From Asterias amurensis (lineage: Eukaryota; Echinodermata; Asteroidea; Forcipulatida; Asteriidae), in the NCBI RefSeq assembly GCF_032118995.1, contig NC_092656.1, positions 19,736,965 through 19,800,964 of the forward strand: 64,000 bases of DNA. The letters are read 5' to 3'. Positions 1 to 64,000 of the stretch are shown piece after piece (positions within the stretch are counted from its first letter, which is position 1; every line of letters begins with the position of its first letter). Below the pieces are notes generated by a model. It had not been told where the DNA came from. It made no database searches and saw only the letters and a list, made by a program, of their open reading frames with translations. Both the position numbers and the translations under genes were made by a program.

Positions 1-42
1 CGTGTTTGCTTAAAAAAAGAAAAAGTACTGCTTTAGACTCAC

Positions 43-153
43 TTTGGGAACAATCGGATCCCATAAAGTTATTGGGGCAAGTACACAGATACCCCAGGCC
101 ACTAGTGACTACTTGACATTGGCCCCCATTGCGGCATGGATTTGGGGAACAAC
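43..153 (-). CDS. EGF exon 18 (last in window)
   Basis: Reads [24 protein letters not shown]. Donor GTGAGT at its left end shows that at least one more exon lies outside the window. The acceptor choice (CCGGAG) rests on keeping phase 1 and is the least certain edge. Confidence 0.75.
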
Positions 154-3100
154 CTCCGGTTAACTGAGCTATAAATCAAAATAAAAACAGCAAAATAACA
201 GCAAAATAACAAAAGAGAAGCAAAATATGATGAATAAAAGCTTGTGCAAGAACAACTGTTTACAACATTCAAGCAAAACTGTTAGCAATATTCATGATTC
301 AAAACAAGGCAGAACATTTTATAGAAGTTAAATACACGAAATTGCGAACAAAAAGCAAGCTTAGCACACTAAGATTGTTTCATAAACCATTTGGAATAAA
401 GTTTGGTTGATAGTTTGTTCCTGAAATACATTCAGTTTTTAGGATGAGAAGACCTGGGATATAACTGAAGCATACAAATAAACAAAGTAGAACACAATTT
501 GTGCTCACCAGAAAAAGTTTACCTGACTAAATATATCATATCATACATGCCGTTTATGACCGATTTCTTTTTGTTTTGCTTAGCAGAAAAACGTTAAGCA
601 TTTTGATATGAAATTGGGCCCTGATTTTTCATAAATGAACACCTTTACAAAATGAATGTTTAATATAGGTACTTTTAGGAGAAGTAAACCGACAGATGAA
701 ATCTAAATTTTTCAATGAAACAATCTAAAGCTCTGCAAATCCTGCAAATTGACAAAGTAATCTTGAGGTCACAGGTTCAAATTCAGCTCTAGTTTCCGTC
801 TTTGTTCAAACCAAATTAAAATCACTATGAAGACAGAAAAATGTTAATGCGAACATGCAATGCAAGAACTTTATTAAAGCCATGCTGTTTCCTGACAACA
901 TATAAATAATAACATGCAATATTTTCAAGCCATTGTTACAAACAAAAATTAAAGTACAATGACTAATCTAAAAGCTTTGCTAATCTTAACAATAAAAAAA
1001 AAATAGTAAGTGGCCTGATGTTTCGACCTTAAAAAAGTCTTTCTTGAAGGCTTTGAGAAAAACTCTGCAACGGTCGAAACGTCAGGCCATTAACTATTTG
1101 TTGTGCATTCATACCACGGGTCGTTTAAGCTAGTAAGCAGTTTGCAAACAACTAATTCTATTTATACCATAGGTTCGTTTAGCTGGTAAGCAGTTGGCAA
1201 TAAGCTAACTCTATTTTTTAATCTTAACAATCAATAGAGTTGACTTCCGAGTCTCATTGAATCTCAACATCTTGGAATGACTTACCTTCACATCTTGTAC
1301 CCGTGTATCCAGAGAGACAAACACACAGATAGGAATACCCCCCACTGAGGGATGAACACTGTCCACCGTTCTGACATGGGTTGGAGAAACAAGCCGTATC
1401 TAAGGGAATAAATCAAACATGGGTTAGATTGAAGCCTCTTTTTTCTTGTACCCGTGTATCCAGAGAGACAAACACACTGATAAAAATATGCCCCACTGAG
1501 AAATTGAACACTGTCCACCGTTCTGACATGGGTTTGAGAAACAAGCCGTATCTATGAAACAAGTCAAACATGGGTTAGATTGAAGCCTCTTTTTGCACTT
1601 TCAAAGCTTAAATCTCTTTACTTGCTTTTCTCAAAATGTAACTTTCCCGTTTTGCCATGGAAGGGCCAAGTTGTGCTTTAAAAAAAGAGCAATCAGAAAA
1701 ACGACCAAAGTGGTCATCTGGTAGGCCAATCAACTGGTACATTGCTGTTTAGAGTAGACAAGTTAATTTCCTAAATGTATACAATATATCTGCAGATATA
1801 TAAATGGATATGTACCGTATTTTCCTGCGGATAAGACGCTCGGCGGACAAGGCGCAGGACGCTAAAATGACCAAAAAAAATTCAAACGTCAGCAGACAAG
1901 GCGCACCGCCGCACAAGGCGCACGTTTAACCGCAAACAAAAGAACACCTGGCGCCACCCGTTGTCGGTACATTGACACAAAGACGTAATTTGTTGCCTTT
2001 GAGAACCTACGTATACCGACCTTTATCCAATCAGCCAACGCTGTATATTGTAAATAACATAAAGTTCGGCCCAATCAGCGGGCAGAAACCATGGTCTACG
2101 CACTGTCTGAAGTTAATTTTATTTGCAACATGAACACAATGCCTCCCTGGACACATCCGACGTCCCCACAAACTACGAGGATCCTTGCTGATACAGATAC
2201 ATTGCAACGACAGACGGACGTAGCGTGTGGGTGTAGTAATGTATCCTCCGGCCGGGATGTCGCTGCATGCACATTAATATGCACATGTACACAGTGGATT
2301 GCGCTGCACAACAGATGTTGGCGACCATGTGGGCACCGTATTGAGCGATGTTCGCCGACGGGTCGGCTAAGCCGTCGCATTTGCGCTGCCTGGAAATGCG
2401 CCAAAATTCCCACGTGACTGTGCGGATCCCAAGCATGCCCAGACATAGCCTGAACGTATGCAGTCAAATTCCATTGCGGACTTGAGAGCAGTGACTATTG
2501 GGCATCTATATCACTGCACGTTCATTGTATCCAAAGGGAATCACTGGATCTAGCGGCAGGGACCTTCCGGATAAAGACAGGGGCGCAGTCTAGCCCAGAC
2601 ACGTCGAGTCTTGTCTCAATGCGTTTATTGCTGGTTCACGTATTTTTTACCAATAAAGGGCGTTTAACCTCACGCTATTACAATGTTCCAAAACGCCCTC
2701 TAGCGTTCAATGTTTCTTGTATTTATTGTCACACTCACAGTAACAACGACTATAGGCGTGATATCTGCTTTTGTGTTGCGTGATTAAATTTACAGACCTC
2801 GGAACGGTTGCGTTTTGGGGCTAATTTTCTGTGTCGTTTTGAGAGATTTTCGAGTCTGAACTTGGACATCGTTGATTTTACAGTCAAGTTTCATGCAAGG
2901 GCAACCATGATTTTAACAACCGTTCCTACCTGAAGTTTTGAAGCAATAAAATAAAATAAACCCTCAAAGTTTACCACACAATAGCGGTTGGGTGAATGAC
3001 GTTTGTATGAAGTTATCGACTGTCAATCGTTTTCGGAACGAATACCCGGCCACACAGAAAAACGTACGTCTGTTGGACCGAAAGCTAGACGCATTGCGGC

Positions 3101-6100
3101 ATTAATGGAATGAAAGCACGGTCATGGGGAATAAACACGTTGCAGCATTGTTGGAATAATTGGACCGTCTGGGGGATTGCGGCATTGTTCGAACGAAAAT
3201 ACGGTCACAATGTCTGAATAGCCTTGTTCGACCGCATTATTGAGTAAGGGTTCTTCACACAAAGATCGTTGATTTGAACTGGACATGAAGGTATTTTTTA
3301 TTTCACGCAGTGATCATAAAAAAAAAATCAATCGTCAGCAGACAAGGCGCACCGAAAGATAAGACGCATCGATGTTTTTGGGGTCTAAAAAGTCAGATAA
3401 GACGCGTCTTATCCGCAGGAAAATACGGTATTTGTTTGTACTTGTTTTATGCCTCTGAAGAAGGTCCGGTTTGGATCGAAAGCTAAAGGCCATCTACCCT
3501 ACTCATTAGATATACGCAGATATAATACAAATTGAATAACTTAAATAGAAATCATTAATAGAAATCATTCAAATTTTAATAAGGAAATAACATGAAGATA
3601 ACGGGTGTGAGTTGGTAAAGACAAAAAAGGATGTGTTATTTTAACCTCTTACTTTGGGGCTATTCTGTGAAATAAATAACTGAACTTACTTTGGCAAACT
3701 GAGCCTCTGTATTCAATTGGACATGTACAAGTAAATGCTGATCCTGCAGACACTGAGCACTGGCCACCATTCTGACATGGATTACTGCTGCATGAAGTCT
3801 CTGTAACAAAATGTTGAAGAAAATTATTCATTTTAAGGTCCATCAATTCATAGTTATGTTAAGTATTTTTCAAGGAATCGTATCATCTTTAAAAAGTGAT
3901 TCTAACTCTCTCATCTGACTCCTATAGTCACAGCTGAATTTTTCACCAATTTAAGAAGCATCAGGAATTTGAATTTGTTAATTTGTTTGTCTTTAAAAAA
4001 AAACATGTTATTGTATAGGTCCGCCCAGCGGGATTGCCTCAGTGCTTTGCATTGTTTACTGTTTACATGTTTGAGTTCTTCTTGACAAAAAATTTGTATT
4101 GTTTATTCTTGTAGATCCTTTCATTGTACAATTTGTTTATGTTTGCTGGCGAATAAAAATAGAAAGAAAAAAAATGAAAATGAAATGTCGAAGGTTGTTG
4201 GTTTGAATTCCACTTGAGTTGCCTCGAGTTTACAATGGCGATAAACCAAATCCTATAACTGATATACCTCTGATTTGACATTGTTGTCCTAAAAACCCTG
4301 TTTGGCATCCACATTGATAAGATGATCCAACTACAGTACACTGGCCTCCATTCAGACAAGGGCTGGATCCACATGCATTGTCTGTCATTAATTAAAGAAG
4401 AAAATAGAATTAGCTTAAGCAAACTGCTTACCAACTAAAAGGATCTTCGTTATAAATAGAATTAGCTGTTACAAAATGCTTACCAGTCAAAAGGACCTAT
4501 GGTATAAGTGCAATATATAGTTAATGGCCTGAGGTTTTGTACCCTAGCAGAGTTTTTCTTGAAGGCTAAAGGGAAAGACTCTGCTAGGGTCAAATAGTCA
4601 GTATTTGTTTGCATTAATCAAAGAAACCATGACAAATGTTACTCATGGCATCTGTTTATAAAGCCTGACCCTTAAAATGTGGTTCATAAAAGCATAGATT
4701 GCCAAAGTAATTTTAATTATATTTTGGACTAAAATGCTTTAAAAGCTATCGACCCCCTTGCACTAATGTCACATGTGACAACAGTCTCCCATGCTCACCT
4801 AAGTTTAAATTTGATTTCATGAAATGTTTGAGTTATGATAAATATGCAATTTTATCCTCTAAATGTTAAAACATTTTTTATTTTTTTTTTACTTTTTGGA
4901 TTATTTTAACAGTATGTGACATTGAGTATTCTCGAGTATTCATTCATTTTCATTCATTCATTTTTATTTAAAAAAAAACAACTGGCAGCACGAAGCTGAA
5001 TAATGTGGCATTACAAGATAACAATATTGATAAAATTGATAACATACATGTAGGAGATAGACAAAACCAATGTCTTCTTTTTTATTATATTATAGTCTAT
5101 AATATTTATTATTACCCAGATTTCCACAGAAAGTGCCGCTGGTTCCGTATACACACACACATTGGAAAGAATTGCTATTTAGAAGTTGGCATGTAGATCC
5201 ATACAGGCATAGGTTTAGGGAGCAAGGAGTTGATGAACCTGGGTACATAAACATCAAATAAATACAACCTAATAGAATGGTACTCACTCTGTGTTGTTTG
5301 ACAGCGTAAGCCAGTGTACCCCGACTGGCAGGCACATTGATATGAATTTCCATTCACTGCACATTGCCCGCCATTTAAACAGGGACTGGAGGAACATGCA
5401 TTGCCTACTACAAAGAAAAACATAATATCACAAAACAAAACAAATAAAATAATCACAGAAATCAAATTTGACAAATACAACAAAACAATCAAAAATACAT
5501 CAAACTACTAATTCAAAAACATTAAACCAAACTTTACATTTGAGAAACAAAAAAGGAAACAAACAGTTCAAATAATATGACCAATGGCAGAAAAACTTAC
5601 ATAAAAAAGTCAATGCTAATTGTGTGTGAACTGAACAATGGTAAAGGTTATTTATTGGTTTTTACAAATTAACTGTCATTGTGTACCAGAAGATAAAATG
5701 ACAGGGTCCTATTTCATAGCTTTGCTTACCGCAGAATTCAGCGCTTAAAATCACCATTCTCCATTTACTGATTGGCAAGCGCCAAATTTCTACACTAGCT
5801 GTGTTAGTAAAGAATGCTTATTAATGTGGAGGCAAAAACTCCCTGCTATCCCATGAAATACGCTTGGTGTAAGTGGAGAAATTCTTGCTTCTGTAAGTGC
5901 AGATTCGTTGCTTACGGTAAGCAGAGCCATGCAATTAGACCCTGCATCTCACTGATGATGTTCTAACTGATGAAAGTAAAATGAAGATGCATTGGTCTAG
6001 TACCTGGTGTTATAGTCTGGCATAAGCTCCCCGATGTACCAGTTAAACAGTTACATATGTATGAGCTTGCACCGGTAACCACACATGAGCCACCATTCTG

Positions 6101-9100
6101 ACAGGGATTGGGAGAACACACTGAACCTGGAATTAAGTAAATGTTCAGTTATCAAAGGGTTATAACTGATGTGGTTTCAACCACTTTTGTCAAACTGTCA
6201 AATTGTCATTTTGTCAAATAATCTTTTTATTTTACAATAATTGTATATTGTCTATTTCTAGCCATAGGCCAGCTAACTGTTAATGTTTTTATATGTAGCT
6301 GGCAAACTGATGTAATTGCCAATTGAGGATGATTAAAGTTTTTTAATTGAATTTCATTAAATTGAATAAACAATTTAAAGAAAACTCAACGAGCAAAACT
6401 AATGAAATCTGAACATAAAAAAATAAATAATAAAATGAATTAAAGTTCTAAAACCTCACTCAACTTTGCCTAAAATATTAAGAGAACATTTCTTGGCATT
6501 ACTCATTGATAATAGTAAATTTGGGTCGGAAAGAAGATTCAAACATTTGAAATGATCGAGAGTTTTAAATCCTGTACCTGGTGTTATAGTCTGGCATACG
6601 CTCCCCGATGTACCAGTTAAACAGTTACATATGTATGAGCTTACACCGGTAACCACACAAGCGCCACCATTTTGACATGGATTGGGAGAACACACTGGAC
6701 CTGGAATTAAGTAAATGTTCAGTTATCAGAGGGACAATTGGAGGAAAATTCAATGAGCAAAACTTATAAAATCTGAAGAAAACGAAAATTAAATAAAGTT
6801 CTAACCTATTCAACTTTTCCCAAAATATTAAGAGAACACTTCTTGACATGTGTGTCAAGAATGTCTTTAAAGGCAGTGGACACTATTGGGAATCGTCAAA
6901 GACTAGCCTTCACAGTTGGTGTATCTCAACATATGCATAAAATAACAAACCTGTGAAAGTTTGAGCTCAATCGGTCATCGAACTTGCGAGATAATAATGA
7001 AAGAAAAAAACACCCTTGTCACACGAAGTTGTGTGCGTTTAGATGGTTGATTTCGGGACCTCAAGTTCTAAATCTGAGGTCTTGAAATCAAATTCGTGGA
7101 AAATTACTTCTTTCTCGAAAACTATGGCACTTCAGAGGGTGCCGTTTCTCACAATGTTTTATACCAAACCTATCCCCATTATTCGTCACCAAGAAAGGTT
7201 TTATGCTAATAATTATTTTGAGTAATTACCAATAGTGTCCACTGCCTTTAACTAAAAAGCATTTACTCATTGATGAAAGTAAAAGTGGATTAGAAAGAAG
7301 AGGAATATTTAGAACTTTTTAAATAATAAAGAGTTTTACATCCTGTACCTTGTGTTATAGTCTGGCAAACGCTCCCTGAGGTACCAGTTAAACAGTTACA
7401 TCTGTATGAGCTTGCACCAGTAACCACACAAGAGCCACCATTCTGACATGGATTGGGAGAACACACTGAACCTGGAATTAAGTAAATGTTCAGTTATCAG
7501 AGGATTATTTTTTTTAAGAAAACTTGCTAAACAAGACTAACAAAATCTGAATATTAACCTTTTTTATTACATGAAATGAAATTTAAACCTTCACGCAACT
7601 ATCCCTGAAATATTAAGAGAACTCTTTTACTTGACGTGTGTCAAGAATGTCTCTAAAAAATGTGTTTCTCATTGATGTTAGTTAAAGAGGGTGAAAATAA
7701 AGCATGAGGATTGACAAGATTTGAAATAAGAGTTTTACATCCTGTACCTTGTGCTATAGTCTGACATACGGTTCCCGATGTACCAGTTAAACAGTTACAT
7801 CTGTATGAGGTTACACCGGTAACCACACAAGAGCCACCATTCTGACATGGATTGGGAGAACACACTGGGTCTGGATCTGGAAAGTAAAATCAGATTTGTT
7901 ATCGAAAAGATAAATTACAGTCATGATGTTTTGACTTTCACTGCATCGCTCTACATTTTAACAAACTACGAAGAATTTTTTTTCATTTTGGTTACAGATT
8001 TACTTGTCAAATCACGATTGACATCAGGGCCCAATTTCATAGAGCTGCTAAGCATGAAAGTTTGCTTAGCATGAAATATCTTCCTTGATAAAAGTAGGAT
8101 TACCAACCAAATTTCCATTTGTTGCATGTTGCTTATTACTGGTATTCAACTGTTGTTTGCTTATCCTAAAAATTACAAAGAAATTTTGTTGGTAATCCTA
8201 TTTTTATCAAGTCAGAAAATTTCATGCTAAGCTAACTGTCATGCTTAGCAGCTCTATGAAATTGGGCCCAGATGAACAGTGAGTATTTTAATCACCACAC
8301 ACATTGATCAACATTATCTCGCAATCAGATAATCACGAATGTCCTGATTGATCTCCATCAACATCAAATCATTATCCCATAAATAACGATCTCATATTGG
8401 ACATTTGTAGTGCGCCATGTTTGATAGAAAGACACCTCTGGTGAATGAAAAGAAAATCTCTGCTAATGATGGTCTTTAAAGAGAAAAAAATCAAAAATTG
8501 TCAATTTTACAGGTTCCTGAGATGTCGTACTCGCGTTCATAAATATCATTCTCACACTAATTCAGTTTCATACTAAATCCAAAATGTAATGTCACAACAT
8601 GACAATTTGCTGGATGCAAAGCTTTACAGTGAAATAATACACTATAAAACTCCACTTCACTGTAAATAACTTTGTGTAAAGTTGCACAAGTTTTGATATA
8701 ACATTTCTGTAGCCCCACATTCCTGGAGGGACACAACTACAAAAGTGTTAATTATTAAAGGCAGTGGACACTATTGGTAATTGTCAAAGACTCTCACTTG
8801 GTGTTTCTCAACATATGCATAAAATACTACAAACCTGTGAAAATTTGAGCTTAATCGGTCATCGAAGTTGCGAGATAATAATGAAAGAAAAATAACCCTT
8901 GTCACACGAAGTTGTGTGCGTTTAGATGGTTGATTTTGAGACCTCAAGTTCTAAACTTGAGGTCTTGAAATCAAATTCGTGGAAAATTACTTCTTTCTCG
9001 ATAGCTATGGCACTTCAGAGGGAGCCGTTTCTCACAATGTTTTATACCATCAACCTCTCCCCATTACTCATCACCAAGAAAGGTTTTATGCCAATAATTA

Positions 9101-12100
9101 TTTTGAGTAATTACCAATAGTGTCCACTGCCTTTAAAGTTGAGAAAATAGAATTAGCTGTTGCAAACAACTTACCAACCAAATGGACCGAGAGTATAAAT
9201 GCAAAAAATAGTTAATGGCCTGACGTTTCGACCCTAGCAGTCTTTCTCGAGAAAGACTCTGCTAGGGTCGAAACGTCAGGCCATTAACTATTTTTTGCCT
9301 TTAAAGTTGTAAGACTTTATACACCAACACCTGTAATATTTGTTTATATTTCCGTCTTCCATCATTGTCATCAATCTTTGTGCTTAAAAATCATTGGTAA
9401 TACCTTGATACAAACTATAAATTGTAGTGAGGGGTGGGGTGGGGTGGGAGGGGTAGATCCAGTAGGTCGGCATAGGCTCAGTTGCAGTGGCAGCAACATT
9501 TTTATTTTATTTTGTTCAGTTTTTTTTTTTTACATAGATTTGAAACGAAACAAGCTCAACATTTCAAAGGCTAGACTCTCTCATAGGCCTTGTTATAGAA
9601 CCATTTATAAGCATTTCAAGTCATGGTACAGAATTGGTAACACACATTTCAGTTTAAAATTGTGAAATATTTCAGATCAAAGAACTGCAATTATATATTT
9701 TATCTTCTCCAAACTATACCTTCCTGCAAAAACAATGATGTGGTTGTAAAGAACAACCAAGGCAAGTTTGGGGTGGTTTCCACTTAATTTAACTTTTATC
9801 ATGTCTAAGGAACCCTTAATTTGTTACTTTACCATCAGCTAGAAGTGAAAGAGTTTAAAATCTTGTTTTATGCCCTACCGCCGACGTAGAGGGGCATTTA
9901 GTGATTGCCTTGTTAAAAATTAGTTTGTTCGTAACGTCTTTTTTATTTGGGGGGTTTTGAGTGGGTTGGGGTGTTTATTTGTAAGAAAACCTGTGTTCAC
10001 ATTCATGCGCATTCACTCAATCGTACTTTGCCCAAAACGACTGAAACTCACTTGATGTTTGACATTGTACGCCGGTGAACCCTTGCATGCATGTACAGAG
10101 AAACGATGTTCCACTAGGTGCACACAGGCCACCATTACCACAAGGATTACAGGAACATGGACTACCTACCACAAGGAAAAATCAATACGACACTCACAAA
10201 ACATCCACTGAAAGTCACGAAATCTATCAAAGTATATTCATTAACTGAAACAAATAACTGACATAATCATGCATGATTCATTCTTTTAATTTTATTGCTC
10301 CATTTCACCGATTTTTCCTTGATTCAAACTTCTCAGCAAGTGATGCATTTTGCAAAACGATTGGGATGATTTTATGAATTTGCTTTATTTAAGAAAAAGG
10401 GGACTTTTTTGGGTGAAAGGTGGCAGCAGACTGAATAGATAAATTTCTTTGTTAATGAACTTTGTGCGTGCTCAGAATAAAGTTAATTTAGATTGTTGTC
10501 TTTTGCCTCCCTGAGTCTCTTCTTGAAGATGTGGCTGGCAAAGCTTACAGCTTGAAGATGAGAGGTTTAAGATTTCCTATCAATGAGAGTGTAGAAAACA
10601 ATGCAGTTCGTTCATTCAGACCAATGCTGTATCAAGTTGCTAGGGTATAAGTGTACTAGAGCCTGATAGTCAAGTACCTTGTGTTACAGTCTGGCATCTG
10701 TTTCCTTCTGTACCAGGCCTGCAGTAACATCGGAATGAGGTGCCCCTGACTACACACGAACCCGTATTCTGACATGGATTGGGGCTACACAACTGGCTTG
10801 CTGTGACAGCAGGAAATTATACCAACATTACTTCAGGAATTTCACAATCAATTTGAAGACAATGTGTCAAAACTTATGCAGCTTTTTTAGAGTATGACTG
10901 GTTGCAAGAAAACTGGAATTATTGCAAAAAAATGGATTCACCAAGAACCGTAGTTAGGGGCTGGGAAAAGCAAACCGGCGTGAATGAGTTCTGTAAAACC
11001 TTTGAAAGTTCAGCTTGTTTCATATACATTTTCCACCTCGACACAACTATTTACTACTTTTATCAACTTTTCTTCTTCCAATACCAACCAATAGAAGATA
11101 TCCAATGGAACCAAAAGACAGCAGAGTTATGACAAGAAATAAAGAGTGAACGTATGAGAACAAAAAGCATGCATAATGATGTGATGATAGTGAGTGGTTA
11201 ATAGTGGAAGGGTATGAGGAATGACAAACATGCAGAAACACCAGTGTGCCAACCGAACAAAATTACACCAATATGCGATCAAGGACCAAATTGCGATCAA
11301 GGAGTGGTTGGGGGGGGGGGTTCTAGTCTCTCCTTTAGCTACACTATCAATGTTTCATAGTGTTTCATGTGGTTTGAATCTTTTGTGGTATAAACAAAAT
11401 GCTGTCCTATCATTCACTCATTATCACAACTCACATTCTTTATACTCAACTCACCCAAAACTGACATTATCCTGTCATTTAAATAACTATTATATTTGTT
11501 CTTATTTTTCTTTTCTTTTCCTGTCCTTTTATAAAGTCAACGCTTTGAAGTTAATTTACAAAAAAAGTTCAGCAAAAGAATATTGTATGTTTTGTAGTGT
11601 TATTCATATGATTTTCTCACTGGCAGAAAAATAGCTTGGACCCGTACACTTATTTGACAAAGATTACAGCATTTCAAACGGACATTTTTTTTCCTGATCA
11701 GAGCAGTTTAAAGGTGCTTCAGTTTAAAAAAACTATCCAGACACAAAAATGTTGACAAACGCTATGTCTACAACTATTTGTAATAGTTACTGCAATCTAC
11801 AAAGGCAGGAGCTAAAGGCTTTACATTTAATAGCAGAATCTGAGATGATGTACAAGTTAAAGTAAAAGTTTGTTCATGGTTGAGCGGATATAAAATAATT
11901 GTTAAGAGTACTCACTTCGTGTTTGACATTGTAGACCAGTGTACCCTGCCTGGCAGGCACAAACATAGGATGATCCACCTCCGGTCACTGAACATTGCCC
12001 GCCATTAAAGCAAGGACTGGAGGAACATGCATTGCCTAAAAGAACAGAAATTATTAACTGGTTTTAAAATCAGTTTCAATATCCCAGTCATTTTGTTGAA

Positions 12101-15100
12101 TTTTTTTTCACACTCACAAAGTTTTCTTAGAGGCAGGGATGTTTGTAAAAGACGGTGAAAATTTTTAGTTTTAAAAAACTATCCAAAGACACAAAAATGT
12201 TGACAAACGCTATGTCCATAACTATTTGTAATAGTTACTGCAATCTAGAAAGGCAGGAGCTAAAGGCTTTACATTTAATAGCAGAATCTGAGATGATGTA
12301 CAACTTAAAGTGAAAGTTTGTTCATGGTTGAGCGGATATAAAATAATTGTTAAGAGTACTCACTTCGTGTTTGACATTGTAGACCAGTGTACCCTGCCTG
12401 GCAGGCACAAACATAGGATGATCCACCTCCGGTCACTGAACATTGCCCGCCATTAAAGCAAGGACTGGAGGAACATGCATTGCCTAAAAGAACAGAAAAT
12501 ATTAACTGGTTTTAAAAACAAAACGCTTTGAAATTTATTTACAAAAAAGTTCAGCAAAAGAATATTCTAAGCAAGGACTGGAGGAACATGCATTGCCTAA
12601 AAAAACAGAAAATATTAACTGGTTTTTTAAGTCAGTTTCCAATATCCCAGTCATTTTGTTGGAATTTTTTTCACACTCGCAAAGTTTTCTTGGAGGCAGG
12701 GATGTTTGTAAAAGACAATGAAAATTTGAATTGGAAGATAAACTGTAAAACAGGCTTAGGATTGAGATGGTGGCGTATGAATCTTGTTATTAAAGATTTT
12801 AAAGACTTTGTTACACCAACCTTGTGCTATAGTCTGGCATACGCTCCCCGATGTACCAGTTAAACAGTTACATCTGTATGAGCTTACACCGGTAACCACA
12901 CAAGAGCCACCATTTTGACATGGATTGGGGGAACACACTGAGCTTTGAACTAGAATTAAGTAAACATTCAGTTATCAGAGAGTAAGGGTGACCGATTTAA
13001 CCTAGACCTAAATTTAAAATATTTTGTCTTTGTGATGTTTTGACTCTCACTATAAGTGAATCTTGTCATTTCTCACACTTTAACAAACATTAAAGGCAGT
13101 GGACACTATTGGTAATTACTCAAAATAATTATAGGCATCAAACCTTTCTTGGTGACGAGTAATGGGGAGAGGTTGATGGTATAAAACATTGTGAGAAACG
13201 GCTCCCTCTGAAGTGCCATAGTTTTCGAGAAAGAAGTAATTTTCCACGAATTTGATTTTGAGACCTCAGATTTAGAACTTGAGGTCACGAAATCAACCAT
13301 CTAATCGCACACAATTACACCAACTGTGAAGCATTGACTGATTCCAGCAGATAAAGTTTTGCCAGATTACTACAAAGCTGGTGACAACCAGTTTATTTAA
13401 AATTCTGTGCTATAGAAAGCTTTATGTGTAGATTTTAACTTTTAAATTGTTTTGGGACAAAATATGGGGAATGATTTGTAAAGATGGTTTTAAAAGGTTG
13501 AAATCTAAATACCTGGTGAAGTTTGACATTGAAGACCTGTATAACCTGATTGACATGAACACATGTATGTCGAGTCAACCACAGAACAACGCCCACTGTT
13601 CAGACATGGATTAGATGAACATGCATTTCCTACAACAAAAACATTGAAACGAACATGCCATATGAAGATAAATAACGAATCTAAACATATAAAGCAAATA
13701 AACATGTCACAACAAATTAGAGTAAGTGATTGTTATACCTTGTGCTATAGTCTGACATACGCTTCCCGATGTACCAGTTAAACAGTTACATCTGTATGAG
13801 CTTACACCGGTAACCACACAAGAGCCACCATTCTGACATGGATTGGGAGAACACACTGCGCTACCTGCTGTCAGAAAACAATGATAAATAATTACATGAC
13901 GGCCATTTGGAATTAAGTTTTGTTTCTTCTTCTTGAACAATTCTACCAACCACTTATTGAAAATTTACCTAAATTTATACATAGCAAAGTAAGGGATGCC
14001 ATGGGACACCTTGGTGGGCTGTTATATGGATGAACATTGGTCTTCTTATTTTTTTATAGTCATAGTCACCATTGACTATTGTCTGCACCTGCTAGTTAAC
14101 TCCAACCAATAAAGTTTATCTTGATTACGAACCACAATGCAATATGGGTAGGTAGATGGGGCATTTGCTACCGTAGTGTATGTTGTCATGAACGATGTGC
14201 GCACACATGCCCTTTGTGTGGGTTCAACAGCGCCCTCTCTTGAAATTTTGCTATTCGCGCTTATACTGTGAGTATACTCCAGAGGAGTTTTCTGCACAGT
14301 AGAAAGATGATGATGATGATAACGATAACTAAATGATAAGACTGATGTTAAAAGAAAGCCATACCACTACAACCCAACAAGGTGGGCTACGGATGACAAG
14401 GATACAGAAAAACATGCAAAGTTTAAAATCTAACAAATTATCTCATCTTACTCGTTGGTGCTGTGCATACACTTCCAGTGAATCCTTGTTGACAGGAACA
14501 TTGAAACCCACTTGTTCCAAGCGGGGTGCAAACTCCATTATTCTGACAAGGGTTTGATATGCAAGCGTTACCACCAGAGGAAGAACCCGATACTGAAATA
14601 AAGGAGTAAAGTAATATGAACAAGAGAGAAAAATTGACCAAGGCTCAATAAATACTGAGAACTCCGAATTTTGTATTACAAATAAATCAAATTGAAGTGA
14701 TTTCTCAACAATTTTATTTGTGGGATTGGGTTTTTCATCACAACTTATATTAAATTTGTATTTCAGTAATTAGTAAAGGAATATTTTGCTTTGTGGGCAA
14801 CTAAAGTTGTGGCCTATTTCAGAAAGAAAACAATTACAGCATATTTTGTGGGTCATCCACTGGCAAGTTGCCAATTCTTTAAAACTAAACATGGAGGTAG
14901 TACGAACTGAATAAGTTGTGAAACGTAAACACAAAAAACAGTCTGTATGGAGTGCAATTTCGTGTTCAATTGTTTACTTTAAGTATGTTAGCCATTTCTA
15001 CTTTACACTGATGATCAACACAGTTAATAAGATAAAGAAATACGTGCATGAAAACATTGACGACAAAGCACTCTCTCAGGAAACAGTGAAAGGATTGTAC

Positions 15101-18100
15101 TTCCCCACCGATCAAACTAAATAAATCTCACCTGTTTGATGATTTATGACAACTGTTTGTTTTTATAACTACAGAGGGCGCCCTTACAAAATATAGCTCC
15201 CTCTATAGGTCGCTTTGAAAGAAAAGGCTGTAATGAAATTACTTTACCTGTAACTTGTGCCGATCTAAGTGGTGCCCAGAAAATTGTATAAGACTGGACT
15301 ACCGTCGCGCTAAAGAAAGAAAAGCAAACCAAGGTTGGGAATAGAAAGAATTAAGCATAGCTGAAAAAGGATGCATAAAAATGCAAAAGCATAAAATGCC
15401 ACCGAAATTGTTCTCACAAAGTTTTTAACAAATCAATTTTTTTTTCTTCTTTCAAATAATGATTAGGCCTAAATGTTTACAAAGAAAGAACCAAAAGATA
15501 CCCCCGCGTGAAAGATATTACTGTTATACAAGGGTGGGCTCGATTTTGAAAGCATTTTTATAACCAATTTTTATAACCAATTCCAATACAAATCTGAAGG
15601 CCTACTCACAAAACAATGTTGTTTAGCACAGCATTTTGGGTTTGGCTAAAGTCATAAAAGTGTGTTTTCAAGTAACTCGTTTTTGCTAAACATCTCTGGG
15701 TTTACGTTAAAGTTGCTATGTCAGTTTTTTGGCCGATTTGACCACCAACAAATTGATTTAAAATTCAATAGGTATTTTGATGGGGGTCGAGAAAGTTACA
15801 AGACTTCATTTGAGCCATTGTTCGAAAAAGTCCGCCAGTTATTAGTAGCAGTGAAATAAAGTGCTCAAAATTAGTTTTGGTCGGGATCCCGACAATATAT
15901 CATGTGACCAATTCTTATGTGTTTTATAAGAAACGTTTTAAATTGTTATCATGGTTCCTGACCATTTAAAGTAAAAGTTAAACTTTTTTCGTTAGAGCGG
16001 GTGATACTCTTTGAAATACCATTCACTAAAAAAAAAATTTTGTGTAATGTTTTCTGTTAGGGGCCAAAAATCTAACGTAGCATCTTTAACTTCTGATGAG
16101 CTCATAGCTAAAAATGAGGTCATGGCTAAAAAATAACATGCTTACTAAAATTCCACTGTTCCTGTGTTGGTGTTTGGAGCCTGCCATGTAAATGTTAGCG
16201 ATGTCTTAGACTGTGTGTTCGAATGGGTTACTGTATCTCCAGCAACCTGACAAGTCGTGACTCTTGTGTTTGCCGGTAGGCCAACCCACGTTCCGTACGA
16301 TGCAGTCTGTCCAACACGACGGGCTTGAAGAAGAAAACCTTTGAAAACTTGGGATCCAGACGCCCTCAAGGTTACTTTGAATTGAGAAATAAATATTTGA
16401 AACAAAGGAGAAGAAAACAAACAATACCATGGTCAGTAAGTACTCATGTGCAACCGCAATATTTCACACCAAAGGAATGATATTTCAGTTTATCCAGAGC
16501 TTATCACATTCAAATGTTCAGAAGACGACCAAAAATCAGCTTATAATGTATAACTATTCTTTGGTCAATAACTTTTCTTCTGAGGTTTTAAAGTTCTCTG
16601 GGTTTATTAGAAAGGCAAGAGGGCTTCAATGTTAAATGGTAAATCTGATGAACGTAAAGAAGACAAGTATAGTGCCTAAAATTGTCCGTGTGCTGAATGA
16701 ACACAAATAAATCTCAAATAACTGAATCTCAAAGTCAATATTTTATAAGGGGACGATGGTGGCACCCGGGTACGGACATGGGTGGTGGTGGGTGAGGGGG
16801 GGGGGGGTGGGGGATACATGCCTCCGACTCGCCCCCCGCCTAATATAGAGGACCTCCCTCTTAGCAAAATGGTTGATATCCAACAATAATTATCAAACAA
16901 TGTTGATTTAATTTCATTTTCTCAATTTTAAATAGCGTGCAGCCATGCATCATGTACAAAATTTATACACGTCGTCATTGAAAATCTAATCAATAATTTC
17001 TCATTATTACTATGCGCGCTCAATTGTTTGTTGCAGCGTGGAAAGCATGAGTTCTAAAAGGTTTGTCAACATTGTCAATGCCAACAGATTGTAAATCAAA
17101 CAAAGAAATTCCAATTATTGTTTGACATGAGACAGATTGAAGGCCTTCATAGATGCGGCAAATAATGGGATTGTTATTTCAAGGCATCGGGCACGTTTGG
17201 TAATTATTGTCAAAGACCAGTATTATCACTTTTATCCAAACTGCATCAAAAATAACAAATCAGTGAACATTTTGACTCAATTGGTCATGTTGCAAGGGAA
17301 TAATGCAAGAAAAAAAAACCTTTGCACAAATTGTGTGCTTTCATCAGATGCCTTAAAATGCTTCAAGCTTGAAGTCTTTTATTATGTGAGTGAGATGTTA
17401 CCTCTTTTTCATAAAACAATAGTGTCCAGTGCCCAAATACGGCCAGTCGGATTACCCATGAAAATAGAGCAATATATATGATGAGCCTTCATTTTAGTTT
17501 TTCCCCAAGGAAACAATCTCGTGTATTCTTTTAACAATGTGAGTCATTTGATACAATTTGGAAAGTATTTATTATTATCCTCTAGTTTTCAATCAACACA
17601 ATAAAGTCAGAATTAAGAGCTTCGATCGTTCGAGTTGGTTGGTAAACACAGTCGATGCCTCTTCGGGCTTGGCCCGTAAATAATAATTTGCGTATGTAAA
17701 AAGGGCTTTTTATAAACTTAAATGAAAATGTTTTGGGGAAAAAAAACACAATAGGCCTGTGCTATGTTTCGTCATTCTTTCTAAGTGAAAGGAACTCTGT
17801 CGTATTGATGCCATGTCCTTTCATATTTCTTGCATTTAAAAGTCTTAAACATCTATTGATTTGTGAGACTTTCCAATTGAAACACGTTAAAGATGCATCA
17901 CCTGGTTTTTGCGAAGGGTAAAGAAAATGTTTTTAAACATTTAAAAACACTTTATAGGCCTTTTCTTTTCTTTTCTTTTCTACGGATATCTCTATAGAAA
18001 CAAAGAACGAAAAGAAAATACCACGATATTAACACTATTGGTAATTGTCAAAGACCAGTCTTCTCACTTCCTGTATCCCAACATATGCATGAAATAACAA

Positions 18101-18920
18101 ACCTGTGGAAATTTGAGCGCAATCGGTCGTCGAATTTGCGAGATAATAATGAAAGAGAAAAACTCCCATGTCACACGAAGTTGTGTGCTTTCTATACTTG
18201 ATTTCGTGACATCAAATTTTAAATCTGAGGTCTCGAAATCAAATTCTTGAAAATTACTTCTTTCTCGAAAACTACGTCACTTCAGAGAGAGCCATTTATC
18301 ACAATGTTTTATACTGTCAACCTCTCCCCATTACTCATTACTAAGTGAGGTTTTATGCCGATAATTATTTTGAGTAATTACCAATAGTGTCCACTGCCTT
18401 TAAGGGATGGCTATCGGGCTTTATAGGCCTATTGAGTAGGCCTAGTTTTAAAACGGGCTATCGGGACCACGTATCCCATCATCCAGCAATAATATATATG
18501 CAAAAAAAGGGGAAAAATCAAGTTCGAAAAAAAAAAGTTATTTTAAACATATTACAAGCCATACGAAGTTTCTTAATAGTGTTTGTTCAACTCGTTTCTC
18601 ATTGTTACTAAATACTCCCTCGTGAATTGCTCCATGATGAAACATTGCGGAAAGACAAAATTCAGCCGTGTATTTGATTAATTGACTGATTGAGACTCAC
18701 CTGTTACTGTACCCCCAGGCCCGATCTGAGTCCCTCCAACAATTTGAAGTATGTAAGGGTTTGTCGTAGACATGGGCTGGGCAGAACCGTGCTGTGGTAG
18801 AAGGGTCGTGCAGGCTTCAGTCGGTGCTCCAGTAGACCGCCCATTACACGGCGAGAAGACTACCAAAAAAATCAGTAATATCGTCAACAACAAATTCGAT
18901 ATCTTTACTTTGAAGTTCAT
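43..18920 (-). CDS. Secreted Reeler-domain plus multi-EGF protein (3' end outside window)
   Basis: This gene appears to encode a secreted or matrix protein: signal peptide, one Reeler domain, then a long EGF array. Exons in gene order: 18701-18920, 16146-16374, 15248-15309 (Reeler), then EGF exons 14452-14592, 13739-13864, 13513-13629, 12821-12949, 12364-12483, 11916-12035, 10678-10800, 10052-10165, 7748-7876, 7349-7471, 6578-6700, 6004-6126, 5288-5404, 5116-5238, 4268-4381, 3690-3800, 1286-1399 and 43-153. Every EGF exon has six cysteines and phase-1 boundaries, so the frame holds throughout. The last exon ends in a good donor, so the gene continues leftwards. No transmembrane segment is visible. 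Reeler domains occur in Reelin, spondins and ferric-chelate-reductase-like proteins; EGF arrays mediate adhesion or matrix assembly. The exact orthologue is not recognised, and skipping or addition of single exons cannot be excluded. Confidence 0.85.
1008..1230. repeat. Composite inverted-repeat element copy
   Basis: Contains the palindromic core around GGTCGAAACGTCAGGCCATTA plus flanking AGTAAGCAGTTTGCAA units. Related copies lie at 4395-4610 and 9140-9300. Degraded; non-coding. Confidence 0.55.
1286..1399 (-). CDS. EGF exon 17
   Basis: Reads [25 protein letters not shown], with acceptor CCCTTAG and donor GTAAGT. Intact, phase 1-1. Confidence 0.85.
1444..1553 (-). pseudogene. Decayed duplicate EGF exon
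   Basis: This copy is clearly derived from the exon at 1286-1399: same ATACGGCTTGTTTCTC start and CTCTGGATACACGGGTAC near the end. It carries a one-base length difference that shifts frame after the third cysteine. Its 3' end has lost the TGTGAAG and donor of the intact copy, running into an A-rich stretch. The acceptor (TTTCATAG) survives. It is most likely skipped in the transcript. Confidence 0.75.
1813..3430. mobile_element. 1.6-kb non-autonomous DNA transposon
   Basis: The ends are inverted: TACCGTATTTTCCTGCGGAT at 1813 and its complement ending at 3430. Subterminal GTCAGCAGACAAGGCGCACC motifs also occur at both ends. Internal sequence is richer in G+C than the neighbouring introns and holds only short ORFs with no transposase motif that I recognise. 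Flanking TA bases suggest a TA target, as in Tc1/mariner relatives, but superfamily is uncertain. It lies in an intron of the EGF gene. Confidence 0.7.
3690..3800 (-). CDS. EGF exon 16
   Basis: Reads [26 protein letters not shown]. Good GTAAGT donor. Combines the class B first loop with a class A-like second loop. Confidence 0.85.
4268..4381 (-). CDS. EGF exon 15 (class B)
   Basis: Reads [26 protein letters not shown]. Acceptor ATGACAG, donor GTATAT. C1-x-S-x-P-C2 is kept. Confidence 0.85.
4395..4610. repeat. Composite inverted-repeat element copy
   Basis: Two direct units with ATAGAATTAGCT and TGCTTACCA, followed by a degraded hairpin built on GACTCTGCTAGGGTC. Same family as 1008-1230 and 9140-9300. 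Confidence 0.55.
5116..5238 (-). CDS. EGF exon 14 (diverged)
   Basis: Reads [25 protein letters not shown]. Six cysteines are present but the NPC and NGG residues typical of the rest are lost. In phase on both sides. Confidence 0.8.
5288..5404 (-). CDS. EGF exon 13 (class B)
   Basis: Class B module [25 protein letters not shown]. It keeps the C1-x-S-x-P-C2 motif. The next intron is only 49 nt long, the shortest in the array. Confidence 0.85.
5703..5945. mobile_element. Inverted-repeat MITE (GGGTCCTATTTCAT family)
   Basis: Begins GGGTCCTATTTCATAGC and ends GCAATTAGACCCTGC, with subterminal GCTTACCG/CGGTAAGC pairs. About 240 bp, non-coding. Related to the element at 8027-8269. Confidence 0.6.
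6004..6126 (-). CDS. EGF exon 12 (class A)
   Basis: Class A module ending [11 protein letters not shown], most like the exon at 6578-6700 (shared ITPG end and YICNC). Confidence 0.85.
6578..6700 (-). CDS. EGF exon 11 (class A)
   Basis: Class A module in which the third-cysteine loop reads GGAC instead of GGSC, so the O-fucosylation Ser is replaced by Ala in this copy. Frame and splice sites intact. Confidence 0.85.
6867..7251 (+). mobile_element. TTAA-flanked MITE (family 1)
   Basis: The ends are TTAAAGGCAGTGGACAC and its complement, about 385 bp. TTAA at both ends fits a piggyBac-like target duplication. The internal short ORF (starting MVDF) recurs in other copies and is repeat sequence, not a gene. 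Intron of the EGF gene. Confidence 0.8.
7349..7471 (-). CDS. EGF exon 10 (class A)
   Basis: Class A module, 123 nt, GSVCSPNPC start. The 5' intron flank is shared with exons at 6578 and 6004, so these three arose by serial duplication. Confidence 0.85.
7748..7876 (-). CDS. EGF exon 9 (class A)
   Basis: Class A module with a PDPV lead-in, [23 protein letters not shown]. Donor GTACAGG, shared with the two class A exons to its left. Confidence 0.85.
8027..8269. mobile_element. Inverted-repeat MITE (GGGCCCAATTTCAT family)
   Basis: The ends GGGCCCAATTTCATAGAGCT and its complement enclose a 243-bp near-palindrome with internal GCTAAGCATGA pairs. Solo fragments of the same ends occur near 612-640, 20225-20300 and 20975-21040. 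Confidence 0.75.
8756..9136 (+). mobile_element. TTAA-flanked MITE (family 1)
   Basis: Full-length copy with both termini, same orientation as 6867-7251, in an EGF-gene intron. Confidence 0.8.
9140..9300. repeat. Near-perfect 98-bp palindrome with repeat flank
   Basis: From 9201 to 9298 the sequence is its own reverse complement except for a two-base insertion near the centre; arms start GCAAAAAATAGTTAATGGCC. The flank at 9140-9200 matches the units at 1130-1215 and 4395-4510. This is the youngest copy of the family in the window. Confidence 0.8.
10052..10165 (-). CDS. EGF exon 8
   Basis: Reads [25 protein letters not shown]. There is an extra cysteine in the first loop (PCSCNPC), an odd cysteine number that could form an inter-module disulphide. 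Confidence 0.8.
10678..10800 (-). CDS. EGF exon 7 (diverged class A)
   Basis: Reads [25 protein letters not shown]. All six cysteines are kept but the second half has diverged from the class A consensus, so it has escaped recent homogenisation. Confidence 0.8.
11916..12035 (-). CDS. EGF exon 6 (class B, tandem copy)
   Basis: Twin of the exon at 12364-12483, with the same donor context GTGAGTACTC and the same acceptor. Both copies are intact and in phase, so both are probably used. Confidence 0.85.
12364..12483 (-). CDS. EGF exon 5 (class B, tandem copy)
   Basis: Class B module [25 protein letters not shown]. It is nearly identical, exon and flanking intron, to the exon at 11916-12035, showing a recent tandem duplication. 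Confidence 0.85.
12560..12600 (-). pseudogene. Fragment of EGF exon
   Basis: About 40 nt identical to the 5' end of the exons at 12364 and 11916 (AAGCAAGGACTGGAGGAACA on the plus strand) plus intron flank, with the rest of the exon absent. It is a third, truncated copy from the same tandem duplication. With an acceptor but no body or donor it should not be spliced in. Confidence 0.75.
12821..12949 (-). CDS. EGF exon 4 (class A)
   Basis: Class A module, almost the same as exon 2 of the array. The donor is the weaker GTTGGT. The intron on its 5' side starts like those beside the exons at 6004, 6578 and 7349 (shared AATTAAGTAAA and CAGTTATCAGAG), so intron and exon were copied together. Confidence 0.85.
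13090..13330 (-). mobile_element. TTAA MITE (family 1), truncated
   Basis: Opposite orientation. One terminus (TTAAAGGCAGTGGACAC) is present, while the other end stops after CACCAACTGTGAAG without the terminal repeat. Confidence 0.75.
13513..13629 (-). CDS. EGF exon 3 (class B)
   Basis: Class B module: [26 protein letters not shown]1-x-S-x-P-C2 matches the O-glucosylation consensus. Phase 1-1, acceptor TTGTAG, donor GTATTT. Confidence 0.85.
13739..13864 (-). CDS. EGF exon 2 (class A)
   Basis: Class A module: [26 protein letters not shown]2-x4-S-C3 matches the O-fucosylation consensus. Two AG acceptors lie 3 nt apart; only the downstream one gives Ser with the previous exon, but both keep frame. 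Confidence 0.85.
14452..14592 (-). CDS. EGF exon 1
   Basis: First EGF module after the Reeler domain, with a Ser/Gly-rich lead-in (SGSSSGG) that acts as linker. Cysteine pattern [21 protein letters not shown]. No calcium-binding Asp/Glu signature is seen. 141 nt, phase 1-1. Confidence 0.85.
15248..15309 (-). CDS. Reeler-EGF gene exon 3: end of Reeler domain
   Basis: This short 62-nt exon encodes [20 protein letters not shown]. Joined to exon 2 it gives VEFYATVVQ...FW, the usual C-terminal strand of Reeler domains. Acceptor TTCTTTAG, donor GTAAAG, ending in phase 1 ready for the EGF exons. Confidence 0.8.
16146..16374 (-). CDS. Reeler-EGF gene exon 2: core of Reeler domain
   Basis: The exon encodes the family hallmarks: [17 protein letters not shown], a central cysteine in [22 protein letters not shown] and GTVEF. 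The acceptor CAAAG and donor GTAAGC join cleanly to exons 1 and 3 (ends in phase 0/2). This is the strongest evidence for the domain call. Confidence 0.85.
17180..17436 (+). mobile_element. Diverged relative of family 1 MITE
   Basis: Shows a worn version of the family: GGCATCGGGCACGTTTGGTA at the left, CAATAGTGTCCAGTGCCC at the right, and TTGTCAAAGACCAGT inside. Older than the other copies. Confidence 0.5.
18030..18404 (+). mobile_element. TTAA MITE (family 1), left end short
   Basis: Starts at AACACTATTGGTAATTGTC without the outermost bases, and ends with the full GTGTCCACTGCCTTTAA. Lies in the intron between EGF-gene exons 1 and 2. Confidence 0.75.
18701..18920 (-). CDS. Reeler-EGF gene exon 1: signal peptide and start of Reeler domain
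   Basis: The start is the ATG at 18918-18920. It opens MNFKVKIS followed by a Leu/Ile/Val-rich core ending near SPCNG, a classical signal peptide with likely cleavage before RST. An in-frame ATG 23 codons upstream (18987-18989) would bury the signal behind a hydrophilic extension, so it is less likely. After cleavage come the Reeler-type start [10 protein letters not shown] and PYILQIVGG. The donor GTGAGT follows the first base of a Gly/Val codon (phase 1). Confidence 0.8.
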
Positions 18921-19219
18921 AATTTCCTTCGGATTTAGAATCCACCAAATTATTAGAAATTTGTGGACACTTACGTGATGATATCTCAAATGTATGTGTG
19001 CGCACTACTGAAGTGATGTGAACCAAATACATTGGGTGTGTCTGCCTCAATAAATGCACAGTGTCCAGTTAGTGTGAAATTATTGAGCGGTTTCATTCGT
19101 GCTTGTAATATTGGATTAAAAGTCCTTCAGATTATTGCGGTGATGCACGTTTAGTTTGCAATAATGTGGATGTAACAGGTTTCATCTAGTTTCTATACCC
19201 TCAGTTTGTGATGTGAATG

Positions 19220-19500
19220 GTTCTGCTTTTTTCTAGTCTGAGTTCTACCTTCTACCTGAGTTCTACCTTATTCAGTCTGAGTTTTGTAAAAAATATGAGA
19301 ATGGTAGGCCTACTGGTTGTATCCAGTTTGAGTCCATATAAATCGTTACTAATAAAGCTTTCTGCTGAAGACGACCATAGTATACTGTTCGAAACGTCGA
19401 TACTAAAGCGGCTCTTCAGAGCCAACATTCCCTCAAAAGAGAATTATGCTGTACCCGCAAGTTTACTGTTATTTTATAGTTTGTTCTCAATAACAAGCTT
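19220..19500. repeat. Dispersed repeat copy (CTGTTCGAAACGTCG family)
   Basis: Shares TACTGTTCGAAACGTCGA, CGGCTCTT, CAGAGCCAAC and GTACCCGCAAGTTTACT with 45787-45910. A short tandem of GAGTTCTACCTT begins it. Family unidentified. Confidence 0.55.
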
Positions 19501-20361
19501 GTTTGACCACTTATTATACTTATTTAACCACTTCGGATGACGTGTCTATAATACACGCAAAAGTTTTACGGCGGCCTTTTTTTGTTAACGCCAGGAAAAT
19601 GGATTGTCCTCCATTCTTGTGACACGCAAACGGCTGACATTTTAACCCACCCGAAATTTACATTAATGTGATTTTCTTCAAGTTTTTTTAAAAAGTCGAA
19701 CAGTTTTATTTTTTGAATGATGATGATAATCCGAGGTTAATCCCATCCCAAAACTTGGCCGGGGTGATGCGAATAAATATATGGCCTATACTCATTGATT
19801 CATTCCGTAAATAGGGCAGAACTGTTATTACAACTTCCATACAATATCAATCTAACAATGACAATCTGAACAATAACAATGTGTTGATTAAAAAAAATTG
19901 TCCGAGATTTAATTGGGATGTTGTGCTGGAGCAGCTGGCTCGTTTAGTGGGGAGAGGCGAGGCCAAACGCCCCACAAATCAATAGCGACTGAAAGGTGTT
20001 GCCGTACTCTGATAAAACATTGGAAACCAATTCCTGTAATCATCAATACATTTAGTTTTATCTTATTAGTAACATTTTATTACGAAAAGTGTCTTTGTTG
20101 AGCGTGTGTTTTCAATATTTTGTAATGATTTTAGGATTAATTGTTTTTGTACTTTTGACAAAATCTACAGGCATTACTAATTTTTTCCAGCCCAGATGGG
20201 TGTGTTTTCTTCAAAGAACAGTAGGGCCCTATATTCCATAAAGCTGTTTACCACAAAAGGTATGCTATATAAGCACAACAAAATTGTTCTTACCAGAATA
20301 AGGTTACAGCAAAACTACCATGCCACATGTACACGCATCCTGCTCTTTTTAGCAGAAAATT

Positions 20362-20557
20362 GTTAAAGCCATTGAACACTTTCGGTAAACAGTATTGTCC
20401 AAGTCCCGTATACACTTCGTGTATCACAATTTCTATGTTTTCTCAAAAAGTAAAGCATTTTATGGAATAATATTTCAAGAAAAGTCTTTCACCATTACCT
20501 TCTGTAAACCCTGTAAGTTATTTGTAAATCTGCACCGAAAGTTTCCAATGGCTTTAA
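20362..20557 (+). mobile_element. TTAA MITE (family 2), internally deleted
   Basis: Left end TTAAAGCCATTGAACAC, right end CCAATGGCTTTAA. At 196 bp it lacks the middle of the 375-bp copies at 26174 and 58606. Confidence 0.7.
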
Positions 20558-20571
20558 GCAACGCGGTTTGC

Positions 20572-20955
20572 TTAAAGACACTGGACACTATTGGTAATTG
20601 TCAAAGACTAGTCTTCTCACTCAGTGTATCTCAACATATGCATAAAATAACAAACCTGTGAAAATTTGAGCTCAATATTGGTCGTCGATATTGTGAGATA
20701 ATAATGAAAGAAAAAAACGCCCTTGTGACACGAAGTTGTGTGCTTTCAGATGCTTGATTTCGAGACCTCAAATTCTAAATCTGAGGTCTCGAAATCAAAT
20801 TCGTGGAAAATTACTTCTTTCTCGAAAACTATACGTTACTCCAGAGGGAGCCATTTTTTCACAACGTTTTATACTATCAACCTCTCCCCAAGTATAGTAA
20901 GGTTTTATGCTAATAATTATTTTGAGTAATTACCAATAGTGTCCACTGCCTTTAA
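20572..20955 (+). mobile_element. TTAA MITE (family 1)
   Basis: Both ends are present, the left one a variant (TTAAAGACACTGGACAC). Upstream of MTHFS. Confidence 0.75.
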
Positions 20956-21405
20956 GCAGCTGAATAAAATTTGGGCTAGGTAAGAGCCTTTTTTTATAGA
21001 GCTGCTAAAGCAGAAAAACTTGCATAACATTTTTCTGATAAGCAAACCTAAACTAGAATTAAATTATCTAGATTTGATCACATAATCGAACCGCTCCTCT
21101 TTCAGTCGAGTCGGTTGACAGAATGGCATATAGGGCCGGCTAAGTATTAATAAGAACTTTGTGAGAACCAGGTCAATCTTGCTAATACTATTATGCCCGT
21201 CAAGGAAATATTACCGCTCATGGAAATAAAGCCTATTGCTGGCACTTAACATAAATTGAATTAGAGTGTTTTATTCTTTCTATTAGAGAAATTCATCTCT
21301 CAACTCGCTTGACGCCTCCGAGTTCCCCTCATTCTTCTGCCGCCAGTAATTTTTAGAAGAGCTACATAGCGCCACCAACGACGCGTAGTTAGATCAGTAA
21401 CCAAG

Positions 21406-23731
21406 ATGGCGGCCGCCATACGTGAAGCAAAAGGTTTGCTTCGTCGTGAAATTAAACAACGGTTAGCTTCATTGTCGAGTGAAGAAAAGAAACGACAATC
21501 AGATTTTATTACACAGAAGGTAAAAGTTATTAGGAATGTGTTCGGTTAAAATACTAGATATAGTCCAAATTCAAACTATAAAACGATTAATTTTATGCCG
21601 TTTAAGATGCAGACGACTCGCTCGCCGAGTCGCAGTCGCAGTGACTGAATCACTGATGTGATTGTGATATTGACAATAATACCACATGGGAAAGTTTTAT
21701 TTCTATATATGATATGATTATGAATGAATTCATCAAAAATATAAATAAAACCAGGTAATGAACAGGTGTCATGGTTGGCGTCCAACTCCAAGCCAAGCCT
21801 GGCATACTAATTGTGGTAAAGACAGCAGCAAGATTTTAATTTAAGTGTTACATTTCTGAAAAATTGTATTCTAAAATCAGCCCATTCCTTAAAGACACTG
21901 GACACTATTGGTAATTGTCAAAGACCAGTCTTCTCACTTGGTGTATCTCAACATATGCACAGAACAACAAACCTGTGAAAGTTTTAGCTCAACTCAATTG
22001 GTCGTCGAAGTTGCGAGTGATAATGAAAGAAAAAAAAACCTTGTCACATGAAGTTGTGTCATTTAGATGGTTGATTTCGAGATCTCAAGTTCTAAATCTG
22101 AGCTCTTGAAATATAATTTGTGGAAAATTACTTCTTTCTCGAAAACTATGTTACTTCAGAGGGAGATGTTTCTCACAATATTTTATACCATCAACCTTTC
22201 CCCATTACTTGTCACCAAGAAAGGTTTTATGCTAATAATTATTTTTGAGTAATTACCAATAGTGTCCACTGCCTTTAAGTTTAAGACTGAGTGTACAATG
22301 TATATTTCATCCCTAGGTTATTTCACATCCAGTATATCAACAAAGCCAACGGATCTCGGTCTACCTCAGCACCTCAGATGAAGTAAACACAGAGGGTCTT
22401 CTAGAACACATGTTTGCAAACAATAAGAAATGTTTCGTTCCTCAATACATTGGGCCTAGGATGGACATGCTGAAGCTACACTCCATGGAGGATTATGCCA
22501 CGTTGCCGTTGACTAAGTGGAAGATAAAGCAACCAGGGGAGGGGGAGGATAGAGAAGATGCACTGACTACAGGTTGGATTAAGCAGGGGTCGAAATTAAG
22601 TGTATTTCCATGGTAGTCAGCAGGGCTAGTGACCAATAATTTTTAGTAGCCCTGATTAGATTTTGGTAGCCCAAAAGCCACGTTATGGCTTGCGTCATGG
22701 CTCAAACTTTACAATACACCAATAACATAGTTCTTTATTGTTTGTGATGATGATTTTTGCATTATTATTCAACTAGCCCGTCGGGCTATCAAACTGGAAA
22801 AATCAGTAGCCCGGATGTAAATCTGGTAGTCCCGGGCTAGCGGGCTAGTGGCAATTTCGACCCCTGGATTAAGTTTCTTTAATTCCAAAATTTAATCCCA
22901 AAATAAACCCAAAGAACACTCTGGTACCACAAGAGAAGGGAGTAAAGACCAAAGGCAAGGGAAGCCTTGAGCTGTTATACAGTGCACGTATCTACCAAAC
23001 AAGGTACTCAATGCGCTGAGTATATACAAACTTTCAGAAAGATAGGTTATTGCAGTGGTGGATTCTGAGACCAATTATGTAGCACTTGTAAGGGGTTACA
23101 AGGTGCTATGGCGCATTAAGCAGCCACAACTAGGAACACCGGGGCGAACCCCTTCTCTTTTTGATAAGTGCACTGGGTTCTTTTACATGCGTTACACAAC
23201 ACATGGGACCAACGGCTTTATGTCCCATCCGAAGGACGAAGCAATGGTAAAGTGTCTTGCTTAAAGACACAAGTGTCACTGCTGGGGATTCGAACCCACG
23301 CTGCTGATCAGAAACACCACAGTTTGGATTCGGTGCTCTTAACCGCTCCGCCACGACACTTCTCTCCATTTGGTTTTTGGCTTGTACATTGCTCTTCTGA
23401 GAGTCCTTGGCTTCACAACCAAAATTAATAAATGAAATGAAAAACATTCCCTCAGCATAAATAATATTCCTTTTTGTATTGTTTGTTTTATTTGTTTGAA
23501 TTAGGAGGGCTTGATCTGATCATAGTTCCAGGTCTCGGTTTTACTCTTAACGGAGATAGACTTGGGAAAGGAAGAGGATATTATGACAAGTACCAGGAAC
23601 GTTGTGCACAGCATCCTATCGGTAAGCCTAAAACTATCGCATTGGCATTCAAAGAGCAGATATGTGGCAGTGTACCGGTGACAGACGAGGATGTGCAAAT
23701 TGACTTTGTTGTCTTTGGAGATATGGAATAA
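21406..23731 (+). CDS. MTHFS: 5-formyltetrahydrofolate cyclo-ligase (methenyltetrahydrofolate synthetase)
   Basis: MTHFS converts 5-formyl-THF with ATP to 5,10-methenyl-THF in the cytosol, feeding the one-carbon folate pool. Exons 21406-21519, 22317-22572 and 23505-23731 join to a 198-aa protein, close to the roughly 200 aa usual for the family. Exon 1 gives the basic N-terminal helix ([15 protein letters not shown]). Exon 2 has [23 protein letters not shown] and M-L-K-L. Exon 3 has the signature [13 protein letters not shown] and the nucleotide-binding loop [12 protein letters not shown], then ALAFKEQIC and [11 protein letters not shown]. Intron 2 has an atypical donor, GTTGGA. The start is the first ATG, in a GCC-rich context (AAGATGGCGGCC). 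Intron 1 holds a MITE; intron 2 a hAT-like MITE and a SINE. Confidence 0.95.
21889..22278 (+). mobile_element. TTAA MITE (family 1) in MTHFS intron 1
   Basis: Left end TTAAAGACACTGGACAC, right end GTGTCCACTGCCTTTAA. It ends 38 bp before the exon 2 acceptor of MTHFS. Confidence 0.8.
22584..22866. mobile_element. hAT-like MITE in MTHFS intron 2
   Basis: Ends CAGGGGTCGAAATT and AATTTCGACCCCTG flank 283 bp of near-palindromic sequence rich in CTAGCCC/GGGCTA. A direct repeat GATTAAG abuts both ends (22577-22583 and 22867-22873), with one more base ambiguous, which fits the 7-8-bp duplications of hAT elements. It landed 11 bp after the exon 2/intron 2 boundary. Confidence 0.8.
23060..23361 (-). 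mobile_element. tRNA-derived SINE
   Basis: Minus-strand head at about 23361-23268 folds like a tRNA with a long variable arm (Leu/Ser type). It has an A box (TGGCGGAGCGGTTAAGAG), a B box (GGGTTCGAATCCCC) and paired AGTGTC/GACACT ends. The tRNA part is followed by a conserved-looking body of about 210 bp (CTTCGGATGGGACATAAAGC, AAAGAACCCAGTGCAC, GAAGGGGTTCGCCCCGG). The attached body and lack of a pol III T-run right after the tRNA-like part argue for a SINE and not a working tRNA gene. In MTHFS intron 2. Confidence 0.75.
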
Positions 23732-23746
23732 TACACAAATATAACA

Positions 23747-23841
23747 TGGTTTGAGGGTGACTAGTCGATATTAGCTCCCCAAGGTATTGGAAGCCAAATA
23801 CTGAGGGAGCTCATCGACTAGTCACCCGAAACAAACCATAT
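23747..23841. repeat. 95-bp inverted repeat after MTHFS
   Basis: GGTTTGAGGGTGACTAGTCG pairs with CGACTAGTCACCCGAAACAAACC, separated by a short loop. It starts 16 bp after the MTHFS stop codon and so is likely in its 3' UTR. Confidence 0.7.
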
Positions 23842-25684
23842 TACAATTGTTTGACTATACTTCATACATATGCAGTTACCGGAACATGAGTTTTGAGCAA
23901 GAGAAAATGATGACTGTGAAACAAAATGCAAATGATAAGTTTGTTCATGTGTTGGATGTCGCTAAGAGAGCGCTGTTCGTGCGTGTATACAAAACTTACA
24001 GTACCACGATCGTACATCGCATGACAAGAAGAATAGCCCCCGGGGATGACGTCGCACAATGGTTGTGCGCATGACAAGTTGGATAGCTCCCGGGTCATGC
24101 GCATTTACCACTTACGAGAATACTCACGTGCGCGCTTGGTAATGAACAAAATCAACACCTGGCGCGTGGTGACGAATGGACCAATGAGAACTCGACTCTC
24201 GGTCATGAATATGTATGAGGTATAGTAACACTGTAGAGGGACTTTTGGAGTTGAAGAAGTGGTTGTAGTTTGAATCTTGAGGTCATTTGATTTACTTAAT
24301 GCCGACTTCTTTGCAAATTCTTGTAATTTTAATATTGTATTCAAAGAACTATTTTTATGGAGGGCAGACATATTTGGTTCAGTGCCACGCCATTTTAGTT
24401 GTAGCGGAAATCTGTTTGAGAGGGCAAGGCCACTTTCATTTTGCAAAAGGCGAAAGTGGGCTTAAAATTAGTTACATGGACAAACATTTTAAAGCACAAA
24501 ATAAGTTTTAAGACGAGTTTTGGAGCTGGTATATATGTATAGGTATGTGACCTTTTGGTTATTGGGAGGGGATTCTAATGTACTGACTTTTTATCTTTAA
24601 CCAAATCTAATAATCTGCAACTGAACTAGGTTGATTTGGACTGGCTCTTTGGGTTTAAATATAAAATGCTTCTCATTAGTTGTTAGTTTTATTTTGATAG
24701 ATTATTGATTGCCTAATTGAGATCCTTATTTTTTATATAAAATATTTTTAAAATTCACCAAGGATTCAAACAAAATGTTGCCATGTATAATTAATAACAA
24801 ATATGTTTTATTTCCTTTACAAATTTCATAAGTAACCATTGTACAGACCACTAACAATAAAAATATAAAATTGTACAATTGGACTTAAAATAGAAACTTA
24901 AACAATCATGTTTTAATATGTTTGATATTTTAAGGAGAGTAATAAAAAGCAATATCAATTATTTTACACATTTAATTCTAGTTTTTTGATATCGCTTCCT
25001 GGATCACTAGAAACTTGATCTGCCAATCAAGTTTTTTATCTTTATAAATGTACAGATGTAAAAAAAAAAAACATGCCACACAATATTATTATAAAATATC
25101 TTTGACAACTTTCTCAGGGGCCTGCCCTGCCCATTCTTGACTTGCATTTATAAACACGAGTATAGATTGCATGAATATATTCCAGTTATTAACAAACACT
25201 ATCTTTTTTATACATTGCGTTCATTTTTCTTTCGAATGAAGACATTTTTTTATTGAGGGTTGATACTAGTAGAAACTTGATAATCAGTGAACTGTCAGAT
25301 TGAAATCTTCTCAATTTGTTGTTGTTATTATTGTTTTTTTTTACACTAGCATTGTACTTCGTCTCTCGGGGGAAGAGTACAATTGAATTATAAAATATTT
25401 ATAGTATAGTCAGTTACTGATATATTTTTCTTTTCCATTCTTACTTGTTCATCTGGTGTTTTGTTTGCAGCCTCAAATTCGCCGGGCTATTTGGCACTCT
25501 TAATGTCGAGTATTCAGTCTATCCATAACACATTTCCACATTTTTGTTTACATTTACAAGAAAATAATAAATTTAAACAATTTCTTTTTTACACATAAAC
25601 TTTAAATTGTTTCAGCCGCTGGTAAAAAATGTGTGGTTTTCTATTTCTTTGCACATTTATTACAGTATATTTTGGCAACAAAAT

Positions 25685-25880
25685 AGACATAACAATTAAC
25701 TCAGACTTCATGCGAATGCGAAGCCAATGTGACGTGAATTTGACGTCACAACCCTCCTTTCGCAGTGATATTCGCAAGTGAGTTGAGCAGAGGGCAACTG
25801 CTGCGAATTATTCGTTGCGAATTTGTGGCGTCAACATTCGCTTTGCATTCGCATTCGCAAGAAGTATGAACCAGGCTTTA
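25685..25880. mobile_element. Inverted-repeat MITE (TTCATGCGAAT family)
   Basis: Imperfect foldback from GACTTCATGCGAATGCG to CGCATTCGCAAGAAGTATGAAC, with internal GACGTCA pairs. A related shorter copy is at 40657-40785. Confidence 0.65.
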
Positions 25881-26173
25881 TTTGTTTAGGCCACGAGAGT
25901 TCAACCATAGCATTAATAACCACCATCTTGAATACAATGCCAATCTTGAAAAAAATCTAATAACCTAGATACCAAAAGTCACTTTAAGTATTTTTCGGAA
26001 ACTTTACAAAACATTATACACAGATAGATTTCATATAAAAATTGAGAAACAAGAATATAAAACATCTCAGCAGACATTACTCTCATGTTGAATGACACTC
26101 AATATTTTAAGAATGTATAGCATACAAAGGGCAAACAAAATTACAATGTTCAACAGATTTGTTTTTGAAAAGC

Positions 26174-26548
26174 TTAAAGCCATTGGACCCTTTCGGTAAA
26201 TAGTATTGTCCAAGGCCCACACTTCGTGTATCACAACTTCTATATCAAATAACAAACCTGTGAAAAATTTAGGCTCAATCGGTCATCGGAGTCTGGAGAA
26301 AATAACGGGAAAACCCACCCTTGTATCCGCGCGTTTCGCCGTTTCATGACATGTGTTAAAAATAAATCCGTAATTCTCGCTATCGAGAATTGATATTGTT
26401 TTACTGTTTTCTCAAAAAGTAAAGCATTTCATGGAATAATATTTCAAGAGAAGTCATTCACCACTACCTTCTGTAAACCCTGTAAGTTATTTGTAAATCT
26501 GTGAACTTTTTTTCCTTTTCTTGTACCGAAAGGGTCCAATGGCTTTAA
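26174..26548 (+). mobile_element. TTAA MITE (family 2)
   Basis: Ends are TTAAAGCCATTGGACCC and its complement, 375 bp. Internal CACACTTCGTGTATCACAAC and CCTTCTGTAAACCCTGTAA are shared with the other copies. Between MTHFS and the next gene. Confidence 0.8.
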
Positions 26549-27173
26549 CGTTGAAGTATTTACGTTGAAACAGTATCACACATCTCCCTGACCTTGTTCC
26601 ATGCCATGAGTAAGTTTTAGAACCATCTAAGCATTGATTTAAATCAACTGATCAGCTGGTCAAGAAAACTGTCAAGCAGAACTACTTTCGCAAATTTCTT
26701 TGCTCAGCAGATCGCAATAATGTAAACAAGGAATTGTGATGTTTACCAGCGCCTGCCAAGTAAGATATTTTGTACTTGGTAAGTATTTCTGCTAATGAAA
26801 AGAGGCATTACTTAACAAGGTAACATTTCTGTTAATAGCGTGAGTCTTGTTTCTCTAGTTTGAGATATTAGTGATCTGAGGTTTGACTTTACTCTTGTGA
26901 CATCACACAATGTGCTTTGGCTATATATTGTGATTACACACAAATTACAAACATTAAACTGAGATGTCTAAACGAAAATGATCCTACTCCATAAATCTTC
27001 AAGATTTTGGGATGTTTTATCAAACAAACAAATTATTTCATCTTAAGTTTGTCACCGAATGAAAGGTAAAATTCATAGCCCTTTGTTAACCTTCAAGGTA
27101 AACATTTTGTTTAAGTGCTTGTTGCACTTTATGGCTGGGAATCTTGGAAAAATTTTTGCAACAAAAAGGGTCA

Positions 27174-30100
27174 TCAAGGTGCTCTTGTGGCAAAGTACAA
27201 GACGACGGTAAGAATAAGACCAAAGAATAAGATGATGAGAATTAGAATGATGACATATCTCCATCTTCTCCTTATCTCGTGTCGACGTCTTGCAGCCTCA
27301 ATATCTGGCTTGGCTTTCTTGTCTTGTTCACTCAGTGCATACTGGGTAACACCGCCACCAGCGGCAACCAGCTGATTCTTGGGGATGGTGTTCTAAAAAA
27401 AAAAGACGGGGAAAATTGAGATGGCATTAAAAATTAGGTAAGTGTGTTGAGTCAGGTTTTTGCCAGGTTTTCCTCTTTAACAATTTGTTTACCTCCTTGA
27501 GACAAAGCAATTTTGTACAAGTACTCTATTCCCGGGGGCAATCCTTGGGATCAACCGACTTCCTCTCCACTTGAGTCACTTTACCCCAGATATACCTCAG
27601 TAAATGAGCATACCCGGGGTACAGCCATCCCCTGCTCTGGAGTCAGTAGGGGAAAGCGGTAAGACCCTAGGGATCTTTGAGACAATAATTGTTTACTTAC
27701 TTGCTTGACTCTGGAAGGCATTACAACTCCAAAGGTTGTCTGAATCAAACAGAAAAGAGAAAACATAATTAAACTTGTTGAAGGAAACAATATACTATAC
27801 AAAGAAAGAATTCTACAAAGTCTTAATCAATACTGTAGATGTATGTCTATTTCTGAACCTTTAAAATGTCAAATTAAGAAGATATTTTTGTTCATGTACC
27901 TCTCAAGAGGTATGTCGTGCAAAGGCAAAGTATACACATTTAGTTTAACTGATCAAGGAAATGTCTTTAGTCTTCCTCTTTGTTTTACAAAACACTAAGA
28001 AGATGCATGTTAAGATGACCGGTTAGTATTGCCATATTTCTATTGTGACATCACTTTGCTCAGAAGTTAAGATTGATACACAGTTTAGGTAAATCTTAGC
28101 TCTTTGTGAAATCGGCCCCTAAAGTTGTGACAACAATTTAATTAGCTTAAAATCTTACTTAAATTTTATACTCACAAGTTTCTTAACTCCTGCTCCGTTT
28201 TGAACTCCATTCTCCGCTGGCCTCCCAAATCTAAAATTTTTGCTGTAGTTTATCTTAGTCCCGTCAGCATCATTGACTGGAAGCTCCTCCTCGTCCTCAT
28301 CCTGAGCCTTCTTGGGTCGCTTATAAGTTCCTTTTTTACTCTTAGCAGAAGTCATGTTGCCGATACCAGAGTCTTGACTGGCAGTATCTGAAGACTTAGC
28401 AACATGAGCTTGATCTGAGGAGACTTCGACTGTACCATCTTGGTCATAGAGGGGGTTAAGACGCATTGAACTACTGACGGCTTTCTTATCAGTTGGTTTG
28501 GAGCCAAAGACGTTGGCCATCTTAACATCGTCGACTTCATAGTTGCTGAGACGGTTAAGCTTGATCCTCTGGGATGAAGAAGACAAAAAAGGTGAGAATT
28601 GAGTAAAGTAAGATTAGGTTTTGAGTAAAAGCCTCAGCTAGGGTCAAAAGTTCAGGCATTCACATTTAAAAAAAAATAAGTTTGACACATTGAAAATCAG
28701 TGTGTTGGAAGTTGTAGGAAAATGGACATTCTTTGCTTTGTGTGGTTCAAATTGAACTAAATTACACTGACTTTGAGATTTTTTTTTTAAATTTGATTTT
28801 TGTTTGTCTTCAACTTATCTTCCTTACATAACATTGACATGATTTAACTTGTTTTTTCCCTTACACTGATTTGCATGAAGCACCTTTAAAATTCAAAAAG
28901 AAGAAAAAAAATTATATTCAATACCCTTAGTACAAAAGTTAACATCTATTGTTACAGTATTGATATAATAGTTATTAAAGTTATGGGTAATCAGCTTATT
29001 TAGATGAGGTTTGTGGTAGCACCGTGTGTAAATCTCTTTTGAGTACCGGTAGTGTTGGTTCTGAAAAGAACCAGTGGTTGACATCTCAACTGTTTGATCA
29101 GTATGCTCTGATCGTCTTCAGGAGAAATCAGAGCCTCTTCAGGCAACCAGAGCATACTGATCAAAATGTTGAGTTGTCAACCAACATGCAAAGTTCCCAC
29201 CAATCCTAATTGGGGCCTTTCTCAATTGAAACCTCCGCTTGGGCTCTGGCTTAAAGGGAAAGTACACGTTTGGTAATTACTCAAAACAAATATTAACTTA
29301 AAAACTGACTTGGTAACGAGCATTGGAGAGCTGTTGATAGTATAAAACATTATGAGAAACGGCTCCCTCTGAAGTAACATAGTTTTTGAGTTTTTTTCTC
29401 AATAAAATAATAAGACTTCTAGCTAGAAGTCATTTATTCTTATCTGAAAGCACACAAATTCGTCCAACAAGGGTGTTTTTTCTATCATCATTTTCTCGCA
29501 ACTTCGATGACCAATTCAGTCAAAATTTTCACAGGCTTGTTATTTTGTGGTTATGATGGGATACACCAAGTGCATGAGAAGACTGGTCTTTGACAATTAC
29601 CAAACATGTACCTTCCCTTTAAGCTTTGTCTGCTGTTGTTTGAACCACCGAGCCTGAACCCAAGAGAGGTTTGAGAAAGGTCCCAGGTACTTGTAATTGG
29701 TTTGTTGTTCTCTACTCATGAGACCATGTAAGTCTTACCTGAATATCTGCATCACTTTGATTAGTTTCCTTTTCTCTCAGAGACTGAAAAGAAAAAGACA
29801 CAAAAAGAACTTTATGTGAGTACATTTTCACAAATTCTGTCGGAGGGGAAAAACCCAAATACTAACAAAATTCCAAAACTGAATTCCTTAAACTACATTT
29901 TCAGTACACTGTACTCTGTTTAGGAAGTTGACAAGTTCAAGAGTCTGGTGGTCTTGTGTTTTTCAATTGAATAACAATAACTCACTCACTCTGTGTAATG
30001 ACATCTTCAAATGTTCGCATTGAGTCTGTTAAAATAACTTTCAATTCTTTTGTACGAAGTGTACTTGAACCCTTATGGCTAATGAGATCATGTCCTTTAG

Positions 30101-33100
30101 TTTAGTACTCAAATAAATTTTGATTCTGGTCTTTTTTTAAAGCAATTCTGGTAAACATCTTAAGCCAAAAGGTCCTGTAGATTTCCCCCTCCCCCCAAAT
30201 TTGAGCCCCAATGGTGTGAGGTAGTCTGTGTTAACAAATAAATAAGTGCACATGAACCTGCATCCAAATAGGGGAGGCGTCACACACCTATAGTTTGCGT
30301 ATCATTTACAACACACAACACAAGGGTTGACTATTGAATGCGAATAGTGTTGTTGAAAGTTTCCATGGACCATGACCTTGCATGTAGAATTGAGTCTTTG
30401 TCAGGAAGAATACGTTGAATACTGACTAGAAATTCAGCAATGATACGCAGCAGAGAGCATGGATTTTCTCACACCGTAGCTATGCCCGGAATGCATAATT
30501 ATAGTTCTTTTGAATGGTTGTGTACAAGTTGTAGTTATTTTTTTTACAGAATTATATTGAGTGGACTTCCCCCAGTCCTTTTATGGTTTATTACCATTGC
30601 TTCCCGGTGTTGAATCTTTTAGTCCTGTGATTCATTAAACATTTGACAGTCAGGGCTCTTCCTTAAAACACTGGTCTTCAGGCCTAATCTCAAGTGTTCC
30701 TGCTGGCTAATTCAGCGTTGGGAAAAAATGTTTACTTGAAATTTTGTTGACTTGTGAAAAGCTGGTTGACTAGTGAAATGACAAGCTGAACTGGCCCTGC
30801 TGCTGGCTAGTTACTGAAAAAGTTATGGAAAACCCCTGGTCTGGTGTAAATTGTTTTAAAACCAATCAAATTTACTGTTTTATTCTTAACCCTTACAATC
30901 ACAAACTCATCGAATTCTAACTGCATGTGTTGTTTGACTCTGTTGGAATGAGGACAAATACTTTACAGGATCATGAAAAACCACCTTAATTTAAAAGTGG
31001 TTTTGGACCGAGGACTAACTGATTCTGCTTTACATTTTGGTCTAGCACACCACCATAATCATAGTCCAACAGTTTGGGTGTTGAGTTTTTACATGGTGTT
31101 AGATGTTGATGGAAATCACCCTAAGGCGTTTTTAATATAATCCAACAATTCAGACATGAGATATGAATATTCATTCTTTCTCTTTTCTATATTATTTCTC
31201 CCCTTTTCAGGATTAATGAATTATACCCAAGCAGGACATGGTTATTTTAAACCCTCCCTTAAAATTGAGAAAGACAAATCAATCATTTGTAATTCTTCAG
31301 AACATGGTCAGTGTGGTCAGTAAATACTGTTGATTTCACAGGTCGGTTTTATAGTTTGTTATTGAAATGTCAGCAGTGTTAAAGACCCTGGACGCTATTG
31401 GTAATTGTCAAAGACAAGTCTTCCCACTTGCTGTATCTCAACATATACTTAAAATAACAAACCTGTGAAAATTTAAGCTCAATTGGTCGTCAAAGTTGCG
31501 AGATAACTATGAAAGAAAAAAATACCCTTGTCACACGATTTGTGTGCTTTCAGATGCTTGATTTCGAGACCTCAAGTTCTAAATCTGAGGTCTTGAAATC
31601 AAATTCGTGGAAAATTACTTCTTTCTCGAAAACTACTCCACTTCAGAGGGAGCCGTTTCTCACAATGTTTTATACTACCAACCTCCACCCATTACTCATT
31701 ACCAAGAAAGGTTTTATGCTAATAATTATTTTGAGTAATTACCAATAGTGTCCACTGCCTATAAAGTAGATGTTTTTCGGTACAAATACATTGTAAATCG
31801 TACTGGCTAGAATCCAACACGGGTGCAATTTTTGTGACATAAAAATCCAATCTCAATAACAATCCTTTAAATCACCATAGTATCTTTGTCAATATCCCAA
31901 TCAAACTGTCTTAGTTTAGGATATTCATGGTAGTCATATTTGGTTTTATCAATTCCTTGTTTGCAGTAAAAAATTGTCTTTTGATAAAATGTTGCCAACA
32001 AAACCAAATTGCCTTAAGTGATCATTCTAAAATTACTACAATCAAAAGATGAATATGAATATAATTTATGAGTGGAGTCATCTTAATAGCATTGTTTGCG
32101 TAGTAATGTCTTATGCCCAGCTTGACAATTAAACGTGTTTTATTTCACAGCCTGTTGATGATATGCAGCAATGGTTGCATGGCAACCAGCCTTTACTTCC
32201 GTTCAAAATTACCTCCTTGGGGTCATAGGTCATACAAGTAAACAATAATAGCAACTGCTTGCTGCCTGTGTAGTGGGTATGATGTATGTGGGGGATAATT
32301 TTGATGTATACATAAAATCATTAATTGTCCCATCATCTACAAAATAATTTCTTTACTCTGATAAATAATTTCTTTACTCTCATATTTACGATGGTTGCTT
32401 AACTTGAGTGAGAATGAGACGCTGTACAACTCACTGTTTTGTGATAAGAACTTTTTTCTTCAAATAATAAATTTTAAATGATAAAATAAAATCATGTTGT
32501 TAAGATGACAAATATTTATTCGGTCAATTGGTTGGTTGAAGCAACATTTCGCTCTTTACTTGTTCAGTATTATAGATGGATGAGGGTTATTGGTTTTATT
32601 CCGCACTGTACATCTTATCTCCTAGCAACAAATAACGGTAATTATTATTAGTTTTTTTTTGGTAATTTGGCGCTATATATATATAAATCCAGAAATTATC
32701 ATTAATATTTTAGTAATAGACTTTAACATTTTTGTATGCATATTTTTGGGTGAGGGATATTGGTGATGTAAAGTTTCTCTCACGACTGCCAATGAAATAC
32801 ATGTATAATGACTCATTCATGGATTCAACTTAAAATATTAGTTTAGCATGAAGGATTCAAAGACTTTTTGAGACAAAAAAACAACAGCTATTCATTGATT
32901 CAAATAACCAGAACATTTTGAGCAAACAAGAAATCAAAATATAATAATTAGGGAAAATTATTTCAAATCCATAACATCTCCACTTCTATGGTTGTCAGTT
33001 TTTTTGGAGATTTATTTACCTGTGTATTTAGAGACTAAATAACAAAACAAAACATTTTAAATTACCGGGTCGTTTTGGGAAAACAAGATAATAAAAGGGA

Positions 33101-33346
33101 GTTTCATATCAATGATGTTCATTCTGATGTTTCCACTAGTTGCACAGTCGGTTGAGCATGTAGTTTTGCAAATTGGTTCATCTATATACTTACCGGTGTA
33201 TTTGATGAATCTTGAGACTGCCCACTGCCGCGTTTATCGTCTTTCTTACGGTACCTCCTTCCACCTGCACCCGCTGATGATTGGGAGGATGTTTGGGGCG
33301 CATCTTCTGGTTGGGAATTCCCGTTAATATTGTCCGCATTCGCCAT
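27174..33346 (-). CDS. Uncharacterised tail-anchored membrane protein, 282 aa
   Basis: Exons in gene order: 33194-33346, 29739-29783, 28176-28568, 27701-27739 and 27174-27392, all split between codons (phase 0) at GT-AG sites. I do not recognise the protein. Residues 1-51 are polar and basic (MANADNING, GRRYRKKDDKRG). The large middle exon is rich in Ser, Asp, Glu and Lys and looks disordered, with an acidic run DEDEEE and basic KRPKK. Near the C-terminus, RRRHEIRRRWRY precedes a hydrophobic segment of about 22 residues (VIILILIILFFGLILTVVLY) and only FATRAP follows. No signal peptide is seen. This layout fits a tail-anchored protein with its N-terminus in the cytosol. Exon 2 (45 nt) and exon 4 (39 nt) are small and could be alternatively included without breaking frame. 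Confidence 0.75.
29076..29182. repeat. 107-bp inverted repeat
   Basis: GGTTGACATCTCAAC and GATCAGTATGCTCTG at 29076-29110 pair with the complement at 29148-29182. A fragment of one arm recurs at 43180-43215. In an intron of the 27174-33346 gene. Confidence 0.65.
29251..29622 (-). mobile_element. TTAA MITE (sister of family 1)
   Basis: Ends are TTAAAGGGAAAGTACACG and a near complement ending CCTTCCCTTTAA. The interior (GGTAATTACTCAAAA, CTTTGACAATTACC) matches family 1, so this is a sister subfamily with changed tips. In an intron of the 27174-33346 gene. Confidence 0.7.
31379..31763 (+). mobile_element. TTAA MITE (family 1)
   Basis: Variant tips (TTAAAGACCCTGGACGC and GTGTCCACTGCCTATAA). In an intron of the 27174-33346 gene. 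Confidence 0.75.
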
Positions 33347-34813
33347 AATAATTCCAAATGTTTCAATTTAAATGTTTTGGCTGAGATGAAACACAGAACC
33401 CGTTGGTGTCTTCATCTGTTGATGACTTGTCTTGCTGTGGTTTATCTTTCCTTGACAGGTTTCTTGTTGTCTGCTCCTCCTTGTGAAAGACCTTACAATT
33501 GACCAATCATTTTAGGTTCACGGTCGAAATTTAAACAGAAGCAAACATCATCCAAGGTAAATGTCATCCAAACCATAAATCAAACAATTAAGAATCCGTG
33601 TTACGGATGGTGCTAGTGCCGAATCGGACGTCAATCGGTGGTATGTCCTCTTTTATCTCTTTATAAAACTACAGTCGTAATATGGCGTGTGATTGTTGGT
33701 ATCTTGTGATAAACGTTGAACAATGGCGATCATGTAATTACCAGAGACTCTTTAACTTCATAATAAACAACCAATGTAGGTTCACAGATGAAACGAAACG
33801 GGAAAAATGGCGTCTGTCTATTCCATCAATACATGAAAATGGTGTAATAGTCCTCGGTGTGTTGGTCATGGTTGAGTGGACTTCATTATAATGCGGTTGG
33901 GCATACACCACGCCCGTCGACTCCGTCATGAAGTATAGCCTTCTACTCAAGGCTTTTGTCCCTTTCTTATTATTCATGGCTTTCTTATGCAAAGCAGGCT
34001 ACCACACTATGTATTTGGGGGTCACCTAGAAGTAGAGAGTGTTCCCTGAGTAGTGACGAATCGGTGGCTTATTTTGTTTGCTCAAATCGCCCCCATTCAA
34101 ACCGCCAAACGGTTCAATGCTTTTTAGGCTTTATTTCTGCCATACTCGGGTCAAAGTGAAAGTGAAGTTAGATTCCAATTATTGTATTAACGTGGAAAGT
34201 AAGGTTCGTTGAGACAGTTTAGACTTTCATAATTTTTTTCTCAAAGTTTCATTTTCAAAGTCCCCCTTTTTGAGGGGCTGTGGAGAAGAGCATAGAGTTG
34301 CCTCTACCATTTCTGACTGGCGTGTCAATTATTCAAAAGATATCCTTAAAAATTGTGTTTTTTGTTGTTACTTTGTTTTTTTTTAAATGGCCATCAATTT
34401 CCATCAAAATGTTCTTTCACGTTATATATATAGGAACTGATTGCAATGAAACGTACTGTTTTGTAGGGTAGGCTGCGTACGCCTATTATTGGAGTGTTTG
34501 GATCCGATTCATTGACCTTGTTTGAGGTAAACTCTATTGATTGGTTTGTTTCGATTAATATTACAGTATTGGAGATAAGCTGCGTAATTGAGCAGTCTGG
34601 TACCAAGATAAACAATAAGCTTGGAGGTTTATCTTACCTGAAAATTAATAACCATAAGTTACTCAAATATCGTCGGAAAGAAGTTTTTCACTTTATTTTC
34701 AACAGCCTCGTTGTTCTGGTGGCTTTACTATCTTTATTTTACACCTTGAAGGACAAAACACCACTTGTTTTTCCGTTAAACCACAGACGAGATACAGTGT
34801 GATAGGTTCTGAA

Positions 34814-35005
34814 ACAGCTGCATGCTTTACCCACAAGTTTGTAAGTCGAGAGTGACCTTCCATATTGCCATGTGATAATGAAGTTAAAGGTTCATGAGTC
34901 TTAATTATAGCTGCATTCTTTACCCACAAGTTTGTAAGTCGATGTTACCATATTGCCACTTCCATAATGAAGTTAAAGATACCCGAGTCACAATTATATC
35001 ACCCT
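34814..35005. repeat. Tandem pair of about 95-bp units
   Basis: AGCTGCATGCTTTACCCACAAGTTTG and a close copy starting at about 34911 share ACCCACAAGTTTGTAAGTCG, CATATTGCCA, AATGAAGTTAAAG and GAGTC...AATTAT. Intergenic between the tail-anchored gene and the TIR gene. Confidence 0.75.
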
Positions 35006-35051
35006 GCCGTTTTAGAACGAATGTGTCTTATGCAAATGAGACTATGTTAAT

Positions 35052-35099
35052 AATTAGGCGTATAATATGCATTTTAAATGCATATTATACGTCTAATTA
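35052..35099. repeat. 48-bp palindrome
   Basis: AATTAGGCGTATAATATGCA and its complement meet head to head around TTTTAAA, giving a nearly perfect hairpin (one mismatch in the arms, GGC versus GTC). Confidence 0.75.
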
Positions 35100-36198
35100 A
35101 AATCTGCTAATACTATAGTTAACATTTTACGTCTATATACATCTTGGCAAAGTTGTGCGCACGCACATTACATTACGTTACTATATTTTCCTATATTAAA
35201 GTTCTATGTCCCGATTTTCGCCGAAAGGGATTTTCGTTTTATAATTTTTTTCTCTGCAAGACATTTGAAAGATTATGTTAATTTTAAAAGGACAAAACAT
35301 ACTATAAACTTCCTCATTAAGCCAATGACAATATGGCATTCAAAAATGTTTTCGTATTGCTTGTACAAGGGAATATACTTTCAGGATCCCGATAATACTT
35401 CCTTTGTTTTGTTTTTTACTACCACCTGTAGATGGTAAATTTAATGAAAGCCCAACTTTCTTGAATCTGATAAAGAATAGCTATTTAAAATGTAAATGTA
35501 AAATTACGGGTAAAATAAAATAGGCTACCGAACGGACTTAAACTCTTAAAACGATCATTGTTAGTGGCGGCTCATACGTGCCTTTATGTTTTAAATGTTA
35601 TCTAATAATAGTTTTGTGTAAATTCTATTTAAAATATATAAACATCTTTCAGCGGTGAACTTTAAAATAATAATGATAGCAAACTACAAATTTTAATGAT
35701 TGATGATTGATACATTCAGAATGCTTATCAATTTGTTGCCTTCAGTAATGTTTTGTTCGTGAAACATTCAATTCAATTTAAATCAATTTTTATTGTGAAC
35801 AAATTAATATTTGCTTTGTCGAACATGCCCATAATAAACGTAAAAATATGACTCAGTTTTAAAACAACAAAGTTAAATATCACTGGTATAAAACTTGATC
35901 ATTCTTTCACAGTTTGTCATCTCGAGTGAAAGAGCGAAATTAGGAGTTGGTCAGTTAAATGTCACGCTACTGTACCCATTCAGTCGCCGTGACGTCATGA
36001 TACGTTGATGCGATAGCGGGGAAAACAAAATGGCTGCCCGCCCGTTAAAACCACGCCACGTAAACAGACATTTTGTTCTGAAAAAATATACACGAGTCCG
36101 CAACGCCTCTTTTCAAAATATATCATATCTTCCAAACAAAAATAGTATCTGTTCCAATTATATCTTCAAATAGTAAAATGTAGTACGGTTTGTAAACG

Positions 36199-36584
36199 TT
36201 AAAGGCAGTGGACACTATTGGTAATTACTCAAAATAATTATTAGCATAGAACCTTTCCTGGTGACGAGTAATGGGGAGAGGTTGATGGTCTATAACATTG
36301 TGAGAAACGGCTCCCTCTGAAGTGCCATAGTTTTCGAGAAAGAAGTAATTTTCCACGAATTTGATTTCAAGACCTCAGATTTAGAACTTGAGGTCTCGAA
36401 ATCAACCATCTAAACGCACACAACTTCGTGTGATGGGGGTGTTTTTTCTTTCATTATTATCTCGCAAGTTTGATGACCGATTGAGCTCAAATTTTCACAG
36501 GTTAGTTATTTTATGCATATGTTGAGATACACCAACTGTGACGGCTAGTCTTTGACAATTACCAATAGTGTCCACTGCCTTTAA
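36199..36584 (-). mobile_element. TTAA MITE (family 1) just after the TIR-gene stop codon
   Basis: Full-length copy with both termini. It begins 50 bp beyond the stop codon of the Death-TIR-TIR gene, so it is probably transcribed in that gene's 3' UTR. Confidence 0.8.
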
Positions 36585-36634
36585 AGATAAAGGCACTAGT
36601 CACAAAAACACAATTATTCGTCTTATTTTCTTTT

Positions 36635-37536
36635 TTAGATAATTGCACAAACAGACGAAGATTTCTTTGGTTTTGCAGGAGCAGATTTGGGTCTTTCTGG
36701 TTGAACTACCTGAGCATGCTGGGGGCCATTTGATGCTGATCTAGGCCGCTCAGGTTTATCGGGAGACTTTGCAGCTTCTTCCTTGTGATTTACATCCGGG
36801 ACTTGTTTCAAGGGTTGTTTGTCTTCCGTTTGTTCTACGGTCTGACTGGGATTTTTAGTTGTAGGTTCTTCTTCTGGTTTTTCCTCTTGACCGCCCTCTG
36901 CTGGTAGATTTTGCTGAATGACCAATTCTTCAACCGTTGCGTGTTCTTTGAGCTTCTCTAGCAATTCATCAAACTTGTTATCGGTGAAATCTTTCTGGGT
37001 TGACTCTTTGGTGAAGTCGATGTAGAGAAGCTGCGCAAAGGGCATGCTCATTGGACCTTCTGGAGGCCACGCCATCTGCTCCATGAGGATCGGGATAACG
37101 GGTTTCCTGAGAGCATCGGAAAGGCTGACCTCTCGACGACAGTTTGCTGAGAGGGCGTACTTTGGCGTCACGCTAGAAACCACAACCTGTGAAACGAAAA
37201 TATTACTCATTCATGTTAAGGTTATGTTAAAAAATATTCAGAAGTTAGGATAGGCTTGCCATCCTTACCTGAATATCTGTAAGGCACATTTTACAACAGT
37301 AAAATGATGCAACAACACAAACTTCAGAATGTCAGAATGTAATGGTTTACTAAGAATACCTTTGCATTTCTTATTCCTTTATCGATCTTCGAGTAGAGAG
37401 GATCTCCTCCACCCATCTGAAGGATATCAAGCCAGCAGCTGAATCCCAGTGATGTCAATCGAGAGTAAAGTTTCTTGATCTCTGTTTGTTTGTCCCATTG
37501 GTAGGAGATAAACACCTGCGGGATCAACTCATCCAC
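36635..37536 (-). CDS. TIR gene exons 16-17: second TIR domain, basic tail and CaaX
   Basis: Exon 37360-37536 has [29 protein letters not shown]; exon 36635-37186 has [30 protein letters not shown] and FAQLLYIDF. Glu1005 (CRREV) matches Glu812 of TIR-1. The last 90 residues are rich in Pro, Glu and Lys, with two RPxSA repeats ([16 protein letters not shown]), and end [15 protein letters not shown] fits CaaX; the preceding lysines fit a polybasic membrane signal. Confidence 0.88.
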
Positions 37537-40500
37537 CTGTCACGAGGAACAAATCAGAATCAATAATTGGTAAGGTTTTGTCCTGGTTTGTGTACGAAAT
37601 AATTATAGGTTTGGTGATGACTTCTTCTTTCGAGTCCATCATCTACTCTTCAAATGTTTGGTCAGGATTGGGCACATCTTACAGCCTTCTCTTTACTGTC
37701 AACAGGTCTTCAAGTCAGCACTGCTCCTCAACGGCTGGGCATCGTATAGGAGGTGTGGCATAGTGATGACTATAATCCACAGAGATTTATAGAATTGAGT
37801 TTTACCTGATCCTGTGTTGCCGGATTCTGCGTGGATGAATTGGTTGATGGTTGAGTACTATCCGCTTTCTTGACAACCTGAGGAAGATCATCAATCTGGG
37901 GCACCCAGTTGCGATACTCTGTAAATAAGGAAGGAGGCAAAGGAACAACAATAAGACAATGAAGAATGCCACTTCGTTTTTATGAAGGCATCATGGATGG
38001 TTTATTGCCAACTTTTAAATATTAAAGGCTGATTTATAAGGAATTTTATGAAATCTTACCGTCAGTGATCATGTCTTCATCCGGAGCAGCATGGTAACTA
38101 ATCTGTCCAAGTAACTCGGCAAACTTGGCATCTTCCCAAAACTTGTCTCCCCTGATGTATTCCTTGTCGTTATAAAGCTGGATGTAGAGAAGCTGAGCAA
38201 ACAACATACTCATAGAGCCAGCTGGTGGCCAAGCTGTCTTTTCAATGAGTACAGGAATGATTGGCTTGTTCAACAGGTTGGCAAGATTCACCTGTTATAG
38301 AATAAAAGGCTTCATTGTTGGCATGGATTGAATGTTATGGGGGTACGTCAACGAGGAATACTGCAACGGGTACATTAAAAATGACATCCCACTTCTGACA
38401 CCATTTTTGTCGTACAACGCTAGGACTCGGTGTACAGTTTAATTCTGTTTAGCACCGGGCTCTTATTAGTGTACTGTGTACTACTCTGAAGCACACAAAA
38501 CAAGTTCAACAGCCATTTAATCTTCAATGACTTTCATGTGCCGTTTAGAGCTTACCTCTTTATTGCAGTTTTCCGACTTGGAGTATTTCTCAGTGCACAT
38601 GCAGAGGACTACCTTTGCAGCTCTCATGCCGTCGTTGATCTTAGCAAATAGGCTATCACCACCTCCCATCTGACCGATATCCAGCCAGCAACCAAAGCCA
38701 GCTTTCTCAAGATGTTCCTTGATGACTTTCACCTCTGCTTGATGATCCCACTGGTAGCTGATGAAGACCCGAGGGGGTTTCTCTGACATGTCAGGGGCCG
38801 CCTTTGGTACCAGAGCATCTAGCATACACGGAAAATTCAAATTATTGCTTTGTTGTGCCAAGTGCTTTTTTTTATATCATGATCAATTCTCGGTTAAAAT
38901 TTAATTAACTCCGTTTTTGTGTTTTGGTACAATACCCTAAAACAATAGCCATATTTAACTCACATGTTTACTTGGGAAACCGGCTTGTGTATGCCAAGTT
39001 ATTTGGAAAGAAATGTGTTTGCTGTTTTTAAAATGTTGATGTATGGAAGACTGTACGTCTGCTGTGAGAACACCAAACAATGACTAGTATTAAAACGGAG
39101 ATACTATTTAACGTCATCATACCTGCAACTTAATAATATGGTTACCGTTGTAAAAGTATTGATGTATAGAATAATTCGTCTGCCGTGAGAACACCATAAT
39201 GTAACCAGTGTTAACTGGAGATACCAATCTACGTCATCATACCTGCAGATTGCAATGATTCCTCCACAATGGCGGACGCATCTTCTCTACCCATATCCTG
39301 TAATGCAGTCAGTACAGCATACGTAGCTTCACTACTCTTATGTACAGTGTACCATTCCGCCAGTAGGGCCATCGTAGGGTCTGGAGACAGTGCCCAGTTG
39401 CGGACATCTTCCCCTGTGAAGCCAAGACGTATAGCCAGGTACCTCCAATCGTGTTCATGCTCGGGGTTGAGAAGCTTGGAGACGTCTCGTGACCACTTTG
39501 GTGCATTGGTGATCGTCTGAATTTAAAAAAAAAGATGTGATACAAAATGTTGATGTTTATTGGGTCTAAAGTTAAGTTTGACATAAATTGTCTTCTCTTT
39601 TATAAGTAGCCATGTTTGATAAACTTGTAAAGGTCTTTGACAATACTAACTTTGTGATCGATTTCGTCAACTTTTAACACCGTGTCGTCAACCACTTCTT
39701 CAAGCTCGTCCAGCCTTTCACCTTGTTCCACAACCTCGTTCTTCACATTGTCGATCTCCTGGCCTTGCTCTGTTACAGTCTTATCAAGTCGATCCACATT
39801 GTCCTCCGTCACGGTTACTCGGGTATCCAAGGTCTTGACGTCATCTTTGACTTCGTCCACTTCATCAGCAAGAGTTTCCAAGCTGGAAAAACATAGGGTG
39901 CGTTCGTTTAGCTTCCCTGGGTCGACCCGTCCCGGTGTGTGGCGGTTTTTTTCCCCCAGGACGAACGTGTGCAGATAATTACCCACGATCGTCCTGGAAG
40001 AAAAAACCGCAACACACCGGGGTCGACCCAGGGAACGCACCCATATTGTGATACAAAACCTTACCTCAACGGTACTACAATGTGTTTATTTAAAGTGGCC
40101 ATGAATGAAACACGTATGAAAGTCTTGTGAAAGAATTGTGTTATTGCTTCTTCCTGAGAACAAATGTATTACACTTTCAACTGCCTCACTGTCATTTGTT
40201 CTTGACAAGTTATCATAGGCTGGCTTTATGTGATAAACCGTTTGTTATAATGGAGGGGGTGGGGCTTTGTTTTAATTACGAATATAGAAATGAATTAATC
40301 TTACCTCCGACCTTCCATAAAGTCTATCAAACTCTGTATAAGATCAGGCACACCCATCTGTTGACTTGTCTTAAACGGTTCAATATCAGCTCTGTACTTC
40401 TTCAAGATTTCTACGTATTTTCGGCCAACCCTCTTCATCTCCATTAAGATGGTACTTATCCACATGTCGTCCGTTGTCTTCAGCTTATCTACGAATACTT

Positions 40501-43500
40501 TGAGGCAACGGTCAGCTTGTTTCTGTACAAACACAGAGATAAATTTCCAGTTACCATCGCTGTACTATAGTTTGCTGTCAAACACAGTCTGGGTTCTCAA
40601 AAGAGTACAAGTCGTCTTGCTAACAGCAATAAAAGCAATTGACATGTCTAACGTAAAAGCCCGATTCATACTTCATGCGAATTTTGACGTCACAAATTCG
40701 CAACGTCGCATCAGTTGAGCTTAACAGCTCAAGTTGACTTGTGACGTCAAAATTCGCTTCGTAGTTGCATTCGCAGGAAGTTTAAACTGCTTTAGAGTTC
40801 TACTTGTAGCAGCAGTATCGCTCTTACCTCATCAATTTGGCCGACACTTGCAACTACCTTGGCTACAGCGTGGATCGTGTATGGTGTCTGCTTAGTCACT
40901 CGTAACAACTTGTCGATCTTGTCGACAAAGAGTTCTGGGAATTTGATCGACACAGTTCCTAGGACCATGAGAACCAGATGTGATAGCTGGCCATTTGTTG
41001 CGTCATCCATCATCAGATCGACGTAAGGCACTAATAACTAGAAAAAAGACAAATTTAACTGGAGTGAGTGTTTGAAAACTGTATAAATTGAAAGCTGCTG
41101 TACTTCTAAAACTAAAAGTTTGTTATTGCCATTAGTTTTAAACTACCAAACTTATACCTTCCATTTAAAATACCAAGTAACTTTCGCATAGTTAGTTGAT
41201 GATTAGTTAGTTGATGGTTAGTATTTCGTTAATGGTGTTACACTCGGTTTGTTTACCTTAACTCAATTGAAATGGTAACACATGTTTAAACTTTTAATTC
41301 AAATAATTTACGACTTTACCAATAATGACTTTTAGAGAGGCTTATAATACCTTGGCGTTATCCTTGGCTACGTCATCCCATAACATATACATGTTGGTTT
41401 TGTTGGATTGATTCATATCTTCCATATACTCAGCTAATTGGTCGAACCTACTCAAAATTGGTTCTGGACTTGCGGCATATAGAGGCTTCAAAACAACTGT
41501 AAAATAAGGTAAAATAAGGTAAAATAAACATCCATTGACCATAATTCTCAAGGAGAACTTTAAAAATGTCCTGGTGTATGGCAAAACCAACAATAATTGA
41601 AAGAATAAGCCCCTTACTATACAATGAGATAAAGAAGTAAAAGTTAATAGACGCAAACTTGAAATACCATGATAAACTTTAAATTAATTTCATCAAGGAT
41701 TGTCAAATGAGCAAGAAAAGTTACAAGAACACCACCTTAAAGGAACGTTACAGAATTGGTAAGAAACAAAAATCGTGAAGATCACCGATTTACATCAAAC
41801 TTACACGGTCCAATGATGATGTTATAGTTGAAAACATCCCTTGAAATATTTCTGTCTGTAATGTCCAATTTGATGAGAAATACATAATCTAACTTCGCGT
41901 ATAGAGTTTATCGCTCAGTGAGCGTTTTATTCATTTTTAATTTTGGCATCGATGCAATGCAAAATTTGTAATCGGTTTTTCACTATTCTCTCGTGATCTA
42001 GATGGCCGATCGATCTCAAACTTCGACAGGTTTGTCAGTTAATGTATAGGGTGGATTACATAAAGTGTTTACACTGCCAGCAACAGTTTTGTTAGCAAAA
42101 ACCAATTCTGTAATGTTCCTTTAAATAAAGTCTGAAAAACTAATGTGGTGTTGATCTAAAATTGTCATTTTGAGATTGTATAAAAACCTAATGTGGCTAG
42201 CACTTACACAGGACTTACATCGGCACAATAATTATAACAGCATTATTTGAAAGCAGTTTGCAGGTTTTTTTTTAAACACTGAAAGATGTCCTTCCATATA
42301 TTATAGAATATTGTGTTTATGTAAACAGTTTGCAGTAAATTGAGACAACATACCGCCAATCATGTCACTTTTCCCAGCCAGGAATACTTCTATAACATCA
42401 TCAGCACATGGTGCGAGTAGATCTATTTGTTGGTAGAAGCTTGTAACACAACCAGATGCTACGGAAATCAACGTCTCACAGTCTCCTTTAAGAATCGTCA
42501 TCACTCCCGGGATAAAGTCTTTGACGGCCCTTGCGTTACCACGGTGCTGTGGGGAAATAACTAGGAATCAACTGTTTGGATGATGAGGACAGAGAATGAA
42601 TGATTGATAAAGAGTTGTTGTTCCTCTTCCAGAATTAAGTGATTTACAGAATCTATGATGACTATCTTATCTTATCATGGGAGGGTCCTCTATTGTAAAG
42701 AATTGAAGTGTTTCTTGCGATTTCATGTACCATCAGTAGTAACTACCTTTTAGGGGAAAAAAAACAAAAAACAGGGAGACGGTGTTATATTTAGAACTTG
42801 TATTCCTTTATATTCTACTACCACGGAGTAGATTTTCGGAATTCGGGTGACAAGAAAAGAACTGTCCTGCTTCTAACCGTAAACAAAAATTGATACCTCA
42901 TCAAGCAATGCCTGAAATCCCATTGACTGACCCACCTTATTAACGAATGCAGAGCAGATAGTAAGCGCTATGCGCCCCCATCCCGAGTACGGTTCGCCGT
43001 CTAACTCCTGTGTCAGCACAAACTGGAATATTTCATTCAACTCCTTCGCATATTTTGATGGTGCTCTGAATATCAAACAAAAGTATAAAGTTGAAGAAAA
43101 TGTCAGATGTGCCACTTCGATTTACTCATAACTCTGTTTGCAAGCTTTCCAATAGCTCTTATATGAAGTGATTAGAGCATACTGGTAGAAATTTTGAGTT
43201 GTTAACCATTGGCTCTTTCCAGAACAAATACTCAATAGAAATTTACACATGGTGTTCCGCATCTAACATGATTAAACTCTTTTGAAAAAGAAAAAAAGAA
43301 GGAATTCAATAGAGGCCGCTGTTTATTGTATGTTAACTTTATTCAATAATTCACATAGAATGGAGAAATAATAAACACGCTGATATATTATAATAATCAA
43401 AAGAAGTAATTTCCAGTTTAATTTGGAGCCTTCTACAAGGGCATTTGTGACAATTGTTTTGTCTAAGGAGCAACTATAACACGCAATAATCACAAAATGA

Positions 43501-46500
43501 TGATACAAATTAATGTGAACAAGATTGAATAGACCATTGGAATGTGCTCACATTGGTGACATGTCATCAAGTTGGAGCAATACATGCAATATTAGAGCAT
43601 TTCCATAATATTTCAAATTGATCCACACTCTACATCTAATTACTTACCCAGCACCTGCTAGTGACGATTCTAATGTACTATTAATGGCTTTTACTTTGTC
43701 ATCAGATAAGGATTCCATATCCAAGTCTCCTGATTTTATCCACACATACATGGCACGTATAATCTCAGCAAGATTATTTTCTGTCCCCTGTTAAAAAAAA
43801 ATATCACGATCACCACATGTCAGTAGAACTTAGCTTTATTTTTGTACGTAATCCCATAACCTTGTATTTTTGAAGGTCGTAGGGCCGGGCACCACAGCTG
43901 AATTATTAATGATTGTGTGTCATCCAATAGGAGACTTTTGGGACGCTTGGTGGCAGCAGACTTACTAGGTTAATTCCATTGTTCTCGGTAATGTGCGCCT
44001 GCTCAGAGCTACGTAAACAATGGAAATTTACCTGGTAGGTCTGCTGCCACCTAGCATTCCAAAGTCTCCCATTCGGTCTTCCACTATAATATCTGCGACG
44101 TGCTGCCGCCCACTCCTGGATGTTGTCTTCCCATCGTTTCCTTTGTCTTCCGTGTTTCTATTGCCAGGGACTGTGCCTTGTACTTTGTAGTATGGTCTTT
44201 GAGCGTCCTTTTGACCGGGTGGTGTTTCCTCTTCCTTACTACTACTGAACTTATAGATACCATGATATAAGTATTGTTTTGTTTTGTTTGTTACGATATT
44301 TACCTCCCAGGTTATGGTATGGCATGAGCTTGAGACAAAAGCCAATGCTTTAACAATTTGTAAATCGTCTGGTGCCTTGAAGAAGACTACAATGACCTCA
44401 ACCATGAACTTGCTCACTTTCTTCAAAATCTTGTCTCGGCTGAAAAAAATAGTTCAAGAGAATTTTATGTAAAAGTTATTTACATAGAATGCGACCACCT
44501 TTTGAAATGGTTTTGTACATTTACATTTCGGCATATATAGAATTAAAACGATTGAAAAGTTCCAAAAACTAAAGGCAGTGGACACTATTGGTAATTACTC
44601 AAAATAGTTATTAGCATAAAACCTTTCTTGGGGACAAGTAATGGGGATAGGTTGGTGGTATAAAAAATTGTGAGAAACAGCTCCCTTAGAAGTGCCATAG
44701 TTTTGATTTCGAGACCTCAAGTTTAGAACGTGAGGCCTCAAAATCAACCAAAACGCACACAACTTCGTATGACAAGGGTGTTTTCTTCTTTCATTGTTAT
44801 CTCGCAACTTTGATGACCGATTGAGCTCAAATTTTCACAGGTTTGTTATTTTATGCATATTATGTTGAGATACACCAACTGTGAAGACAATTACCAATAG
44901 TGTCCACTGCCTTTAAACCAATTATTGAGAGGGACGATAAGCTTACGAGTAAAGTGTTATGACAACATGACCAGTCTTTAATTAAGTGACAAATGCCTAT
45001 CTTTTTTAAATTATCTGCGGTTATTAAGAACTTACTCAAATGCTTCCATCATTTTCTCGATACATGACGTCATTGCCTTGCCTATTTCTGTTTCACTTGG
45101 TTTGATATCTTTACCCCACCAATCGTCCTTTTCAGTTCTGATGAGTTTCACTGGAGCTTCGAACGTTTTGATCAGTTTCTCAGCCAATGGGATGCGTTCC
45201 TGGGAAGAAAGTTATCGACAAATTGTTGCTTTACCTTTCTATAGTTCTTTTGTATTTGGATCTTTTAAAGGCAGTGGACACTATTGGTAATTGTCAAAGA
45301 CTAGCCTTCACAGTTGGTGTATCTCAACATACGCATAAAATAACAAATCTGTGAAAATTTGAGCTCAATCGGTCATCGAAGTTGCGAGATAATAATGAAG
45401 GAAAAATAACACTTGTCAAACGAAGTTATTTGCGTTTAGATGGTTGATTTCGAGACCTCAAGTTCTAAATCTGAGGTTTCGAAATCACATTCGTGGAAAA
45501 TTACTTCTTTCTCAAAAACTATGGCACTTTAGAGGGAGCCGTTTCTCACAATGTTTTATACTATCAACCTCTCCCCATTACTCATCACCAAGAAAGGTTT
45601 TTTTGCCAATAATTATTTTGAGTAATTACCAATAGTCTCCACTGCCTTTAAATAGGCCTACGTCAGTGTAAAGCGCTCCGATCTTTGTATGGGCGCTTTA
45701 AATATGCCTTTATGTAAATTGTAATGTAATGTCATAATATTCGATGAAATAATCTTGAGCACGTGTTGCAAACATTTTAAAATTCTCCTCTAGATGAGCA
45801 GAGTGTACTGTTCGAAACGTCGAGACCCAACCGGCTCTTTTCAGAGCCAACACTCACCCTAAGAGATATACACATGGTTGTACCCGCAAGTTTACTATTT
45901 ATTTATAGTTTCGTCTTATTTTAAAATCGTTAACAGATCATGGAAATTTGCATCGGGGATAACAATTATAAATTTTGGTTTTACCCACTTAAATTTGAAA
46001 TCTTGTTTTTCAATTGAGAGATGGTTAAAGTGGAAGTGTGTCTGGCTTGGCTTTTTCTTTCCTGTTTGGCCAATTTAAGACGTACCTTCCAATTTATAAT
46101 CTTTTTGTCCTGAAACATCTTAGCAGCAAGCTCGTAATACTTAGTTGTTCTTTTCTCAAAGCAAACTTGACATAACTCCACCATTAGGTTCTCGTATATA
46201 TTTTTCCTGAAAAAGAAGTGAAATATTAGAAAACTGTTTACTCCCAAATCCATTGAAGTTAAGCTCCAGTTTGAAGTCCTCTCCAACCGGGGTAAAATAT
46301 TGGGGGGGGGGGTATGAGTTTAAAAGAGAGGGAGAGGGGCAATGGCATTTCAAATACAATCCTGCAACACAGTATGTTTAATAGCTCAGCAACTTACATG
46401 GAATTAGTTATGGCATAAAGCGTAGGTTATTCTTGGCTGCAGTTTGACATAGCTACTTCTATTTTCACACTTTAAAAAAAAGTAATGATGTACCCTTATA

Positions 46501-46681
46501 AAGGTTCTCACTTTGTTTTGACTTCTTTCAGCATTGGTCCTGTAAGTGCATCACTTAAATCATCTCTCCTCTTGAGATCGTCTTCATCATTTCTTATCAT
46601 CTCCAGAACTTGAGGCATGTAAGTCTCAATAGCCGTTGGATCTGCTTTGATCAATTTGGCCAATTCCTCCTTGCTCGCCAT
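36635..46681 (-). CDS. Helical-repeat / coiled-coil / Death / TIR / TIR / CaaX protein, 1169 aa
   Basis: Seventeen exons join in frame: 46512-46681, 46086-46206, 45036-45199, 44304-44439, 43648-43787, 42897-43065, 42354-42546, 41351-41496, 40828-41037, 40305-40522, 39651-39882, 39243-39516, 38556-38818, 38060-38291, 37806-37918, 37360-37536 and 36635-37186. They total 3510 nt with one stop. Domains: helical repeats about 1-555, coiled coil 556-633, Death about 634-724, TIR-1 about 740-880, linker to 927, TIR-2 about 928-1070, Lys/Pro tail, and C-terminal CAII. Death plus TIR is the makeup of MyD88-type adaptors; helical repeat plus TIR recalls SARM1, but there is no SAM domain. Likely role: intracellular innate-immune or cell-death signalling at a membrane. 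The start ATG ([10 protein letters not shown]) opens the first good coding exon; a 5' UTR intron acceptor lies near 46803. Confidence 0.88.
37806..37918 (-). CDS. TIR gene exon 15: inter-TIR linker
   Basis: A 113-nt exon with [15 protein letters not shown] followed by a Ser/Thr/Gln/Asn-rich tract ([16 protein letters not shown]). It is low-complexity and probably flexible, letting the two TIRs move independently. Starts in phase 1 and ends in phase 0. Confidence 0.8.
38060..38818 (-). CDS. TIR gene exons 13-14: first TIR domain
   Basis: Exon 38556-38818 gives [11 protein letters not shown] (box 1), [18 protein letters not shown] (BB-loop region) and ENCNKE. Exon 38060-38291 gives [16 protein letters not shown] (box 2 region), FAQLLYIQL and the last helix. 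The Glu of NKEV (residue 812) falls where SARM1 has its catalytic Glu. The FISYQW type is nearer to TIR_2-like and SARM1-like TIRs than to Toll-receptor TIRs. Confidence 0.88.
39029..39249. repeat. Tandem duplication over the exon 12 donor
   Basis: Two units of about 100 bp (39029-39129 and 39150-39249) share TTGATGTAT, CGTCTGC, GTGAGAACACCA, GGAGATAC and ACGTCATCATACCTGCA. The right unit holds the real donor of the Death exon. The left unit carries a copy of the same donor (GTATGATGACGT on the minus strand), a ready-made cryptic splice site. Confidence 0.7.
39243..39516 (-). CDS. TIR gene exon 12: Death domain
   Basis: A single exon (about residues 634-724) encodes a Death-fold domain. It shows the [16 protein letters not shown] core seen in Death domains (D-W-x-x-L-A-x-x-L-G), then [20 protein letters not shown] and a closing helix AIVEESLQ. 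Death domains pair with one another in adaptor assemblies such as MyD88-IRAK. The donor lies within a copied block (39150-39249). Confidence 0.88.
39651..39882 (-). CDS. TIR gene exon 11: coiled coil
   Basis: One exon encodes about 77 residues of heptad-like sequence ([34 protein letters not shown]), with Val/Leu at regular spacing and acidic flanks. It should oligomerise the protein, which is the usual way TIR NADases and Death adaptors are activated. Starts in phase 2, ends in phase 0. Confidence 0.85.
39896..40042. mobile_element. 147-bp foldback element beside TIR-gene exon 11
   Basis: GGGTGCGTTC at 39896 pairs with GAACGCACCC ending at 40042, and the arms (CCCTGGGTCGACCC, CGGTGTGT, CGGTTTTTTC) continue inwards. 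Possible short target repeat ATA. One tip lies 14 bp from the exon 11 boundary. Confidence 0.75.
40305..46681 (-). CDS. TIR gene exons 1-10: helical-repeat N-terminal region
   Basis: Ten exons encode about 555 residues of amphipathic helices typical of HEAT/ARM-like solenoids. In the later part, [13 protein letters not shown], the segment GQIDEKQADRCL and ILMEMKRV resemble what I recall of the N-terminal helical region of VEPH1/Melted (a corresponding GHVDEERARSCL). That match comes from memory and is not a search result. If it holds, the N-terminus is Melted-like with the usual C-terminal PH domain replaced by Death-TIR-TIR. Confidence 0.6.
40657..40785. mobile_element. Inverted-repeat MITE (TTCATGCGAAT family) in TIR-gene intron
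   Basis: Foldback of about 130 bp: CATACTTCATGCGAATTTTG pairs with CAAAATTCGCTTCG...CAGGAAGTTTAAAC. Centre near GAGCTTAACAGCTC. Between exons 10 and 9. Confidence 0.65.
41737..42124. mobile_element. TTAA-flanked element (family 3) in TIR-gene intron
   Basis: TTAAAGGAACGTTACAG at the left and CTGTAATGTTCCTTTAA at the right, 388 bp. The interior has CGATCTCAAACTTCGACAGG, like the middle of families 1 and 2. Between exons 8 and 7 of the TIR gene. Confidence 0.75.
43930..44072. mobile_element. Foldback MITE (GGAGACTTTTGGGA family) in TIR-gene intron
   Basis: GGAGACTTTTGGGACGCTTG and GGTGGCAGCAGAC pair with GTCTGCTGCCACC and a right end close to CAAAGTCTCCC. A half copy lies near 10405-10480. 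Confidence 0.7.
44569..44917 (-). mobile_element. TTAA MITE (family 1) in TIR-gene intron
   Basis: Both termini present, with an internal deletion relative to the longer copies. Lies between exons 4 and 3 of the TIR gene. Confidence 0.8.
45264..45651 (+). mobile_element. TTAA MITE (family 1) in TIR-gene intron
   Basis: Full-length copy starting 65 bp from exon 3 of the TIR gene, opposite in orientation to the copy at 44569-44917. Confidence 0.8.
45787..45910. repeat. Dispersed repeat copy (CTGTTCGAAACGTCG family)
   Basis: Second copy of the repeat at 19220-19500, in a TIR-gene intron, with the same motif order. Confidence 0.55.
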
Positions 46682-48158
46682 GTTGCCGTTACTTTGTGTT
46701 TTAACTGAAGGAAATTCTCCGTATACCGCTAGTCTTCAATACCAGTCAGTAGTTGCTGGTTCCACGCTTCACAAGTTTACCTCCATTTTTTATTTCAGAG
46801 CCTGAAATTGGAAACACGAAATTTGCTCATACATGAACACAGCAAACACTCCTCACTTAGGCACCGATAAGAACAATTTTCTTCTCTCAATTTTGGTACG
46901 AACATTCGAAGATGATTCACCAGCAATATTTGGATTGTCTAGAAAGAATGGCTGATATGGGTTCCTGTACAGACACTTCAGCGGTGAATTGTACTTTTGA
47001 TGAAAGTGTCAAATGCACAACCAGGATATCCTTAGTTACAATCAGATGCGGAAGTGAATTAACATTGGCATGGTTTGATTACTTTGGAACACCAACAGGG
47101 CCTTTAGCAAACTTGACCCCACAACTATAATAGGCAGTATTAATGCTTGATTAAGGGATGAATTTAGAACAGATCATGGAGGTAGAAATAATCAGATGGA
47201 ATGAAAAGTTCCAAACTTGATGTAAAACAACTTATAATCGCCTTCATTCGTTACTTAGGTTAACATTTTAAAATTTACTGGTCAATTAAGAACATAATTA
47301 TGTGGCAAAGATTTTCAATTTTGTGAAAGCCAGCGTCAACCATTCACTTCTATTAAAATGTTTAATTGATTAAAGAACTTAAACTGAAGAAAGGTGAAGA
47401 TGTATGAATGCCTATTGGAATATGATGACTAAAACAAACCTGAATGAGAACAAAACCATCGTGTGTGCACGAAAACGAAACTGAATGTTTACAAACATAC
47501 AAACCAAAATGTGATTGAGTTATTAGGGGAGAATTTGAATGCGTGTTTTTGAAATTGAATTAATTTTTGCTGAAAATACGATATTTTATGCAATTATTGA
47601 TTCCCCCAAAAATGGCAAATTACGTATGTAGAGAGTGTGATGTCCACGCCGTGGGTCTAATGGCTGTGCACGGGTAGCCTACAATAGTAGGTGATTGGGG
47701 GACATTTTCTATCCGTCATTCAGTTGAGGAAATAGATGTTTTTATACGGGTGTAACAGACCACAAACTCGCGTGACCTTGCCCATCCGTTTCCCCCAACA
47801 TTTCATGCACACCACACAAACACAATCGTGTACTATTTACACTTTTTAAATACCATTGCTTCCCAGGCTGAATACAGTTTCGAACCTAAACAGGAAGCAA
47901 TTCTAGAAATTGAGAAAATCCAATGCGTGAAAACAGGAGGTGTAACGGGAAGACTTAAAACTTATCTCTGTGAAACCGAAACTTGGTTTTTTTAATAACT
48001 GCTTTTTCCATGTGGATATTTCCTGTTATTCTTGGTAATTTACTTTCGGTTCAATTTGGGCTCTCGGTCTGACTGTGTTCGTGAATTTATCGAAACAGTC
48101 ACTATTAAACACGCTCATCAACAAAGTACAACAATTAATTAGAAAAACCCAATCTATT

Positions 48159-48488
48159 TAAGGTCATTATACACTTTAGGACAGAATTTTTTTTAAGTTC
48201 ACAGATTTACAAATAACATACATGGTTTACAGAAGGTAATGGTGAAAGACTTCTCTTGAAATACTATTCCATGAAATGCTTTACTTATTGAGAAAACATT
48301 CAAACAAAACACATGTCATGACACGGCGAAACGTGCGGAAACAAGGGTGGGTTTTTCCCGTTATCTCCCGACCCCGATGACCGATTGAGCCTAAATTTCC
48401 ACAGGTTTGTTAATTAATATGTAAGTTGTGATACACGACGTGTGGGACTTTGGACAACAGTTTCACCTAAAGTGTCCAATGGTTTAAG
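48159..48488 (-). mobile_element. TTAA MITE (family 2), worn tips
   Basis: The interior matches family 2 in reverse (GTTTACAGAAGGTAATGGTG, then GATACACGACGTGTGG), but both terminal repeats have diverged. Confidence 0.65.
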
Positions 48489-51400
48489 TTATGACACCTT
48501 GAACTTGGCAGAGAGTTTAGGATTAGGAATTTAACAGCAGAGGCATTAGAGTGTTGGTTTACTGCTCATGTCGGTAGTTTGTGTACCTCGAAGTAGCTAT
48601 ACGCCTTGAGGACATGAGGAAATGTGCTTCATTTTAGCTAACGTCAACTCACTGTTAATTCAAATGCAAGTATAGTTTCTGGATGTATCTTGAAGTGTCC
48701 AACCATGGTCCAACATACCCTGCCCCCACCACATCATGCACGGTAGCACCCACCACCACCTCTTCTCCTCATCTTTAAAACACCCGACACATACAACATC
48801 CCCACCAGTTACCTCCCACACTGCCAGCCCGTCCCTCGCCACAGCCACCCATTGACCTTTAGAAACAAGATCGTAAACATATAATTTTTCAAATATCACG
48901 TACTGTGAAGTGAAAATTTGGGCAATAAAAATGTCAGACTTACCACAGCAATACAGATTTCACAATATATCTTGAGGAATGTAAAGTAAAGTGTTCCATA
49001 AAAATAAAGATTCCAGGTAAAGTGCGAACCCAACAAGTCAATCAGTCAACAATGACAGGTGTATGAAACTGAAAAGCTAGCCTTGTATTTAAAAGCATTG
49101 GATACTCACGGCACATGGCAATAGCTGCATGACTCGCCTCAATAATGGTACGTGTATTGTTACGATTTATTGACCAAAACTATGGTGCATACGGTGGTAC
49201 TCACCGACTCCATGGCAACAGGGACAAGCAAACACTATACCATTGCCGCCATATTATTATCATCCACGGCATCTTCCAGGATACCACTGGTATGCCGAAA
49301 TAGACTGGTGCGAGCGGCAGAGCTGAGCTTTCTAATGTTGTACCATCAAGGAAGCCGCGAACCTTGACCAACGGCTATGGGCGAAGGTCAAGTTCAAGTT
49401 CATCTCATCGTTTTATAGTCCCTTTGTTGCTCAGTAGGCCAATCGCTTTTGCAATCCTTATCCCCGATGCAAAACTATGTCTATCTATTCGGTTTCCTTG
49501 TACAAATTGATAAGATCATTCACAGTTTTTGCATGATTTTTTGTTGTTGCCGTTTAGCAACCAACTAGCACGAAGAAAACGGCTTACGTTATTTAAATCT
49601 GAAAATCACCTTAAAAATGTACAAAGGGTTGTGTCATGTTTTGTGTTAGTCGTAGCTAGTAGTTTACATGGCCAAAGTAACATTCACACCACATATCAAT
49701 ATCGGATCTGGCTATTTGTAGTGTCCTTCGTTAATCACTAGTTCAATATTTGCCCCAGTTTTGACGTCTGTCGTAGTCTACAGTCAAGACGCACTCTTAT
49801 CTAGATGCAACTGTATTAAACATATAAGATCACGCTTGAATTGAGACTACATCAAAATGGCTGTACACATATTTGATACGTTTTTGTACTTGTTATTGGC
49901 ACACACTATGTCCGACAATTTTTTTAAAATCATTTACAATACAGTTTATTTTGTTGACTTTGTCCGTCCCGGTGTTTCTAGGGTGGGGATCATTTTGATA
50001 ACACTCCACTCGAAGCACTAACACTTTCAAACCAACAGATGGCGCTAAACATCCACTATTTGATGAATCTCCCTGTGCTAAAAATAGAAACGGGAGGGAC
50101 GAACTTTCGTGAGTTTGCTCTATGGATATACATATCTACACAAAACCAATAAAAAAAGAGAAAGAAAAAGGAATTCATTAGTATTCATGTCTTGTGCGAA
50201 TTGACTTAGTGGCATTTAGTCGTAGATGGCTCGTGCTAATTCGTAGATATGAGATACAAATAATAATATAGGACTTGCACTAAGGTATAATTATAGTTTT
50301 TTTTTCTCAATTTTCCTTTTAACCCTTTCAAGAGCAATACAACACTTCTATAAAACAGTTTGGTTCGTATTTAACAAACTTATTCATGATTGGCTGAAGT
50401 AAAGAAGCCATCCTCAATACAGGCAAACATTTGATATAGCGCCCTCTATCTATCAGTGATCACATTTTGATCTTACAATTTTGTGATTAAGGTAGGAAAA
50501 AAACAACCAGCGTCTCAAAGCTTCATAAAATATGGTTTCATGAAAGTTGGGTAGGCCTTGTTCAACGTCGATTTAATGGTGACTATGATAAAACTGATAG
50601 AGAGCCCAACAATGGGATGGTTTGTCCCTGATGTTTAGGTAAACCCCGACATAAAAGTTACAATTTGTGAAAAAGCAGACTCATGAATTTCCAATTGTGC
50701 AATTTCTCCCTCACCCTAGTCTGTTTTCAATTACACCACCAAAACAAGATCAACCTGGTTCAAGCGTGTATCCGTACGTGTTTTTTAACATGACAAAGAA
50801 TTTGATTGGCTGAAAGTCTGTCAATTTGCAGAGTCTATTATAGTCTTCGTATGTACGTTTATGCATTGAATCCAGTTTAGTTTTTGCGCGCAGCAAAAGA
50901 TAACGCTTGAACTCATGTCGAACGTCTTGATATGCAAGCGAAACGTCTCGATCCTAGGCTAACGAATAAAGCCCCGCCCATCGTCCATCGCGCAGGTAAT
51001 TGACTCTCTTGTTGACGTCCGTGTTGGGAATTCCGATTCTTGATCGAGAAAGAAAGAAAGAAAGAACACATTGTCAGAAATTTTCCCCTCATATTGAAGT
51101 TTCAGAATCGGTGCTGAACTCTTGGAGAAGGTTAGTAGATGATTGTTGTCGACATAATCGAAATTAATGTCAGCTACAGAGTCCAGTAACTAAACGAAGT
51201 TTGTTTTCCAAGCGAGGGTCGGAGACTTGCGTCCGAAAACTGGGCAATGTTTACTCAGTGAAATAATGGCAGACAAATCATAAAGTATTGTAAAGGTTTG
51301 GGGGAATTTAATTTGTGCACGTCCTGTCAAAAGCTACTAATAAACTGCCATCTACTTATTAATAAAAATATAAAAAAGGTTTTCTCTATTGACTTTGCAC

Positions 51401-51644
51401 AGGCCAGTTGACAGACATGACAGAGGCAAGTCGAGAAGTGTGCACTGTCAAAACAACTTGCCCAATAAATAAAATTTAAATGTATTTTTGGAAATTTTGA
51501 ATTGATATTAATTATATGAATTTATCCGCTAAAGAGCAATTTCCCAGAGAGGGACGTTTGGCAGAAAGTACTTTCCTAGGTAAATCTCAACTACCTCTAG
51601 AAACTATTTAATAAGGCTCCAGGCCTGGAATTATATATATAGAC

Positions 51645-51785
51645 CTTTTCGCAAATACCATTGCACAAGGGCAGACTGTTGAATGAGGTGCATTGTGGGA
51701 TGGATCAAATTTGATCACCAGTTAGACCGCAATGCACCTAATTCCAAGCTTCACGCGCGTGCCCCAGTATTTGCGAAAAGGTCTA
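51645..51785. mobile_element. Foldback MITE (TAGACCTTTTCGCAAATAC family)
   Basis: TAGACCTTTTCGCAAATACC at the left pairs with GTATTTGCGAAAAGGTCTA at the right; inner arms GGTGCATTG/CAATGCACC. 141 bp, non-coding. Confidence 0.75.
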
Positions 51786-52815
51786 ATGCAGACCATGGCC
51801 TCCATTGCCCCTAGTCTTGGCCTTGGTGCTCCTTCAAAAGTTTCCCTTTGACTTTTAAATTTTCCAATGGAAGTGCCCTTTGCAAACTGAAAATGGCCTT
51901 GCCCTTTTAAAGATGAAATTCCAGGCCTGAGGCTCCTGGCTCACGGGGGAGCCGTAAGTTTCAGGGAGAAATAAATCTCAACCAGTTTATAGCCCGTAGA
52001 ATAGTTGAAGAAAAATACAGGAAGCTGAAGCTATCACGTTCTAACTCTTGCCTCATCCTAAACAGAAATGTTGCTCAATTTTGTTTAGATTAGCTCCCTA
52101 GTCAGTTCCCCACCTGTCACATTACATTCACAAATAACAAATGACGCGTTTTGCCAAGTACCCAACGGCATACTAAAGACCGCACTGCATGACATGCTTA
52201 CTCTACCCGCATGCACCACGTTTTTTTTTCAACAAGCACCCACTTAAGAACTGAGTTGGTTTGTTTTCATAGGGCATTTTTTTCAACAGGAAGGCACTGG
52301 GACAGAAGTGGAAATTGTTTTTAATCATTATAATTGGGAGTATGTGTTGACGTGATACTACCCACTGTGCCTGTATGGGAGGCAAGTAACTGTTGTTTTG
52401 CTAACGGACAAAAAGATTGCCACTTAACACTTACAAGATATTGAGATACTCTCCCATAGTGGTAATAGTTACACCAAGGGCGAGGAGAAATGGATGGAAT
52501 TTTATCAAAGAACTCACTGAGAAACATTTTTCAAATTCTAGGTGTAATTTTGTACCGTACTGTAGTACCAGAGACAAATGCGGGAATGAAGTTCTTTTAT
52601 TGAGTAAAATAAAACATATATCTTACCGTATGTTCACCTTTGATTGAGAAGAAATTTTTCCCAAAGTATTTCACAGCAAAGCATCTTTATTAAAAAAATG
52701 GTAAAATCAGTGGTGAAAGTGGAAGCGTGTAAAATTTTGTGATAAAAAAAAAAAAAAAAAAAAAAATGAAAAACAGAAAACAGAAACAGCAAAACCCAAG
52801 TTCTTTTTTAAAGCC

Positions 52816-53187
52816 TTAAAGGCAGTGGACACTATTGGTAATTGTCAAAGACTAGCCGTCACAACAATGCAAAAAATAACTAACCTGTGAAAATTTGAGC
52901 TCAATTAGTCATCAAAGTTGCGAGATAATAATGAAAGAATAAAACACCTTAGTCACACGAAGTTGTGTGCGTTTAGATGGTTGATTTCGAGACCTCAAGT
53001 TCTAAATCTGAGGTCTCAAAATCAAGTTCGTGGAAAGTTACTTCTTTCTCGAAAACTATGGCACTTCAGAGAGGGCCTTTTCTCACAATGTTTTATGCCA
53101 TCAACCTCTCCCCATTACTCGTCACCAAGAAACGTTTTATGCTAATAATTATTTTGAGTAATTACCAATAGTGTCCACTGCCTTTAA
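52816..53187 (+). mobile_element. TTAA MITE (family 1)
   Basis: Full-length copy with both termini, preceded by a long A run at 52745-52766. Confidence 0.8.
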
Positions 53188-53593
53188 ACCTCTATATCAT
53201 GTGGTGAGACAACATTTATTTATTCATTGTAATGTTTATTTCTCTTACCAATGCAAGCCCCACTCATTCCATTTAAGCAAAACATAAAGTATTTGTGTAA
53301 TAGACCTATATGATGTTTTCACTCCACTACTGATTCTTGGGAAAGTGACATGGGGTAAAGAGCCCCCTAGCAAGAGATCAATTGATGACCAAACACCTGT
53401 GTAAGATCGCTGTTTTGAGTCAAGTATGAAATGATTGCACAGCTTCCTTTCAAGTGCCTCAAATGATGTAGTTATAACAGTAATCTAATTTTGCTCAAAG
53501 ATGCAATGTTAAAGCATGGAGCAAGTAAGATTCTTTTTAAAGAACTTGTTTTCAAAAAAGGCCTCAAAATGCCCCACTGTGCCCACAGCACTT

Positions 53594-53795
53594 GCTGTGG
53601 TGCCCTGTGCTTTTGTTGTGGTGCCCTGTGCTTTTGTTGTGGTGCCCTGTGCTTTTGCTGTGGTGCCCTGTGCTTTTGCTGTGGTGCCCTGTGCTTTTGC
53701 TGTGGTGCCCTGTGCTTTTGCTGTGGTGCCCTGTGCTTTTGCTGCGTTGCCCTGTGCTTTTGCTGTGGTGCCCTGTGCTTTTGCTGTGGTGTGCC
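53594..53795. repeat. 21-bp minisatellite, about 9.5 copies
   Basis: Unit TGTGGTGCCCTGTGCTTTTG plus one base, copies nearly identical; one has GCGTTG for GTGGTG. Because 21 is divisible by three, several frames stay open on both strands, producing spurious 75-160-aa ORFs. Related dispersed text (GGGCACC, GCAAGGCCA) recurs near 51800-51920, 57820-57905 and 59870-59950. Confidence 0.9.
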
Positions 53796-56080
53796 GTCCA
53801 CGAGTCCTGTACAAATTAACATTTTCTTCATAGAGGTGCCCCTTACCTTAGGGAAATTTGCTGTGCCCCCTTCAAGTCAAGAGAGAAGTTCAAGGGCTGG
53901 AAACTGTGATTCAACTTATCACTTAAAGACTTGCACCAATAAAACTGTCAAAGTGAAATTTTCTTCGGAACTTATATAACTTTTGTTCAACTTATTACTT
54001 AATGACTTGTCACGAGAAACACTAATAGACCGTATTGAATATGATGTCACGCGGCTCAAATATCTGACCTACAAGATGGCGTCTGTGCGTGTACGTGCGT
54101 GTGTTCGTGCATGTGCCGTAGAAATCAAACTGGGAATGCTGCGTGATGCGTGCTTCGATGACGTACTCGTTTGGATGCACATACATCTTGCCCTACAAGA
54201 TGGCGACTTTTCATAGCAAGTTGTGAAACTGTATTCTAAGGAATGATTGCTAGAAACCTTTGTTCAAATTTGGAAAGAAAACCTTTCGAGGAGACTCTGC
54301 TAAGGTAAAAACATCCGTCCAGCCACTTACTATTTTTGCAAAACCCAAACTAGTGAAAGTTCAGATATCTAGTGTGAAATTGCAGTTTTAAGTGACCATC
54401 ATCCTTGACCCCTGGCCTGAGTATGGCTACAGTGACCACACTGACCATGACCTTGTTAAACCAATTACTCTCGCATACTTCCAGCTGCCCTTAAGGCATG
54501 ATGCACAAATCTTAAGATGATCCTCTACAGACATGACCTATCTTGAGGACATCTTCTAAGGCGCCCATACAAGACTTCTCAAAAGGAGAGGATCTAACCT
54601 GGTGGTCTTGAAGCTTATCACCTGCTACTTGTGGTTTAAGTGTTTAGACCCAGCACTCCAGGCTGTTTGTGGTTGAGACTGAAATCAAACACAAGAATTG
54701 GCAATGAATGTGGTACTTCATGTTATGAAGTAGCCCCTTTTTTTTGGAAAAACAATTTTAAACAGTTAATATAATAAGGAATTCAAATTAAACTCATTTA
54801 ATATTGATAAGTTGGTCATTTAAAACATTATAGTGTATCTGCCTTTTTTGATGAGAAGATGTGAAGGTGTCAAGTTATACAGAAAAGAAACCATTTATCT
54901 TTAATATTTTGTTCCCTTTCCCTGTTTTTATTAGTTTTGCAGGAGATATCAACAAATGAAATGTTGAAACATTGTAGCTCACCTTTTTGAAATGGCTCTG
55001 ACCTTTCGAAAGGTCAAACCTCACTACCATTGAAGCTTTTTGATGAGCAAATATTACGTGTTTATTTTACCACAATAGGAAGCACTTCAGAAGAGGTGTT
55101 CGCTTCCCTGAGTTATTGAATCAATAGAAGACATCTATACCTTGACCAGCTGGTGAACTTTGTCTCAAGTCCTCAAGATGATGATGAGGACACTACTTGA
55201 GAAATCTCAAGTTGAATTGAGACGTAAGTAAACGAGTTGTCATTACAACATCTTTAACTGATTCAAACTGATTGTACTGATTGTATGATGGCATCGTTGA
55301 AATATATACATGGGTGTCTCTTGAACTTAGAGTCTCAAGAATGTAGCTTTGAGCATGTGACTATGTGGATTGTTCATAAGAAAATAAAGTAGGTCATTTC
55401 ACCTAGGCAACCTGAAGATTGTCTTTTTGCAGATTTATGACGGAATGCTTTATTATGCTTTTGTAAACCACTGTTGGCTCAAGATCTCCCTTCCCAATTA
55501 ACAATGTAAACTACTAATGGAACACCAAAATGGGTAACAATATATGAGTGTTATTTGAAGATGTTGAATCATTGTGTGATTGCCCGAGCCGTCCCACCAT
55601 ATTTCAATATTTTGTGTCCACTTAAAAGTTACTTTGTTTGAGTTGTTCCCAATGTATGTAGTCGTCTTGCTTCTTGTGATATATTGTTTACTGATGAGGA
55701 TTGAAAAGACTGCTAATGATCAAAGTTAGGTCAGAAAGTTGAGCTGTCTTATTGTGAGGTTGAACCATGGATATGATCTACGATGAGTTATGTTGACTTC
55801 CCTAACCTACCGCTTAGAACCTTTCATATTAATCCCTTAACCCATACTCAACACCTGTCATGGAATAAAACAAACTAAATGCTTAGATTCTACTTTGATC
55901 TATAGCAGTTTCCTCAAGGTTGTTGACAAGCTCCTTGAGAGCAGGATGCTTCCTTTCAACATTGCCGTTGAATGCTCATAAATAACCTACTATGTACATT
56001 GTTCAATGTTGAAGTTCAAGTGCACTTAACCCATTAGTCCAAATAGGAGTCTCTAGAGGGTTGGGGTTTTGAAGCTCGTC

Positions 56081-56469
56081 TTAAAGGAACACGTTGCCTT
56101 GGATCGGTCGAGTTGGTCTTTGAAAAGCGTTGTAACCGGTTTTTATAAAATGCATATGGGTAGAAAGATGTTGTAAAAGTAGAATACAATGATCCACACA
56201 AACATGCCTCGGAATTGCGTGGTTTTCCTTTTACCTCGTCAACTAACACGTCGGCCATTTATGGGGGTCAAAATTTTGACTTCCATAAATGGCCGACTAT
56301 GTTAGTTCGCACAGTAGAAGGAAAACCACGCAATTTCGAGGCAAACTTGTGTGGATCATTGTATTCTACTTTTAAAACATCTTTCCAACCATATGCATTT
56401 TATAAAAAACGGTTACAAACGCTTTTGTTTTGACCAACTCGTCCGATCCAAGGCAACGCGTTCCTTTAA
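56081..56469. mobile_element. TTAA-flanked long palindrome (family 4)
   Basis: This 389-bp element is a foldback: TTAAAGGAACACGTTGCCTT at the left pairs with the right end, and the arms stay complementary almost to the centre at about 56280 (AAAATTTTGACTTCCATAAA). The mirrored 70-75-aa ORFs on both strands follow from the symmetry and are not genes. Confidence 0.85.
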
Positions 56470-57358
56470 AGTCTATTCTCATAAACTCCTGGGTGGACAA
56501 TCTTTATAATGGATCAAAGTTTCACCAAATTGAAATCTTGCCATCTTAAGAAACATTAAAATTGATGAGCGTCAAAGTTAATTCCTTTAGGGAGCTGTTT
56601 GTATCACATCACAAATAATCTTTATTTATATAAAAAAAAAGTTGCTTTTATCATTCCTTACTAATGTTGGCTCCACAGGACTGGGGGAGGATCAGTTCCC
56701 AGATAAATATTCGACTTCCTTTCTTTCTTTGCGATTGTTTTCATCACAGGATTTTTGCCCTAAGGTGTTGATCCAAAACTAACACAGCAAAGTAGTTTCC
56801 TTGCCCCAGGGTGGACCAGTTAGCGAAGCGAGAGTACCATCAGGTACCGTTTTTTTTTTTTCTTTTTACAGGAATGAAAGTTCTTTGTGGTCTGAATGTC
56901 AATCGAAAACTTGAAATTGAGCCAAAACCTTTGTTTAAATAAGGGCATGCAATGTCTCATCTGATCAGCTGATTTTTTTCTATTTTTTTTTAACCATGGA
57001 AAACTGAAGACACTGTACAGTTTTATGAGCTTTGCAGTTTCTTCTGTTAGTTTAAATAAGTCGCATTTTTATGCCTGAAATTAACAATGTGGAAACTCCT
57101 TCATGAATCCAAATGAAGTAAAAGTTTGAAGGAAAATGTTACTTGTTTGAGTTGAGGAAGACACTTTGACCACACATTGTGCAAATTAAAGAGGGAGATT
57201 GCCTTGACTGGTCAGATGAAGTTACTTGAAGAGGTTCTGTTAATTGTCACTATTTCATGGCCTTTTGAGGAGAAAAGACGTATTAGACGAAGCAATTTAT
57301 CTGTCCCAACAGTAATTGTGAGTTATTGAGTAATTGTATAATCCTGAGGTTGTTCAAC

Positions 57359-57716
57359 TTCTCTCTTGTCGCTGAGTTGTACTTTCAGTCAACTTTCTTT
57401 GTCATTGACCTCTAGTTAATGTCACTTTGTAAACTTTTGAGAGATTGCCTGCCTTATACTACCTTAGTTGGGAAAGTTTTAGTGACTCAAGTTTTAAGTC
57501 TTGTTTGAGAGTTTCTTGTGGAAAACTCTAATACAAAAACTGACTCTTGTCGCTGAGTTGTACTTTCAGTAAACTTTCATTGTCATTGACCTCTAGGCAA
57601 TGTCACTTGCTTTGTAAACCTTTGGGAGATTGCCTGCCTTAAAATACCTCAGTTGGGAGTTTTAGTGTCTCAAGTTGTTTTTCGTCCAAAAGTCTTGTTT
57701 GAGAGTTTCTTGTACC
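57359..57716. repeat. Tandem duplication of about 180 bp
   Basis: CTCTTGTCGCTGAGTTGTAC starts each unit (57361 and 57543) and GTTTGAGAGTTTCTTGT ends each. The copies differ by scattered substitutions and small indels. Confidence 0.8.
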
Positions 57717-58605
57717 CTGATTAGGACAGTGAGTATATGATGTGAGTATCTGTTGAGTGTGGGGAACTCTAACAAATCTGAAGTTGTGCCAGAAAATTGT
57801 GATGTGCAGGCCTCAACCTTTAGCTTCAGAGGGGCAAGGCCACTTGGCCTCAAAAGCTCTAAAAAAGAAAGGGGCGTCAAGGCCAACTGAAAGGGCACCA
57901 AGGCCATTTTCAAACCTTTATTTGTTGATGATTATGTTAATATACTTTCCACTGATTTCAAGATGGTGGAAGTGCTCAGGTCCCAAGCTCTGGTGTTTCT
58001 GATCAGCAGAGTGTGGGTTTGAATCTCGGTCTTGACACTGGCTGTGGTCCAGAAATCAAAAGGAAAATGTTGGCTCACAACCCCAATTCTCATCTGCTAT
58101 TGTCTCATCTGTCTTGATATTGGAGAAATAAACAACAATCCTATAATCCTGATTTAAGTGGTTTCTACTTCTGAGGATACAAGAAGAATATTTCAAAGAG
58201 GCGATATTCTATCATGATTTGGACCAATCTCCTGATTGGGATACAATTATTCACAAACCTGTGATGTCAATGGAAACTTTAAGTAACAGCCCTAAGCTGT
58301 CTAGAGAAAGACTCACTGTGTGTGGTAAGGACTCTAGGGAAAGTCTTGGGCCCCAGTCTAACCTGTGCTTCATCACTGTCAATAACTAGTTGTGTGAAAT
58401 TAATGAGCTTGGTGGTGGAATTGGGGGCTGAAATAGTTGTCCATTACTTGTTTTGTTTTTAACCAATAATACATCTAAGAGGTTAACTTCAATAACTAGA
58501 ATCAACCACACTTTAATCTCCATGCTTCACTTGCATGAGATATTGCTTATCTCGCCTTTCAATAACTTGAGTGAGATTTGCAAACATTCAACAGGTAAAT
58601 ATGTA

Positions 58606-58981
58606 TTAAAGCCATTATACACTTTCGGTAAACAGTATTGTCCAAGTCCCACACTTCGTGTATCACAACTAATATATAAAATAACAAACCTGTGAGAATT
58701 TAGGTTCAATCGGTCATCGGAGTCGGGAGAAAATAACGGGAAAACCAATTCTTGTTTCCGCGCGTTTTGCCGTGTCATGACATGTGTTTAAAATAAATCC
58801 GTAATTCTCGCTAACGAGAATTTATATTGTTTTAATGTTTTCTCAAAAAGTAAAGCATTTCATGGAACAATATTTCAAGAGAAGTCTTTCACCATTACCT
58901 TCTGTAAACCCTGTAAATTATTTGTAAATCTGTGAACTTTTTTCTTTCTTCCTCTGTACCTAAAGGGTATAATGGCTTTAA
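58606..58981 (+). mobile_element. TTAA MITE (family 2)
   Basis: Left end TTAAAGCCATTATACAC, right end GTATAATGGCTTTAA, 376 bp. The matched change in both tips, compared with 26174-26548, suggests tips co-evolved or were copied from one another. Confidence 0.8.
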
Positions 58982-60256
58982 GGAAAACCAGTGTGATACC
59001 ATTAAAATACATACTATCTAAACAATCATGGGCGGGGATCGCATTAAAATAATCAAGTGTTGGTCCAACCAGTCCTACCAGTTATCGTTTCTTGATCATC
59101 TCCTGTGAAACTTTTCAAGTCTTCAAAGAATTGTTTAGGGGTGTGTTAATGCTACATTCTACGTGGACTTACACATGTCCACACAGTGTTATTTACAGTG
59201 TTGAAGAATAGGGTTTTCTTCAAGTGTGCTGAACAAGGAGTGAGCTCTGTCAAGACAGGTATAATGACAGGGGTAAAGTCTTCGACCCCCTTCCTTGATG
59301 TCTGTTATAGTGTAGTTAACCCTCCTGTGCCGTGCACCAACCTATTCTACTCGTCTGTGTTTAAAAATCAACCCAATCCAGAAGTTGTGTAATTAGTCAC
59401 GAGTCTTACCCTAACTCCCTAACTCCCAATAGCCTTGGATAGAGCTTGTATACTAGGATGTTAATAAAGCATGTGATTCTTGGGTGAATTATATCCTGTA
59501 ATTTCCTGGGATTTGCTGCAATCTCTGTTAACCATCGCTGTCCTTGCTCCAGAGGAGATGCTAAGATGTTAAGTGCTCTTGAAGGAGCTGGATTATCTGA
59601 AGAGGGTGGTATTTCATGTCTGAAGTCGCCCCCATCAAGCTGAAATGTCAGATTATGTAGCAATGTTGAGGGTGTCTTGTGAAATCAGTTGCTTGGGGCA
59701 GAGAGCTTGGGGCTTTTGGTTGTATTGCCTTTACCGTATTCAAACTATGAAACTTAAAATTGAACTTTCATTCACAGTAAACTTTTTATTGGAATGTATA
59801 GATTATTCTGACACATTTACATACAGCTTCACTTGCACTTGAAATTTGTTCTAGAAGGGTCACCAAAATTTTCCCTCTGCTGGTAAGGGGCACTTTGCAA
59901 AGGGCACCACAGCAGAAGCAATAGGGCACCAAGGCATTTGCTGTGTGCTGTTATTTTGAGGCCTGGACTGTTTTGTACTGGGTTGCAGGGGAAGATAATT
60001 CATTTCTCAAAAACTACAACACCTCAGTAAGTAATATTTGAAGGGAAGCTTTCCACTATCATTATCTTCAAACCCTGTAAAGTTTAATGTAAATCTATGG
60101 ACATTTTGAAAAGGTACCCAAATCCTTTAACATTAAAGCAAAGAATGAAAGGGTCTTTATGATGTCCTCCAGGATTTGACAGCTGAACTTGAAACGAAAG
60201 TTACAGTATTTTATTGAGACGAATTTCTTGAGAGGTATTCCGTCCTTATCTCTGTC

Positions 60257-60381
60257 ATGAGTCACTCAAGGCTAGAAAGACAGTCAATGATACCCCAGCT
60301 GCTAGGTTGTAACTCACTGGCTGCGATCGTCCTGCGACCGCTGCTGCGTGGGTTAGAAGAACATGGTTTAGACGTACAAAG
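60257..60381 (+). CDS. Candidate coding exon of unknown gene
   Basis: From an ATG at 60257 the frame reads MSHSRLERQSMIPQLLGC, then NSLAAIVLRPLLRGLEEHGL, and stops at a possible donor (CAAAG followed by GTAGAGG). An in-frame TGA lies about 17 codons upstream. The stretch is leucine-rich with an amphipathic look and has more CpG and more coding-like codon choice than its surroundings. No domain is recognised and no partner exon was found in the window, so it may be the first coding exon of a gene running off the right edge, or chance. Confidence 0.3.
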
Positions 60382-63300
60382 GTAGAGGTCGACCGGGGTG
60401 ATGGTACCGAAGGGTGTATTTATTACACTGTGGATTTGATTAATAAGGCATACAACAGTCATCTGGTAAAGCTTCAATTCAAGTTCACCACCGCACACAG
60501 ACTCAACTACAATGATTTATGGGGAATTTTTGCGGGGATCTCACACATTGGCAATAGAACCCCCTCCCCCCCCCCCCCCAGGAATATTGTCTTAAATAAA
60601 AAATCAGAAAATTACACACAGCTATTAGTTTTAAGATTTGTTGGCAAAACGTTTGTGGAGTAGAAACCCCCAGGAATATTGTGTAAAATTCAAGAAATTT
60701 CAGAGTACTTAGTTTTCAGGTTGTCAAAATGTCCTTATTGTTTTGTATCAGTTCTAACAGAACCTGCCAACTAGATTGCTGTCACCAAAATATCAGAACA
60801 TTCCTTTTTCTGACAAGAGATAGCAATGGACAATTTTGTTGTAGATTGTTTGTACAGTGATTTTTATACATTGCCAGTAGTAATTTGGACTTTATCGGTT
60901 CTGAAGGCGCTTGAAAATTCCACATTATGTTCACCTTCAAGTAATATTGTTTGTTGACTCATCTGCTTGTTGTGTATCATGTTTCAAGGGTACAAATGTA
61001 AATTTAGCTTAATAAGTATGTTTGTCATCACTTGGAAATGTGTACTTTCAAAACGTCAGATGAAAATAAAAACAAACACCATGTGAGCTATTTCCGACGT
61101 GGAATGCAAAGTGTGGGAGTTGAAAGTAAACATGTGGCATCAATGGAGATCTTGAATGCGTTATTTCTGTCGTTGCGGTTGTGGGTTGAAATAAATTCCA
61201 ACAAAAGATTCTTTTGTGTGAGAGAGGTAAACAAAACAGAAGTAGGTTGTGTTATGGGGGCTAGTTCTGACGTGTACTTGAACTTAAAATAAAATGTGTG
61301 GGTTTATGCGAGCTTGTTTTGAAAAGGTAAAAAGACAACTAGACAGCACCAATACTTCAAACATCCTTTGAGTGAATAAGTTTTTCTTTAGGGTTTGGGG
61401 CCATGTTTGCAAAGTAGGCAAAGACATGGATTCTGGGACTTGTTTTTATTTCAATTTATTTATACAAAGAACAGATTGAACTGTCTAAAGGCCTACTTAA
61501 ATGTTGCTTTTTAATGTTGGTTAATTTACAGTTTAAGTGACAATCCCTTAGTCAGACTGTAATACAGTATATATGTGAAGCCAATCAATCATTTCAAAGG
61601 GTTCAAACTTTTACGAGTTGACAACCACAAATTAGAGGAATTTATTGTCAGAATAAAAATAGGCTTACCCAAAATGTGTTTTTATAATGAGTGGTATGAC
61701 TTGTAAAGCTAGTCTTTGTTGTAAAACTTCTGGCAGTCTGACTTTGACATAATATGCCACCAGTAGACCTAATCAATCTAATGTCAAAACGTACAAAGTC
61801 ACATCATTCTCTTTTTGACGAAAAAAAAAGTCTGATTGCTGACAAATTTTGCTGCGTGTTTCCCTTAGGCAGCCTCTGGTAAGGAACCAACTCAATCAGT
61901 GAACTGGTTCCTTGAGAATTCCCGGTAATAGAATCAGTCCCCCCCCCCCCCCCACGCATTCACTTGACAGACGTTTTCTGACTTGGAGGAAGGGATCTGT
62001 AGTTTTGTAGAGACCGAGGCTAGACCAATGAACATTTTAAAATCTAACTGGCGTAGTTTTTTTTTGATCACTTACGTCTGGTTTTGGAATTGGGAAGGAG
62101 CCAAGGTTGTTTCACAGGAGTCTGAATGTTTTTAGACCTAAATGTACTCCTACGATTGATAAATTAAACAGAATCACATTTTTTTAAGAATGAGAATAGC
62201 CCTGGTGTATGAGTAATGTCACTTGTTATTCAATCATCATTTAATCGTTTAATTAAAAAGACCCAATTCTCATTTTGCGGCGAGCCAAGATTAAAATTTT
62301 AAATTTTAATGCGAGCAATGCGTTTTTCAAATGAGCCGACAGTGAGTCATTTGGTTCATTCCTTCTCAGAATCAATGCTCAGATGTGAGTCATCAAAGCA
62401 TTTATTAACTATCTATATGAAAGCACAAAGCTGCATTCTGACCAACTTTTGTGGTAATTCTTGACTGAGAGTCTAGTTCCGAGGCATGTTTGTTTTAGTG
62501 TAGTTTTTTTTCTTTTTTTTCTGGAGAGATGTGGTGTGTGTGGGAGTATTTCATCTTTCTTCATTTTGCTTCCGTCTTGAAGAATCAAAACCATTTTTGT
62601 TTGGGCTGAAAAAGTAATTGTTCTTTTCGTAGCCCCTTCCCAAAAGTGGCTCCTATCCTTGCTTGGGGCAAACTTTCATTACAAAAAAAAAAGACTTCTT
62701 CATTTTTCACCAGCAAACAAATATTATTCTAAATTAGCACTTGTTCTCATTAGTTATATTTGTTGTTTTGACTGGGGCTCAGAACTGCTGACAGAGAATA
62801 ATATTTGTTTGAGGGAAAAGGGTGTCACAAAGGTTCCGTTAGCTTCACGGCTATTTGGAATAAAGGAATACAATGATGTATGTTGCAAGAGTCTGGATAG
62901 TTAGCTGTAGGGTATCATCAGTTTGCAAAGACTTTTAGTAACTGTAGCTACTCAACACTAAACCACTTAGTAATTTGAGTAAATGATTACCGTCCGACCA
63001 ATCAATCAATACTTGAGTTTCTTACCCCAGGCCGTAATTTATTCTCTCCTCAGCTCAGACCGGTTTCTTCAGTTACTTCAAGTTGCAACAAACTTTTTTT
63101 CTGTGTCAACTATTATTTTGTGTGGTCCAGGACATAGAATATGATTTACTGTTTACAGCAAGTTTTTGGAAGTTTTTTTTCATTACTGAATAGGAAAAAA
63201 TAGAATCAGTATGAATATTAGCCAAAACAATACAACACTTGAATTTGAAATACAGATTTTGAAACTTTGTAATTTGAAAGTGAAAAAATAGTCTTAACTT

Positions 63301-64000
63301 TATTCTGATCCTTTTTTTCAACAGTTCCATGAAAATCATTTTGACATAAAAATTAAAGTCTTTGACTTTAGGGTCTTCTTATGGTTTGAAAACTTAATTT
63401 AATTAAGATGGTAAAGAAAATTTCAAAACCATAAATTATTGATCCTTGGAAATATCGATGACTAAGTGATAACAAAAATCAACACTTTTAAATTTACTTT
63501 CAGTCTTAACTTTTTACACTAAGAAATGCATCGGTCCAAACATTTGGCAAGTATTAAGTGGGTTTCTAGATTCATGTCACGTACGGTATAAATGCCTGGG
63601 GTATTTACTCGTAGTCTGTCAGTGGTCTAACAATAGGCGCCTTCAAAAGTACAACCGCAACGAGGAAATGTTCAAACCATACAATCAATTAAGAAGTTGA
63701 GACATATTTTAGTAACATTGCCCATTTCCTATTATTTTCTAAACTCTGCCCAAGGGTTTGTTAAGCGTTGAACTGAAACTCATTGAGGGCAAAGGTAGGG
63801 GTAGGCTTTGTATAATTGGTACATTGGATATCAGTAATTGTGGCAGGTGTGTCTAATCAGTCATGGGTAGGGCCAGAGGAAGCAATATCAGTTCTAGACA
63901 AGGGGCCCTCTTTTTTCCCATTCCTGTTGATTAACTGTGAGAGGAGAAGGTTTTTCTTTCTTGTTGTATATGCACTGTTTTTCATACCACCTTTTCTTTT

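What the first reader, a model, noticed from the sequence alone, without database searches (positions are those of the whole stretch)
36635..46681. Helical-repeat, coiled-coil, Death, TIR, TIR protein with a prenylation motif
The 17-exon model gives one protein that joins oligomerising, Death and two TIR modules to a membrane-anchoring tail. Seen: in-frame joins, Death core [10 protein letters not shown], two FISYQWD TIR boxes and C-terminal CAII. Known: MyD88 is Death-TIR; SARM1 is ARM-SAM-TIR. Inference: this is a SARM1/MyD88-like hybrid effector, and I know of no described protein with exactly this order.
Basis: partly seen in the sequence, partly recalled or inferred. Interest (0 to 1): 0.88.

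Follow-up and report, generated by a model that had tools for sequence, protein, structure and literature searches.

The report
Armadillo-Death-TIR-TIR protein with lipid-anchor motif
This starfish gene is real and belongs to an already described but functionally untested invertebrate immune-type protein family; what looks new is that most of its known relatives end in the same kind of lipid-anchor signal, which suggests that they work at a membrane.

Summary
On the minus strand (46681-36635), 17 GT-AG exons give one in-frame 1156-aa protein: armadillo-like superhelix, heptad coiled coil, Death domain, two TIR domains, C-terminal CAII. The Asterias rubens protein is 97% identical over its full length; an intact paralogue with matching exon boundaries lies on another contig.

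The domain order is not undescribed: it is that of 'ecTIR-DC family 6' (Gerdol 2017, as quoted in PMC6836662); Aplysia and sea-urchin members appear as 'MyD88-like'. So this is a new member of a known, uncharacterised family, not a SARM1 (no SAM hit, two TIRs) and not a MyD88 (no Box 2).

What I did not find in print is the tail: of 156 relatives with Death plus two TIRs, 136 have Cys at -4 and 138 Ser at -7 (KSxxCaaX), with members in all seven named phyla; a published member was predicted cytosolic. Best reading: a prenyl-anchored, ARM-regulated, Death/coiled-coil-assembled tandem-TIR signalling protein. NADase activity is undecided: the catalytic Glu is kept in both TIRs, but SARM1's ligand-binding Trp is replaced by Asn.

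The parts
36635..46681 (-). whole coding span, 17 exons, 1156 aa
   Evidence: 97% identical to Asterias rubens LOC117295983 over its full length
40305..46681 (-). exons 1-10: armadillo-like all-alpha superhelix, residues 1-542 (exons 46512-46681, 46086-46206, 45036-45199, 44304-44439, 43648-43787, 42936-43065, 42354-42546, 41351-41496, 40828-41037, 40305-40522)
39651..39882 (-). exon 11: heptad coiled coil, about residues 546-620
   Evidence: period 3.5 strongest of seven tried, 0 of 2000 shuffles reach it; AF2 confidence below 50 in 574-576, 578-585 and 587-605
39243..39516 (-). exon 12: Death domain, residues 632-705
   Evidence: Pfam PF00531 E 7.7e-11; nearest solved sequence p75NTR E 1.1e-6
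38060..38818 (-). exons 13-14: TIR1 (TIR_2), with Glu799 at 38556-38558
   Evidence: Glu799 aligned with SARM1 ...HKE; E in 116 of 121
37806..37918 (-). exon 15: linker between the TIR domains
   Evidence: low AF2 confidence 883-915
36971..37536 (-). exon 16 and first part of exon 17: TIR2 (TIR_2), with Glu992 at 37130-37132
   Evidence: E in 118 of 120
36638..36970 (-). mostly disordered tail ending in [10 protein letters not shown]
   Evidence: same exon as TIR2's second half; AF2 below 50 in 1064-1148
36638..36649 (-). CaaX box C-A-I-I
   Evidence: Cys at -4 in 136 of 156 relatives with Death and two TIRs

Best explanation
An intact starfish (probably Asterias amurensis) gene of the ecTIR-DC family 6 type. 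Its product is most likely a soluble protein tethered to a membrane by a C-terminal isoprenoid. Proposed working: the N-terminal armadillo superhelix senses a ligand or partner and restrains the C-terminus, as the ARM does in SARM1. The coiled coil and Death domain multimerise the chains. This brings the paired TIR1-TIR2 modules together on the membrane, where they signal, possibly by cleaving NAD+. Shown here: gene structure, domain order, deep conservation of the TIR1/TIR2 pair, of both catalytic-position Glu residues and of the CaaX box. Inferred: prenylation, membrane site, restraint by the ARM part, assembly, and any catalysis. My estimates: family identity 0.97, membrane tether 0.8, ARM-restrained multimeric effector 0.55, NADase 0.45.
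For: Gene and order. Fold; armadillo and TIR matches; SARM1 first by Foldseek E-value, with low TM-scores. Membrane tether: Cys at -4 in 136 of 156 and Ser at -7 in 138 of 156, while Cys is 0.37% of the preceding 60 residues in the 120 relatives; Cys at -4 in 8 of 9 annelid, 4 of 4 amphioxus, 23 of 27 echinoderm, 7 of 8 hemichordate, 51 of 62 mollusc, 1 of 1 nemertean, 22 of 23 rotifer and 20 of 22 unnamed proteins. TIR type: TIR_2 1e-47 against TIR 0.0015; nearest solved sequences Cat1, SARM1, AbTIR and kin. Glu kept: TIR1 116 of 121, TIR2 118 of 120, window model included. The TIR1/TIR2 pair is older than these phyla: a tree separates 46 TIR1 from 46 TIR2 completely, local support 0.85. Selection between the two Asterias paralogues (own Nei-Gojobori script): dN/dS 0.28 for the N-terminal part, 0.00 Death, 0.03 TIR1, 0.07 TIR2.
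Confidence: 0.5

Rival explanations
1. A membrane-tethered scaffold rather than an enzyme: the two TIRs dock onto Toll-like receptor or other TIRs and the Death domain recruits Death-containing partners, so the protein acts as a sorting adaptor, with prenylation doing the job that lipid or phosphoinositide binding does in other TIR adaptors (TRAM, TIRAP: recalled).
For: Death-TIR order; Trp-to-Asn change in both TIRs; fold match of TIR2 to a Hydra Toll-related receptor TIR; authors of PMC6836662 speculate on TLR signal transduction for a clam member co-expressed with TLRs; 105 Death-domain matches in this genome offer possible partners.
Against: The TIRs lack the Box 2 RDxxPG that PMC7075850 gives for TLR, TIRAP and MyD88 TIRs; QMGGGD instead. 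The Glu that is rare (<10%) in MyD88 TIRs is almost invariant in both TIRs here.
Confidence: 0.4
2. The terminal CAII is not a working prenylation signal but a chance or otherwise conserved C-terminus.
For: Not tested biochemically; 20 of 156 relatives lack Cys at -4.
Against: All 106 relatives with Cys at -4 have V, I, L, M, T, A or C at -2; Cys -4 and Ser -7 persist across phyla.
Confidence: 0.12
3. A false fusion of two neighbouring genes by the gene model.
For: No transcript from this species was available to me.
Against: The same full order in 70 of 121 sequences (window model included), and 43 more with coiled coil, Death and two TIRs; the paralogue has the same exon boundaries; P0006 of unnamed source has the full order in 1185 aa on a contig of 6907 bases, which leaves little room for introns.
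Confidence: 0.02

Closest known systems
ecTIR-DC family 6 (Gerdol et al. 2017; paper not held, known here through passages of PMC6836662 and PMC5549309)
   Same: Armadillo-like N-terminus, central Death domain, two TIR domains, no signal peptide or transmembrane segment reported
   Different: No CaaX or membrane tether in the passages I read (no hit for 'CaaX' or 'prenyl' in PMC6836662); PMC6836662 predicts a cytosolic protein
SARM1 (ARM-SAM-SAM-TIR NADase)
   Same: Armadillo-type superhelix before a TIR; Glu aligned with the Glu of SARM1's HKE, E642 as I recall its place (PMC7688312 names E642 as catalytic)
   Different: No SAM hit, two TIRs, Death plus coiled coil as the likely assembly part, CaaX end, Asn for the pocket Trp; no SARM1 match in the profile search
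MyD88
   Same: Death domain followed by TIR
   Different: No Box 2, TIR_2 type, two TIRs, long superhelix, Death nearer to p75NTR, CaaX end
Aplysia 'MyD88-like' proteins with an Armadillo fold (PMC9334734) and S. purpuratus record 'MyD88-like protein L1'
   Same: Same family by sequence: P0068 and P0007 (51% identity for the urchin protein)
   Different: Known to me only as a domain list (passages) and a record name; no mechanism or CaaX seen there

Membership tests
ecTIR-DC family 6 | Armadillo-like N-terminal region | tested here: met
ecTIR-DC family 6 | central Death domain followed by two TIR domains | tested here: met
ecTIR-DC family 6 | groups with the original family-6 sequences of Gerdol 2017 | not tested
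   paper not held; molluscan relatives found by sequence
SARM1 | tandem SAM domains | tested here: not met
   no SAM among the 14 Pfam families listed up to E 1
SARM1 | single C-terminal TIR | tested here: not met
   two TIR_2 stretches
SARM1 | ARM domain related by sequence | tested here: inconclusive
   profile search lists designed helical proteins, adaptins and importins, no SARM1 at E 0.001; Foldseek lists SARM1 first by E-value but with TM 0.14-0.24
Enzymatic (NADase) TIR | catalytic Glu | tested here: met
   E799 and E992; 116 of 121 and 118 of 120
Enzymatic (NADase) TIR | SARM1 ligand-pocket Trp four residues before the Glu | tested here: not met
   Asn795/Asn988; N in 116 of 121 and 119 of 120
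Enzymatic (NADase) TIR | NAD+ hydrolysis | not testable with these tools
   needs purified protein
MyD88 | Death then TIR | tested here: met
MyD88 | TIR Box 2 RDxxPG | tested here: not met
   QMGGGD in both TIRs; Box 2 as given in PMC7075850
MyD88 | MyD88-type Death domain | tested here: inconclusive
   p75NTR E 1.1e-6, MyD88 E 0.2
CaaX protein | Cys at -4 with aliphatic a2 | tested here: met
   CAII; 136 of 156 relatives have Cys at -4
CaaX protein | isoprenoid attached in cells | not testable with these tools
   needs labelling

The most novel reading that the evidence does not exclude
An ancient bilaterian, membrane-prenylated tandem-TIR NADase: a second metazoan TIR executioner beside SARM1, with armadillo gating and Death/coiled-coil assembly in place of SAM rings, whose two TIRs form a built-in composite active site, and with the KSxxCaaX tail as a membrane-targeting switch.
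Probability: 0.3. Interest if true: 0.85.

Novelty: new member of a known kind. Interest (0 to 1): 0.5.

Why it matters
Relatives are named from seven animal phyla in my searches, yet in the papers I saw the family was little more than a domain list, with one member predicted to be cytosolic. A conserved CaaX end predicts where it acts and gives a one-residue test. The Glu-with-Asn TIR pair makes it directly testable whether another animal TIR family beside SARM1 destroys NAD+. Natural CaaX-less members (pulmonate snails, some Haliotis copies) and natural TIR1 Glu-to-Gln members offer ready comparisons.

Tried and rejected
False gene fusion: rejected. SARM1 or MyD88 orthology: rejected on SAM, TIR number and Box 2. 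Undescribed architecture: rejected. Positive selection on the N-terminal part as a whole: not seen; dN/dS between the paralogues is 0.28. Still, 32 of the 39 differences from A. rubens counted in seven stretches fall in residues 1-545, against 2 in the 332 residues of Death, TIR1 and TIR2; residues 623-625 and 709-726 were not counted. Idea that all CaaX-less relatives are bad gene models: rejected for 12 that keep tails of 53-354 aa and have no KSxxCxxx motif in them. A second profile search returned only 2 proteins, both members of its own query. Phage BLAST found nothing, as expected for an animal gene. Designed-helix hits in the PDB profile search were set aside as helix bias. MyD88 TIR was not among the 50 VIA rows; that is no test. 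Vertebrates: none among the named relatives, but candidates were capped and 41 of its 161 hits were not listed, so absence is not shown. I did not look for true SARM1 or MyD88 genes in this genome beyond the TIR and Death listings. Literature searches for a sea-urchin or echinoderm paper on these proteins and for the architecture gave the papers cited; only led to the family name. Passages of PMC2575513, PMC6321704, PMC11797021, PMC13093298 and PMC13142454 did not describe this architecture.

Full report
What is there. The gene runs on the minus strand. I chose splice sites from the sequence and joined 17 exons: every intron is GT-AG, no exon has a stop in the frame used before the terminal one, and the product is 1156 aa. 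Pfam gives two TIR_2 stretches (E 1e-47 for the protein), Death at 632-705 (E 7.7e-11) and a 'SlyX' hit that lies on the coiled coil. Hydrophobic residues in 546-622 have a period of 3.5, reached by 0 of 2000 shuffles. The protein ends [10 protein letters not shown].

Species and copies. The window is G000:C9:19736965-19800964 of a 491.5-Mb, 23-contig genome. P0002's residues map exactly onto C12 except one of 1232, at an exon edge. I infer that the genome is A. amurensis and that P0002 is a paralogue of the window gene (86% identity), with the same residue boundaries at its 17 segments. The A. rubens protein P0001 (97%) is the likely orthologue. Against it the window model differs at 32 of 545 N-terminal residues, 2 of 77 in the coiled coil, 0 of 83 in Death, 0 of 124 in TIR1, 0 of 70 in the linker, 2 of 125 in TIR2 and 3 of 111 in the tail. 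Between the paralogues dN/dS is 0.28 (N-terminal), 0.08 (coiled coil), 0.00 (Death), 0.03 (TIR1), 0.10 (linker), 0.07 (TIR2) and 0.53 (tail). So the Death-TIR-TIR core is under very strong purifying selection, and the superhelix and tail change faster. A relative with one TIR found lies on C13 and a more distant one on C20.

Relatives. One search listed 120 of 161 hits. With domain profiles built from 12 echinoderm sequences (window model included), these 120 plus the window model sort as 67 N-term/coiled-coil/Death/TIR/TIR, 3 more with the N-term match split, 43 without an N-term match, 7 with Death-TIR-TIR only, and 1 lacking TIR2. A second search with a distant member listed 90 proteins, 41 of them new. 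Of the 161 in hand, 156 have Death plus at least two TIRs. A tree of 46 TIR1 and 46 TIR2 sequences, with at most 8 proteins per phylum plus the window model, separates the two sets completely (local support 0.85), so the pair predates these phyla. Named taxa are echinoderms, hemichordates, amphioxus, molluscs, one nemertean, annelids and rotifers. A mite protein (P0160) has Death and a TIR piece after a long, different N-terminus and ends CLII.

The tail. Among the 120 proteins, 106 have Cys at -4, all 106 with V, I, L, M, T, A or C at -2; X is L 59, I 18, M 15, S 6, V 5, Q 3; Cys is 0.37% of the 60 residues before. Among the 156 core proteins, 136 have Cys at -4 and 138 Ser at -7; by group 8 of 9 annelid, 4 of 4 amphioxus, 23 of 27 echinoderm, 7 of 8 hemichordate, 51 of 62 mollusc, 1 of 1 nemertean, 22 of 23 rotifer and 20 of 22 unnamed. 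These sequences are not independent: several species have many copies. In 300 between-phylum pairs drawn from CaaX-bearing members (so Cys is shared by choice), the last 8 residues are 44% and the rest of the tail 28% identical (the latter in gapped alignment), and Ser -7 is shared in 98%. Of the 20 exceptions, 8 end within 38 aa of TIR2 and look truncated; 12 have tails of 53-354 aa without the motif: five snails that I recall as pulmonates (Lymnaea, Candidula, Physella, two Biomphalaria), four Haliotis copies, and one each of Nucella, Mytilus and Saccoglossus. In the window the motif sits in the same uninterrupted exon as TIR2's second half.

TIR and Death type. The nearest solved sequences to TIR1 are Cat1 (E 7.6e-5), 3h16 'TIR protein' (1.7e-4) and SARM1 (1.1e-3); its Glu799 aligns with SARM1's HKE. 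TIR2 is nearest to 7uwg, AbTIR and kin (7.6e-5 and 1.5e-4), which I recall as bacterial. PADLOC profiles give bSEFIR (8.4e-23), PDC-S66 (2.5e-17), a TIR-PNTD1-PNTD2 profile (1.3e-14) and ThsB (2.1e-11); NCBIfam gives a retron TIR (1.2e-14) and a Thoeris protein (1.2e-13), both far below their curated cut-offs. The Glu is present in 116 of 121 TIR1 (5 Gln, all in unnamed relatives P0116-P0120) and 118 of 120 TIR2. PMC7075850 (passages) says that this Glu is needed for NADase activity, is over 90% frequent in SARM1 and plant NB-LRR TIRs, but also in TLR1/2/6/10, and is under 10% in MyD88; and that W71 and E75 bind ligand in SARM1. Here that Trp position is Asn in 116 of 121 and 119 of 120. Enzyme activity is therefore open. 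The Death domain's best solved match is p75NTR (1.1e-6), with MyD88 at 0.2.

Known work. PMC6836662 (passages) describes a clam gene with Armadillo-like motifs, Death and two TIRs as ecTIR-DC family 6, after Gerdol 2017, and predicts it to be cytosolic. PMC5549309 (passages) reports family 6 high in mussel gills. PMC9334734 (passages) lists Aplysia MyD88-like proteins with an Armadillo fold. PMC13142454 (passages) notes several diverged, uncharacterised animal TIR clades; whether this family is among them I did not test. Gerdol 2017 is not held, so whether it notes the C-terminus is unknown. Two searches for CaaX or prenylation with TIR terms showed no title or abstract on this family in the 6 of 6 and 8 of 51 papers listed.

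Judgement. The gene is ordinary as an architecture and new only as a member. The CaaX end kept by most of the family is the finding worth keeping; it is a sequence result and needs the wet tests listed.

Noticed in passing
window 36200-36585, 44570-44917, 45264-45650: Three copies of an interspersed element (about 340 nt, one inverted, 87-92% alike in the matched parts) whose ends read like AAAGGCAGTGGACACTATTGGTAATT (ends by eye): one just beyond the stop codon, one in intron 3, one in intron 2.
   Followed up: partly
G000:C12:9356422-9371033 (L049, L050): Intact paralogue of the window gene with the same 17-segment structure and a longer tail with a repeated stretch that still ends in CAII.
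   Followed up: yes
G000:C13:13433427-13434786 (L051, L052) and G000:C20:4276190-4276654 (L053): TIR relatives: C13 with one TIR found and the Glu kept; C20 a TIR with a long insertion and, by eye, Asp at the Glu position.
   Followed up: partly
P0160, Dermatophagoides pteronyssinus: A mite protein with a different long N-terminus (ROCO-like is only a guess), Death, a partial TIR and a CLII end: perhaps a sister architecture with the same tail.
   Followed up: no
G000 contig C18: 27 of 105 Death-domain matches in the genome lie on C18 between about 10.9 and 14.8 Mb, several in close pairs (counted by hand).
   Followed up: no
G000:C15:3406509-3460582: Seven TIR matches in a row on one strand, each in a long open frame of 796-864 aa: a tandem array of TIR genes.
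   Followed up: no
window 53467-53979: Short tandem repeat open on both strands (repeated CCGALCF / QQKHRAP), probably not coding.
   Followed up: no
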